Below are positions 1 through 35,220 of a stretch of 35,220 bases of DNA, piece after piece. Origin of the DNA: a virus; the IMG/VR virus record IMGVR_UViG_3300018432_000032, positions 1 through 35,220 of that record, one strand, 5' to 3'. Under the pieces are notes generated by a model. The model was not told the origin of the DNA, did no database searches, and was given only the letters and a program-made list of their open reading frames with translations. A program made the translations under genes and the position numbers. Each line of letters begins with the position of its first letter. Position 1 is the stretch's first letter.

Positions 1-1
1 C

Positions 2-1150
2 AGCACGGCGCAGAAAACCTACGTGGATTTGCAGAGCCGGATCAACCGCAACGCCGAATACGCGCGGCGCTGCGAGTTCCGGGAACGACCCGGCGAACAG
101 GTGATCATCGTCGACGGGACGCGGGCAATCGAGTTCCACGCCCGGTCGGGGAAGCGGGGGCGGGGGTTCCAAGGCGTCAAGCGGCTGACGTTGGATGAGT
201 GGCTGTTCGGGCGGCCGGGCGACCTCGGGGCGTTGGCGCCGACGATCGTCACCATGCCCGACGCGCAGATCCGGTACGCGTCGTCGGGCGGGAAGGTCGA
301 TTCCGGGGCGCTGCGGGACGTCGTCACCCGCGGCAGGGACGGATCCCCGGGGCTCGCGTATGTGGAGCTCGGGGCGCCCCGTGAGCCGTGCGCCGCGGAC
401 GGCGACCAGCCGCCGCTACGGTTCAGCGACTCACGCTGCCGGCACCCGAAGAACGGCGACCCCGCGTGCGCGCTGAACCGCCCCCACCTGTGGTGGCATG
501 CGAGTTCGGGTCTGTGGTCGGGTCGGATCCGTGAGGTCGACGTCGCGCAGCAACGGCAGATGCTGTCCGCGCTCGAGTTCGCCCGCGAGTTCCTGACGTG
601 GCACGAGTTCCCGGAGGAGGACGACGAGGGCGGCGCGTTCGATATCGAACGGTTCGCCGGGCTCGCCAACCCGGACGCGGCGCGGGGTCGGCCCGTCTGG
701 TTCGGGGTGGCGGTGGCCCCTGACAGGTCGTGGTCGGCGGTCGCGTGCGCGTGGCGCCGGCCGGGTGGGGGTGTGCACGTGACGTCTGTCGACTACCGTC
801 CGCATGCATCATGGGTCAAGGATCGGCTAGCGGAGTTGCGTCGCCGCTGGGGCGGGACTGTGATCGTCGATTCGCGGTCGCGGGATCTGATCCCGGATGC
901 GCGGGAACCGGGCGAACAGGATCAGGCGCTTGCCGAGGCGGCACTGTCCGACGCGGTCACCGCGGGCACCCTGTCGCACGGGAACGAGCCGGAACTGTTG
1001 ACGGCGGTGGGGGCGGCGGTGTGGAAGACGTCGGGCGCTCACCGCAGGCTCGAGTCGGCGGGCCGGATCGACGTCAGTCCGGCGCGGGCTGCGGCGTTGG
1101 CGGTGCACGCCGCGTCGTTGGCGACGGACCCGCTGCAACAGGTCTGGTGA
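2..1150 (+). CDS. Terminase large subunit, 5'-truncated by the window edge
   Basis: This is the ATP-driven packaging motor and nuclease that cuts phage DNA and pumps it into the prohead. The frame is open from base 2, so the N-terminus, including Walker A, lies outside the window; 382 residues remain. LTLDEW (around residue 66) fits the Walker B box, and the following MPDAQIRYASSGG fits the coupling motif of phage terminases. The C-terminal half looks like an RNase H-fold nuclease, with acidic residues in GVAVAPD and in TVIVDSRSRD. The portal and capsid genes follow in the usual order. The small subunit is at the far end of the window (33907), which implies a circular or permuted genome. Identity is firm; only the missing part is unknown. 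Confidence 0.9.
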   Translation, partial: STAQKTYVDLQSRINRNAEYARRCEFRERPGEQVIIVDGTRAIEFHARSGKRGRGFQGVKRLTLDEWLFGRPGDLGALAPTIVTMPDAQIRYASSGGKVDSGALRDVVTRGRDGSPGLAYVELGAPREPCAADGDQPPLRFSDSRCRHPKNGDPACALNRPHLWWHASSGLWSGRIREVDVAQQRQMLSALEFAREFLTWHEFPEEDDEGGAFDIERFAGLANPDAARGRPVWFGVAVAPDRSWSAVACAWRRPGGGVHVTSVDYRPHASWVKDRLAELRRRWGGTVIVDSRSRDLIPDAREPGEQDQALAEAALSDAVTAGTLSHGNEPELLTAVGAAVWKTSGAHRRLESAGRIDVSPARAAALAVHAASLATDPLQQVW

Positions 1151-1160
1151 GGGGGAGCCG

Positions 1161-1436
1161 ATGACCGCACCCGATTACGTCGGGCTCGGGCTGGCGCCTC
1201 CCCTGGCGGCGGGGGACCAGCAGCGCCCCCGTCGCGCTGCCCAGGCACGTCGCGCGCTGCGGGGAAGCGCGCGCGCCGTGCTCGGCTGGTCGGCCCGCCC
1301 CGCCCGGCTGCTGCCCGGGCTCGGCGCTATCTCGTGCGCGGTCGCCGGGTCGTGGCTGCTGTGGGGGTTGGGTGTGGCGCTGCTGGTGGCGGTGCCGTTC
1401 CTGCTGCTCCTCGACGCACGCACCCCGAGGGGCTGA
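1161..1436 (+). CDS. Small membrane protein between terminase and portal
   Basis: The protein has 91 residues and starts at an ATG after a GAGGGGGAG ribosome site that overlaps the terminase stop region. The first half is polar and Arg-rich. Residues from about 50 to 85 form one long hydrophobic stretch (LLPGLGAISCAVAG, then WLLWGLGVALLVAVPFLLLL), enough for one hairpin or two short membrane helices. The last residues are charged. I do not recognise a family. The gene is co-transcribed with the packaging genes; a membrane role during head assembly or lysis is possible but unproven. Confidence 0.6.
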   Translation: MTAPDYVGLGLAPPLAAGDQQRPRRAAQARRALRGSARAVLGWSARPARLLPGLGAISCAVAGSWLLWGLGVALLVAVPFLLLLDARTPRG

Positions 1437-1438
1437 CC

Positions 1439-1642
1439 ATGTCCGTCACGGATGACCGCCCCGCGCCGTCGCCGATCACGTCGGCCCGCGCGTGGACGGC
1501 GGAAGGCGCGCGGGTCGCGCTCGCGTCGTGCGTCATGTGCGGCGCCGCGCTGCTGCTCGACCCCGGTAACACGCTCGACGTCGTCGACGTCCACGTCGCA
1601 TGGCACCTCGCCCGCGGCGAACGACCCGAGCGGCAGGGCTGA
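1439..1642 (+). CDS. Hypothetical 67-residue protein
   Basis: The ATG lies two bases after the preceding stop, and the stop lies three bases before the portal start, so the frame fits the operon exactly. An upstream in-frame start at 1334 is less likely because it would lie deep inside the previous gene. The sequence carries a CVMC pair and an aliphatic patch (GAALLLDPGN) followed by a Val/His-rich segment (VVDVHVAWHLA). A single Cys pair is not enough to call a zinc finger. No function is recognised. Confidence 0.5.
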   Translation: MSVTDDRPAPSPITSARAWTAEGARVALASCVMCGAALLLDPGNTLDVVDVHVAWHLARGERPERQG

Positions 1643-1645
1643 GCC

Positions 1646-2860
1646 GTGGCGCTATTCTTCACCCGCGCCCGCGACGGCGGCGACCAGGCGCGGGCAGGGA
1701 ACCTCGCCGAGACCCTCGACGCCGCCACCGGCGGACGCCGCGGGATCTCCGGCGCCCGCGTCGGCTGGGGCGGTGCCCTGTCGATCCCCGCCGTGTGGTC
1801 GGCGGTGCGGCTGCGGGCGAACCTGATCGGCAGCATGCCCGTCGGTGTGTACCGGGACCGGGACGGGATCCCCGAACGGGTGGGGCCGCTGTCGTCGCCG
1901 TCGGCCGACTTCGACCTCGGCGGGTGGCTGCACGCCGGGCAGGTCGCGCTCGACCTCCGCGGCAACAACTACGGGCGGATCCTCGCCCGCCACCCGACCA
2001 CCTACCTGCCGACGCAAGTCGAACTCGTCCACCCCGACAGCGTCGGGGTCCGCACCCTGAAAAGCGGGACGATCGAATACACGTTCGGGGGGAAGCCGGT
2101 CGACCCGTTCGACGTGTGGCACGAACGGCAGAACGAGGTACCGGGTTCCGTCGTCGGCATGTCGCCGATCGCCGCCGCCGCCCGCGCGCTCGGCGTCAAC
2201 CTGTCGGCCGCCGACTACGGGGGCGCGTTCTACGACGACGCGCTCACCCCGTCCGCGCTGCTCTCCTCGGATGGGCCGATCGACGAGGCCGCCGCCCGCA
2301 TCGTCAAGGCCCGGGTACGGGCCACACAACAGGGCCGGGAGCCGCTCGTGCTCGGCGGCAACTGGAAGTATTCGCAACTGTCGGTCAATCCGGCTGAGGC
2401 GCTGTTCCTCGAGGTCATGCGGTACGGGCGGGAAGATGTCGCGTTGCTGTTCGACATGCCGGGGGAGATGATCGGCGCCCCCGCGCAGGGTTCGTCGGTG
2501 ACGTACGCGAACCGGGAGCAGCGGGCGCAGGATCTGCTCGCGTTCCGGCTGGGCCCGGCGATCGCCCGCCGCGAGCGGGCGCTGTCGCGGCTGACCGTCC
2601 GCGGGCAGTACGTGAAACTGAACGTCTCGTCGCTGCTGCGGACCGACCTCGCGTCCCGCATGAAGGCATACGACACGGGGCTCAAGATCGGCGCCTACGC
2701 GATGGACGAGGTTCGGGCGCTCGAGGAACGTCCGCCGCTCACCGCCGAGCAGCTGGCCGCGTTGAAGGATGCGGGGCTGCTGGGCGCGAAGACGACACCG
2801 ACGCTCGACGGGGCGCCCGCCGGCGCGACCGAGGACACGACGCAGGGGGTTCCCGCATGA
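1646..2860 (+). CDS. Portal protein, HK97 family
   Basis: The portal forms the dodecameric ring at one head vertex through which DNA enters and to which the tail attaches. The protein has 404 residues from a GTG start. The N-terminal IPAVWSAVRLRANLIGSMPV followed by VYRD is the classic start of the HK97/SPP1-like portal core. A central RYGREDVALLFDMPGEMIG and a C-terminal EVRALEERPPLTAEQ are typical of the clip and stem regions and the post-stem tail. The length is normal for the family. The stop overlaps the next gene (ATGA). Order terminase-portal-protease-capsid supports the call. Confidence 0.93.
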   Translation: MALFFTRARDGGDQARAGNLAETLDAATGGRRGISGARVGWGGALSIPAVWSAVRLRANLIGSMPVGVYRDRDGIPERVGPLSSPSADFDLGGWLHAGQVALDLRGNNYGRILARHPTTYLPTQVELVHPDSVGVRTLKSGTIEYTFGGKPVDPFDVWHERQNEVPGSVVGMSPIAAAARALGVNLSAADYGGAFYDDALTPSALLSSDGPIDEAAARIVKARVRATQQGREPLVLGGNWKYSQLSVNPAEALFLEVMRYGREDVALLFDMPGEMIGAPAQGSSVTYANREQRAQDLLAFRLGPAIARRERALSRLTVRGQYVKLNVSSLLRTDLASRMKAYDTGLKIGAYAMDEVRALEERPPLTAEQLAALKDAGLLGAKTTPTLDGAPAGATEDTTQGVPA

Positions 2861-3111
2861 CCACGTACGAAGCGAGTGTGCGCGTCGACGACGGGACGCT
2901 GACCACGTCGCGACCGTTGACCGCACCCGAGGAGGTCGCCGACCTGATCGAGTGGACGGTCGACCGGGTGAAGGATTCCGGCGGGTTGCTGACGTCGGTC
3001 GATCTGACGTTCGAGACGTCGGCCGATTCCGAGACCCCCGTCGGTGACGGGATCACGGCGACGTCGACGACGCCGCTCGCCGCCCGGATCGACGAGGACG
3101 ACGACCAGTGA
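2857..3111 (+). CDS. Hypothetical acidic protein between portal and protease
   Basis: This 84-residue protein starts in a 4-base ATGA overlap with the portal stop and ends in a similar overlap with the protease start. It is strongly acidic, ending in IDEDDDQ, and rich in Thr, Ser and Val, consistent with a small beta-rich fold. No Cys, membrane segment or recognised motif is present. The tight position suggests a head-morphogenesis helper, but that is inference from context only. Confidence 0.6.
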   Translation: MTTYEASVRVDDGTLTTSRPLTAPEEVADLIEWTVDRVKDSGGLLTSVDLTFETSADSETPVGDGITATSTTPLAARIDEDDDQ

Positions 3112-3902
3112 ACCGCCGGGCCGCGGCGCTCGCCCGCCGCTCACAGACCCGGGCGCCCGCCGACCGCCCCCGCGAGCGGCGGTGCCTCGAGCGGGCCGGA
3201 TCCCCCGCCGTCGCCCGCGCGATGCTGTACGGCGTCGAGATGAGGGAGCAGCCCGACAGCGGCGACGGCACGATCGGGTTCCGCACGTACGCGTCGATCA
3301 CCGAGCATGCCTATGACATGTTCGACATGTTCGGCCCGTACACCGAGACGATCGCCGGGACCGCGTTCGACGTCACGCTCGCCGCCGACCCTGACGTCGC
3401 GTTCCTGCTGAATCACGGCGGGATGACCCTTGCCCGCACCGCGTCGGGAACGTTGACGCTCGGCGCCGACGACACGGGCATGTGGTACGAACCGCGACTT
3501 GACCCCGCGAACAACGTCGTCGGCAACGTCATGTCAGGTGTTCGCCGCGGCGACCTGAACGAATCGTCGTTTGCGTTCCGCATCATCCGCGGGCAGTGGT
3601 CGCCGGACTACACCGCCTATCGGATCGACGAGGTCGACATCAACCGCGGTGACGTGTCGATCGTCAACTACGGGGCGAACCCGGCGACGGGTGACTACGC
3701 GATCAATCTGGGGCTGACCGGCGACGACGTCGACGCGCTCGACGACGAGCAGGCGCTCGCGCTCGCCGACCGGCTGACGCAGCGCACCGCCCGCCGCGCC
3801 GCATCCGAGCGGGGCGCGCACACGACCATGACCCGCGACGAGCTCGACGCGCTCGACGCGCTCGCCGCCCCCCACCCGCTCGCCGCCCGGCAGACGTCGT
3901 GA
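3108..3902 (+). CDS. Prohead maturation protease, HK97 family
   Basis: This serine protease of the herpesvirus assemblin-like (U35) clan trims the scaffold part of the capsid protein inside the prohead. The protein has 264 residues. The core runs from about residue 35 to 205: FRTYASITEHAYD, then FLLNHGGMTLARTASGTL with the likely catalytic His103, then DLNESSFAF with the likely nucleophile Ser154, then the VSIVNYGANPAT end of the domain. The N-terminal 30 residues are Arg-rich and the C-terminal tail is Asp/Leu-rich. It lies just upstream of the major capsid gene, as in HK97. Confidence 0.9.
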   Translation: MNRRAAALARRSQTRAPADRPRERRCLERAGSPAVARAMLYGVEMREQPDSGDGTIGFRTYASITEHAYDMFDMFGPYTETIAGTAFDVTLAADPDVAFLLNHGGMTLARTASGTLTLGADDTGMWYEPRLDPANNVVGNVMSGVRRGDLNESSFAFRIIRGQWSPDYTAYRIDEVDINRGDVSIVNYGANPATGDYAINLGLTGDDVDALDDEQALALADRLTQRTARRAASERGAHTTMTRDELDALDALAAPHPLAARQTS

Positions 3903-4108
3903 GCGAGTGCAGCCGCACCGACCCCGCCGCGTTGCTGACGGACGAGCAACGCGCACGGCTCGACGACCTCATGTCGTACGACGTGCTGCTGCACAACCGC
4001 TGCGGGCGCACGCTCGCCGAGCATCCTTACCCGCACGCGTCGGGGCTCGGGTTCGGCTGCACCTTCCCCGCACTCCCCGATCGTGAGTTCCGCCGTGTTC
4101 AGAACTGA
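3899..4108 (+). CDS. Hypothetical 69-residue protein, Cys/His-containing
   Basis: The frame starts in an overlap with the protease stop (GTGA). Three Cys residues (SECSRT, NRCGRT, FGCTF) and several His residues are spread through the protein, but not in a recognisable CxxC arrangement. The middle (EQRARLDDLMSYDVLL) is helical. The last codons overlap the palindromic site at 4096-4112, so the 3' end may serve as regulatory DNA as well as coding sequence. Function unknown. Confidence 0.55.
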   Translation: MSECSRTDPAALLTDEQRARLDDLMSYDVLLHNRCGRTLAEHPYPHASGLGFGCTFPALPDREFRRVQN

Positions 4109-4112
4109 ACGG
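4096..4112. promoter_or_regulatory. Palindromic site TGTTCAGAACTGAACGG
   Basis: GTTCAG and CTGAAC form 6-base arms around AA. A near copy, TGTTCAGAATCGAACAG, lies in the regulator region at 20794-20810. The copy here sits just upstream of the capsid leader. A shared operator for a phage repressor or activator is the simplest reading; this is inferred from repeat and placement. Confidence 0.45.
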
Positions 4113-4253
4113 CACCCCATGACTCCGGGCGCGCTTCCCACCCGCCCGGCTGCTGCACGTTGCCCGAACGACCGCCCCGCGCCCCCGGGCCCGGACCGGC
4201 CGAACGACTGACGGACGGCGACCCCCCATCCCTTCCCACCGGAGGTCACCCCC
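4109..4253. other. Leader region of the major capsid gene
   Basis: This 145-base gap is long for such a compact late operon. It contains a 7-base inverted repeat, CCGGGCG (4125-4131) and CGCCCGG (4143-4149), with an 11-base loop. It ends in a strong ribosome site, GGAGGT at 4241-4246, eight bases before the GTG. A 30-codon frame at 4119-4211 has no good ribosome site and Pro-rich content, so I do not call it. The gap may hold an extra promoter or a processing site that boosts capsid expression; no clear -35/-10 pair is visible. Confidence 0.4.
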
Positions 4254-5717
4254 GTGAACCCCGAACAGATCCGCGCACGCATCCGTGAACTACTCGACCA
4301 GCGCGCCACGCACGAGCAGGCCATCGCAACGACCCGGGCGGCGGTCGGCACCGCAGACCCGACCGCCGAGCAGGCGACCGCGCTGCGGGCCGCCCGCGAC
4401 GCGATCGTCACCGTCGACGCCGAGCTCGACCAGCAGCAGGCCGCGCTACGGGAGGCGCTCGACGAGCAGACCCGCAACGCGAACGCCGCCAACCTCCGCG
4501 CCGAGCTCGGCGGCGCCGACGACCGGCAGCGCCGCCAGGGTGGCGCCCGCATCGGTCAGGAACAGCGCACCTACACCGGCGAGCGGGACCGCCGCGGCGA
4601 AGTCTCATTCTTCGTCGACGCGTTCCGCTCGTCGCAGCTGGGCGACGTGTCCGCGCAGGAACGGCTCCGCCGGCACGCCGACGAGGTGCGGGTCGAAGGC
4701 GAACTGAACGAGCGCGCCGTGTCGACGTCCGGGTTCGGCGGTCTCGTCGTCCCGCAGTACCTGATCGACCTTTCGGCGGCGATCATCCGAACCGGGCGGG
4801 TCGTCGCGAACACCGTGCAGGGTCTGCCGCTGCCCGAACAGGGCATGTCGCTGATCATCCCGCGCGGCACCACGGGCGCCGCCGTCGCCTCGCAGGCGAC
4901 GGAAAACAGCGCGCTGCAGAACACCGACGAGGTCTGGGCCAACCTGACGGTGCCAGTCGCCACGATCGGCGGGCAGCAGGACGTGTCCCGGCAGTCCCTT
5001 GAGCGGGGCACCCCGGGCATTGATCAGATCGTGTACAACGACCTGTCACGCGCCTATCACGCCGAGCTCGACCGGCAGGTGATCACCGGGTCGGGTGCGT
5101 CCGGGCAGATGCTCGGCATGCTGAACACCGCGGGCATCGGCGCGGCGACCGCGTTCGGTGCGGCACCGACCGCGGCGAACTTCAACCGCAAGCTGGCGGG
5201 GGCGGTCGCGGCGATCGCCGGGTACGGGGTCGGGCTGACCCCCGAACTGATCGCGATGAACCCGCGGCGGTGGGGGTGGCTGACCGCCGAGGCTGACTCG
5301 ACGGGCCGCCCGATGATGGGGGTCGACGGGCAGGGCGCGACGAACGTGCTCGGCGTCAACCAGACCCCCGGGCAGTACAGCGGCGGCAACGACCCCGACG
5401 ATCTGCGGGTCGCCCGCACCGTCGGCAGCATGCAGGGGCTGCCGGTCGTCACCGACGCGAACATTCCGACCAACGTCGGCACGAACGTCGAAGATGTCGC
5501 ACTCACCTATGACCCGCGGGTGTGCCTGCTGTGGGAGGACGGCGACGGCATGCCCCGTCAACTGCGGTTCGAGCAGACCCTCGGGCAGAACCTGACGGTC
5601 AAGCTCGTCGTCTACGGCTACGCGGCGTTCACCGCCGGGCGGTACCCGCAGGCCGTCGCGAAGGTCGGCGGGCTCGACACCGTCGCCACGCAGGGACTCG
5701 TCGCGCCCACGTTCTGA
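4254..5717 (+). CDS. Major capsid protein with N-terminal scaffold domain, HK97 fold
   Basis: This protein forms the icosahedral shell. Of 487 residues, about the first 90 are a charged Ala/Glu/Arg-rich coiled coil (from MNPEQIRARIRELLDQ to ANLRAELGG), the scaffold or delta domain that the upstream protease should remove. The HK97-fold part starts near VSTSGFGGLVVPQYL and includes GMSLIIPRGTTGAAV, LERGTPGIDQIVYNDL, YHAELDRQVITGSGASGQ and LTPELIAMNPRRWGWL, all typical of the Phage_capsid family. The GTG start is fixed by GGAGGT. A free-standing scaffold gene is absent, as expected when the delta domain is fused. Confidence 0.93.
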   Translation: MNPEQIRARIRELLDQRATHEQAIATTRAAVGTADPTAEQATALRAARDAIVTVDAELDQQQAALREALDEQTRNANAANLRAELGGADDRQRRQGGARIGQEQRTYTGERDRRGEVSFFVDAFRSSQLGDVSAQERLRRHADEVRVEGELNERAVSTSGFGGLVVPQYLIDLSAAIIRTGRVVANTVQGLPLPEQGMSLIIPRGTTGAAVASQATENSALQNTDEVWANLTVPVATIGGQQDVSRQSLERGTPGIDQIVYNDLSRAYHAELDRQVITGSGASGQMLGMLNTAGIGAATAFGAAPTAANFNRKLAGAVAAIAGYGVGLTPELIAMNPRRWGWLTAEADSTGRPMMGVDGQGATNVLGVNQTPGQYSGGNDPDDLRVARTVGSMQGLPVVTDANIPTNVGTNVEDVALTYDPRVCLLWEDGDGMPRQLRFEQTLGQNLTVKLVVYGYAAFTAGRYPQAVAKVGGLDTVATQGLVAPTF

Positions 5718-5730
5718 CCCACCCCGGGTC
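5716..5730 (+). terminator. Weak hairpin at the capsid stop codon
   Basis: GACCC (5716-5720) pairs with GGGTC (5726-5730) across a 5-base loop and is followed by GTTT. The stem is short and overlaps the stop codon, so this may only protect the 3' end of the capsid message. Low certainty. Confidence 0.25.
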
Positions 5731-5760
5731 GTTTCCGAACCAGCAGGAGAGGATTAGCGC

Positions 5761-6384
5761 ATGGCACAGGACACCCCCGCACCCGCCGAGCAGGCGGTCG
5801 GGTCAGGAAAGTCAGACCTTGCTTCCGACGAGGTCGCGCCGCAGTGGTTCATCCCGCAGGCGACGCAGGACAACTACGCGCAGATCGCCCGCGATCAGGC
5901 GTCGATCCGCGACGTCGAACCGAAGGCGGTCATGAGCGAGCTCGCCGACCAGTGGCTGCAGATGCACGAGCGGCAGCCGCTCGACGGGTACGACCACCTC
6001 GCCGCGTGGGCGAAGGATTTCGACCCGGCGGTCGGCGGCGCCCCCACGGGGCTGGCGGTGCTGCAGGCGCGGGCGCTCGAGTCGGCCCGCCGCGACCCGT
6101 ATCAGGCGGTCATCGGCGATCAGGCGCTCGTGCAGCAAGGTGTCGCCGCGCAGCACACCCTCGACGAGCGGGCGGCGGCGGTCGGCGCCTCACCGTCGGT
6201 CGACCCGTCGTCGGGGCTGCTGCCCAACCCGGGGCCGCTGCCGATCCCGGCCGATGTCGCGTCCGGCCCGGACAGCGGCGGTACGGGCGGCGGCGACCAG
6301 CCGCCGACCCCGCCGGACGACTCGTCGGCGGCGACCCCGTCGCACAAGGCGACCGGCAGCAAGAGCACCGAATCGGGTAGCTGA
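5761..6384 (+). CDS. Hypothetical head-associated protein after the capsid gene
   Basis: The protein has 207 residues; an AGGAGAGG-like ribosome site precedes the ATG. Residues 25 to about 130 are mixed helical (QATQDNYAQIARDQASIRD, ELADQWLQMHERQPLDGY, LAAWAKDFDPAVGG). The C-terminal third is low-complexity Pro/Gly/Ser/Asp, probably disordered. It sits between the capsid gene and the connectors and is followed by a strong hairpin, so it may be made at capsid-like levels. A head decoration or vertex protein is possible, but I recognise no family. Confidence 0.65.
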   Translation: MAQDTPAPAEQAVGSGKSDLASDEVAPQWFIPQATQDNYAQIARDQASIRDVEPKAVMSELADQWLQMHERQPLDGYDHLAAWAKDFDPAVGGAPTGLAVLQARALESARRDPYQAVIGDQALVQQGVAAQHTLDERAAAVGASPSVDPSSGLLPNPGPLPIPADVASGPDSGGTGGGDQPPTPPDDSSAATPSHKATGSKSTESGS

Positions 6385-6393
6385 CCCGCTGAC

Positions 6394-6429
6394 GTCCGGG
6401 CGGCGGTCACCCGATGCCGCCGCCCGGAC
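6394..6429 (+). terminator. Perfect 13-bp hairpin after the capsid block
   Basis: GTCCGGGCGGCGG (6394-6406) is exactly complementary to CCGCCGCCCGGAC (6417-6429) with a 10-base loop, beginning 10 bases after the stop at 6384. There is no T-tract, as is common in GC-rich actinobacteria. It lies inside the late operon, so it probably acts as a partial terminator or RNA-stability element separating high-level capsid expression from lower-level connector expression. Confidence 0.65.
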
Positions 6430-6464
6430 CCCGGGCGCGACCACACGATCAGGAGGCGACCACG

Positions 6465-6761
6465 ATGACCGCACCCGACGGCGACGTCACCGGCAACTAC
6501 ACGCAGATCATGCAAGATCGCGGGTGGACGTGGGGCGACCTCGCCGACGACTTCGCCCGGCAGGCAGCCGACCGGCGCGCGCTCGACGGCGGCGCGTCCG
6601 CGCGGGGGCTCGAGCGGTGGGCCCGCGGGCAACAGGTCGCCGGGCAGCTGCGGGCAGCCGCCGACGTGGGGGACCGCCCGGAGGACGCGCCCCCGCCGGC
6701 GGACCCGAAGCGGGAACCGCCGAAGCGGACCGCCGTCCCACCCCCGAAGCGACGCGGGTGA
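6465..6761 (+). CDS. Hypothetical protein with Pro/Lys-rich tail
   Basis: The start is set by AGGAGG at 6451-6456, eight bases before the ATG; upstream in-frame codons would run into the hairpin. The protein has 98 residues: an N-terminal half with Trp-rich and helical segments (MQDRGWTWGDLADDFA, GLERWARGQQVAGQ) and a basic, Pro-rich tail ending PPPKRRG. Such tails often contact DNA or RNA. It lies just before the head-tail connectors. Function unknown. Confidence 0.6.
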   Translation: MTAPDGDVTGNYTQIMQDRGWTWGDLADDFARQAADRRALDGGASARGLERWARGQQVAGQLRAAADVGDRPEDAPPPADPKREPPKRTAVPPPKRRG

Positions 6762-6765
6762 CGTC

Positions 6766-7275
6766 ATGGCGCTGACCGTCGACGACCTCGCGCACCACAT
6801 CAACACCGCCCCGCCCGCCGACCCGTCGCAGGACCGGATCGAGATGCAACGCGCGGTCGACACCGCCGTGCAGGAAGTGACCCGGGCGACGGGGATGCTC
6901 GGCGCCCGCACCGTCACCGTCACTGTTCGCGCGATCCGCGGGCGGCTGCTGCTGCCCTATGTGCGGCTCGCGTCGATCGGCGCCGTCACCGACCCGGGCG
7001 AGCTCGCCGTCACCCCCACCGACAGTGACCCGCAGGCGGGGCTCGTCGACGTCGGGTGGTCGTCGACCACGTCGGGCGCCTGGTCGGTCGTGTGCACGGG
7101 CGAAGAGTGGCCCGCCGCGCTCACCACGGCGGCGCTCGACTGGGCGGCGCACCTGTACGACGTGCAGCGGCTGTCAACGCAGCCCGTCGACGCCGACGAG
7201 CCGACCCCCACCTACTCGCTACCGAACCGCGTCGAGGAACTGATCAGGCCCTACCGGCTGCCGGGTGCCGCATGA
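6766..7275 (+). CDS. Head-tail connector (adaptor-like) protein
   Basis: This would be the adaptor ring added below the portal. The 169-residue length and the layout fit the family of HK97 gp6/SPP1 gp15-like connectors: an N-terminal helical part (LTVDDLAHHINTAPPADPSQ, then EMQRAVDTAVQEVTRATGML), a beta-hairpin middle that positions a surface (YVRLASIGAVTDPGELAV, GLVDVGWSS) and a C-terminal helix (ALTTAALDWAAHLYDVQRL). Position between capsid and tail terminator supports the call. Family assignment is by pattern rather than a single diagnostic motif. Confidence 0.7.
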   Translation: MALTVDDLAHHINTAPPADPSQDRIEMQRAVDTAVQEVTRATGMLGARTVTVTVRAIRGRLLLPYVRLASIGAVTDPGELAVTPTDSDPQAGLVDVGWSSTTSGAWSVVCTGEEWPAALTTAALDWAAHLYDVQRLSTQPVDADEPTPTYSLPNRVEELIRPYRLPGAA

Positions 7276-7736
7276 AACTCGCCGCCCCGCTGTACATCGC
7301 CGCGCACGTCGCGCACCTCCCCGCCCTGCCCGGGTGGGGAGAGGTGCGCGTGTTCGACGGGCCCCGCGGCGACCGCGGCGACGTCCGCGCGTGGGTGACC
7401 GTCGGCTACGTGTCCGGCGCCGACGGGCCCGCCGTGCACGTCGAACCCGCAGCGGCCGGGCAGGAACAGACCCAAGAAAGCGGGTCGATCGCGTCGAACC
7501 TCGTCGTCGCCGGGCCCGACGTCGCCGCCGCCCGCGCCGCCGTGTTCGAGCTACTCGAGGCGTGGGCGCAGTGGCTCGCCGACGATCGGACCCTCGCCGC
7601 CGCGCTCGGGTCGGCGGCGTTGCTGACGAACAGCACCGCCGAAATCGTCGTCGACGTTCTGATCGACCCCACCCGCAGCGGGGCGACCGCGTCGGCGATC
7701 GTCCGGACCACGTACACCGCCACCACGTACGGATGA
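7272..7736 (+). CDS. Tail terminator / head-tail joining protein
   Basis: This protein would cap the tail tube where it meets the head. The ATG overlaps the adaptor stop (ATGA), giving 154 residues. The pattern is that of actinophage tail terminators: an early GEVRVFDGPRGDRGDVRAWV segment, a central SIASNLVVAGPDVAAARAAV helix with ELLEAWAQWLADDRTLAAAL, and a C-terminal strand pair (TAEIVVDVLIDPTRSGATA, IVRTTYTATTY). It is upstream of the tail tube gene, the expected place. Confidence 0.7.
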   Translation: MKLAAPLYIAAHVAHLPALPGWGEVRVFDGPRGDRGDVRAWVTVGYVSGADGPAVHVEPAAAGQEQTQESGSIASNLVVAGPDVAAARAAVFELLEAWAQWLADDRTLAAALGSAALLTNSTAEIVVDVLIDPTRSGATASAIVRTTYTATTYG

Positions 7737-7747
7737 GGAGCAGCCCC

Positions 7748-8038
7748 ATGACCAGCAGCAACCCACCCGAGCAGTCCCCACCGAGCGAAGGGCCCCCCGC
7801 CATGACTGACCCGCCGATCACCGCCGCAGAGTTCCGCGAGGTGCAGGGCGACGAATACGGGCAGTACGTCGCCGCGCAGCCGATTTACATCGGCGGGGTG
7901 CGCGCCTTCAACGAGGGCGACCCCGTGCCCGCCTCACATGTCGCCCGCGGCGTCGTCGCCGACGACGAGGTCAAGAGCATTTCCACGAAGGCCGGGCGGG
8001 CGCTCGCCGCCGGCGCCGCCACCGAGCCGAAGGGCTGA
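7748..8038 (+). CDS. Hypothetical 96-residue protein before the tail tube gene
   Basis: GAGGAG at 7735-7740 precedes the ATG by seven bases. The first 20 residues are Pro/Ser-rich and disordered; a second ATG (7802) could start the folded part. The core (EFREVQGDEYGQYVAAQPIY, then PVPASHVARGVVADDEVKSI) is a small mixed fold of a kind often seen near tail genes, with a C-terminal Ala-rich tail. The pattern of a short domain that lists position-dependent values (VPASHV) is seen in other phages, but I assign no function. Confidence 0.6.
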   Translation: MTSSNPPEQSPPSEGPPAMTDPPITAAEFREVQGDEYGQYVAAQPIYIGGVRAFNEGDPVPASHVARGVVADDEVKSISTKAGRALAAGAATEPKG

Positions 8039-8044
8039 CCCCCG

Positions 8045-8635
8045 ATGCCCCCCGCCGTTCCCTCCCCGAATCTGCTCACCGACCCGGGTTTTCTGTGGAT
8101 CTCGCCGATCGGGACCGCTGACCCGACGAACACCGTCGCCGGGTCGGTGTTCACCGACGTTGTCGCCGCCGCATGGCTGCCGCTGGGCCCCACGATGGAA
8201 GGTTCGGCGTTCGCCTACTCGACGTCGGTCGAGCCGATCCGCGTCGCCGAGCTCACCGACCCCGTCAAGTTCGTGACGACGGAACGAAGCGGAACGATCG
8301 CGTTCGCGCTCGCGTCGTGGACCCTGTCGAACTACCGGCGCGCGCTGAACGGCGGGATCGCCGCCCTGACCCCGACATCGGGGACGGGCGCGACGGCGCT
8401 GTACACGGTGACACCGCCCGTTCCCGGCGCCGAGGTGCGGGCAATGATCCTGTGGGAGAGCACCGACGCGACGATCCGGCTCCGCTTGAAGCAGACGATC
8501 CAGGGCGGGGAGATCAACACCGAATTCCGGCGGGGAACCGCCAACTCGTCGATCCCGTGCACATTCAACATGGAGATTCCGGCCGGGGCGACGGCGCCGT
8601 TCGACATTTGGGGCGCGGGTGTCTCGCGCGGCTGA
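8045..8635 (+). CDS. Major tail (tube) protein
   Basis: This protein polymerises into the tail tube. It has 196 residues, usual for siphovirus tube proteins. Typical features are the PNLLTDPGFLWISPIGT opening, a beta-rich body (GSAFAYSTSVEPIRVAEL, then PVKFVTTERSGTIAFALA), and a C-terminal immunoglobulin-like strand pattern (CTFNMEIPAGATAPFDIW). It precedes the two-frame tail chaperone genes and overlaps the first by 17 bases. Placement and fold pattern agree. Confidence 0.82.
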   Translation: MPPAVPSPNLLTDPGFLWISPIGTADPTNTVAGSVFTDVVAAAWLPLGPTMEGSAFAYSTSVEPIRVAELTDPVKFVTTERSGTIAFALASWTLSNYRRALNGGIAALTPTSGTGATALYTVTPPVPGAEVRAMILWESTDATIRLRLKQTIQGGEINTEFRRGTANSSIPCTFNMEIPAGATAPFDIWGAGVSRG

Positions 8636-9101
8636 GACGGTCGACGTTCCCGACGGGCCCGCCTTTCACGAGGTCGAGTTTTTCGGCCGCCCGTTCCGGC
8701 TGAACCCACCCGATCAGTACGAATGGGAGATGATGGAATTCGCGTCGGCCGCGAAGGGCGGCGCCGATTCCGACATGTTGTCGGGCGCCGCCGCCGTCTA
8801 CACATTCCTCAAGGCTGTCATCCACCCGGAGGATTGGGACCGTTTCCGGGTGACCGCCCGCACGAACCGCGCGACCGTCACCGCCGACCTGATGCCCGTG
8901 GTGGTGAGCGCGTTCACGCAGTCGACAGCCCGCCCTACTGGGCGGCCCTCCGACTCCTCGCGTGGGCCGAAGAAAACCAAGAAGAAGTCAGGGGACGACT
9001 CATCCTCGCGGGTCATCCGACGGCTCGAGAAGAAAGGGCGGCCCGACCTGGCGCTCATGGTGCTGATGGCCGACGAGGCGCGTTCCGCGGGCTCCGCCTG
9101 A
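8619..9101 (+). CDS. Tail assembly chaperone (gpG-like)
   Basis: The chaperone holds the tape measure protein while the tube assembles. The frame starts at a GTG within the tail tube gene and gives 160 residues. The body (FFGRPFRLNPPDQYEWEMME) and the C-terminal TGRPSDSSRGPKKTKK followed by RVIRRLEKKGRPDLALMVLM are a pattern recurring in actinophage chaperones. As in lambda G/GT, a second frame (-1 relative) runs on from this gene to 9334. Chaperone genes just before the tape measure are almost universal in siphoviruses. Confidence 0.8.
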   Translation: MSRAAETVDVPDGPAFHEVEFFGRPFRLNPPDQYEWEMMEFASAAKGGADSDMLSGAAAVYTFLKAVIHPEDWDRFRVTARTNRATVTADLMPVVVSAFTQSTARPTGRPSDSSRGPKKTKKKSGDDSSSRVIRRLEKKGRPDLALMVLMADEARSAGSA

Positions 9102-9106
9102 CCGAC

Positions 9107-9334
9107 GTGTGCGACCTCGCGTACGTGCTGCTCCTCGACCAGCTTGAGCGGCTGCTGCTGGCCGACCGTCACGTCGCCGCCGTGTTCATCGCGGCGGGTG
9201 GGGACGACGTCACCCTGCCCACCTACCGGGAGCGGCGGCTGCTGTTCGATCAGTCGTTGGCGGCGGAACCGGCGCCGACGGTCGACGTCGACCCCGAGCA
9301 GATGGAACTACGGCGAGCGTTGGGGGTGGCATGA
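9107..9334 (+). CDS. Tail assembly chaperone second part (gpT-like), likely frameshift product
   Basis: The -1 frame is open from 8723 to 9334. After the first chaperone stop it encodes LTDVCDLAYVLLLDQLERLL and then FIAAGGDDVTLPTYRERR, a pattern known from second chaperone frames. By analogy with lambda GT it is probably made as a fusion by -1 ribosomal slippage, so the mature product would begin at 8619. I give the GTG at 9107 only as the first start codon past the upstream stop; independent initiation there is the alternative. No in-phase canonical slippery heptamer is visible. Confidence 0.6.
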   Translation: MCDLAYVLLLDQLERLLLADRHVAAVFIAAGGDDVTLPTYRERRLLFDQSLAAEPAPTVDVDPEQMELRRALGVA

Positions 9335-9371
9335 CGTGGTCGACAACCGCGGCAATTTCAGGGGGTCAGCG

Positions 9372-9875
9372 GTGAACCCCGTCGGCGGCATCCGCGCCGG
9401 CGGCTCCGGGATGCGGGGCGCGGAAGACTTCCTAGCGTTGTCCAAGGCGTTGAAGGCGGCCGGGCAAACCGAGCTCCGCAAGGCGCTGCACAAGGGCATG
9501 GCGTCGGCCGCTAAGCCGCTGCTGCCGAAGATCCGGCAGTCGGCGCGGGACCGGGCGCCGAAGGCGGGGAAGCTGAACGAGCGGCTCGCGCGGAAGCCGT
9601 ACCGGGCGCAGGCCCGGACGGGGGCGGCGACCGCGGGGGTTCGGATCGTCGGCGGCAAGGTCGACCCGCGCATGAACGCGCTCGGCCGGGTGTATCACCC
9701 CGTCTTCGGTCGCAAGGGGAAAGCCGCGAACGGCGGCAGGAACGCTGTCCCGCAGACCGTGCCCGAACTGCGGGGCTACTTCGACGAGCCGATCCGGGAA
9801 TCGGAACGGGAGATACGCGGCGACCTGATCCGGGCCCTCGAGGACTTCAAGAACAGTCTCGTGCGGGGGGTCTAG
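9372..9875 (+). CDS. HK97 gp10-like putative tail component
   Basis: I chose the GTG at 9372 because of the AGGGGG ribosome site at 9360-9365; GTG 9336 is an alternative that adds 12 residues. The 167-residue protein has the pattern of HK97 gp10-like tail-completion proteins: a helical start (LSKALKAAGQTELRKALHKG), a basic loop (RDRAPKAGKLNERLARKPYR) and a C-terminal helix with acidic charge. Such genes normally lie upstream of the tube gene; here it lies between chaperones and tape measure, so the role is less sure. The stop abuts the tape measure start. Confidence 0.6.
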   Translation: MNPVGGIRAGGSGMRGAEDFLALSKALKAAGQTELRKALHKGMASAAKPLLPKIRQSARDRAPKAGKLNERLARKPYRAQARTGAATAGVRIVGGKVDPRMNALGRVYHPVFGRKGKAANGGRNAVPQTVPELRGYFDEPIRESEREIRGDLIRALEDFKNSLVRGV

Positions 9876-12278
9876 GTGGCTGACCTGGCGTTGACGTTCG
9901 ACCTCCTCGCGCGGGACAACGCATCCCGATCGTTCCGCGCCGTCGGTAACTCCGCCGAGCGGGCGGGGAAGCAAGGGCACACGGCGGGCAGCCTCATCTC
10001 GTCCGGCATGAAAATGGCTGCCGCCGGGCTGCTCGGGTCGGGGCTGATCGCCGGATTCACGTCGCTGTATCAGGCGGCCGACGAATCGCGGAAGATCGGC
10101 GCGCTGACCGCTCAGGTCATCAAGACGACGGGCGGCGCCGCGGGGACGTCGGCGAAACAGGTCGGGGACCTGGCGGGGGCGATCGCCCGGAAAACGGGGG
10201 TCGACGACGAGGCGATCCAATCGGGCGCGAACCTGCTGTTGACGTTCACGAACATCAAGAACGCCGCCGGCGCCGGTAACGACATCTTCAACCAGACGAC
10301 GCAGATCATGACCGACATGGCGGCGGCGCTCGGCAAGGACGCGTCGTCGTCGGCGATCATGCTCGGCAAGGCGCTGAACGACCCGACGAAGGGAATCACG
10401 GCACTGTCGCGGGCTGGGGTGTCGTTCACGGCGCAGCAAAAGGACCAGATCCGCACCCTCGCCGAATCGGGGGACACCCTCGGCGCGCAGAAGATCATCC
10501 TCGCCGAATTGGGGAAACAGTTCGGGGGCGCCGCGGAAGCCGCCGCGACCCCGCTGGGGAAGCTGCAACAGCGGGCGGGGGACCTCGCCGAAAAGGTCGG
10601 CGGCTATCTGCTGCCGGTCGTCGACGACGCCGCAACCTTTTTCATGGACGACCTAGGCCCGGCGCTCGGCAGCGTGGGCGGGATCGCGGCGGGCGTCGTC
10701 GTTCCCGCGTTCACGGCGATCGCGTCGGTCGTCGGCGGCGCCGTCCACATCTTCAACGGTCTGCCGGGCCCGCTGCAGGCGGCGGCGGTCGCGTTCGGCG
10801 CGTTCCTGTTGCTGCGGGGTCCGGTGACGTCGGCTTTCACCGCGATCGGTGACGGCGCCACGAACATGGCGTTGCGGACCGCGTCGGCGGTCGGGCAGGC
10901 CGGCGGCGGCATGGGTTTGCTCAAGGCATCCGCCGGGGGTGTGGTCGGCATGCTCGGCGGCCCGTGGGGTGCGGCGATCGCCGCGGGCACGCTCGTCGTT
11001 GCTGGGATCACGTCGGGTCTGCAGAAGGCGGCGGCGCAGACCGACGCATGGTCGACCGCGCTGCTGAAAGGCGGTGCCGCTGCCGCGTCGGTGCGCGCCG
11101 AATACGAGGCGTCACGCGACGATGCCGCCGGGTTCGAGTGGATGAAAGACCTCGACGAGTGGGTGGGTTTCGCGCCGTCCCTCGACGACGCAACCGAGGC
11201 GATGAACCGTCACTTCGCTTCCCTGTCGCCGGTCGAGCAGGCGCAATCGAAGGTGGCGCAGTGGACCGAGGAGCTCGCCTACCGGACGGAACACCTCGGC
11301 AAAACCCACGGCGATACGGCGATCGCGCAGGAACGGCTCGCCGTGTGGACGGGGATTCTCGGCGAACGTGAGGGTTACCTGACGGCGGCGACGAACAGCG
11401 CGACCGGGGCGGCGGGTGAGTGGACAACCAAGCTGGACGCGGCCCGCACCGAACTGGACGAGGGCAAGAAGGCGATCGACAACTTCAAGCTGGCGCTTGA
11501 CCTGTTGACCGGCTCGCACGTGTCCATGATCGAAGTCGAGTCGGCTTTTCAGTCGGCGACCGCCGCCGCCGAAGGCGCCATGACCGACATGGGCGGCGCC
11601 GTCCTGCAGGCGTCCGGGCAGCTGAACTTGCAGTCGGAGAACGGGCGGAAAGCCGCCGACGTGCTGCTCGACGTCCGCAACTCCGGGAACGACCTGATCG
11701 CCACCATGAAACAACAGGGGGCGACCGACGCCGAGATCGCCGTGAAGAACGACGAACTGCGGACGTCGTTCATCAACACGGCAGCGCAGATGGGGATCAA
11801 TGAGGGTGCGGCGAAGCTGCTCGCCGATCAGATCCTCGGTATCCCCGCCGAGCGGAACACCGCCGTCACCGCCGATACCACTCAGGCGACGACCGACGTC
11901 AACTCGTTTCAGAGGCTGATCGACGGGCTTAAGGGCGGAACGGTTCAGCTCGATTTCGTGATCAACGCCGTCGAGTCGGTGCGGCGGGAGTTCGGGACGT
12001 ACACGGGCGGATGGGGCACGCCGAGACGCGCCGCCGGGGGCCCCGTGTGGCCGCGGCAGACGTTCCTCGTCGGCGAGGACGGACCCGAGCTCGTGCAGTT
12101 CGGGTCGTCCGGGTTCGTCACCCCCGCCGCCCGCACCCGCGACGCGCTCGCCGCCGGCGCCGCCGCCGCCGGGACGACGCACACGACGATCGTGTCGGGG
12201 GTCGTCGGCCCCGAACAGGTCGCCGCGATCGTCCGCCGCGAACAGGCGACAACCGAGTTCCTCGCGGGCATCCGATGA
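9876..12278 (+). CDS. Tape measure protein
   Basis: This protein sets tail length and is injected or extruded during infection. It has 800 residues, the longest product in the window, starting at a GTG directly after the preceding stop. An N-terminal helical domain (ALTFDLLARDNASRSFRAVG) leads into a Gly/Ala-rich segment, then hydrophobic blocks around residues 265-385 (LGSVGGIAAGVVVPAFTAIA, LLRGPVTSAFTAIGDGATNM). Coiled regions rich in Gln/Glu follow, and the C-terminus has the common DGPELVQFGSSGFV motif. Using about 1.5 angstrom per residue, the tail would be near 120 nm; that number is an estimate. Confidence 0.92.
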   Translation: MADLALTFDLLARDNASRSFRAVGNSAERAGKQGHTAGSLISSGMKMAAAGLLGSGLIAGFTSLYQAADESRKIGALTAQVIKTTGGAAGTSAKQVGDLAGAIARKTGVDDEAIQSGANLLLTFTNIKNAAGAGNDIFNQTTQIMTDMAAALGKDASSSAIMLGKALNDPTKGITALSRAGVSFTAQQKDQIRTLAESGDTLGAQKIILAELGKQFGGAAEAAATPLGKLQQRAGDLAEKVGGYLLPVVDDAATFFMDDLGPALGSVGGIAAGVVVPAFTAIASVVGGAVHIFNGLPGPLQAAAVAFGAFLLLRGPVTSAFTAIGDGATNMALRTASAVGQAGGGMGLLKASAGGVVGMLGGPWGAAIAAGTLVVAGITSGLQKAAAQTDAWSTALLKGGAAAASVRAEYEASRDDAAGFEWMKDLDEWVGFAPSLDDATEAMNRHFASLSPVEQAQSKVAQWTEELAYRTEHLGKTHGDTAIAQERLAVWTGILGEREGYLTAATNSATGAAGEWTTKLDAARTELDEGKKAIDNFKLALDLLTGSHVSMIEVESAFQSATAAAEGAMTDMGGAVLQASGQLNLQSENGRKAADVLLDVRNSGNDLIATMKQQGATDAEIAVKNDELRTSFINTAAQMGINEGAAKLLADQILGIPAERNTAVTADTTQATTDVNSFQRLIDGLKGGTVQLDFVINAVESVRREFGTYTGGWGTPRRAAGGPVWPRQTFLVGEDGPELVQFGSSGFVTPAARTRDALAAGAAAAGTTHTTIVSGVVGPEQVAAIVRREQATTEFLAGIR

Positions 12279-13165
12279 CCCAATGGCTGTGGACCGCGGC
12301 TAACGGGGCGATCACCGACCTCTCGGCATGGGGCGCCGGGTACTTCGTCACCGCCGACATCGGCGGTCACCTGGCCCCCGAATACGGGTTCGTCACGCAG
12401 GCATTCGCGGGGGTCGACGGCGAACAGCTGCAGGCCGTGACCGCCGCCGGGCGGTCGACGACGCTCGGGCTCGACCTCGTCGCCGCCGACGGCGCGGATC
12501 TGCGGGTCAAGGTGCGCGCATTGGCGCACGCGCTGCGGCCCCGCGCCGGGATCGGGAAACTGACCGCGGTCGGCGACGACGGGTCGGCCCGCACCCTGCC
12601 CGCGTTCTACCGGAAAGGTCTCGAGGGCGGCGTCTACCGGGCGTATCGGTATCGGACGGTGCTCGAATTCTGGTCGCCGTCGCCGTGGTGGCGGGGTGAG
12701 CCGATCACCGAGCCGTGGTCGCTCGCGGCGTCGTCGTCGTTTTTCCCGATTCTGCCGCTCGTCCTGTCGTCGACGACGATCACGGGCGACCGGACGATCG
12801 ACCTGTCGGATACCGACAGCCCCACGTATCCCGTATGGACGGTCACCGGACCCGGGTCGCAGCTGACGTTGCAGAACACGTGGGCGGGGGTCGACGAGTA
12901 CGGGGCGCCGCAGACCATGTCCGCCGACGTCGTCCTGAATGCGGCGATCGGTGACGGGCAGACGGTCACGATCGACACCCGGCCCGGTCGGCAGTCGATC
13001 GTCCGTGTCGCCGACGGGGTGTCGCTGTTCGGGTCGCTCGCGTCCGATCCGGCGCTGTGGCCGCTGGTCGACGGGGTGAACACGGTGTCGGCGTTGCTGA
13101 CCGGCGCCGGGCCCGCCTCGAGCATCGCGCTCACCGCCGACCGCCTGTACTCAGGCGCGCTGTGA
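12275..13165 (+). CDS. Distal tail protein (Dit-like minor tail protein)
   Basis: The ATG overlaps the tape measure stop (ATGA). The 296-residue protein fits the siphovirus distal tail family: an N-terminal beta domain (MTQWLWTAANGAITDLSAW), TTLGLDLVAADGADLRVKVR, a middle segment RYRTVLEFWSPSPWWRGE, and a C-terminal galectin-like domain (FPILPLVLSSTTITGDRTID, DSPTYPVWTVTGPGSQLTL). It would form the hub linking tube and tip. Order after tape measure supports this. Confidence 0.8.
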   Translation: MTQWLWTAANGAITDLSAWGAGYFVTADIGGHLAPEYGFVTQAFAGVDGEQLQAVTAAGRSTTLGLDLVAADGADLRVKVRALAHALRPRAGIGKLTAVGDDGSARTLPAFYRKGLEGGVYRAYRYRTVLEFWSPSPWWRGEPITEPWSLAASSSFFPILPLVLSSTTITGDRTIDLSDTDSPTYPVWTVTGPGSQLTLQNTWAGVDEYGAPQTMSADVVLNAAIGDGQTVTIDTRPGRQSIVRVADGVSLFGSLASDPALWPLVDGVNTVSALLTGAGPASSIALTADRLYSGAL

Positions 13166-14334
13166 TCGGGCATGTGTGGCAGGCGTTCAGCCGCGACAGC
13201 GGATACCAACTGTCGGGGGGGCTGCCGATCATCAACACGAAGGGGGTGCTCCGGCATCTCGGCGTCGACGCGTGCGAGCTCGTCACCCCGTATACCCCCG
13301 CCGCGTACGGGCGCCTCGCACGCGGCTGCGGGGTCGTCGTCAACCGCGACGGCGAGCAGCAGCTGTCCGGCATGGTCGGGTCGTCGCGGCGGATCGGGTG
13401 GGACGCCGGGACGGGGGAGGCGACGATCACCGTCCTGTGCCTCGGCGACGACCAGCACCTCGCCGACCGGCTCGTCTACCCGTCGCCGGCGGCGGACGCG
13501 ACCGCGCAGGTCGCGAACTACTGGACGTTCACCGGGCCCGCGTCGACGGCTATGTGGGAACTGATCCGGGTGCAGGCGGGCCCGGGCGCGGCTGCCGCCC
13601 GCCGGGTGCCGACACTGATCATGGGTGCCGACCCGGGGGTCGGCACGTCGCGCGCCTGGTGGGAACAGTGGGGGAACCTGCTCGACACCCTGACCTATTT
13701 CGGGTTGCTGTCCGGCGCCGACCTCGGGGTTCGGGTCGTGTCGACGGTCGACGGGCTGCGGGCCGACGTGTACGCGCCCCGCGACCTGTCCGCGTCGGTG
13801 CGGTTCAGTGCGTCCCTGACGAACCTCGTCGGCTGGGACTACGAGGAACTGCCGCCGTCCGTCACGTACGCGATCGCCGCCGGGCAGGGTGACCTCGCCG
13901 CCCGCGTCCGCCGGGTGTCCGCGTCCGCCGACGTCGGCGACCTCGCATGGGGCAGGCGGATCGAACGGTATATCGACCAGCGGGACGAGGCGGACACCAC
14001 GAAACTGCAACAGGTCGCCGTCGACGAGGTCGTGGCGGGCGCCGGTACGCAGTCCCTCGCGATCGACGCCGCCGACACGACGTCCGCCGCCTACGGTCGC
14101 GACTGGTCCCTCGGCGACCGGGTCACCGTGCATGTCGGGGTGCCCGGCGGGGCGACGGCGGCGACCGTCACCGACCTGATCCGGGAGGTCGCGTTCACCG
14201 TCGACAGCGACGGGCGGGAGACGATCACCCCGGCTGTCGGAACGTCCGACGCGAAAGCGATCCGGCCCGGGCCGACGCAGCAGCAGCTCGCCCGCGTATC
14301 CGCCGGGCTCGCCCGCCTCACCCGAAACAAGTAG
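13162..14334 (+). CDS. Siphovirus ReqiPepy6 Gp37-like tail protein
   Basis: This is a 390-residue tail-tip protein of the family named after Rhodococcus phage ReqiPepy6 Gp37. The GTG at 13162 overlaps the Dit stop. Recognisable segments are LPIINTKGVLRHLGV near the start, a central block (GWDYEELPPSVTYAIAAGQG) and a C-terminal TRDWSLGDRVTVHV-like part with VTDLIREVAFTVDSDGRETI. Members sit right after the distal tail gene in many actinophages and probably build the tail hub. It also resembles the region after which tail-tip lysins or baseplate proteins follow. Confidence 0.8.
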   Translation: MIGHVWQAFSRDSGYQLSGGLPIINTKGVLRHLGVDACELVTPYTPAAYGRLARGCGVVVNRDGEQQLSGMVGSSRRIGWDAGTGEATITVLCLGDDQHLADRLVYPSPAADATAQVANYWTFTGPASTAMWELIRVQAGPGAAAARRVPTLIMGADPGVGTSRAWWEQWGNLLDTLTYFGLLSGADLGVRVVSTVDGLRADVYAPRDLSASVRFSASLTNLVGWDYEELPPSVTYAIAAGQGDLAARVRRVSASADVGDLAWGRRIERYIDQRDEADTTKLQQVAVDEVVAGAGTQSLAIDAADTTSAAYGRDWSLGDRVTVHVGVPGGATAATVTDLIREVAFTVDSDGRETITPAVGTSDAKAIRPGPTQQQLARVSAGLARLTRNK

Positions 14335-14347
14335 AGAGGGGCGCACC

Positions 14348-15199
14348 GTGCCCGATGTAGCTGGACCGTTCGACACCGCCTCCTATGGGCAGGCCCCGTG
14401 GTTCCGCGACCGCGGGCCGCTCGAGCCGTCCGCCGTCATGGGGACCCCGTCGGCGACCGCCGCCGGCGGCGAGCTCGGGCTGACCGCGGCAGGGTTCGGG
14501 TTGACGATGTCGCTGGGGCGGGCGCACGTGCGCGGCGCGTCCTATGAGCGGACCGGCTCGGCGTGGACGGACACCGTTCCGGCGAACACGTCGGGGCTCG
14601 GGCCGCGGAACGACCTCGTCGTGTTGCGGCGGAACCTCGTCGCGAAGACGGTCGTACCGACCCGCATTCAGGGCACCGCCGCCGCATCCCCGGTCGACCC
14701 GGCGGTCACGCAGGTCGAAGACGGCACGTGGGATCTTCCGCTCTTCCGGGTCGTCGCCCCGCCGAGCTCGGGCACCCCGCTCGCGATCACCGACCTCCGG
14801 AAGTGGGTCGACCCCGACACGGGATCCGTCGTCACGGCGTGGATCGACTTCCCCGTCGTCGCGGGCGGCTACTTCGACCACTACGCGGCGACCACGCAAC
14901 AGGCCGTGAACGGGGTCCCGAAGGTGCAGCTACGGCAGGAGGACAAGCGGGTCAAGCTCCGCGGGGTCGCCTACGCGGCGAACAGCGCCGGGGCGGGCGG
15001 GGTGTACACGGCGGCGGGCGGGTTCCCGGCGATCTTCCGCCCGGCGCTGCCCGTGCCGATCATGGTCCCGGCGAACGTCGGCGGCGGTTATTCGCTGTAC
15101 CGACTCGACGTCGGATCGAACGGAACCCTCTACGTCGCGTCGGCGACGATCCCCGCCGGCACCTACTTTTTCCTGAACGGGCTCGGGTGGGAACTGTGA
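14348..15199 (+). CDS. Minor tail protein, probable tip or fibre component
   Basis: A GAGAGG ribosome site precedes the GTG. The protein has 283 residues. The N-terminal two thirds (FDTASYGQAPWFRDRGPLEP, then SLGRAHVRGASYERTG, DLVVLRRNLVAKTVVP) are known from actinophage minor tail proteins that form the adapter of a fibre; the last 100 residues are a beta-rich Gly-rich domain (GVYTAAGGFPAIFRPALP, GSNGTLYVASATIPAG) like receptor-binding tips. The next gene, a hydrolase, overlaps its stop by four bases. Confidence 0.72.
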   Translation: MPDVAGPFDTASYGQAPWFRDRGPLEPSAVMGTPSATAAGGELGLTAAGFGLTMSLGRAHVRGASYERTGSAWTDTVPANTSGLGPRNDLVVLRRNLVAKTVVPTRIQGTAAASPVDPAVTQVEDGTWDLPLFRVVAPPSSGTPLAITDLRKWVDPDTGSVVTAWIDFPVVAGGYFDHYAATTQQAVNGVPKVQLRQEDKRVKLRGVAYAANSAGAGGVYTAAGGFPAIFRPALPVPIMVPANVGGGYSLYRLDVGSNGTLYVASATIPAGTYFFLNGLGWEL

Positions 15200-15771
15200 C
15201 GGTCGTCGTCGTCGGCACGTCGATCGAGGACGCCGAAGGCCCGGACGGGTGGCGGCCCCGCCTCGCGACCCGGCTCGGGATCCCGGTCGTCGACAGGTCG
15301 CTCGGCGGCGGCTGCTACACCGCCGCCGACAGCAACGGCGACACGATCCGCAAACGGATCGACGAGGCGGTCGGCGAGCTCGAACCGGGGGTCATGTTCC
15401 TCGCCGGGCCCGTCAACGATTTGGTGCGGCTGTCCGACGTCGGCCCGTTGCGGTGGGCGGTGCACGAGGCCGACCAGGCGGCGACCGCCGCCGGGTGGCG
15501 GGTCGTCGGCGGGGCGATCTTCCCGTTCCACGACGGGCCCGGGTGCGCCTTTCAGGCCGGGTGGTTCCCGAACCTCGAGGCCCGCCGGCAGGCTTTCAAC
15601 AGTTGGGGGGCGGCGCACTTCGCGGGCCGGTGGGTTGACCTGACGTGGGTTCTGTGCGAGACGGCGAGTGTCCGCGGTGACCGGCGGTGGTTCCGCGACG
15701 GGCTGCACCCGAACCCGCTCGGGGCGGCGATCATCGCCGAGGCGTTCCCCCCGAACGTGTTGCAGACCTGA
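15196..15771 (+). CDS. SGNH-fold (GDSL-like) hydrolase in the tail module
   Basis: This is a predicted esterase of the SGNH family, 191 residues. The blocks are visible in order: VVVVGTSIED with Ser9 as nucleophile (Thr replaces the Asp of GDS), DRSLGGGC with the oxyanion Gly near residue 38, GPVNDL with Asn74, and RDGLHPNPLG with Asp168 and His171. All four catalytic positions are present, so activity is likely. In the tail cluster such enzymes can deacetylate or de-esterify host surface polymers during adsorption. A lysis role is the alternative because the endolysin follows. It has no signal peptide. Confidence 0.85.
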   Translation: MTVVVVGTSIEDAEGPDGWRPRLATRLGIPVVDRSLGGGCYTAADSNGDTIRKRIDEAVGELEPGVMFLAGPVNDLVRLSDVGPLRWAVHEADQAATAAGWRVVGGAIFPFHDGPGCAFQAGWFPNLEARRQAFNSWGAAHFAGRWVDLTWVLCETASVRGDRRWFRDGLHPNPLGAAIIAEAFPPNVLQT

Positions 15772-15784
15772 GAGGAACAGGCGC

Positions 15785-15964
15785 ATGGACAAGTGCACGT
15801 ATGCCGTGACGGACGCGAAAGGCGGGCGGCTGTGCGGGCAGCCCGCCACGCACCACACCGCGCAACTGCCCGTGTACCCGCAGCGGCTGCCGCTGTGCGG
15901 CGACCACGCGCAGACCTACCCGCCCGGGCAGGTCGAGCCGATCAAGAAAGGCGCGACCCGATGA
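15785..15964 (+). CDS. Small Cys/His-rich protein
   Basis: Fifty-nine residues. The start ATG follows a GAGAGGAACAG ribosome site. Cys residues in DKCTYAV, RLCGQPA and PLCGDHA, together with THHT and GDHA histidines, form a likely single-zinc fold, similar to the short finger proteins common in actinophages. The C-terminus is basic (IKKGATR). It lies between the SGNH hydrolase and the endolysin. Function unknown. Confidence 0.55.
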   Translation: MDKCTYAVTDAKGGRLCGQPATHHTAQLPVYPQRLPLCGDHAQTYPPGQVEPIKKGATR

Positions 15965-16116
15965 CCACTCCCAACCCCGACGACCTGAACGACCCGACCG
16001 TCACTGACGGACTCGTCGAGCCGACGGGGAACGCGCTCACCCCCGACGACCCCGACGAGCAGCCCCCGCAAGATCCCGAATGGCTGCCCGAGGGCACCGA
16101 CAGCGAGCAGGCGTGA
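15961..16116 (+). CDS. Small acidic protein before the endolysin
   Basis: Fifty-one residues, start overlapping the previous stop (ATGA) and end overlapping the endolysin start (GTGA). The sequence is rich in Asp, Glu and Pro (NPDDLNDPTVTDGLVEP) and probably disordered. No motif is recognised. It may exist mainly to couple translation of the endolysin. Confidence 0.5.
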   Translation: MTTPNPDDLNDPTVTDGLVEPTGNALTPDDPDEQPPQDPEWLPEGTDSEQA

Positions 16117-16856
16117 GCACCGCCGCCCGGGTGCTCGACGTCGCCCGCTCACAGATCGGCACCGTTCAGGCAGCCGACGGGTCGAACCCGTACGGCGCCG
16201 CCTACGGGATGAACAAGGTCGCGTGGTGCGCTCAGTTCGTCTGGTGGGTCGGGCAGCAGGCAGGCGCCGGGGCGCTCATCCCGAAAGCCGCCTACACGCC
16301 GACCCTGGCCGCCTGGTTTCAGCAGCGCGGGCAGGCGAGCCGCAGCCCGCGGGTCGGGTCGCTCGTCCTGTTCGACTGGCCCGGCGACGGGGTCGACCGG
16401 ATCAGCCACGTCGGGCTCGTCGAGGCGGTCAACGCCGACGGGACGATCACCACGATCGAGGGGAACACGACCAGCGGCGCCGCCGGCAATCAGCGGATGG
16501 GCGGCGGAGTGTGGCGCCGCAAGCGGTCGACGTCCGCCGTCGTCGTCTACGGGCACCCCGCGTACGACGGCGCCGCCACCGCCCCGCCGGCGGCGACGTC
16601 GATCGCGGGCATGTCGGTGCTGTCCTACGGCATGCGGAACGACTCGCGGGTGATCGCCTTGCAGCGGTTCCTGAACGCGCACAACTGGCGCCCGGCGCTG
16701 CCGCTGCTGACCCCGCTCGGCAACTACCTCGACCAGACCGTCGCCGTCGTCAAGGCGGCGCAGGCGCAGTGCGGGATCACCGGCCCGGACGCGAACGGGC
16801 GCACCGTCGGCCCCCGCACGTCACGCGAGTTCGCCGCCCGCGGCGCCCGCTGGTGA
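16113..16856 (+). CDS. Endolysin: CHAP peptidase plus peptidoglycan-binding domain
   Basis: This enzyme cuts the host peptidoglycan at the end of infection. Of 247 residues, the first 150 form a CHAP domain (Cys/His-dependent peptidase or amidase): Cys39 in AWCAQFVWW, His99 in ISHVGLV and the polar residue in IEGNT near 116-118. A Thr/Ala/Pro linker (150-165) joins a C-terminal PG_binding_1-like domain (MSVLSYGMRNDSRVIALQRF, then QTVAVVKAAQAQCGI, then TVGPRTSREF). No signal peptide is seen, so release probably needs the holin at 16985. No mycolyl esterase (lysin B) of the usual alpha/beta type is evident nearby. Confidence 0.88.
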   Translation: MSTAARVLDVARSQIGTVQAADGSNPYGAAYGMNKVAWCAQFVWWVGQQAGAGALIPKAAYTPTLAAWFQQRGQASRSPRVGSLVLFDWPGDGVDRISHVGLVEAVNADGTITTIEGNTTSGAAGNQRMGGGVWRRKRSTSAVVVYGHPAYDGAATAPPAATSIAGMSVLSYGMRNDSRVIALQRFLNAHNWRPALPLLTPLGNYLDQTVAVVKAAQAQCGITGPDANGRTVGPRTSREFAARGARW

Positions 16857-16870
16857 CTACAGCGACGCGC

Positions 16871-16890
16871 GTTGCGTCACGTGACCCAAC
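16871..16890. promoter_or_regulatory. 20-bp near-perfect palindrome after the endolysin
   Basis: The core GTCACGTGAC (16876-16885) is a perfect 10-base palindrome. The flanks GTTG and CAAC also match, with one mismatched pair between. It lies in the gap between endolysin and holin. It could be a protein operator or an RNA hairpin controlling holin expression; the symmetry without a loop favours DNA binding. Confidence 0.45.
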
Positions 16891-16984
16891 CGCGACCATG
16901 TTCGTCAGGATCTGCGGCGATCCCGACCCGACGTCGTCGGATCTGCTGAGGCGCAGATCGCTGTCGGCTGCCGATGCTATGGGC

Positions 16985-17224
16985 ATGACCCGTCACACCG
17001 TCGTCGAGCAGCGAGACGACGTCGCCGACCACGCCGCCCCGAGCTCGCCTGTCGACCCGACCGCCGTCGCGCAGTACGCGTCGGCGCTGCTGCCCGCCGT
17101 GCTGTGGCTGCTCGGCGTGTACGTGTTCGACGGGGCGGTGCCCGTGCAGCTGCAGGGGGCGATCGGACTCGCCGTCACCGCACTGTCGACGGGGCTCGTT
17201 CGGTTCGTCCGCGGGAGGATCTGA
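16985..17224 (+). CDS. Holin-like membrane protein
   Basis: Holins permeabilise the membrane to release the endolysin. The protein (79 residues from ATG 16985; ATG 16979 gives two more) has a polar N-terminus (MTRHTVVEQRDDVADHAA), then two predicted membrane helices: SALLPAVLWLLGVYVF and LQGAIGLAVTALSTGLV, and a basic tail (RFVRGRI). This matches class II holins, and it directly follows the endolysin. The assignment rests on topology and position, not on a sequence family. Confidence 0.7.
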   Translation: MTRHTVVEQRDDVADHAAPSSPVDPTAVAQYASALLPAVLWLLGVYVFDGAVPVQLQGAIGLAVTALSTGLVRFVRGRI

Positions 17225-17226
17225 CC

Positions 17227-17880
17227 ATGCCACTGCCCGAAGGAATCGCGACGACCGTCGTCACCGTCGGCCCGTACCTGACCGCCGACGGGGCGCACGC
17301 GTCCGGGCGGGTGCGGATCGCCCCCGAACGGCGGGTTGTGCACGTGCCGTCGGGGTCGGTGATCCTCCCCGATGGGGTGACGATCACCCTCGAGGACGGC
17401 GCCGGATCGGCTGAGGTCGTCGCGTCCGACGCGGACGGGTGCACCCCGAACCCGTTCGCCTACTGGGCGCACTGGGACTTGCAGGGCCGCACCTCACCCG
17501 AACCGGCGCGGGTGCTGCTGACCGGCGCTGAGGTCGACGCCGACACGCTGCTGCCGACGACGTCGGGCACGGGCCCGATAGCGATACCCGGCGGCGGCTC
17601 GTCGTTCAGCGGCGCCTACAGCGACCTGGCCGGGCGCCCGGCATTCGCCGACGTCGCCACGTCGGGCGCCTACGCAGACCTGACCGGCGCCCCGTCGATC
17701 CCGGACAGCCCCGACGACATCGGCGCGCAGCCCGCGGGCGACTACCAACCCGCCGGCAGCTATCAGCCCGCGGGGGATTACGTCACCTCGGAAACGATCA
17801 CGACGATCGTGACCCTGACGCAAGCCGCGTACGACGCGCTCACCCCCGACGCCGACACCCTGTACGTGATCGTCGGATGA
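17227..17880 (+). CDS. Minor tail / fibre protein with short repeats
   Basis: The protein has 217 residues from an ATG directly after the holin. The N-terminal half is beta-rich (VVHVPSGSVILPDGVTITLE). The middle repeats the phage fibre motif SGAYSDLAGRP then SGAYADLTGAP, and QPAGDY, QPAGSY, QPAGDY follow each other. The end, ITTIVTLTQAAYDALTPDAD then LYVIVG, is a common closing motif of actinophage fibre and hub proteins. It is a good candidate for a repeat-rich fibre segment. Gene order (fibre after lysis) is unusual but known. Confidence 0.75.
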   Translation: MPLPEGIATTVVTVGPYLTADGAHASGRVRIAPERRVVHVPSGSVILPDGVTITLEDGAGSAEVVASDADGCTPNPFAYWAHWDLQGRTSPEPARVLLTGAEVDADTLLPTTSGTGPIAIPGGGSSFSGAYSDLAGRPAFADVATSGAYADLTGAPSIPDSPDDIGAQPAGDYQPAGSYQPAGDYVTSETITTIVTLTQAAYDALTPDADTLYVIVG

Positions 17881-19094
17881 CGCTGCACACCGACGCGACC
17901 TACCGGCTCGGCGACACCGACGTCGACGCGCTGTACCTCGGCGGGCTGCTGCTGTGGAGCTCGGCGCCGCCCGAACCGCCGCCCACCCCGCCGTCGCTGC
18001 GATCACAGTCGTCGGGCAGCACCACGGGCACGAGCGCCGTCGTCACCCTCCCCGCCGGGTGGCAGGCAGACGACTACCTGACGTTGATCGTCTCCACCAA
18101 CCAGGCGCCGACCCTCGGATTCTCGGCGGGGGTCGCATCCTCGACGCTGCTCGCGTCCGCCGGCGCGCGGCTGCAAGCGATCCGGGTCGTGCCCAACCCG
18201 GGGGCGACGACGGTGACCCTGACGTCGTCCGTGTCGGCGGTGCTCACATGGTGGGCGGGCGCGTGGTTGGACGTCGACCCGGCGGCGACCGTCGCCGCGG
18301 CGAACAACATCGGGAACAGCACCACGGCGCCGGTAGAGGTGCCCGTCGTCGATCTCGGCTACCTGTCGACCGGGTTCGAGACGTATGTGTCGGCGGCGGG
18401 GGTGAACGCGGCCGCCACATGGGGCACCGTGCCGACGCCGCTGTTCGCGACCACGACGGGGAACGGTGCGCTGTCGGTGCGGTCCGATACGGTCGCCGCG
18501 GGGCTGCTGACCCGCCCGTCCGCGTCCACGTTCGACCGCGGGGCGGGTGGCAGTTCCCGCAATGAGTCGGCGCTCGCGCTGATCCTGCAGCCCGTACAGA
18601 CCCGCGTCGTCAACCGCCTGACCAACGGGTCGTTCGAGACGGGGTCGGCGGTCGCGACCGGGTGGGAGCTCGAGGGCACCGCCCCGCACCCGTTCGTCGC
18701 GTCCCGGGTCGCGACCGGGACCGTCGACGGGGCGGTCGCGCAGCGGCTGCAGTTCACCGGGCAGCCGGGCGACACAGGGAACGTCGCGTTCTATCAGGCG
18801 CCGATCGCGTGCACCCCCGGCGAGGCGGTGCACCTGTCGATCTACCTGTCGGGAACGCTGACCGCCGCGTACGCGATCGTCGGGATCGAAGGGTTCGTCA
18901 CCGCCGGCGGCGCGTACATCTCCGAGGCTGACACGACGATCCTCGCGGGTGGGCTGACGGGGACCCCGACCCTGTTCGAGGTCGACTACGTCGCGCCGTC
19001 GAACTGCACCGCGCTCGCCGTGTACCTGCAGATCCCGACGGTCGCCCCGTCGAGCGTGGTCGACGTGTACCTAGATCGGGCTGTGCTGCTGTGA
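17877..19094 (+). CDS. Minor tail protein with carbohydrate-binding-like C-terminus
   Basis: The protein has 405 residues and overlaps the previous stop (ATGA). The start (THLHTDATYRLGDTDVDALY-like) resembles tail spike openings. A Pro-rich linker (PPEPPPTPPSLR) precedes a beta domain (VTLPAGWQADDYLTLIV). From about residue 245 the sequence LTNGSFETGSAVATGWELEG starts a jelly-roll domain like carbohydrate-binding modules. It ends with VDVYLDRAVLL. Host-surface sugar recognition is a reasonable inference. It is the last large gene of the late operon. Confidence 0.7.
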   Translation: MTLHTDATYRLGDTDVDALYLGGLLLWSSAPPEPPPTPPSLRSQSSGSTTGTSAVVTLPAGWQADDYLTLIVSTNQAPTLGFSAGVASSTLLASAGARLQAIRVVPNPGATTVTLTSSVSAVLTWWAGAWLDVDPAATVAAANNIGNSTTAPVEVPVVDLGYLSTGFETYVSAAGVNAAATWGTVPTPLFATTTGNGALSVRSDTVAAGLLTRPSASTFDRGAGGSSRNESALALILQPVQTRVVNRLTNGSFETGSAVATGWELEGTAPHPFVASRVATGTVDGAVAQRLQFTGQPGDTGNVAFYQAPIACTPGEAVHLSIYLSGTLTAAYAIVGIEGFVTAGGAYISEADTTILAGGLTGTPTLFEVDYVAPSNCTALAVYLQIPTVAPSSVVDVYLDRAVLL

Positions 19095-19348
19095 GCGAGG
19101 AACGACCGCACAGACCGAACCGGCGGGCGGAGGACGGCGGGCCACTCGACAGCCCGCGCGCCCGGCAGCGCAGGCTCGTCCGCCACATCTCCGCCGACCC
19201 CGACCTCGTCGGCTGGTTGGGCACGTCGAAGGCCCGGACCCTGCACAACGTCGCCGCGCAGCTGTCGCAGGCCGGGCACGGGGCCGCGGCGGAGATTGTG
19301 CAGCGGCGGGCCGACGACCTCGCATCGGGCAACGTGTCGCCGTTCTAG
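19091..19348 (+). CDS. Hypothetical last gene of the late operon
   Basis: Eighty-five residues from a GTG overlapping the previous stop. Charged Arg-rich N-terminus (EERPHRPNRRAEDGG), then a helical core (RHISADPDLVGWLGTSKART, LHNVAAQLSQAGHGAAAEIV). No Cys or membrane segment. Its stop (TAG, 19346-19348) shares bases with the stop of the convergent minus-strand gene: the four bases CTAG hold both stops, and no terminator hairpin lies between the two operons. Confidence 0.55.
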   Translation: MSEERPHRPNRRAEDGGPLDSPRARQRRLVRHISADPDLVGWLGTSKARTLHNVAAQLSQAGHGAAAEIVQRRADDLASGNVSPF

Positions 19349-19491
19349 GGACGCTTCACGTACCGCTCGAGCGCCCGCACGATCACGTCAGTGATCGTCT
19401 CGCCGCGTTCGTCGGCTTTGACCCTGGCCGCATCCCACAGTGCCGCCGCGACCCGAACGGATCGCGGCGGCGTGTGACTGTCTTTCGGCAC
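19345..19491 (-). CDS. Ribbon-helix-helix (CopG/Arc-like) protein, 48 residues
   Basis: Below usual ORF length cut-offs, but well supported. GGGAGG lies eight bases before the GTG on the minus strand. The protein has the RHH layout: a beta-strand at RSVRVAAAL, then helix A (WDAARVKADERG), the turn GETITDVIV and helix B (VRALERYVKRP). RHH dimers bind operators as repressors and also serve as plasmid copy-control or partition proteins. It is the last gene of the minus-strand cassette. Candidate sites are the inverted repeats at 19763 and 20794-20832. Confidence 0.75.
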   Translation of the reverse strand: MPKDSHTPPRSVRVAAALWDAARVKADERGETITDVIVRALERYVKRP

Positions 19492-19511
19492 CCGTGGCGC
19501 CTCCCGTCAGG

Positions 19512-19748
19512 TCAGTTGCAGCGGTATTCCCCCGCGAGCGTGAACACCGTCGAACGGTAGACACATGACCGTGCCGTCTGCCCCGCGAACAGCGACGACG
19601 TGACGACGGTCGAGCGGATCCCGGAATCGAACTTGTCGGGCTCACCCGGGCGGGCCGACGCGGGCGCGGCGACGGCGAGGGCGAGGGTCAGGGTTGCGGC
19701 GGCAGTGGTCAGGATGCGGCGTGCGGCGGTCGGCATGGCGGGGAGCAT
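19512..19748 (-). CDS. Small secreted protein
   Basis: The 78-residue protein starts at ATG 19748, or at ATG 19736 with 74. It has a typical signal peptide: basic PTAARRILTTAA, hydrophobic ATLTLALAVA, and a cleavage site after APASA. The mature part is about 46 residues with two Cys near the end (SCVYRST and YRCN) that could pair. No domain is recognised. It sits with a membrane protein and regulators in the minus-strand cassette, so superinfection exclusion or other lysogen surface change is a reasonable guess, not a demonstrated role. Confidence 0.6.
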   Translation of the reverse strand: MLPAMPTAARRILTTAAATLTLALAVAAPASARPGEPDKFDSGIRSTVVTSSLFAGQTARSCVYRSTVFTLAGEYRCN

Positions 19749-19762
19749 GCCGTCGTGTCCAT

Positions 19763-19787
19763 ACGCGTGTCAATACACGACACGCGT
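19763..19787. promoter_or_regulatory. Perfect 9-bp inverted repeat, candidate operator
   Basis: ACGCGTGTC (19763-19771) and GACACGCGT (19779-19787) are exact reverse complements around a 7-base spacer. The site lies 15 bases upstream of the secreted-protein start. On the minus strand the spacer and right arm include an exact TTGACA, a -35-like hexamer, though no good -10 follows. The 25-base length suits a dimeric regulator. An RNA hairpin between the two genes is the alternative. Confidence 0.55.
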
Positions 19788-19788
19788 T

Positions 19789-19920
19789 CTAGCGGGTGTG
19801 ATCCCGCCACCAGTCGCGCCACGACCGCGGGCCCCGCGCCGCGTCACACGCGACCACGCCGAGCAGCAGCACAACCAGCGACAGCAACAGCACACCGAGC
19901 ACCGCGTCGACGTCCGTCAT
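19789..19920 (-). CDS. Membrane microprotein, 43 residues
   Basis: The ATG (19920-19918) overlaps the stop of the FtsK-like gene (ATGA), indicating translational coupling. Residues about 5-24 (DAVLGVLLLSLVVLLLGVV) form one strong membrane helix, followed by ACD and a basic, Trp-rich tail (WRDWWRDHTR). Its stop lies beside the inverted repeat at 19763-19787. It could partner the upstream membrane protein. The start is fixed by the overlap. Confidence 0.6.
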   Translation of the reverse strand: MTDVDAVLGVLLLSLVVLLLGVVACDAARGPRSWRDWWRDHTR

Positions 19921-20531
19921 AAATCCACCCGCTCGACCAATCCCTCACGATCCCACGACCTACCGACAACCCCGCGCGTGAGTTCCAACGTGAGCCGCCG
20001 GTCGTCGCCGCGGTGCACCACATAGTCGACAGCCCCGAACACGTGCGCGATCATCGGCGCCCCCGCCTCCCAATCCGCGAACCGCTGCCCGAGCAGCCCC
20101 CGCACCCGCACGAGGTCGGCGACCGGGCCGCACCGCACCCCCACCAGGCGCGGACGTTCCCACACCCCGTCACGATTCTTCCGATCGAGCTCCGCGACCT
20201 GCATCGCCGTCCGCCACTTCCGCCGATACAGCCACACCGACCGCCACCACGCCATGACCCGCACCCGCCGGCGGAACGACCCGGGGGCGAGCAGCTGCCA
20301 CCAATGCCCGACCTCGACGACCGCCCACACAACCAGCAGCGTCGGCACGAGGTGCTCGAGCAGCGCCCACGCCGCGACCCCGGACCCGACTAGCGCGAAC
20401 GCGGTGCGGGGGCGGGACACTGACCACGTGATCAGCCGGGCGGACAGGTACAGCAGCCACCCCGCCAACCAGTACGCGAACGCTTTCCACCCGTAGAACC
20501 GGACGGGGCCCACCCGGACGCTTACCCGCAC
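19917..20531 (-). CDS. FtsK/TraB N-terminal-region-like membrane protein without motor domain
   Basis: The protein has 204 residues from the GTG at 20531; a GTG at 20513 is an alternative. Two membrane segments (about 15-38 and 44-75) are followed by a cytoplasmic domain. In it, RPRLVGVRCGPVADLVRVRG, then GLLGQRFADWEAGAPMIAHVF and RLTLELTRG resemble the part that precedes the ATPase in actinobacterial TraB/FtsK-like conjugation translocases. The stop comes exactly where the P-loop motor would begin, so it cannot pump DNA alone. It may be a remnant or a regulatory partner of a host translocase. It heads the minus-strand cassette, 15 bases from the divergent HTH gene. Confidence 0.6.
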   Translation of the reverse strand: MRVSVRVGPVRFYGWKAFAYWLAGWLLYLSARLITWSVSRPRTAFALVGSGVAAWALLEHLVPTLLVVWAVVEVGHWWQLLAPGSFRRRVRVMAWWRSVWLYRRKWRTAMQVAELDRKNRDGVWERPRLVGVRCGPVADLVRVRGLLGQRFADWEAGAPMIAHVFGAVDYVVHRGDDRRLTLELTRGVVGRSWDREGLVERVDL

Positions 20532-20546
20532 GAGAGGATCCCGCCC

Positions 20547-20792
20547 GTGACGCTCGCCGCCGCTGTCGTCGACGAGGTGCGTAAGCGCATGCTGTCGCGG
20601 AACCTGTCGCAGAACCGGCTCGCCCGGGCGGCGGGGATGCCGCCGTCGCTGCTGCACCGCGCGATGAACGGTGAGCGCCCGCTGTCGATCGACGAGCTCG
20701 GCGCGATCGCGACCGTTCTGGACGTGACCCCGGAGCATGTTGTCCGGGTGGCCCGGCGGGCGGTGCTCGCCACGCGTCCCCCCATCGGGTGA
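20547..20792 (+). CDS. Cro/CI-type helix-turn-helix regulator
   Basis: An 81-residue DNA-binding protein. AGAGGA at 20533-20538 lies eight bases before the GTG. Residues 9-63 are a Cro/C1-type HTH: EVRKRMLSRNLSQNRLARAA, GMPPSLLHRAMNGERP, then LSIDELGAIATVLDVTPEHV. It is divergent from the FtsK-like gene with only 15 bases between the start codons, so promoters must lie inside coding sequence. The palindromes at 20794-20832 just downstream are natural candidates for its operators. It is the best repressor or Cro candidate. Confidence 0.85.
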   Translation: MTLAAAVVDEVRKRMLSRNLSQNRLARAAGMPPSLLHRAMNGERPLSIDELGAIATVLDVTPEHVVRVARRAVLATRPPIG

Positions 20793-20793
20793 G

Positions 20794-20810
20794 TGTTCAG
20801 AATCGAACAG
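20794..20810. promoter_or_regulatory. Palindromic site TGTTCAGAATCGAACAG
   Basis: TGTTC and GAACA are 5-base arms around a 6-base centre. It matches the site at 4096-4112 in 14 of 17 positions. It begins just after the HTH stop codon and upstream of the next gene. The spacing of the arms differs from the actinobacterial SOS box (GAAC-N4-GTTC), so LexA is not implied. Confidence 0.5.
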
Positions 20811-20816
20811 CGCGCC

Positions 20817-20832
20817 GCGTCAAGTTTGACGC
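20817..20832. promoter_or_regulatory. Palindrome GCGTCAAGTTTGACGC
   Basis: Seven-base arms GCGTCAA and TTGACGC surround a GT centre, a perfect inverted repeat, six bases after the preceding palindrome. It includes TTGACG, which resembles a -35 box on the plus strand, and lies 4 bases before ATG 20837. A repressor binding here would block transcription into or out of the regulator region. Confidence 0.5.
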
Positions 20833-20836
20833 AGTC

Positions 20837-21151
20837 ATGGCCGATGATGTCATTGTGACCGCGAACCGCACCGCCCCGAAGATCGCCGCCCGCGACCTCA
20901 CCGCCGCCGGCGCCCGCCTGTTCGGCACGATCGTCCTCGACGTCGCCGACATGACCTGCCACCCCGCCATCTACAACCCGCGCACCTCAATGTTCGTCAC
21001 CCTCGACGGTGCCGAGCTCGGCGAGGACGACGGGTCGCTGATCGTGCTCGTCCTGCCGGGTACCGCCGACGACCTGATCGCCGACCACGGCGGCGCCGCT
21101 GCTGCCGCCCGCGCGCTGACCCGCACGCTGCGGGCGGGCGGTGCCCTGTGA
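20837..21151 (+). CDS. Hypothetical protein downstream of the HTH regulator
   Basis: I use ATG 20837 because the GTG at 20789 would place the two palindromes inside the coding region; the longer version adds 16 residues. No ribosome site is clear, so a leaderless message is possible. The 104-residue protein is rich in Ala, Asp and Leu (PKIAARDLTAAGARLFGTIV, EDDGSLIVLVLPGTADDLIA) with one Cys. No motif is recognised. It is coupled to the next DNA-binding gene (GTGA overlap at 21148). Confidence 0.6.
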   Translation: MADDVIVTANRTAPKIAARDLTAAGARLFGTIVLDVADMTCHPAIYNPRTSMFVTLDGAELGEDDGSLIVLVLPGTADDLIADHGGAAAAARALTRTLRAGGAL

Positions 21152-21888
21152 CCGCCGCGCTGTGCCTCGTGTCGGCGGTCGCCGACGACGACAGCCCCGT
21201 CGCAACGTGGACGCTCGGCGACGGGGTCGACCTCGTCGTCATGTCCGAGCAGCGGGCCCGCGACCTCGCTACCGAGACACGCGACATGCTCGGGCAGGCA
21301 GGCGCGAACCTCGTCGAACTGCGGGCCGGTAACGCACACCTCGCGCTCGGGTTCGACGCGTGGCACGAGTTCGTCGAATTCTGGTTCGGCGACCTGCACG
21401 TGTACCGGCTCGTGCGCGACCGGGTGTCCATGCTCGCCGAGCGGCAGGCGCTCGTCGCCTCCCTGACGATCGCCGGTCACACCGTGCGCGAACAGCGCGA
21501 CGTGCTCGGCGCGTCCCTCGGCACGGTGCACGCCGATCAGCGGGCGCTCGGATTGGTCCCGGATCGTCCGCTGCCCGCCGTGGTCGCCGACCCCGAGCCG
21601 GTCGACCCGTTCCGCGGGCTGTCGGCCCGCTGGTCGGCGCTCGCCCGGGTCGCCGCGCAGGAGGCGCGCGGGTTGACGTCGATCGAGCTCGACGCCGAGC
21701 TCGACGCGGCGCTCGGCACGGCGACCGGGTCGCTGTCCAAGCTGGCCGCGCGGGGGTGGATCGTGCTCGGCGACCTCGCCGACGCGCGGGACAACAGGAG
21801 GCCGTACACGATCACGGCGGCGGGCCGGGTGCGGCTCGGCGAGGTGCTCGCCGCCCGGGATGCGGCGGAGGTGACCCCCATGCCCTAG
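21148..21888 (+). CDS. DNA-binding protein with two helix-turn-helix regions
   Basis: The protein has 246 residues. It starts with a beta-rich section, then FDAWHEFVEFWFGDLHVYRL and a first HTH (LVASLTIAGHTVREQRDVLG, then ASLGTVHADQRALGL) resembling the HTH of ParB-like and other phage regulators. After a Pro-rich linker the C-terminal 85 residues look like a winged helix (LARVAAQEARGLTSIELDAE, SLSKLAARGWIVLGDLADAR). Two DNA-binding units suggest a regulator or replication/partition factor. It is followed by a strong terminator hairpin. Confidence 0.7.
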   Translation: MTAALCLVSAVADDDSPVATWTLGDGVDLVVMSEQRARDLATETRDMLGQAGANLVELRAGNAHLALGFDAWHEFVEFWFGDLHVYRLVRDRVSMLAERQALVASLTIAGHTVREQRDVLGASLGTVHADQRALGLVPDRPLPAVVADPEPVDPFRGLSARWSALARVAAQEARGLTSIELDAELDAALGTATGSLSKLAARGWIVLGDLADARDNRRPYTITAAGRVRLGEVLAARDAAEVTPMP

Positions 21889-21953
21889 CATCATGGCCGC
21901 GGTCTACGGATCGCGGTCGCAGCGTTCGGGGGTCGCGCCCCGACGCACCGCAG

Positions 21954-21987
21954 CGCCCCCGCCCCCGGACCCCGGGCAGCGGGGGCG
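21954..21987 (+). terminator. Terminator hairpin after the regulator operon
   Basis: CGCCCCCGC (21954-21962) pairs exactly with GCGGGGGCG (21979-21987), with a 16-base loop that can also form a small inner stem. It begins 65 bases after the stop at 21888 and is followed by TTGTCG. It separates the regulator operon from the HTH gene at 22081. Confidence 0.6.
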
Positions 21988-22043
21988 TTGTCGTGTGTCC
22001 ACACCTTTACTCACAGTTGGGGAAACTCGCCGCGCGCGTCGGG

Positions 22044-22073
22044 TTGCGCGGTGTGGTTACAGGCGCGTAGTTT
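22044..22073 (+). promoter_or_regulatory. Promoter of the HTH gene, probably leaderless
   Basis: TTGCGC (22044-22049) and TAGTTT (22068-22073, the TAnnnT form of actinobacterial -10 boxes) are separated by 18 bases. The ATG at 22081 is 7 bases after the -10 box, so transcription would begin at or next to the start codon. No ribosome site is visible upstream of the ATG, consistent with a leaderless message. Confidence 0.5.
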
Positions 22074-22080
22074 GGCACGC

Positions 22081-22296
22081 ATGGGCACACGAGGGCACTT
22101 GACGGCACTCCCCGACGCGCGGCAGTCGAACCAGCTGCTCACCGTCGACGACGTCGCCGCCGCCCTGTACTGCTCACCGCGCACCGTGTGGCGCCTCATC
22201 CGCGCCAAGCAATTGCCGTCCGTCAAGGTCGGCCGCACGCGCCGCGTCCACACCGACGACGTCGCCGCCTACCTCGACACGCTGCGGCGATCCTGA
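22081..22296 (+). CDS. Excisionase-like / MerR-type HTH protein
   Basis: A 71-residue protein with a winged-helix fold of the HTH_17/excise family: LLTVDDVAAALYCSPRTVWR, then LIRAKQLPSVKVGRTRRV and HTDDVAAYLDTLRRS. Such proteins are recombination directionality factors or small transcription regulators. No integrase is present in the window, so an Xis role would be unusual; a regulator of early genes fits better. Its own promoter and a terminator just downstream show that it is a single-gene unit. Confidence 0.75.
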   Translation: MGTRGHLTALPDARQSNQLLTVDDVAAALYCSPRTVWRLIRAKQLPSVKVGRTRRVHTDDVAAYLDTLRRS

Positions 22297-22300
22297 ACTG

Positions 22301-22330
22301 CCCCTACCGACCCTGACCCGTCGGTAGGGG
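22301..22330 (+). terminator. Perfect 11-bp terminator hairpin after the HTH gene
   Basis: CCCCTACCGAC (22301-22311) and GTCGGTAGGGG (22320-22330) are exact complements with an 8-base loop, four bases after the stop codon. No T-tract follows, as in many GC-rich genomes. This is a strong candidate for termination. Confidence 0.75.
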
Positions 22331-22382
22331 CTGCTACACCGAACACCCATGCGACCGCGACCGAACGACCGGAGGAACCCCC

Positions 22383-22499
22383 ATGACCGTTATCCGCCGA
22401 CTGATCGCCCGCCGGGCGCTCGAGGATGCGCGCACCGACGCGTTCCTCGCCGCGATCCGCCGCTCGGCTGACTGCTGCGAGGTGTGCCCGTGCGTGTGA
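22383..22499 (+). CDS. Cys-rich microprotein, 38 residues
   Basis: A GGAGGAA ribosome site (six bases upstream) marks the ATG of the first gene of the early operon. The peptide is basic and helical at the start (MTVIRRLIARRALEDA) and ends with DCCEVCPCV, four Cys in the last eight residues. This could bind a metal or a partner. It is too short for domain searches. The stop overlaps starts of the next gene. Confidence 0.5.
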   Translation: MTVIRRLIARRALEDARTDAFLAAIRRSADCCEVCPCV

Positions 22500-22726
22500 T
22501 CGTCGAGGTACTCGGACTGCCCGACGTCGCCGCGCCCGTGTGGCCCGTCGACAGTCTCGGCAACTCACAAGTGCCCCGCGTCGGTGACGACGTCGTCCTG
22601 CCCGACGCGAACCTCGTCGTGCGCGCCGTGTACTGGAACCCGGTCGGCGACCCGGTCGGGCTGCCCGACGAGGGGCTCGCCCCGGGTGAACCGTTCGTGT
22701 ACGTCGCGCTCGGCGATCCGCTGTGA
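22490..22726 (+). CDS. Hypothetical early protein
   Basis: Three in-frame GTG starts (22484, 22490, 22496) are possible. I chose 22490 because CGAGG at 22478-22482 lies seven bases upstream; 22496 would give a 4-base GTGA overlap with the preceding stop. The 78-residue protein is acidic and Val/Pro-rich (VLPDANLVVRAVYWNPVG, then PFVYVALGDPL), probably a small beta domain. Unknown function. Confidence 0.6.
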   Translation: MRVIVEVLGLPDVAAPVWPVDSLGNSQVPRVGDDVVLPDANLVVRAVYWNPVGDPVGLPDEGLAPGEPFVYVALGDPL

Positions 22727-22953
22727 TCGTGACCCTGGTCGGCGGACCCGAGGACGGGCGCGACGTGAACGTGCCCGCCGCCCGGCCCGAGGAACTGCCG
22801 CCGATCATCAACGTCGCCGCGCAACGCGAGCGGCCGACCGCACGCGAGTTCGCCGACGGTCCGCCGTACCTCGTGCACAGCTACCGACGCGAACGCACCA
22901 CGCGCCCGGGCGCGGGCAGCTGGGCGTACGTGTACGAAGGCACGACGTCGTGA
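22723..22953 (+). CDS. Conserved small actinophage protein
   Basis: The 76-residue protein from a GTG overlap has a pattern I have seen in many actinophage and actinobacterial genes: TLVGGPEDGRDVNVPAA near the start, a central PPIINV region, and the ending ERTTRPGAGSWAYVYEG. No function is established. Translation is coupled on both sides by overlaps. Confidence 0.65.
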   Translation: MIVTLVGGPEDGRDVNVPAARPEELPPIINVAAQRERPTAREFADGPPYLVHSYRRERTTRPGAGSWAYVYEGTTS

Positions 22954-23243
22954 ACGAGTTCCGGCTGTCGCCCGAGCTCGCCGCCGCGGTGCTCGCGCTC
23001 GGCACCGCCGCCGACGAAACGACCGCCCGCTACTGGCTCGCCGTGTGCGCCCGCCGCGGCGCCGATCAGCAGCTACTCGACTCGCTGTGGGCGACGTGGG
23101 TCGACGAACACCGCACGTTCACCCTGCACACCGACACCCTGCCCGACGTGTTCTGCCCGTTCGCGTCCGACGGGCACTGCCCGACCAACCCGCCATGCCC
23201 GACCCCGCGCGACCGCGCCTGCACAGGAGACGATGACGAATGA
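22950..23243 (+). CDS. Hypothetical early protein with Cys-rich tail
   Basis: Ninety-seven residues from a GTG overlapping the previous stop. The first 60 residues are helical (LSPELAAAVLALGTAADETT, LLDSLWATWVDEHRTFTL). The C-terminal part has four Cys in FCPFASDGHCPTNPPCPTPR and DRACTGDDDE, a possible zinc site. It directly precedes the exonuclease with a 4-base overlap. Function unknown. Confidence 0.6.
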   Translation: MNEFRLSPELAAAVLALGTAADETTARYWLAVCARRGADQQLLDSLWATWVDEHRTFTLHTDTLPDVFCPFASDGHCPTNPPCPTPRDRACTGDDDE

Positions 23244-24112
23244 CAACGGTCGACCTCACCATCGGCGGCGACGCCGTCGTACGCGACCTGCCACACGAGC
23301 AGTACCTGCAGCATCCCGCACTGTCGTTCAGCGGCGCGAAGGTACTCATCAAGCCGGGCGGGCCCGCACGCTACGCCTACGAACGCGACCACGGGCGCCC
23401 CCCCAAAGACGAGTTCGACGTCGGGCACGCCGCACACAACGCGGTGCTCGGCGTCGGCCCCGAACTGGTCATCGTCGACGCCGCCGACTGGCGCACCAAC
23501 GCCGCCAAAGAGACACGCGACCTCGCCCGCGCCTCCGGCAAGGTGCCCATCCTCACCGCCACCGCCGCGAAGGTCGCCGACATGGCCGCCGCGCTCCGCC
23601 GGCACCCCGTCGCCGCCCGGCTGCTGCACCCGGGCAGCGGCGAGGCTGAGGTGTCCCTGTTCTGGCACGACGGCGAGCACGACGTCGACCGGCGCGGACG
23701 CGTCGATTTCCTGCGCACCCCCGACAGCGACGGGCGGCTGATCCTCGCCGACTACAAAACGACGCAGTCAGCCGCGCCCGACGCGGTCGCCCGATCCGTC
23801 TGGTCGTTCGGATACGACCAGCAGGCGGCGTGGTACCGCGACCTCGTCGTCGGGCTGGGGCTCGCCAAGTCGGCGCCGTTCCTGTTCGTGTTCCAAGAGG
23901 TCGCCCCGCCGTACCTCGTGCACGTCGTGCAGCTGGACGCCGCCGACATCATGCGCGGGGAGGAGAAAAACGCGCGGGCCCTGCAGCTGTTCCGCGAGTG
24001 CAGTGCCGCGAATGACTGGCCCGGATTTAACGACTACGGGATCACGACTGTCACGGCGCCCGCATGGGCTGCCCGGCAGTACGACCTCGAGCAGCAGGAC
24101 GGCGACCAGTGA
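23240..24112 (+). CDS. RecE-like PD-(D/E)XK exonuclease
   Basis: This nuclease would resect double-stranded DNA ends for recombination. The 290-residue protein shows the family's order: FDVGHAAHNAVL (His63/His66), EAEVSLFW (Glu137), RRGRVDFL (Arg154, Asp156), LADYKT (Asp171, Lys173) and YDQQAAWYRDL (Gln195, Tyr199). These fit the exonuclease VIII/Cas4-like set (PDDEXK_1/DUF3799 type). The RecT-like annealing protein at 25707 is the expected partner, but six small genes separate them. The C-terminal 40 residues are less conserved. Confidence 0.85.
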   Translation: MTTVDLTIGGDAVVRDLPHEQYLQHPALSFSGAKVLIKPGGPARYAYERDHGRPPKDEFDVGHAAHNAVLGVGPELVIVDAADWRTNAAKETRDLARASGKVPILTATAAKVADMAAALRRHPVAARLLHPGSGEAEVSLFWHDGEHDVDRRGRVDFLRTPDSDGRLILADYKTTQSAAPDAVARSVWSFGYDQQAAWYRDLVVGLGLAKSAPFLFVFQEVAPPYLVHVVQLDAADIMRGEEKNARALQLFRECSAANDWPGFNDYGITTVTAPAWAARQYDLEQQDGDQ

Positions 24113-24453
24113 TCGCCGGACCAGTGCTGTCCGTGCTCGGCGAGGTGTTCGCCGAGCGGGAACGGCAGAACGCGAAGTGGGGCGAGCAGAACCACCCCGA
24201 CGGCACGGGCCCCGATAAGGCGTGGCCGCTGTCGCCGTTGCCGACCAGCGTCGCCCGCGACGCGATCCGCTCGACCGTCGATCACCTCGCCCGCGCGGGC
24301 GATAGCGAGTGGTGGGCGATTCTGCTCGAGGAAGTCGCCGAGGCGCTCGCCGAGGACGACCCGGCGCGGCTGCGGGCCGAGCTCGTGCAGGTCGCCGCCG
24401 TTGCCGTGTCATGGGCGGAAGCGATCGACCGCCGGGCGGTGTCCGATGCCTGA
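24109..24453 (+). CDS. MazG-like nucleotide pyrophosphohydrolase
   Basis: A 114-residue alpha-helical protein. The motifs are ERERQNAKWGEQNHPDG (common at the start of phage MazG-like proteins), LLEEVAEAL (Glu74, Glu75, Glu78) and RAELVQVAAVAV (Glu91 and following), the acidic EExxE plus EL metal-binding set of all-alpha NTP pyrophosphatases. These enzymes hydrolyse (d)NTPs or alarmones; the substrate here is unknown. Overlap with the exonuclease stop shows operon membership. Confidence 0.72.
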   Translation: MIAGPVLSVLGEVFAERERQNAKWGEQNHPDGTGPDKAWPLSPLPTSVARDAIRSTVDHLARAGDSEWWAILLEEVAEALAEDDPARLRAELVQVAAVAVSWAEAIDRRAVSDA

Positions 24454-24634
24454 GCCGACGCTGCCCGACGGGCTGATCCACGTCCGCGACCGGGAAGGGG
24501 TCGAGCACCTCGCCGACGACGGGCCGCTCGGGCTGGCGGTCGGCTGCGACTCGTGGGAATGGATGACCGTCTGCGCCCCCGACCCGCGCGGGGAGACGTG
24601 CGGCGACTGCCTCACCTACTGGTCGACACCGTGA
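24446..24634 (+). CDS. Small zinc-site protein
   Basis: A 62-residue protein that starts inside the end of the MazG-like gene. Cys residues in VGCDSWEW, TVCAPDP and a TCGDCLTYW knuckle suggest a metal site; the C-terminus is aromatic. It resembles many short actinophage proteins of unknown function. The stop overlaps the next GTG. Confidence 0.55.
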   Translation: MPEPTLPDGLIHVRDREGVEHLADDGPLGLAVGCDSWEWMTVCAPDPRGETCGDCLTYWSTP

Positions 24635-24825
24635 CCGCGCGCGGCCGGTGGCGGTGGTTCGTCGAGGGTTACTACGCCGACGACGTCGCGCCGCCGAAAG
24701 AGCCGAGCGGGTTCGCGATTCGGGTCGGCGGTGTCACCCGGGAGGCGCTCCGCAGGGACGTCGAGGCGCTCGAGCGGCGCCCGGATATCGGCGAGATTGT
24801 CGGCCCGTACGAGGCGGCGTCGTGA
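24631..24825 (+). CDS. Hypothetical 64-residue protein
   Basis: The protein begins TARGRWRWFVEGYYADDVAP and continues with a basic helical part (VTREALRRDVEALERR). The Trp/Tyr-rich start could be a nucleic-acid or protein contact surface. No Cys, no membrane segment. It is joined to both neighbours by 4-base overlaps. Function unknown. Confidence 0.55.
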   Translation: MTARGRWRWFVEGYYADDVAPPKEPSGFAIRVGGVTREALRRDVEALERRPDIGEIVGPYEAAS

Positions 24826-25028
24826 CCCCGCCGCAGCTGGACCCGGCGCGGGTGCGGGAACGGCTCGCCGAGCTCGAACAGTCGATCGCCGTGCAGCGCC
24901 GTGTCGTCGACGCGCTCGACGAGGCGACCGGCGACGCGCGCCGCGAACTGTCGGCGCTCGACCGGCAGTGGGCCGACCTGAAAGCGCACCCCGCCGTCGC
25001 CGCCGCGCTCGCCCGGGGCGAGTCGTGA
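24822..25028 (+). CDS. Short coiled-coil protein
   Basis: Sixty-eight residues. Nearly the whole sequence (RVRERLAELEQSIAVQRRVV, then LDEATGDARRELSALDRQWA) has heptad spacing of Leu/Val/Ala with charged positions, indicating a two-helix coiled coil. It overlaps the next gene by four bases. A role as an oligomerisation or adaptor protein is possible; no family is recognised. Confidence 0.55.
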   Translation: MTPPQLDPARVRERLAELEQSIAVQRRVVDALDEATGDARRELSALDRQWADLKAHPAVAAALARGES

Positions 25029-25279
25029 CCGCGACGTGCCGCTCGTGCGGCGCCCCGATCCGATGGGCGACCACGAACAACGGGAAACGGATGCCGCTCG
25101 ACGCCGAACCCGACCCCGGCGGGAATCTCGTCCTGTCCGACCCGTCACCCGACGCGTACGCGCCGACGGTCGCATTCACCACGCAGAACACGTTGCCGCT
25201 ACCGGACGACCCGCCCCGCTTCACGTCGCACTTCGCAACATGCCCACAGGCTGACGAGCACCGAAAGAGGAACCCATGA
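25025..25279 (+). CDS. Zinc-ribbon-like protein
   Basis: The 84-residue protein starts with TATCRSCGAPIRWATTNNGK, a Cys-x-x-Cys knuckle with an Asn/Gly turn. FTSHFATCPQADEHRK near the end supplies His and Cys. Together these are a plausible zinc-binding set of the kind found in actinophage proteins. The middle is Pro/Asp-rich. Operon overlap at both ends. Function unknown. Confidence 0.6.
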   Translation: MTATCRSCGAPIRWATTNNGKRMPLDAEPDPGGNLVLSDPSPDAYAPTVAFTTQNTLPLPDDPPRFTSHFATCPQADEHRKRNP

Positions 25280-25710
25280 CCACGTTCGCCGACTACGTCG
25301 CCTGGCTCGCCCCCCCGCGGCACGGGCTGCACGTAATCGAGCTCGGCGAGGACGGCGGAACGCTCGTCATCCCCGGGCACCACGACGACCGCCGCACCCT
25401 GGCCGCGCTGAACCACTACGCGCGCGACATGTGGGGGCACGGGGCGGCGGGCGACTTCGCCGACCCGGGCGACGGTGAGCACGTACGGCGCGCGCTGCAA
25501 CGGGTCCGCGGGCTCGTCGTCCATGCATGCGACCGCGGGTGGGCGGCTGAGGATCCGATCGCCGCCGCCGACCTCGACCTCGTCGACCCCGACCACAACC
25601 CGTGCCCCGACTGCGCCCGGACCGGCGCCACGTGGGCACTCATCTACCGAACCGACGTGCAGGACCACCCTGCCGCGTTCCCGATCACCGCATGGGAGTA
25701 CGACGCATGA
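25276..25710 (+). CDS. Hypothetical early protein
   Basis: The protein has 144 residues from an ATG with a 4-base overlap and an AAAGAGG ribosome site. Features are LHVIELGEDGGTLVIPGHHD, a helical middle (RRTLAALNHYARDMWG) and a NPCPDCARTG knuckle near residue 110. The first half is mixed, the last part beta-rich (TWALIYRTDVQDHPAAF). It precedes the RecT-like gene. No function recognised. Confidence 0.6.
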   Translation: MTTFADYVAWLAPPRHGLHVIELGEDGGTLVIPGHHDDRRTLAALNHYARDMWGHGAAGDFADPGDGEHVRRALQRVRGLVVHACDRGWAAEDPIAAADLDLVDPDHNPCPDCARTGATWALIYRTDVQDHPAAFPITAWEYDA

Positions 25711-26792
25711 CCACAACCGACGCGCTCGCGACCGTCGCCGACCGGCTCGGCGGGCAGCAAGGCGACCGGCTCGAGGCGATCGTCGCCGTCGAACAAGCGC
25801 GCGCCGTCGCGCAAGTCGCCGCGCAGGTGCAGGTCGCGCAACGCTTCCCCCGCGACCTCGACCGGGTACGCGTCGAACTGGCCGACGCGTGCGCGTCGTA
25901 CGAACTGGCCGCCGTCTCGTTCTGGGCGCTGCCCAACCGTGGGCAGGGGCTGTCGGTGCACCTCGCCCGCGAGCTCGCCGTCATATGGGGGAACGTCGAC
26001 TACGGGGTGCACGAACTGCGCCGCGACGACGAACGGCAGATGTCCGAGATTCAGGCGTTCTGTTGGGACATGCAGCGCAACAGCAAGGCGACCCGCACGT
26101 TTCAGGTTCCGCACGCGATCACGATCACCGACAAGCGGACGCGGGTGCAGTCGCGGCAGGCGATCGTCGACCTGCAGGACATCTACCGCAATAACCAGAA
26201 CGCCGGCGCCCGGGCGATGCGCGAATGCGTGTTCGCGACGCTGCCGCGCTGGTTGGTGGACACCGCCGAGCGGCTGCTGCGGGACACGAAACGGCGCGGG
26301 CCGGGCACACCGCTCGAGGAGCGGGTCGCGGTCATCGTCGACGGGGCGAAGCGGTTCAGGATCAGCCGGGCGCAACTCGAGCAGCGGGTCGGGAAACCGG
26401 CGGCGGCGTGGACACACGAGGACGTATCCGATCTTGAGGTGATCGCGTCGAGCATCGCCCGCGGGGAGACGACGGCGGCCGAACAGTTCGACCCGGCGGA
26501 GCAGCGGGTCGACGTCGCCGAGCTCGGCGACCCCGACGCGGCGCCGCCGGCGCCCGCCGAGCCGGTCGGGGATCAGCGCCCGATCACCGACGACCAGCGG
26601 ACAAAGATCATTCTCATGCTGAAAGACCTCGACGTCGAGACCGACGCCGATCAGCACGCGTGGTTGTCGGAGGAACTGCGGCGGCCGATCACGTCGCGGA
26701 ACGACCTCACCCGCGGCGACGCGTCGTCGGTGATCGACGTTCTACAGGTTCTGCTCGACGCGCGCGGCGAGCAGCCGGGCGGCGACCAGTGA
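25707..26792 (+). CDS. RecT-like single-strand annealing protein
   Basis: This would coat and anneal single-stranded DNA for phage recombination. The protein has 361 residues. Residues 40-200 fit the actinophage RecT-like pattern: RFPRDLDRVRVELADACASY, SVHLARELAVIWGNVDYGVH, AFCWDMQRNSKATRTFQVPH and IYRNNQNAGARAMRECVFA. The C-terminal third is Asp/Glu/Pro-rich with a second helical segment (TKIILMLKDLDVETDADQHA). A RecE-like exonuclease lies upstream in the same operon. The assignment is by pattern; no single catalytic motif exists in this family. Confidence 0.72.
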   Translation: MTTTDALATVADRLGGQQGDRLEAIVAVEQARAVAQVAAQVQVAQRFPRDLDRVRVELADACASYELAAVSFWALPNRGQGLSVHLARELAVIWGNVDYGVHELRRDDERQMSEIQAFCWDMQRNSKATRTFQVPHAITITDKRTRVQSRQAIVDLQDIYRNNQNAGARAMRECVFATLPRWLVDTAERLLRDTKRRGPGTPLEERVAVIVDGAKRFRISRAQLEQRVGKPAAAWTHEDVSDLEVIASSIARGETTAAEQFDPAEQRVDVAELGDPDAAPPAPAEPVGDQRPITDDQRTKIILMLKDLDVETDADQHAWLSEELRRPITSRNDLTRGDASSVIDVLQVLLDARGEQPGGDQ

Positions 26793-26941
26793 CCGCCGAC
26801 CGGCGCCCGCAGCGGCGCGACCCGAATGAGCCGCCCGACGTCGACGGCGAACCCGACCCGGACGTCACCCGCGACGACGTCGCCGCCGAAGCGGACCGGG
26901 CCGCCGACCGCCACGAGCGCGCACTGTGGGGCGACAGGTGA
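26789..26941 (+). CDS. Small acidic linker protein
   Basis: Fifty residues from a GTG overlap. Highly charged (PDVDGEPDPDVTRDDVAAEA) and probably disordered; it carries no motif. The 12 bases around its start, GGCGACCAGTGA, are identical to those at the start of the MazG-like gene (24101-24112). It may serve mainly to couple translation of the VRR-NUC gene. Confidence 0.45.
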   Translation: MTADRRPQRRDPNEPPDVDGEPDPDVTRDDVAAEADRAADRHERALWGDR

Positions 26942-27267
26942 CCGCCGCCCCCGCGCTGTACATGTCCGAGCGGCACCTACAGGAAGCGGTCGTCGAGCTC
27001 GCCCGCCTGCTCGGCTGGATGGTTTACCACCCGTACAACTCGCAGCGCAGTACCCCCGGGTTCCCCGACCTGACGATGGTCCACCCCCGAACGGGCGGGT
27101 TGCTGTTCGCCGAACTGAAAACGACAACGGGCAAGGTCACCCCCGACCAGGACGAGTGGTTGCGGGCGCTCGCGCTCCGGGGGGTCGCGTTCGTGTGGCG
27201 CCCGGTCGACCTGACCGACGGGTCGATCGCCCGCGCACTCCGCAGGTATTCGGCGGCGACGCCGTGA
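26938..27267 (+). CDS. VRR-NUC domain endonuclease
   Basis: A 109-residue stand-alone VRR-NUC protein, a fold of the PD-(D/E)XK nuclease class related to archaeal Holliday junction resolvases. Visible: Glu11 and Glu16 in the N-terminal helix, GFPDLTMVH with Asp44, LLFAELKT with Glu59 and Lys61, then KVTPDQDEWLRAL with Gln71. In phages these proteins resolve branched DNA before packaging. It follows the recombination genes, as expected. The GTG start fits the 4-base overlap. Confidence 0.85.
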   Translation: MTAAPALYMSERHLQEAVVELARLLGWMVYHPYNSQRSTPGFPDLTMVHPRTGGLLFAELKTTTGKVTPDQDEWLRALALRGVAFVWRPVDLTDGSIARALRRYSAATP

Positions 27268-27782
27268 ACCGGCGAACCGCGGCACCCGCACTCGCCGCCG
27301 CGCTCGTCGCGTCCGTCGTCCTCGCCAACTGGTTAACCGCCCGATACGGGCTGATCCCGGCAGGGTTCGGGCTGCTCGTCCCCGCCGGCACCTACGCCGC
27401 CGGGTTGGCGCTCGGGCTGCGGGACGCACTCGACCGGGTCGGCGGGCTGCGGTGGGTGCTCGCCGCGATCGCCGTCGGCATCGCCGTGTCGGCGTGGGTC
27501 GCGTCCCCGATGCTCGCCGTCGCGTCGGCGGTCGCGTTCGGCGCGTCCGAACTCGTCGACCTCGCCGTGTGGCGGGCGACGCTGCGCCGCGGCATCCCGA
27601 CGGCGCTCGCCGCGAGCAACCTTGCGGGGGCGCTGGTCGACAGCGTCCTGTTCCTGTCCCTGTCCGGGCTGGGGCTGACCCTGGTCGCGGTCGGCGGGCA
27701 GCTGCTCGTCAAGGCGGGTTGGTTGACGTTGCTCGCGCTGGTCGTCGTCGCCGCCGCCCGCCGTCGGGCGGTGACCGCGTGA
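27264..27782 (+). CDS. yhhQ: VUT-family (YhhQ-like) queuosine-precursor transporter
   Basis: An inner-membrane protein, 172 residues, about six helices. The VUT family imports 7-deazaguanine precursors (preQ0/preQ1), as shown for E. coli YhhQ. Marks of the family: VVLANWLTARYGLIPAGFGL at the start, RDALDRVGG (53-61) between helices, ASPMLAVASAVAFGASELVD then VDLAVWRATLRR (95-108), and SNLAGALVDSVLFL (118-131). The next gene, one base later, resembles the enzyme that puts such bases into DNA, so transporter and enzyme form a salvage pair. The gene is not part of ordinary phage early modules. Which precursor it carries is not visible. Confidence 0.85.
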   Translation: MNRRTAAPALAAALVASVVLANWLTARYGLIPAGFGLLVPAGTYAAGLALGLRDALDRVGGLRWVLAAIAVGIAVSAWVASPMLAVASAVAFGASELVDLAVWRATLRRGIPTALAASNLAGALVDSVLFLSLSGLGLTLVAVGGQLLVKAGWLTLLALVVVAAARRRAVTA

Positions 27783-28381
27783 TGTACGTCGGCACCCCGT
27801 CGACCCCGACGATCCGGGCCGCCATGTCCGCGGGGCTGCTCGCGTGCATGGACACCCCGCGGCAGCGGAACCTGATCCCGGCCGGCGCGCGGTGGGCCGC
27901 CGACAACGGGGTGTTCGGCGCTGGCTACCCGGGCGACGATGCGTGGCTGTCGTGGCTGCGGGCCCGCACCGCCGACCCGGCGCTGTGCCTGTTCGCGACC
28001 GCACCCGACGTCGTCGGCGACGCGTCGGCAACCCTCGAACGGTCGGCGCCGTTCCTGCCGGCGATCCGCGACGTCGGGCTGCCCGCGGCGCTCGTCGCAC
28101 AGGACGGGCTCGAGGATCTCCCCGTGCCGTGGGACGCGTTCGACGCACTGTTCATCGGAGGAACGACCGAATGGAAGGTGTCACCGGCCGCTGCCGACCT
28201 CGCCGCCCGGGCGCGGGCCCGCGGCAAGTGGGTGCACATGGGTCGGGTCAACAGCTGGAAGCGGTGGCAGGTCGCCGACGCGTTCGGCTGCGACTCGTGC
28301 GACGGCACATATCTCGCCTATGCGCCCGATCTGCTGCTACCCGACGTGCTCGCCTGGTCCGCTCAGGACGCGTTGTGGTGA
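27782..28381 (+). CDS. dpdA: DpdA-like DNA 7-deazaguanine transglycosylase (short TGT-fold)
   Basis: DpdA proteins exchange guanine in DNA for preQ0-type bases. This 199-residue protein fits the short phage type: AADNGVFG with Asp41, a residue position like the TGT general base; FATAPDVVGDA (Asp76) like the base-recognition site; FIGGTTEWK (125-131), a GG loop; and VHMGRVNSWKRWQVADAFGC then DSCDGT, with Asp171 or Asp174 as the likely nucleophile. It lacks the C-terminal zinc domain of tRNA-TGT, as expected. ATG 27782 overlaps the transporter stop by one base. No QueC/D/E, FolE or QueF gene is seen, so the precursor must be salvaged. Confidence 0.8.
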   Translation: MYVGTPSTPTIRAAMSAGLLACMDTPRQRNLIPAGARWAADNGVFGAGYPGDDAWLSWLRARTADPALCLFATAPDVVGDASATLERSAPFLPAIRDVGLPAALVAQDGLEDLPVPWDAFDALFIGGTTEWKVSPAAADLAARARARGKWVHMGRVNSWKRWQVADAFGCDSCDGTYLAYAPDLLLPDVLAWSAQDALW

Positions 28382-28382
28382 C

Positions 28383-28625
28383 CTACTCGCAGCGGTGCCT
28401 CACGAACGGCTCGCACAACCATTCGACCCGGTCGTACAGCGGCCACTCATGCCAGACGACGAGCGCCCGACGCGGGGCGCCGTCCCGCCACCCGTGCAGG
28501 GTGCCGCGGTGCTCACGCAACAGATCGCGGTCGAACAACCAGACCAGCGGCGGCGGGTACACCCGTTCGTGTGCCCGCTCGAGTTCGGCGAGCAGGCGGT
28601 CGCGCCCGTCGTCGGTGAGCGGCAC
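28383..28625 (-). CDS. Hypothetical minus-strand protein, convergent with dpdA
   Basis: Eighty residues from a GTG; TACGGT (28638-28633) lies 7 bases upstream, so this could be a leaderless gene, although no -35 is evident. The protein is rich in Trp, His and Arg: DRLLAELERAHERVYPPPLV, then WLFDRDLLREHRGTLHGW and VVWHEWPLYDRVEWLCEPFV. Its stop lies one base past the dpdA stop on the opposite strand. No family is recognised. Orientation against the operon suggests a separately acquired gene. Confidence 0.5.
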   Translation of the reverse strand: MPLTDDGRDRLLAELERAHERVYPPPLVWLFDRDLLREHRGTLHGWRDGAPRRALVVWHEWPLYDRVEWLCEPFVRHRCE

Positions 28626-28646
28626 ACGTCCGACCGTAGGTGTCCG

Positions 28647-28793
28647 GTGACCGAGCCGCCGCGCGTGGAATGGGTGCCCGGGCAGTTGACGCTCGACGAC
28701 GCGCTGCCACCCGCCGAACAACTGCCGTTGTGGGATCCGCCCGCGGACACGACTGCGCCCCCGCCCGATGATCCGGACGGGGGCGCGACGTGA
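28647..28793 (+). CDS. Small protein between two minus-strand genes
   Basis: Forty-eight residues from a GTG with AGGTG four bases upstream. The sequence is Pro-rich (VEWVPGQLTLDDALPPAEQL, then LWDPPADTTAPPPDD), with LTLDDAL and EQLPLW resembling short linear motifs found at the ends of other actinophage proteins. It is divergent from the gene at 28625 with 21 bases between starts. Real expression is uncertain. Confidence 0.4.
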   Translation: MTEPPRVEWVPGQLTLDDALPPAEQLPLWDPPADTTAPPPDDPDGGAT

Positions 28794-28798
28794 CGCGG

Positions 28799-29029
28799 TC
28801 AGACGGGGTGCACCGCATCCCGCCACGCATCCACCAGACGCGCATGCGCCCGCTCCGCCCGATAGCGGTATGCCTGCACCTGTTCGGCGTCGGCGCCCCG
28901 CCGGACGAGGTTCAGCAGATCCCGCCGCGCATCGGCGTAGAGGCGCCGGGCGAGTTTCACGGCGGGGGGTTCGAGGTCGTCAAGCTGCTGGGCGAGGTCG
29001 GCGATACGGTCGGTGCGGGTGTCGGTCAC
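28799..29029 (-). CDS. Hypothetical helical minus-strand protein
   Basis: A 76-residue protein whose GTG is fixed by the strong GGAGGAA ribosome site seven bases upstream on the minus strand. Entirely helical with charged heptads: DRIADLAQQLDDLEPPAVKL, RLYADARRDLLNLVRRGADA, QVQAYRYRAERAHARLVDAW. A small helical bundle or coiled coil. Transcribed away from the DNA replication region. Function unknown. Confidence 0.6.
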   Translation of the reverse strand: MTDTRTDRIADLAQQLDDLEPPAVKLARRLYADARRDLLNLVRRGADAEQVQAYRYRAERAHARLVDAWRDAVHPV

Positions 29030-29063
29030 GATGGTTCCTCCGGGTGCGGTCGCGGTCGCTGTG

Positions 29064-29081
29064 CGCGTCACACTAGACGCG
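29064..29081 (-). promoter_or_regulatory. Promoter -10 within a 6-bp inverted repeat
   Basis: CGCGTC (29064-29069) and GACGCG (29076-29081) flank ACACTA, which on the minus strand reads TAGTGT (TAnnnT), a good -10 box for the gene at 29029. A repressor bound here would cover the promoter. No good -35 hexamer is visible. The 12 bases GCGCGTCACACT (29063-29074) recur at 32183-32194. Confidence 0.45.
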
Positions 29082-29117
29082 GACTGTCACGAATCCGACG
29101 CACTGAGGGGGTAGCGA

Positions 29118-29243
29118 GTGACCGTGTCTGATCGGATCCGGCGCGGCGCCGAGCCGTGTCGTCACCCCGACACCTACCGATGCGCACAGGCGTGCGAGTG
29201 CCTGTGCGCTCATTGCTGGGATAAACGGCATGTCGGCGACTGA
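29118..29243 (+). CDS. Cys-rich zinc-finger microprotein, 41 residues
   Basis: A GAGGGGG ribosome site (29105-29111) precedes the GTG. The protein has six Cys and three His within 26 residues: EPCRHPDTYRCAQACECLCA, then HCWDKRH. The spacing suits one or two zinc sites. It overlaps the next start by 14 bases. Small fingers of this kind often bind DNA or RNA polymerase in phages, but its partner is unknown. Confidence 0.6.
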   Translation: MTVSDRIRRGAEPCRHPDTYRCAQACECLCAHCWDKRHVGD

Positions 29244-29424
29244 CGACCCGGCCGGGTACGCCGAACTGTGGCTCGCCGAGCTCGGCGCGCACGTGCCGGA
29301 ACACCACGACGGGCAGGCGTTGGCACCCCGAGAAAAGGGGTTCGGGCTGGCGCTGCCCGTACACGAGCGGGCCCGCCGGCACGGTGAGCGGCTCGACCGT
29401 GAGGGGCTCGCACCCCGCGAGTAG
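29230..29424 (+). CDS. Hypothetical 64-residue protein before the replication gene
   Basis: The ATG lies within the previous gene. Sequence: SATDDPAGYAELWLAELGAH and VPEHHDGQALAPREKGFG, with His- and Arg-rich tail (ERARRHGERLDREGLAPRE). No motif is recognised. It is followed by a hairpin and the leader peptide of the replication gene. Confidence 0.5.
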   Translation: MSATDDPAGYAELWLAELGAHVPEHHDGQALAPREKGFGLALPVHERARRHGERLDREGLAPRE

Positions 29425-29452
29425 CGTCCCGATCCCGCCCCTAAAACGGGGC

Positions 29453-29493
29453 GCCCGGGCGGCGACGTGGACAGCGTCGCGTATCGCCCGGGC
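29453..29493 (+). promoter_or_regulatory. Bulged hairpin upstream of the replication gene
   Basis: Outer stem GCCCGGGCG (29453-29461) with CGCCCGGGC (29485-29493); inner stem GCGACG (29462-29467) with CGTCGC (29475-29480), a 7-base loop and a 4-base bulge (GTAT) on the right side. Fifteen base pairs make a very stable RNA. It is 28 bases before a short leader ORF. It may be a terminator, an attenuator or a small RNA element controlling replication protein expression. Confidence 0.55.
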
Positions 29494-29521
29494 TGACTCC
29501 GCACGACCGGAGGTAACACAC

Positions 29522-29599
29522 ATGATGCCGTCACCCGGCAAGGGTGCTTCCCGCGGCACGGTTCGACCAGCAGCACACGCGCGGCGGTGCACGTTGTGA
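29522..29599 (+). CDS. Leader peptide of the replication gene, 25 residues
   Basis: A strong GGAGG (29509-29513) precedes ATG 29522. The peptide (MMPSPGKGASRGTVRPAAHA, then RRCTL) is basic and has no fold. Its stop codon overlaps the GTG of the winged-helix gene (GTGA, 29596-29599). It probably exists for translational coupling or attenuation, making replication protein levels depend on ribosomes that finish the leader. Confidence 0.5.
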   Translation: MMPSPGKGASRGTVRPAAHARRCTL

Positions 29600-30051
29600 G
29601 CCCCCGCAAGGGCGGCGAGAGTCCGCTGCGGTTCGAGTGGGAGCGGGCGGTGCGGGCGCTGCCGATCAAACCCATGGTCAAGCTCGTCGCGTTGACGCTC
29701 GCCACATACGGCGACCTCGACGGGAGCAACGTCCGCCCCGGTAACGACGCGCTGATCGGTGACACGGGCGCGTCGCGGGCGACGGTGTGGCGGGCGCTCG
29801 CGTTCCTCCGCGACGTCGGGCTGATCGTGTCGGTTCAGTCGGCGAACCGCCGCCGGGGCATCGCCGAGCAGTACCGACTAGCGACCCCGCCCGACGTCCT
29901 CGCCCGGGTGCTGGAAGCGATGGAACGGGCACCCGATCAGGGCTCAGACAGAGCCCTAAACGGTCACGGTTTAGGGCTCACACAGAAACGTTTAGGGCTC
30001 ACAGGGAAACAGATTAGGGCTCACACAGAAACCCCATGGGGCTCAGTGTGA
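29596..30051 (+). CDS. Winged-helix replication initiation protein
   Basis: A 151-residue protein starting at GTG 29596 (GTG 29587 is less likely). Residues about 22-95 are a winged-helix domain as in phage O-like and HTH_36 replication proteins: RALPIKPMVKLVALTLATYG, GNDALIGDTGASRATVWRAL, AFLRDVGLIVSVQS, then NRRRGIAEQYRLATPPD. The last 40 residues are poorly conserved and Gln/Lys/Thr-rich because the DNA encoding them holds iterons (29936-30056). In lambda, the O gene also contains the origin. It is likely autoregulated: TGAGCCCCC occurs at its start (29597) and at its end (30049). Confidence 0.75.
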   Translation: MSPRKGGESPLRFEWERAVRALPIKPMVKLVALTLATYGDLDGSNVRPGNDALIGDTGASRATVWRALAFLRDVGLIVSVQSANRRRGIAEQYRLATPPDVLARVLEAMERAPDQGSDRALNGHGLGLTQKRLGLTGKQIRAHTETPWGSV

Positions 30052-30056
30052 GCCCC
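29936..30056. repeat. Iteron array in the replication gene, candidate origin
   Basis: TTTAGGGCTCACACAGAAAC (29970-29989), TTTAGGGCTCACAGGGAAAC (29991-30010) and ATTAGGGCTCACACAGAAAC (30013-30032) are direct repeats with a 21-22 base period, two helical turns. A degenerate copy starts near 29936 and a GGGGCTCA copy at 30038. Inverted copies add GAGCCCTAAAC (29951-29961) with GTTTAGGGCTC (29969-29979), a perfect 11-bp repeat, and TGAGCCCC (30049-30056) opposite GGGGCTCA (30038-30045). The array lies in the 3' end of the initiator gene, as the lambda origin does. The initiator should bind it. Confidence 0.7.
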
Positions 30057-30066
30057 CACCAGAACA

Positions 30067-30100
30067 TGACCACCTTAGTGACCAACTCATGACCAACTCA
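30067..30100. repeat. Tandem TGACC repeats beside the iterons, candidate unwinding region
   Basis: TGACCACCTTAG (30067-30078), TGACCAACTCA (30079-30089) and TGACCAACTCA (30090-30100) are adjacent; the last two are identical. The segment is noticeably less G/C-rich than its surroundings. CCAGAAC (30059-30065) and GTTCTGG (30110-30116), an exact 7-bp inverted repeat, flank it. Together with the iterons it looks like a duplex-unwinding element of a replication origin. Confidence 0.55.
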
Positions 30101-30157
30101 GCGGCGACAGTTCTGGACGTAACTACTGACCGCGCGCGACCCGCGAGAGGAACCCAC

Positions 30158-30571
30158 ATGACCGCCGATCCCGTCACCCGAACCGCCCGCCGGCAGAACC
30201 TCCTCGACCGGCTCGCCGAACACCTCACCGACTGGGGCTGCCCGGCCGACGCCGCCGCGACCCGATCCCTGTCGCTGCTGCACGAAGTCGAGGCGCACGG
30301 CTGGCAACTGCCGAACGTCGACGCGCCCCCGCTGTCCGGCCGCGGCTCCACACCCGAAGGACGGGCCAAAGCACGGCGCATCGCCCGACAGGTTCAGATG
30401 GGGTGCACGTGCGGCGACGAACGGCTCGGGTGGCTCGACCCGCAGCACTTCACCGGCTGCCCCGTGCGTGACGCACACGACGGGCCGCGCGCGGCAGGAC
30501 TGCCGCCGCCAAGCGACGAACCCCGCCCGGCCGGTATCCCTGTATCCCCCGAAACGGCAGAGAGGATCTGA
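30158..30571 (+). CDS. Hypothetical protein after the origin
   Basis: I chose ATG 30158 because of GAGAGGAA eight bases upstream; longer starts would run through the repeats. The 137-residue protein is helical in the first half (RQNLLDRLAEHLTDWGCPAD, SLSLLHEVEAHGWQLPNV). Then comes a Cys-containing segment (MGCTCGDERLGWLDPQHFTG, CPVRDAHD) with likely zinc binding (CTC...H...C...H). The Pro-rich C-terminus is disordered. It is probably a replication accessory protein, but this is from position only. Confidence 0.6.
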   Translation: MTADPVTRTARRQNLLDRLAEHLTDWGCPADAAATRSLSLLHEVEAHGWQLPNVDAPPLSGRGSTPEGRAKARRIARQVQMGCTCGDERLGWLDPQHFTGCPVRDAHDGPRAAGLPPPSDEPRPAGIPVSPETAERI

Positions 30572-30577
30572 CGGCGA

Positions 30578-30763
30578 ATGTCGAACACTCAACTACCCGC
30601 CGGGCAATGCCCGTCCGCGATCGCCATCCGCGACGGCGCCGCCACCCTCGAGGCCGTCTGCGCACAACCCGCCGGACACCCCGGCCCACACCTCAGCGTC
30701 CTGTTCGGCTGGCCCCGACTCGACCAGGCATACGGCAACCCGATCCGCGAGGAGACTCGGTGA
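30578..30763 (+). CDS. Small Cys-containing protein
   Basis: Sixty-one residues. GAGAGGAT (about 30560-30567) gives the ribosome site. Cys in GQCPSAIAIRD and AVCAQPAGHPGPHLSVL; the second, with three His/Pro residues (AGHPGPH), resembles the single-finger proteins of the tail region (RLCGQPATHH). A metal site is likely. The next gene overlaps by four bases. Confidence 0.55.
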   Translation: MSNTQLPAGQCPSAIAIRDGAATLEAVCAQPAGHPGPHLSVLFGWPRLDQAYGNPIREETR

Positions 30764-31101
30764 CCGCCGTCCCGCCCGGCCACCGCGTGTGCGCCTGTGG
30801 GTTGAACCTCGACATCTGGCAGAACTCGTGGAACCACCGAGCGGGTTGCCTAATGCAGCCGATCCCGCCCGGCCCCCGCGACGACCGGGAACGGCTGCTC
30901 CTCGCCGACGCCGTGCACATCGCGCAGTGCTGCGACCCCGATGCAGACCCGACGTGCCAGAAGACGCTCGACGCCCTCATGCCCGTCGTGGACGCCATCG
31001 CCGAGGCCCGCGCCGTCGCCGCGCTCGCCCGACGACGCTGCCCACTCGGCGTTCCGCGCTCGACGTGCTGCGGCCTCCCCGGCGCCTGCGGTGACTGCTG
31101 A
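30760..31101 (+). CDS. Cys-rich protein, probable zinc sites
   Basis: A 113-residue protein with twelve Cys: HRVCACGLNLD, AGCLMQP, QCCDPDADPTCQKT, RCPLGVPRSTCCGLP and GACGDC at the end. The first and last groups look like separate small zinc sites around a helical middle (LDALMPVVDAIAEARAVAAL). It belongs to the run of finger-type microproteins downstream of the origin. Stop and next start overlap by one base. Confidence 0.6.
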   Translation: MTAVPPGHRVCACGLNLDIWQNSWNHRAGCLMQPIPPGPRDDRERLLLADAVHIAQCCDPDADPTCQKTLDALMPVVDAIAEARAVAALARRRCPLGVPRSTCCGLPGACGDC

Positions 31102-31544
31102 TGACCGCGTTCCTGTCCGGCCTCGCACTCACCATCGCCGTCGCCGCACTCACACTCGCCATCGTCGTCGCCCGACAGAACGCCGAAGCACTCACCCTCA
31201 TCCGCCGACACCGCCGCGCACACCACGACGCCGAGGGCTACGCCGACCCCGAACCCCTCGACGCGCCCGCGACACCACCCGCCGGCGCACACCGCTGGGA
31301 ACCGCACACGATCACCGTCGACGAGCCGCTCACCCCCGAACAGGCCAACGCGATCCGCGACAACCCGCCCGGGTTGCCCACCGCGGCGATGCCCGCCGCC
31401 CGACCACTACCACCCGTCGACCGGGCCGACTACGACGCGCAGATCCAGCGCAATCAGGAAGCGATCCGGCTCGAGCACCTCGCCCGGCCGTTCGACCCCA
31501 CAGACCCCGCCGCGACCGTCGAATCACCCGAGGCCCGACCATGA
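31101..31544 (+). CDS. Membrane-anchored protein with cytoplasmic tail
   Basis: The protein has 147 residues. Residues about 3-24 (AFLSGLALTIAVAALTLAIV) are an N-terminal membrane anchor without a clear cleavage site. The rest is a charged, Pro-rich tail (RRHRRAHHDAEGYADPEPLD, then PLPPVDRADYDAQIQRNQEA). The topology suits a phage-encoded inner-membrane protein; function unknown. The ATG overlaps the previous stop. Confidence 0.6.
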   Translation: MTAFLSGLALTIAVAALTLAIVVARQNAEALTLIRRHRRAHHDAEGYADPEPLDAPATPPAGAHRWEPHTITVDEPLTPEQANAIRDNPPGLPTAAMPAARPLPPVDRADYDAQIQRNQEAIRLEHLARPFDPTDPAATVESPEARP

Positions 31545-31786
31545 TCACCGACACACCCCGACCCCTCCCCGACTGCGCCATCTGCGGCACCCCCACCCGG
31601 CGCCGCACCGCCCGACGAAACGACGGCATGTGCACCGACTGCCGCCGCGCCTACGACGCGAAAGACCGACCCGAACAGCAACAGATCCCGCTCATCGCCG
31701 ACGCGCCCACACCCCGACCGCCCGACCTGACGAACGTCGTCGTCCTCGACACCCGACGACCCCGACCCGACCGGGGCCGACGATGA
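31541..31786 (+). CDS. Zinc-ribbon protein
   Basis: An 81-residue protein with two Cys pairs, PDCAICGTPTRRRTAR and GMCTDCRRAYDAKD, spaced as in a treble-clef or zinc-ribbon finger. Arg-rich surroundings suggest nucleic-acid contact. The C-terminus (LTNVVVLDTRRPRPDRGRR) is basic. It overlaps its neighbours by four bases each. Partner unknown. Confidence 0.62.
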   Translation: MITDTPRPLPDCAICGTPTRRRTARRNDGMCTDCRRAYDAKDRPEQQQIPLIADAPTPRPPDLTNVVVLDTRRPRPDRGRR

Positions 31787-32007
31787 CCGCCCGGCTACCC
31801 GAACCCATCCGCCACCGCTGCCGCCGAACACTCACCGTCCCCCCACCCGGACACCGCGCCCCCATCAACGGCGACGCACTACGGGCCGCGCACGACGCGC
31901 ACGCGAACCACGAGCACGGCGGGCAGCGGCTCGGGAACGACTGCCGCACCTGCCGGCGCTACCTCGCCGCACTGATCGACGCTCGGGCCCGCGAGCGGCA
32001 GCCATGA
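31783..32007 (+). CDS. Small Cys/His protein
   Basis: Seventy-four residues, start ATGA overlap. HRCRRTLTVPPPGHRAPING, then HDAHANHEHGGQRLGNDCRT CRRYL: four His and three Cys within 50 residues. A single-zinc fold is likely but no known family matches. Part of the same tightly packed operon. Confidence 0.52.
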   Translation: MTARLPEPIRHRCRRTLTVPPPGHRAPINGDALRAAHDAHANHEHGGQRLGNDCRTCRRYLAALIDARARERQP

Positions 32008-32180
32008 CCCGGGCCCGCGACCTCACCGACGACGAGCTCGCCGCCGAACTACAGCGGCGCGACCTCCTCCCCCGCTGCCGCTGCGGCAAATGGCAGACGT
32101 ACGTCGGCATATGGGACCGGGACGGCTACACCGTGCGGTGCCACGGCTGCCTACGCGCGATCGCGCGGTGCACATGCTGA
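32004..32180 (+). CDS. Zinc-finger microprotein, 58 residues
   Basis: The ATG overlaps the previous stop (ATGA). RCRCGKWQTYVGIWDRDGYT then VRCHGCLRAIARCTC shows two Cys pairs (CRCG and CHGC) and a C-terminal CTC, a compact zinc-finger arrangement. Arg-rich. It ends just before the 20-base gap that holds the repeated 12-mer GCGCGTCACACT. Role unknown. Confidence 0.6.
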   Translation: MTRARDLTDDELAAELQRRDLLPRCRCGKWQTYVGIWDRDGYTVRCHGCLRAIARCTC

Positions 32181-32200
32181 CCGCGCGTCACACTCACCGC

Positions 32201-32530
32201 ATGCCCTGGTCGAACACAAGCCGACGATCAGACCGCTACGGACGCGACCACCGCGCCGAACGCGTCCGCCACATGACCGCGCTCAAACGGGCCGGGGCAG
32301 GCGTCTGCGCCGAACGGGTATGCGTCAAACGAACCCGCGTCATCTACCCGGCCGACGACCTCCACCTCTGCCACGAACGCGCAACCGGCCGCGTACTCGG
32401 ACTAGGCCACGCCGCATGCAACCTCACCGAAGCCGCCCGATACGCCAACCGCCGACAGCAACAGATCCGACGCGGCGCCGCACCCCGCCGGCACACCACA
32501 ACGACCCGGCAATCGGCGCTCAAGTGGTAG
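32201..32530 (+). CDS. HNH-like endonuclease
   Basis: The 109-residue protein has an actinophage HNH pattern: YGRDHRAERVRHMTALKRAG, GVCAERVCVKRTRV (a Cys pair replaces the usual one), then LHLCHERATGRVLGLGHAAC N, where His and the following CN correspond to the H...N...H core. The tail is Arg-rich. It has weak similarity to the HNH at 33300. Targets are unknown; homing or packaging support are both possible. Confidence 0.62.
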   Translation: MPWSNTSRRSDRYGRDHRAERVRHMTALKRAGAGVCAERVCVKRTRVIYPADDLHLCHERATGRVLGLGHAACNLTEAARYANRRQQQIRRGAAPRRHTTTTRQSALKW

Positions 32531-32535
32531 CGACC

Positions 32536-32763
32536 ATGACCGTCCTCGCCCCCCACATCGCCGACCGCCACGAAGCGCACGGGCCCACATGCCTCATCGC
32601 ACCCGACGGCGACACATGCTGCCCACACCCCGCCACATGGCGGTTCGACCTCGAACCCGCCAACGGCTACGGACCCGGCCCGAGCACGTTCGCATGCACC
32701 CCGCACGCCCTGCACCTCGCCGCCCGCCCCGACATCGCGACAGTCAGGAACCTGCAGCCATGA
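32536..32763 (+). CDS. Small Cys-rich protein
   Basis: Seventy-five residues. Cys residues in PTCLIAPDGDTCCPHPATWR and STFACTPHALHLAA, with His, resemble other short fingers of this region. Trp/Phe around the first cluster suggest a compact core. It overlaps the next gene. Function unknown. Confidence 0.52.
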   Translation: MTVLAPHIADRHEAHGPTCLIAPDGDTCCPHPATWRFDLEPANGYGPGPSTFACTPHALHLAARPDIATVRNLQP

Positions 32764-32936
32764 CCCGCCACACCTACGACGTCGCCGAACCCGGACCCCG
32801 CCCCGTCGACCAGGCCGACGACCCACCCCCCGACCAACCCGCCTGCCCCCTCTGCGGCGGCGGGCCACCCGTACTCGTGCCCGCACTCCGGGCCGACGTA
32901 TGCAAGTCATGCGCCCGCATCGTCAGACGCCGATGA
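32760..32936 (+). CDS. Zinc-ribbon microprotein
   Basis: Fifty-eight residues. The C-terminal half has two Cys pairs, ACPLCGGGPPVLVP and DVCKSCARIVRRR, a four-Cys zinc-ribbon pattern; the N-terminal half is acidic and disordered. The basic C-terminus could touch nucleic acid. Start by ATGA overlap. Confidence 0.6.
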   Translation: MTRHTYDVAEPGPRPVDQADDPPPDQPACPLCGGGPPVLVPALRADVCKSCARIVRRR

Positions 32937-33190
32937 CTGCCGACCCCGAGCCGTACCCGTGCCCCGACTGCAACGGATCCGGCGCGCTGACCACCTACGA
33001 CGGGCGAGACCTAGGCGTGTGCCCATGCTGCCAAGGCGACGGCGCGCTCGAGCCCGTGACGAAAGGCGTAGCGTCAGCCGCGTCGGATATGACGCAGCGT
33101 GAGAGTCGACAAGTACCCCCCACCCGTACAGGACCCGCCACCGGGTCCCGTCGGGGTAAAAGTGCAGGTCAGACGCATGATCGTTTTTAG
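32933..33190 (+). CDS. DnaJ-type zinc-finger-like protein
   Basis: Two CxxCxGxG-like motifs are visible, CPDCNGSG (about residues 10-17) and CPCCQGDG (31-38), as in the DnaJ central domain. It has 85 residues; those after about 45 differ, being Ser/Thr/Arg-rich and encoded by less G/C-rich DNA. The 3' end may therefore overlap a regulatory region. It is the last of the run of finger proteins. Confidence 0.6.
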   Translation: MTADPEPYPCPDCNGSGALTTYDGRDLGVCPCCQGDGALEPVTKGVASAASDMTQRESRQVPPTRTGPATGSRRGKSAGQTHDRF

Positions 33191-33299
33191 AAGATGATCA
33201 CGCAGGGACCCGCCATGGACATGTTCTCTCTCCCGAGCGGGCGACGGATCAAGATCGTAACTCTATGTATTCGGGCGAATGCGGCTGAAAGGTGACGAA
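33191..33299 (+). promoter_or_regulatory. AT-richer gap before the packaging genes; candidate promoter or cos region
   Basis: The gap lies between the finger operon and the HNH/terminase genes. ATGATC occurs at 33177 and 33194. GGACCCGCCA occurs at 33131-33140 (where it forms the hairpin GGACCCG/CGGGTCC, 33131-33148) and again at 33206-33215. TATGTATTC near 33264 could be a -10 region. GAAAGG near 33287 is the ribosome site for 33300. In HK97-like phages cos lies near the terminase and HNH genes, so this is where the packaging start could be. No cos sequence can be proved by eye. Confidence 0.4.
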
Positions 33300-33914
33300 A
33301 TGCGGAAGCGGACGACGTATCTAGATCATCTGCGGTTCCGGTATGGCGCTGGGGTGCCTGACCTGGCGGCTGTGCTGGGCCCGCCGTCGTCGGTGCGGCG
33401 GTCGGCCCGTCCGCCGTTGCTGTGCGCGGACTGCGGCAAGCGGATGCATCGCGTTCGGGGGTCGCTGCCGCAGGGCTCGGCGCGGTGTCATCCGTGTCGC
33501 CGAGCCGAGCCGTCGCCGTCGACGATCAGGGATCGGCGGGGCCCGGTTCGCCCGTTGGTGACGCATTGCCGACGGTGCGACGGGTTGCTGCCGGCGCCGT
33601 CGCGGTCGCGCCGGTACTGCTCGCCGGATTGCGCGCGGCGGGCGCGGAACGATCGGGGGTGGGGCGGGCGCCCGACGGTGCGGGGGTACGGGACGGAGCA
33701 TCGGCGGTTGCGGGCGGCGACGATCGGCGGGGCGGTCGGGTCGCCGTGTGTGTTGTGCGGCGAGGTGATGGACGATCCGGCGCGGATGCACCTCGACCAC
33801 ACCGAGGATCGGTCGGGGTATCGCGGGTTCGCTCACGACTCGTGCAACGTGCGGGATGGGGCGCGGCGCGGTGGGGCGGCGTTCCGGGCGCGGAAGCTGG
33901 CGACTCGTGCCTGA
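33300..33914 (+). CDS. HNH endonuclease next to the small terminase
   Basis: A 204-residue protein; ATG 33300 is preferred over ATG 33279 because GAAAGG lies 6-7 bases upstream. Cys pairs (CADCGKR, CHPCRRAE, CRRCDGL, CSPDCARR) form zinc sites before the HNH motif: GYGTEHRRLRAATI, CVLCGEV, HLDHTEDRSGYRG with His167, and AHDSCNVRDG (His179, Asn183). HNH proteins beside terminases of this type help DNA cleavage at cos during packaging, as reported for HK97 gp74. A homing role is the alternative. Confidence 0.8.
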   Translation: MRKRTTYLDHLRFRYGAGVPDLAAVLGPPSSVRRSARPPLLCADCGKRMHRVRGSLPQGSARCHPCRRAEPSPSTIRDRRGPVRPLVTHCRRCDGLLPAPSRSRRYCSPDCARRARNDRGWGGRPTVRGYGTEHRRLRAATIGGAVGSPCVLCGEVMDDPARMHLDHTEDRSGYRGFAHDSCNVRDGARRGGAAFRARKLATRA

Positions 33915-34410
33915 CGGGCCGGACTGCACGTGTGGCGGTGCGATCGCGGCGGGTCGGCGGGATGGGTTCTGTTCGTCGTGGTGTCGGTCGCGGGATGAAC
34001 AGGGTTTGCCGCCGCAGTCGCCGCCGCCGTTGTTCTCGAGCGGTTCGCCGCGTCCGCCGGCGGCGCTGGTCCCGGGGACGGTCCCGGGGGACAAGGGTGG
34101 GGAGGGTCCCGGGGACGAGGAGCCGAAGCGCCCGCGGTATCGGTTGCGGCGTCGGCTGATCGCGGATGAGGTCGAGGAGCGGATCGAACAGGCGGGGATG
34201 GCGGGGACGTGGCAGGCGGCGGCGGCGCTGGACTTGGCGGACAGTCTCGATTGGCAGGGCGGGTCGGGGTCGGCGCGGGCGGCGTTGCATAAGCAGTTGC
34301 GTGACGTCATGGGGGATCTGTTGCGGGGTCAGGATGAGCCTGGTTCTGCGGTGGGGAAGATGCGGGATGAGCTCGCCGCGCGGCGGGCCCGTAGGGCTGG
34401 GGGTGCGTGA
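33907..34410 (+). CDS. Terminase small subunit (probable)
   Basis: This subunit would recognise the packaging site and regulate the large subunit. The protein has 167 residues from GTG 33907. CTCGGAIAAGRRDGFCSSWC in the first 26 residues is a four-Cys finger, a Gly/Pro linker follows, and the C-terminal half is helical (EVEERIEQAGMAGTWQAAAA, LDLADSLDWQGGSGSARAAL, HKQLRDVMGDLLRGQDEPGS), as in actinophage small terminases. The HNH gene precedes it. The call rests mainly on position and helical pattern. Confidence 0.68.
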   Translation: MPDGPDCTCGGAIAAGRRDGFCSSWCRSRDEQGLPPQSPPPLFSSGSPRPPAALVPGTVPGDKGGEGPGDEEPKRPRYRLRRRLIADEVEERIEQAGMAGTWQAAAALDLADSLDWQGGSGSARAALHKQLRDVMGDLLRGQDEPGSAVGKMRDELAARRARRAGGA

Positions 34411-34616
34411 TGCCGACGTCGACGCCGATGACGGAATTGTGGAGTGAGACGGTGCACGACGAGTCGGGGCAGTATCGCGGGGCGCGACTCTTGCGGCGCG
34501 GCGATACGAGGGCGCTCGTGTTGCTGGTCGGGGACCGGCATTCGACGCTCGACGTCGGCGACGCGCGGTCCCTGTTCGCGGCGCTCGGCGAGGCGCTGCA
34601 GGACGGCGAGCGGTGA
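34410..34616 (+). CDS. Small hypothetical protein after the small terminase
   Basis: The ATG shares one base with the terminase stop (TGATG). Sixty-eight residues: ELWSETVHDESGQYRGARLL, then RRGDTRALVLLVGDRHSTLD and SLFAALGEALQDGER, a mixed alpha/beta small domain. It has no Cys and no motif. The stop overlaps the next GTG. Confidence 0.55.
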   Translation: MPTSTPMTELWSETVHDESGQYRGARLLRRGDTRALVLLVGDRHSTLDVGDARSLFAALGEALQDGER

Positions 34617-34852
34617 GGCGGCGGGTTGCGCTGCTGGTGGCGCACGCGTTGATGCGGCTACCTCACCGGATATGGCGGTCACTGCCGGATCGGCTGCTGC
34701 GGTGGGCGATCGACGAGCACCTGTGGTCGTGCGCGTCGGTGCGGCACCTGTACGCGTCGCCGGCGGCGATGCGGGCGGCGTTGGATCGGATCCCGTCGCC
34801 GCGGCGCCCGTTGCGGCGGGTGGGGGATGCGCTCGACCCGGGCGGCGTGTGA
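34613..34852 (+). CDS. Hypothetical basic protein
   Basis: Seventy-nine residues, very Arg/Leu-rich: RRRVALLVAHALMRLPHRIW, RSLPDRLLRWAIDEHLWS and MRAALDRIPSPRRPLRRVG. An amphipathic helical character is clear; a nucleic-acid-binding or membrane-surface role is possible. One Cys only. It starts by a GTGA overlap. Function unknown. Confidence 0.5.
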   Translation: MRRRVALLVAHALMRLPHRIWRSLPDRLLRWAIDEHLWSCASVRHLYASPAAMRAALDRIPSPRRPLRRVGDALDPGGV

Positions 34853-35091
34853 TGGTCGCGACCCGGGCGACGTCGCATCCGCTGGTCGTCGTCGACTGCC
34901 CCGTGTGTGGTCTGCCGTTGCCGCGGGTCGTGATCGACGTCGACGCGCGGGCCGACGTCGAGGTCGCGCACGGGTTCCGGTCGGGACGCATGCTGCTGTT
35001 GACGGTGCGGGCGCAGACCCTCGACCGGGCGTGGTGGGACGCGGCGCGCGCCTCGCATCCCGCGTGTATCCCCGACGGCATGGGCGTGTGA
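34852..35091 (+). CDS. Small zinc-site protein, first of a paralogous pair
   Basis: Seventy-nine residues. SHPLVVVDCPVCGLPLPRVV has a CPVC knuckle within a beta segment, and ASHPACIPDGMGV a C-terminal Cys/His. The next gene (35091) opens with a similar VVVDCPRCLGPLPSI, so the two arose by duplication. They lie directly before the large terminase in a circular map. Function unknown. Confidence 0.58.
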   Translation: MVATRATSHPLVVVDCPVCGLPLPRVVIDVDARADVEVAHGFRSGRMLLLTVRAQTLDRAWWDAARASHPACIPDGMGV

Positions 35092-35220
35092 TGGCGGGGG
35101 CGGTGGCGCGGCGGCTGCGGCAGTCGGTCGTCGTGGACTGCCCGCGGTGTCTGGGGCCGCTGCCGTCGATCCGGGTCGTGGTGACGTTGCGGGAACTGCG
35201 GGGGCGGACGGTGACGGTCG
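35091..35220 (+). CDS. Second paralogous zinc-site protein, cut by the window edge
   Basis: The ATG overlaps the previous stop by one base. The 43 visible residues (MAGAVARRLRQSVVVDCPRC, then LGPLPSIRVVVTLRELRG) parallel the preceding gene at VVVDCP-C and the following Leu/Pro/Val segment. The rest lies beyond the window. The large terminase should follow shortly if the genome is circular. Confidence 0.5.
   Translation, partial: MAGAVARRLRQSVVVDCPRCLGPLPSIRVVVTLRELRGRTVTV

Follow-up and report, generated by a model that had tools for sequence, protein, structure and literature searches.

A putative salvage cassette for 7-deazaguanine DNA modification, composed of a VUT-family transporter and a short DpdA-like transglycosylase, in a phage genome and its relatives

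Two adjoining genes in phage record IMGVR_UViG_3300018432_000032 are proposed to serve 7-deazaguanine DNA modification as a salvage cassette, which would act by precursor import, base exchange in DNA, and a consequent block of restriction; we put the probability of this reading at roughly 70%. The first gene encodes a putative queuosine-precursor transporter of the VUT/YhhQ family and the second a predicted short DpdA-like transglycosylase. The pair recurs in many phage and prophage loci, and is a conserved cassette and not a chance pairing. In some loci the transporter gene is replaced by genes of preQ0 synthesis, a swap that connects the short enzyme with a 7-deazaguanine as substrate.

Gene organization of the cassette

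The window analyzed here is the entire record of 35,220 bp (GC 71.6%), which showed the gene order of a tailed phage (terminase, portal, protease, capsid, and tape measure). The match of the terminase large subunit (window 1-1150) to its 812-position profile began only at position 292; the contig probably starts within this gene, and the genome is probably slightly incomplete. The two cassette genes, which the initial annotation had described as directly joined, were found as such (Table 1): the stop codon of the VUT gene and the ATG of the DpdA-like gene overlap by one base (TGATG). The GC contents at the three codon positions (0.77/0.56/0.94 for the VUT gene and 0.71/0.58/0.90 for the DpdA-like gene) were typical of genuine genes in a 71.6% GC genome and, together with strong homology, ruled out chance open reading frames (ORFs).

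The upstream operon neighbor is a VRR-NUC-type gene, the stop of which overlaps the VUT start (GTGA). In the related phage Aoka a VRR-Nuc gene is located elsewhere in the genome, and the VRR-NUC-type gene of the window probably lies outside the cassette. Two small ORFs on the minus strand (28383-29071) are convergent with the DpdA-like gene, and a PHROG scan of one of them gave no match. The cassette may end the early operon, as proposed earlier: the small minus-strand ORFs do follow it, but a promoter/terminator scan around the cassette gave no signal near the cassette end.

Table 1 Positions of the cassette genes, the upstream neighbor, and conserved motifs of the predicted enzyme in the window.
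Feature	Position	Strand	Remarks
VRR-NUC/Holliday-junction-resolvase-like small endonuclease	26926..27267	+	ORF; phrog_93 endonuclease (E 4e-11), phrog_5702 (E 4e-9)
QPTR/VUT (YhhQ-type) queuosine-precursor transporter, putative, 172 aa	27264..27782	+	GTG at 27264, stop 27780-27782
Short DpdA-like guanine transglycosylase, predicted, 199 aa	27782..28381	+	ATG at 27782, stop 28379-28381
Asp41 (ADNGxF motif)	27902..27904	+	Invariant; counterpart of the TGT DSGGFQ Asp and DpdA DSGAF Asp63 (aligned)
Asp76 (APDVVGD motif)	28007..28009	+	Invariant; aligned with DpdA LDVIGD Asp105
Gly126-Gly127 (FIGG motif)	28157..28162	+	Invariant; aligned with IGG of canonical DpdA
Asp174 (CDSxDGT), predicted nucleophile	28301..28303	+	Invariant; counterpart of the TGT FDC Asp and DpdA Asp206

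The VUT-family transporter

The VUT protein of the window would be doubtful if taken alone because its match to PF02592 (residues 80-161, E 1.3e-4) scored 22.8 bits, below the Pfam cut-off of 27.2. The assignment is no longer doubtful because PF02592 matched all 52 aligned relatives, of which 50 also matched TIGR00697 ("queuosine precursor transporter") and 44 the E. coli YhhQ model; the PF02592 score was above the cut-off in 31 of 50 records. Thus the PF02592 match, suggested earlier as a check, was positive for the family as a whole and fell below the cut-off for the window protein itself, while the family assignment held at the level of profiles and of the structure model. The window protein also matched phrog_4899 (E 1.8e-31), and its model (pLDDT 95.2) consisted of long membrane-type helices. 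A search of solved structures by sequence with the VUT alignment gave no match; with the model, the best solved structure found by Foldseek was an ECF S-component (weak, E 0.25).

For members of the QPTR family (YhhQ, COG1738, PF02592), the transported bases are preQ0 and preQ1 in the case of E. coli, and queuine in the case of Chlamydia (PMC11130926). The phage VUT gene belongs to this family, whereas the phage copies are divergent and adjoin DpdA rather than tRNA-queuosine genes, and their substrate is putative.

The short DpdA-like enzyme

No family in Pfam or NCBIfam matched the DpdA-like protein, which did match phrog_15826 of "unknown function" (E 4e-79). Its identity to Arthrobacter phage proteins was 60-62%; these proteins, like relatives in Mycobacterium phages, bear the deposited name "DpdA-like tRNA-guanine transglycosylase", whereas names on distant relatives such as "DarB-like antirestriction" were given no weight. 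An alignment of 56 sequences of the short family (37-63% identity) contained 17 invariant residues, including D41, C69, D76, Q107, G126-G127, H152, G154-R155, N157, and D174, with C69 as the sole invariant Cys. The last invariant Asp comes in the same order in the short family (D174), canonical DpdA (D206), and bacterial TGT (D251), a correspondence defined by motif order and barrel strand rather than by residue-level superposition.

The structure model (pLDDT 95.1, pTM 0.91) was an eight-strand (beta/alpha)8 TIM barrel with the invariant residues at or near strand ends. It aligned with TGT structures at Z 13.6-14.0 and an rmsd of 2.8 over 190 residues, a score tied with those of pyruvate kinase and other TIM barrels; structure alone would not decide because pyruvate kinase barrels score as TGT does. 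The profiles were more discriminating. When the short family was compared with an alignment of canonical phage DpdA (CAjan, Sonali gp87, Rosebush-like, and others), hhalign gave a probability of 95.6% (E 1.1e-8, 90 columns) and paired D41 with D63, D76 with D105, and the two GG motifs with each other. Conversely, the canonical DpdA profile retrieved short-family members in six records (E 5e-7 to 2e-4). Among solved structures, the canonical alignment itself gave a weak match (E 0.029) to 7ui4, a DNA-guanine transglycosylase from bacteria. The sole match of the short family to a solved structure by sequence, 2jve (E 0.004), is a small protein that is unrelated; the match spanned 50 residues and was deemed to be due to chance. 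A TIM barrel of other function, such as an EAL phosphodiesterase or pyruvate kinase, was ruled out by the DpdA profile homology and the gene linkage described below.

Accordingly, both the TGT fold with its Asp, GG, and nucleophile motifs and the DpdA profile match, as proposed in the initial annotation, were upheld, the former by the barrel model and the invariance of the catalytic positions. On these profiles and motifs, the product is assigned as a short DpdA-like transglycosylase, and DNA would be its substrate.

A different target deserves consideration. The importer could feed a minimal tRNA-guanine transglycosylase that places a queuosine-type base in host or phage tRNAs, not in DNA, during infection. 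The TGT fold, the deposited names of many relatives, and the conserved Gln107, which resembles the TGT pattern where canonical DpdA has His, are all consistent with such a role. However, the profile similarity is to DNA-acting DpdA: hhalign found no match between the short family and bacterial tRNA-TGT (probability 0.2%), and the TGT family model PF01702 matched none of the 56 members. In addition, the C-terminal zinc-binding Cys/His subdomain of TGT (C291, C294, H304, and H320) has no counterpart, lying beyond the 199-aa end. We consider a tRNA target unlikely, and the linkage and host data below bear further on it.

Linkage of transporter and DpdA-family genes

Among 110 related short-enzyme loci, 67 had a VUT gene. 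In 55 of them it preceded the enzyme gene at a distance of no more than about 400 nt, and in 46 of the 55 the two genes abutted or overlapped. After restriction to loci with flanks and removal of near-copies at 85%, 73 non-redundant loci remained, and a VUT gene lay less than 2 kb from the short DpdA-like gene in 48 of them (66%). In the reciprocal test, 83 phage loci were gathered by single VUT protein sequences without the use of DpdA, a few of which repeat loci of the enzyme-found set. A DpdA-family gene was present beside VUT in 70 of the 83; according to the profiles, 26 had the short form only, 43 canonical DpdA only, and one both. The linkage of phage VUT to canonical DpdA as well is a further argument against a tRNA target.

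One of the other 13 loci had QueC and 12 had none of these genes. In at least two of the 12, inspection by eye revealed further DpdA/TGT-like proteins (DSGGY/DSGGF motifs) adjoining the phage VUT (L157, 2908-3699; L164, 1039-1980); neither of the two DpdA profiles, short or canonical, matched these proteins, which possibly represent another DpdA subfamily.

Exchange of the transporter for preQ0-synthesis genes

Several loci carry Que genes at the position of the transporter. QueC-QueE-QueD lies directly upstream of the short enzyme in L015 and L016, as does QueD, cut at the contig end, in L017. QueE adjoins the enzyme in L061, L065-L067, and L075, and QueC in L062, while the gene order in L070-L072 is enzyme-QueC-VUT. 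Over the 73 loci, VUT alone was found in 47, synthesis genes alone in six, both in one, and neither in 19, indicating mutual avoidance (Fisher p 0.0055 at 85% redundancy, a value weakened by the relatedness of the loci). On the tree, the synthesis label required at least six changes, three of which were forced by well-supported branches. That VUT has given way to genes of preQ0 synthesis more than once links the short enzyme to 7-deazaguanine as its type of substrate.

A third arrangement contains a QueF-family gene, which was located just upstream of the short enzyme in Aoka and eight other loci, and between VUT and the enzyme in eight of these nine. The match exceeded the Pfam cut-off in six of nine tested, and the gene in L004 was matched only by a profile built in this analysis. 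Most of these genes retain a Cys and, seven residues on, an Asp, which we take to be the spacing of the QueF catalytic pair. The gene in Aoka, gp39 (L235, 29558-29887), is annotated as hypothetical, and its QueF family match is above the Pfam cut-off. Taken together, the linkage to supply genes, their swapping, and the QueF genes tie the short enzyme to 7-deazaguanine more firmly than its fold does. Against the cassette reading, about one quarter of the loci lacked both VUT and Que genes in the vicinity; among them is a clade of eight homologs, well supported and mostly from Nonomuraea-type prophages.

Precursor supply in phages and hosts

QueC, QueD, QueE, FolE, QueF, and canonical DpdA were all absent from the window, the left end of which cuts the terminase gene; the earlier statement that synthesis genes are missing therefore holds for this slightly incomplete record. 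Aoka (36.7 kb), Bunnies (48.8 kb, M. smegmatis), and ReqiPine5 are complete genomes of cultured phages that all carry VUT and the short enzyme. They contained no preQ0-synthesis genes and no canonical DpdA (ReqiPine5 was searched minus its last 1.3 kb). A scan of viral contigs for canonical DpdA with Sonali gp87 matched Sonali alone, and the short enzyme was the sole DpdA-family gene found in nearly all records with VUT. The salvage reading, put forward initially on the window alone, is well supported by these genomes.

The initial annotation had also called for a search of the host for synthesis genes. We sampled 24 actinobacterial genomes in which the short gene is present and usually lies within a prophage-like locus. 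QueC was present in only five of these prophage-bearing genomes and TGT over the cut-off in three, and 18 had neither; because most hosts have neither TGT nor QueC, in most of them the precursor would have to enter from outside the cell. VUT was found in 14 of the 24, and in 13 of these 14 a copy was located in the prophage locus of the enzyme itself. The rarity of TGT also argues against the tRNA target, since no queuosine-using tRNA system is evident in most prophage hosts. In Cellulomonas sp. KH9 (L122), QueC of the host is grouped with a VUT gene and a weak TGT-like match at a site apart from the prophage (G049:C2, about 306-312 kb), and this group is perhaps a bacterial 7-deazaguanine cluster.

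Loci with additional modification genes

Some relatives carry the short gene in richer surroundings. Arthrobacter phage Sonali (L113) encodes both the short form (gp81) and canonical DpdA (gp87), along with QueC, QueD, QueE, and FolE. In Escherichia phage phiG7 the short gene is split (L116, 6881-7473) and a nearby canonical DpdA gene is intact, as if the former were redundant. In L044, L102, and related Nonomuraea/Planotetraspora prophages, the short gene has PAPS-reductase-like or C5-methyltransferase-like neighbors and no VUT; in ReqiPine5 (L115, gp02) the short gene is likewise beside a PAPS-reductase-like or C5-methyltransferase-like gene. Such neighbors may supply further modification chemistry.

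These loci bear on a second alternative, in which the short protein is a helper, a transglycosylase of second specificity, or active only with other modification enzymes. In Sonali and phiG7 the short gene coexists with preQ0 pathway genes and canonical DpdA, and in R29Z with preQ0 genes. This coexistence could mark a second role, as could the splitting of the short gene into two overlapping ORFs in phiG7 and SHIN8 and the clade, mostly of Nonomuraea-type prophages, without supply genes; the additional neighbors in some Nonomuraea-type prophages also fit this alternative. The invariant catalytic positions, and the status of the short gene as the sole DpdA-family gene in nearly all VUT records, three complete genomes included, argue against this alternative, which we rate somewhat below the tRNA target. 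It is highly improbable that the pair is idle or serves another small-molecule role, with phage DNA normally unmodified without external precursor: the DNA of Mycobacterium phage Orion, which has DpdA alone, was indeed free of modification when the phage was grown on M. smegmatis (PMC6884629), but the invariance of the active-site residues across 37-63% identity, and a linkage that is strong in numerous lineages of phages and in hosts of several phyla, point to selection for the function of the pair.

Discussion

The two family memberships, the conserved catalytic positions, and the linkage of the enzyme to an importer or to preQ0-synthesis genes are computed results, and the salvage cassette is the reading that we build on them. 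During infection or lysogeny, VUT would import a 7-deazaguanine base into the cell, presumably preQ0 or preQ1 and with lower likelihood queuine. The short enzyme would then excise guanine from phage DNA via a covalent intermediate between Asp174 and deoxyribose, Asp41 and Asp76 would handle the base, and the imported base would take the place of guanine. Restriction enzymes that recognize G should then be blocked by the swapped base. DpdA has been reported to insert preQ0 into phage DNA and to confer restriction resistance (PMC6884629). For phages with VUT and the short DpdA-like gene, we found no modified-base measurement in the literature. Phages with the cassette probably disguise their DNA using a scavenged nutrient.

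The short family shares with DpdA1 (Rosebush/CAjan/9g type, with FolE-QueD-QueE-QueC) the superfamily by profile, the association with preQ0-supply genes, and the order of catalytic motifs (D-x-G-x-F, DVxGD, IGG, HxxG, and a late Asp). It differs in length (199 aa versus about 250-350 aa), in that no similarity was detected in single-sequence searches, and in that an importer takes the place of precursor synthesis in most cases. Bacterial dpd islands (dpdA-K) follow the same DNA-guanine transglycosylase logic, and YhhQ is present in about 9% of them (PMC11888242). The phage pair, in contrast, is a two-gene cassette around which no dpdB, dpdC, or restriction module was seen.

The salvage concept itself is already published. 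Hutinet et al. in 2019 proposed salvage or host supply for DpdA-only phages and noted YhhQ occasionally, correlated with no phage group (PMC6884629). Their group 3 (Orion and Salmonella 7-11) resembles the present phages in having a DpdA-type enzyme without synthesis genes, whereas here the importer is repeatedly joined to DpdA genes, as seen in both the non-redundant and the reciprocal sets; Orion was absent among the short-family matches. Their group 2 encodes FolE, QueD, QueE, and QueC, all four of which are missing from the window and its complete relatives. Within the literature searched, the tight linkage, the supply-gene swapping, the QueF form, and the short family with its partners appear to be new.

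More broadly, these data may reflect a widespread, modular form of salvage hypermodification, a generalization to which we give even odds. It would comprise a minimal transglycosylase outside Pfam, supplied by an importer, by an importer with a QueF-type reductase, or by partial or full preQ0 synthesis, in hosts without 7-deazaguanine metabolism. If true, the modular salvage form works without such metabolism in the host, and modification depends on a nutrient from neighboring microbes. The idea is directly testable because Bunnies (M. smegmatis mc2 155) and Aoka (A. globiformis), cultured phages of laboratory strains, carry the cassette. Functions are also suggested for the "unknown" families phrog_15826 and phrog_4899, and for gp38 and gp39 of Aoka.

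These findings address an open point, namely the source of the precursor in DpdA phages without synthesis genes. The linkage suggests that many such phages import it, in hosts that mostly neither make nor use 7-deazaguanine. If so, the protection of phage DNA would hinge on the chemistry of the surrounding community.
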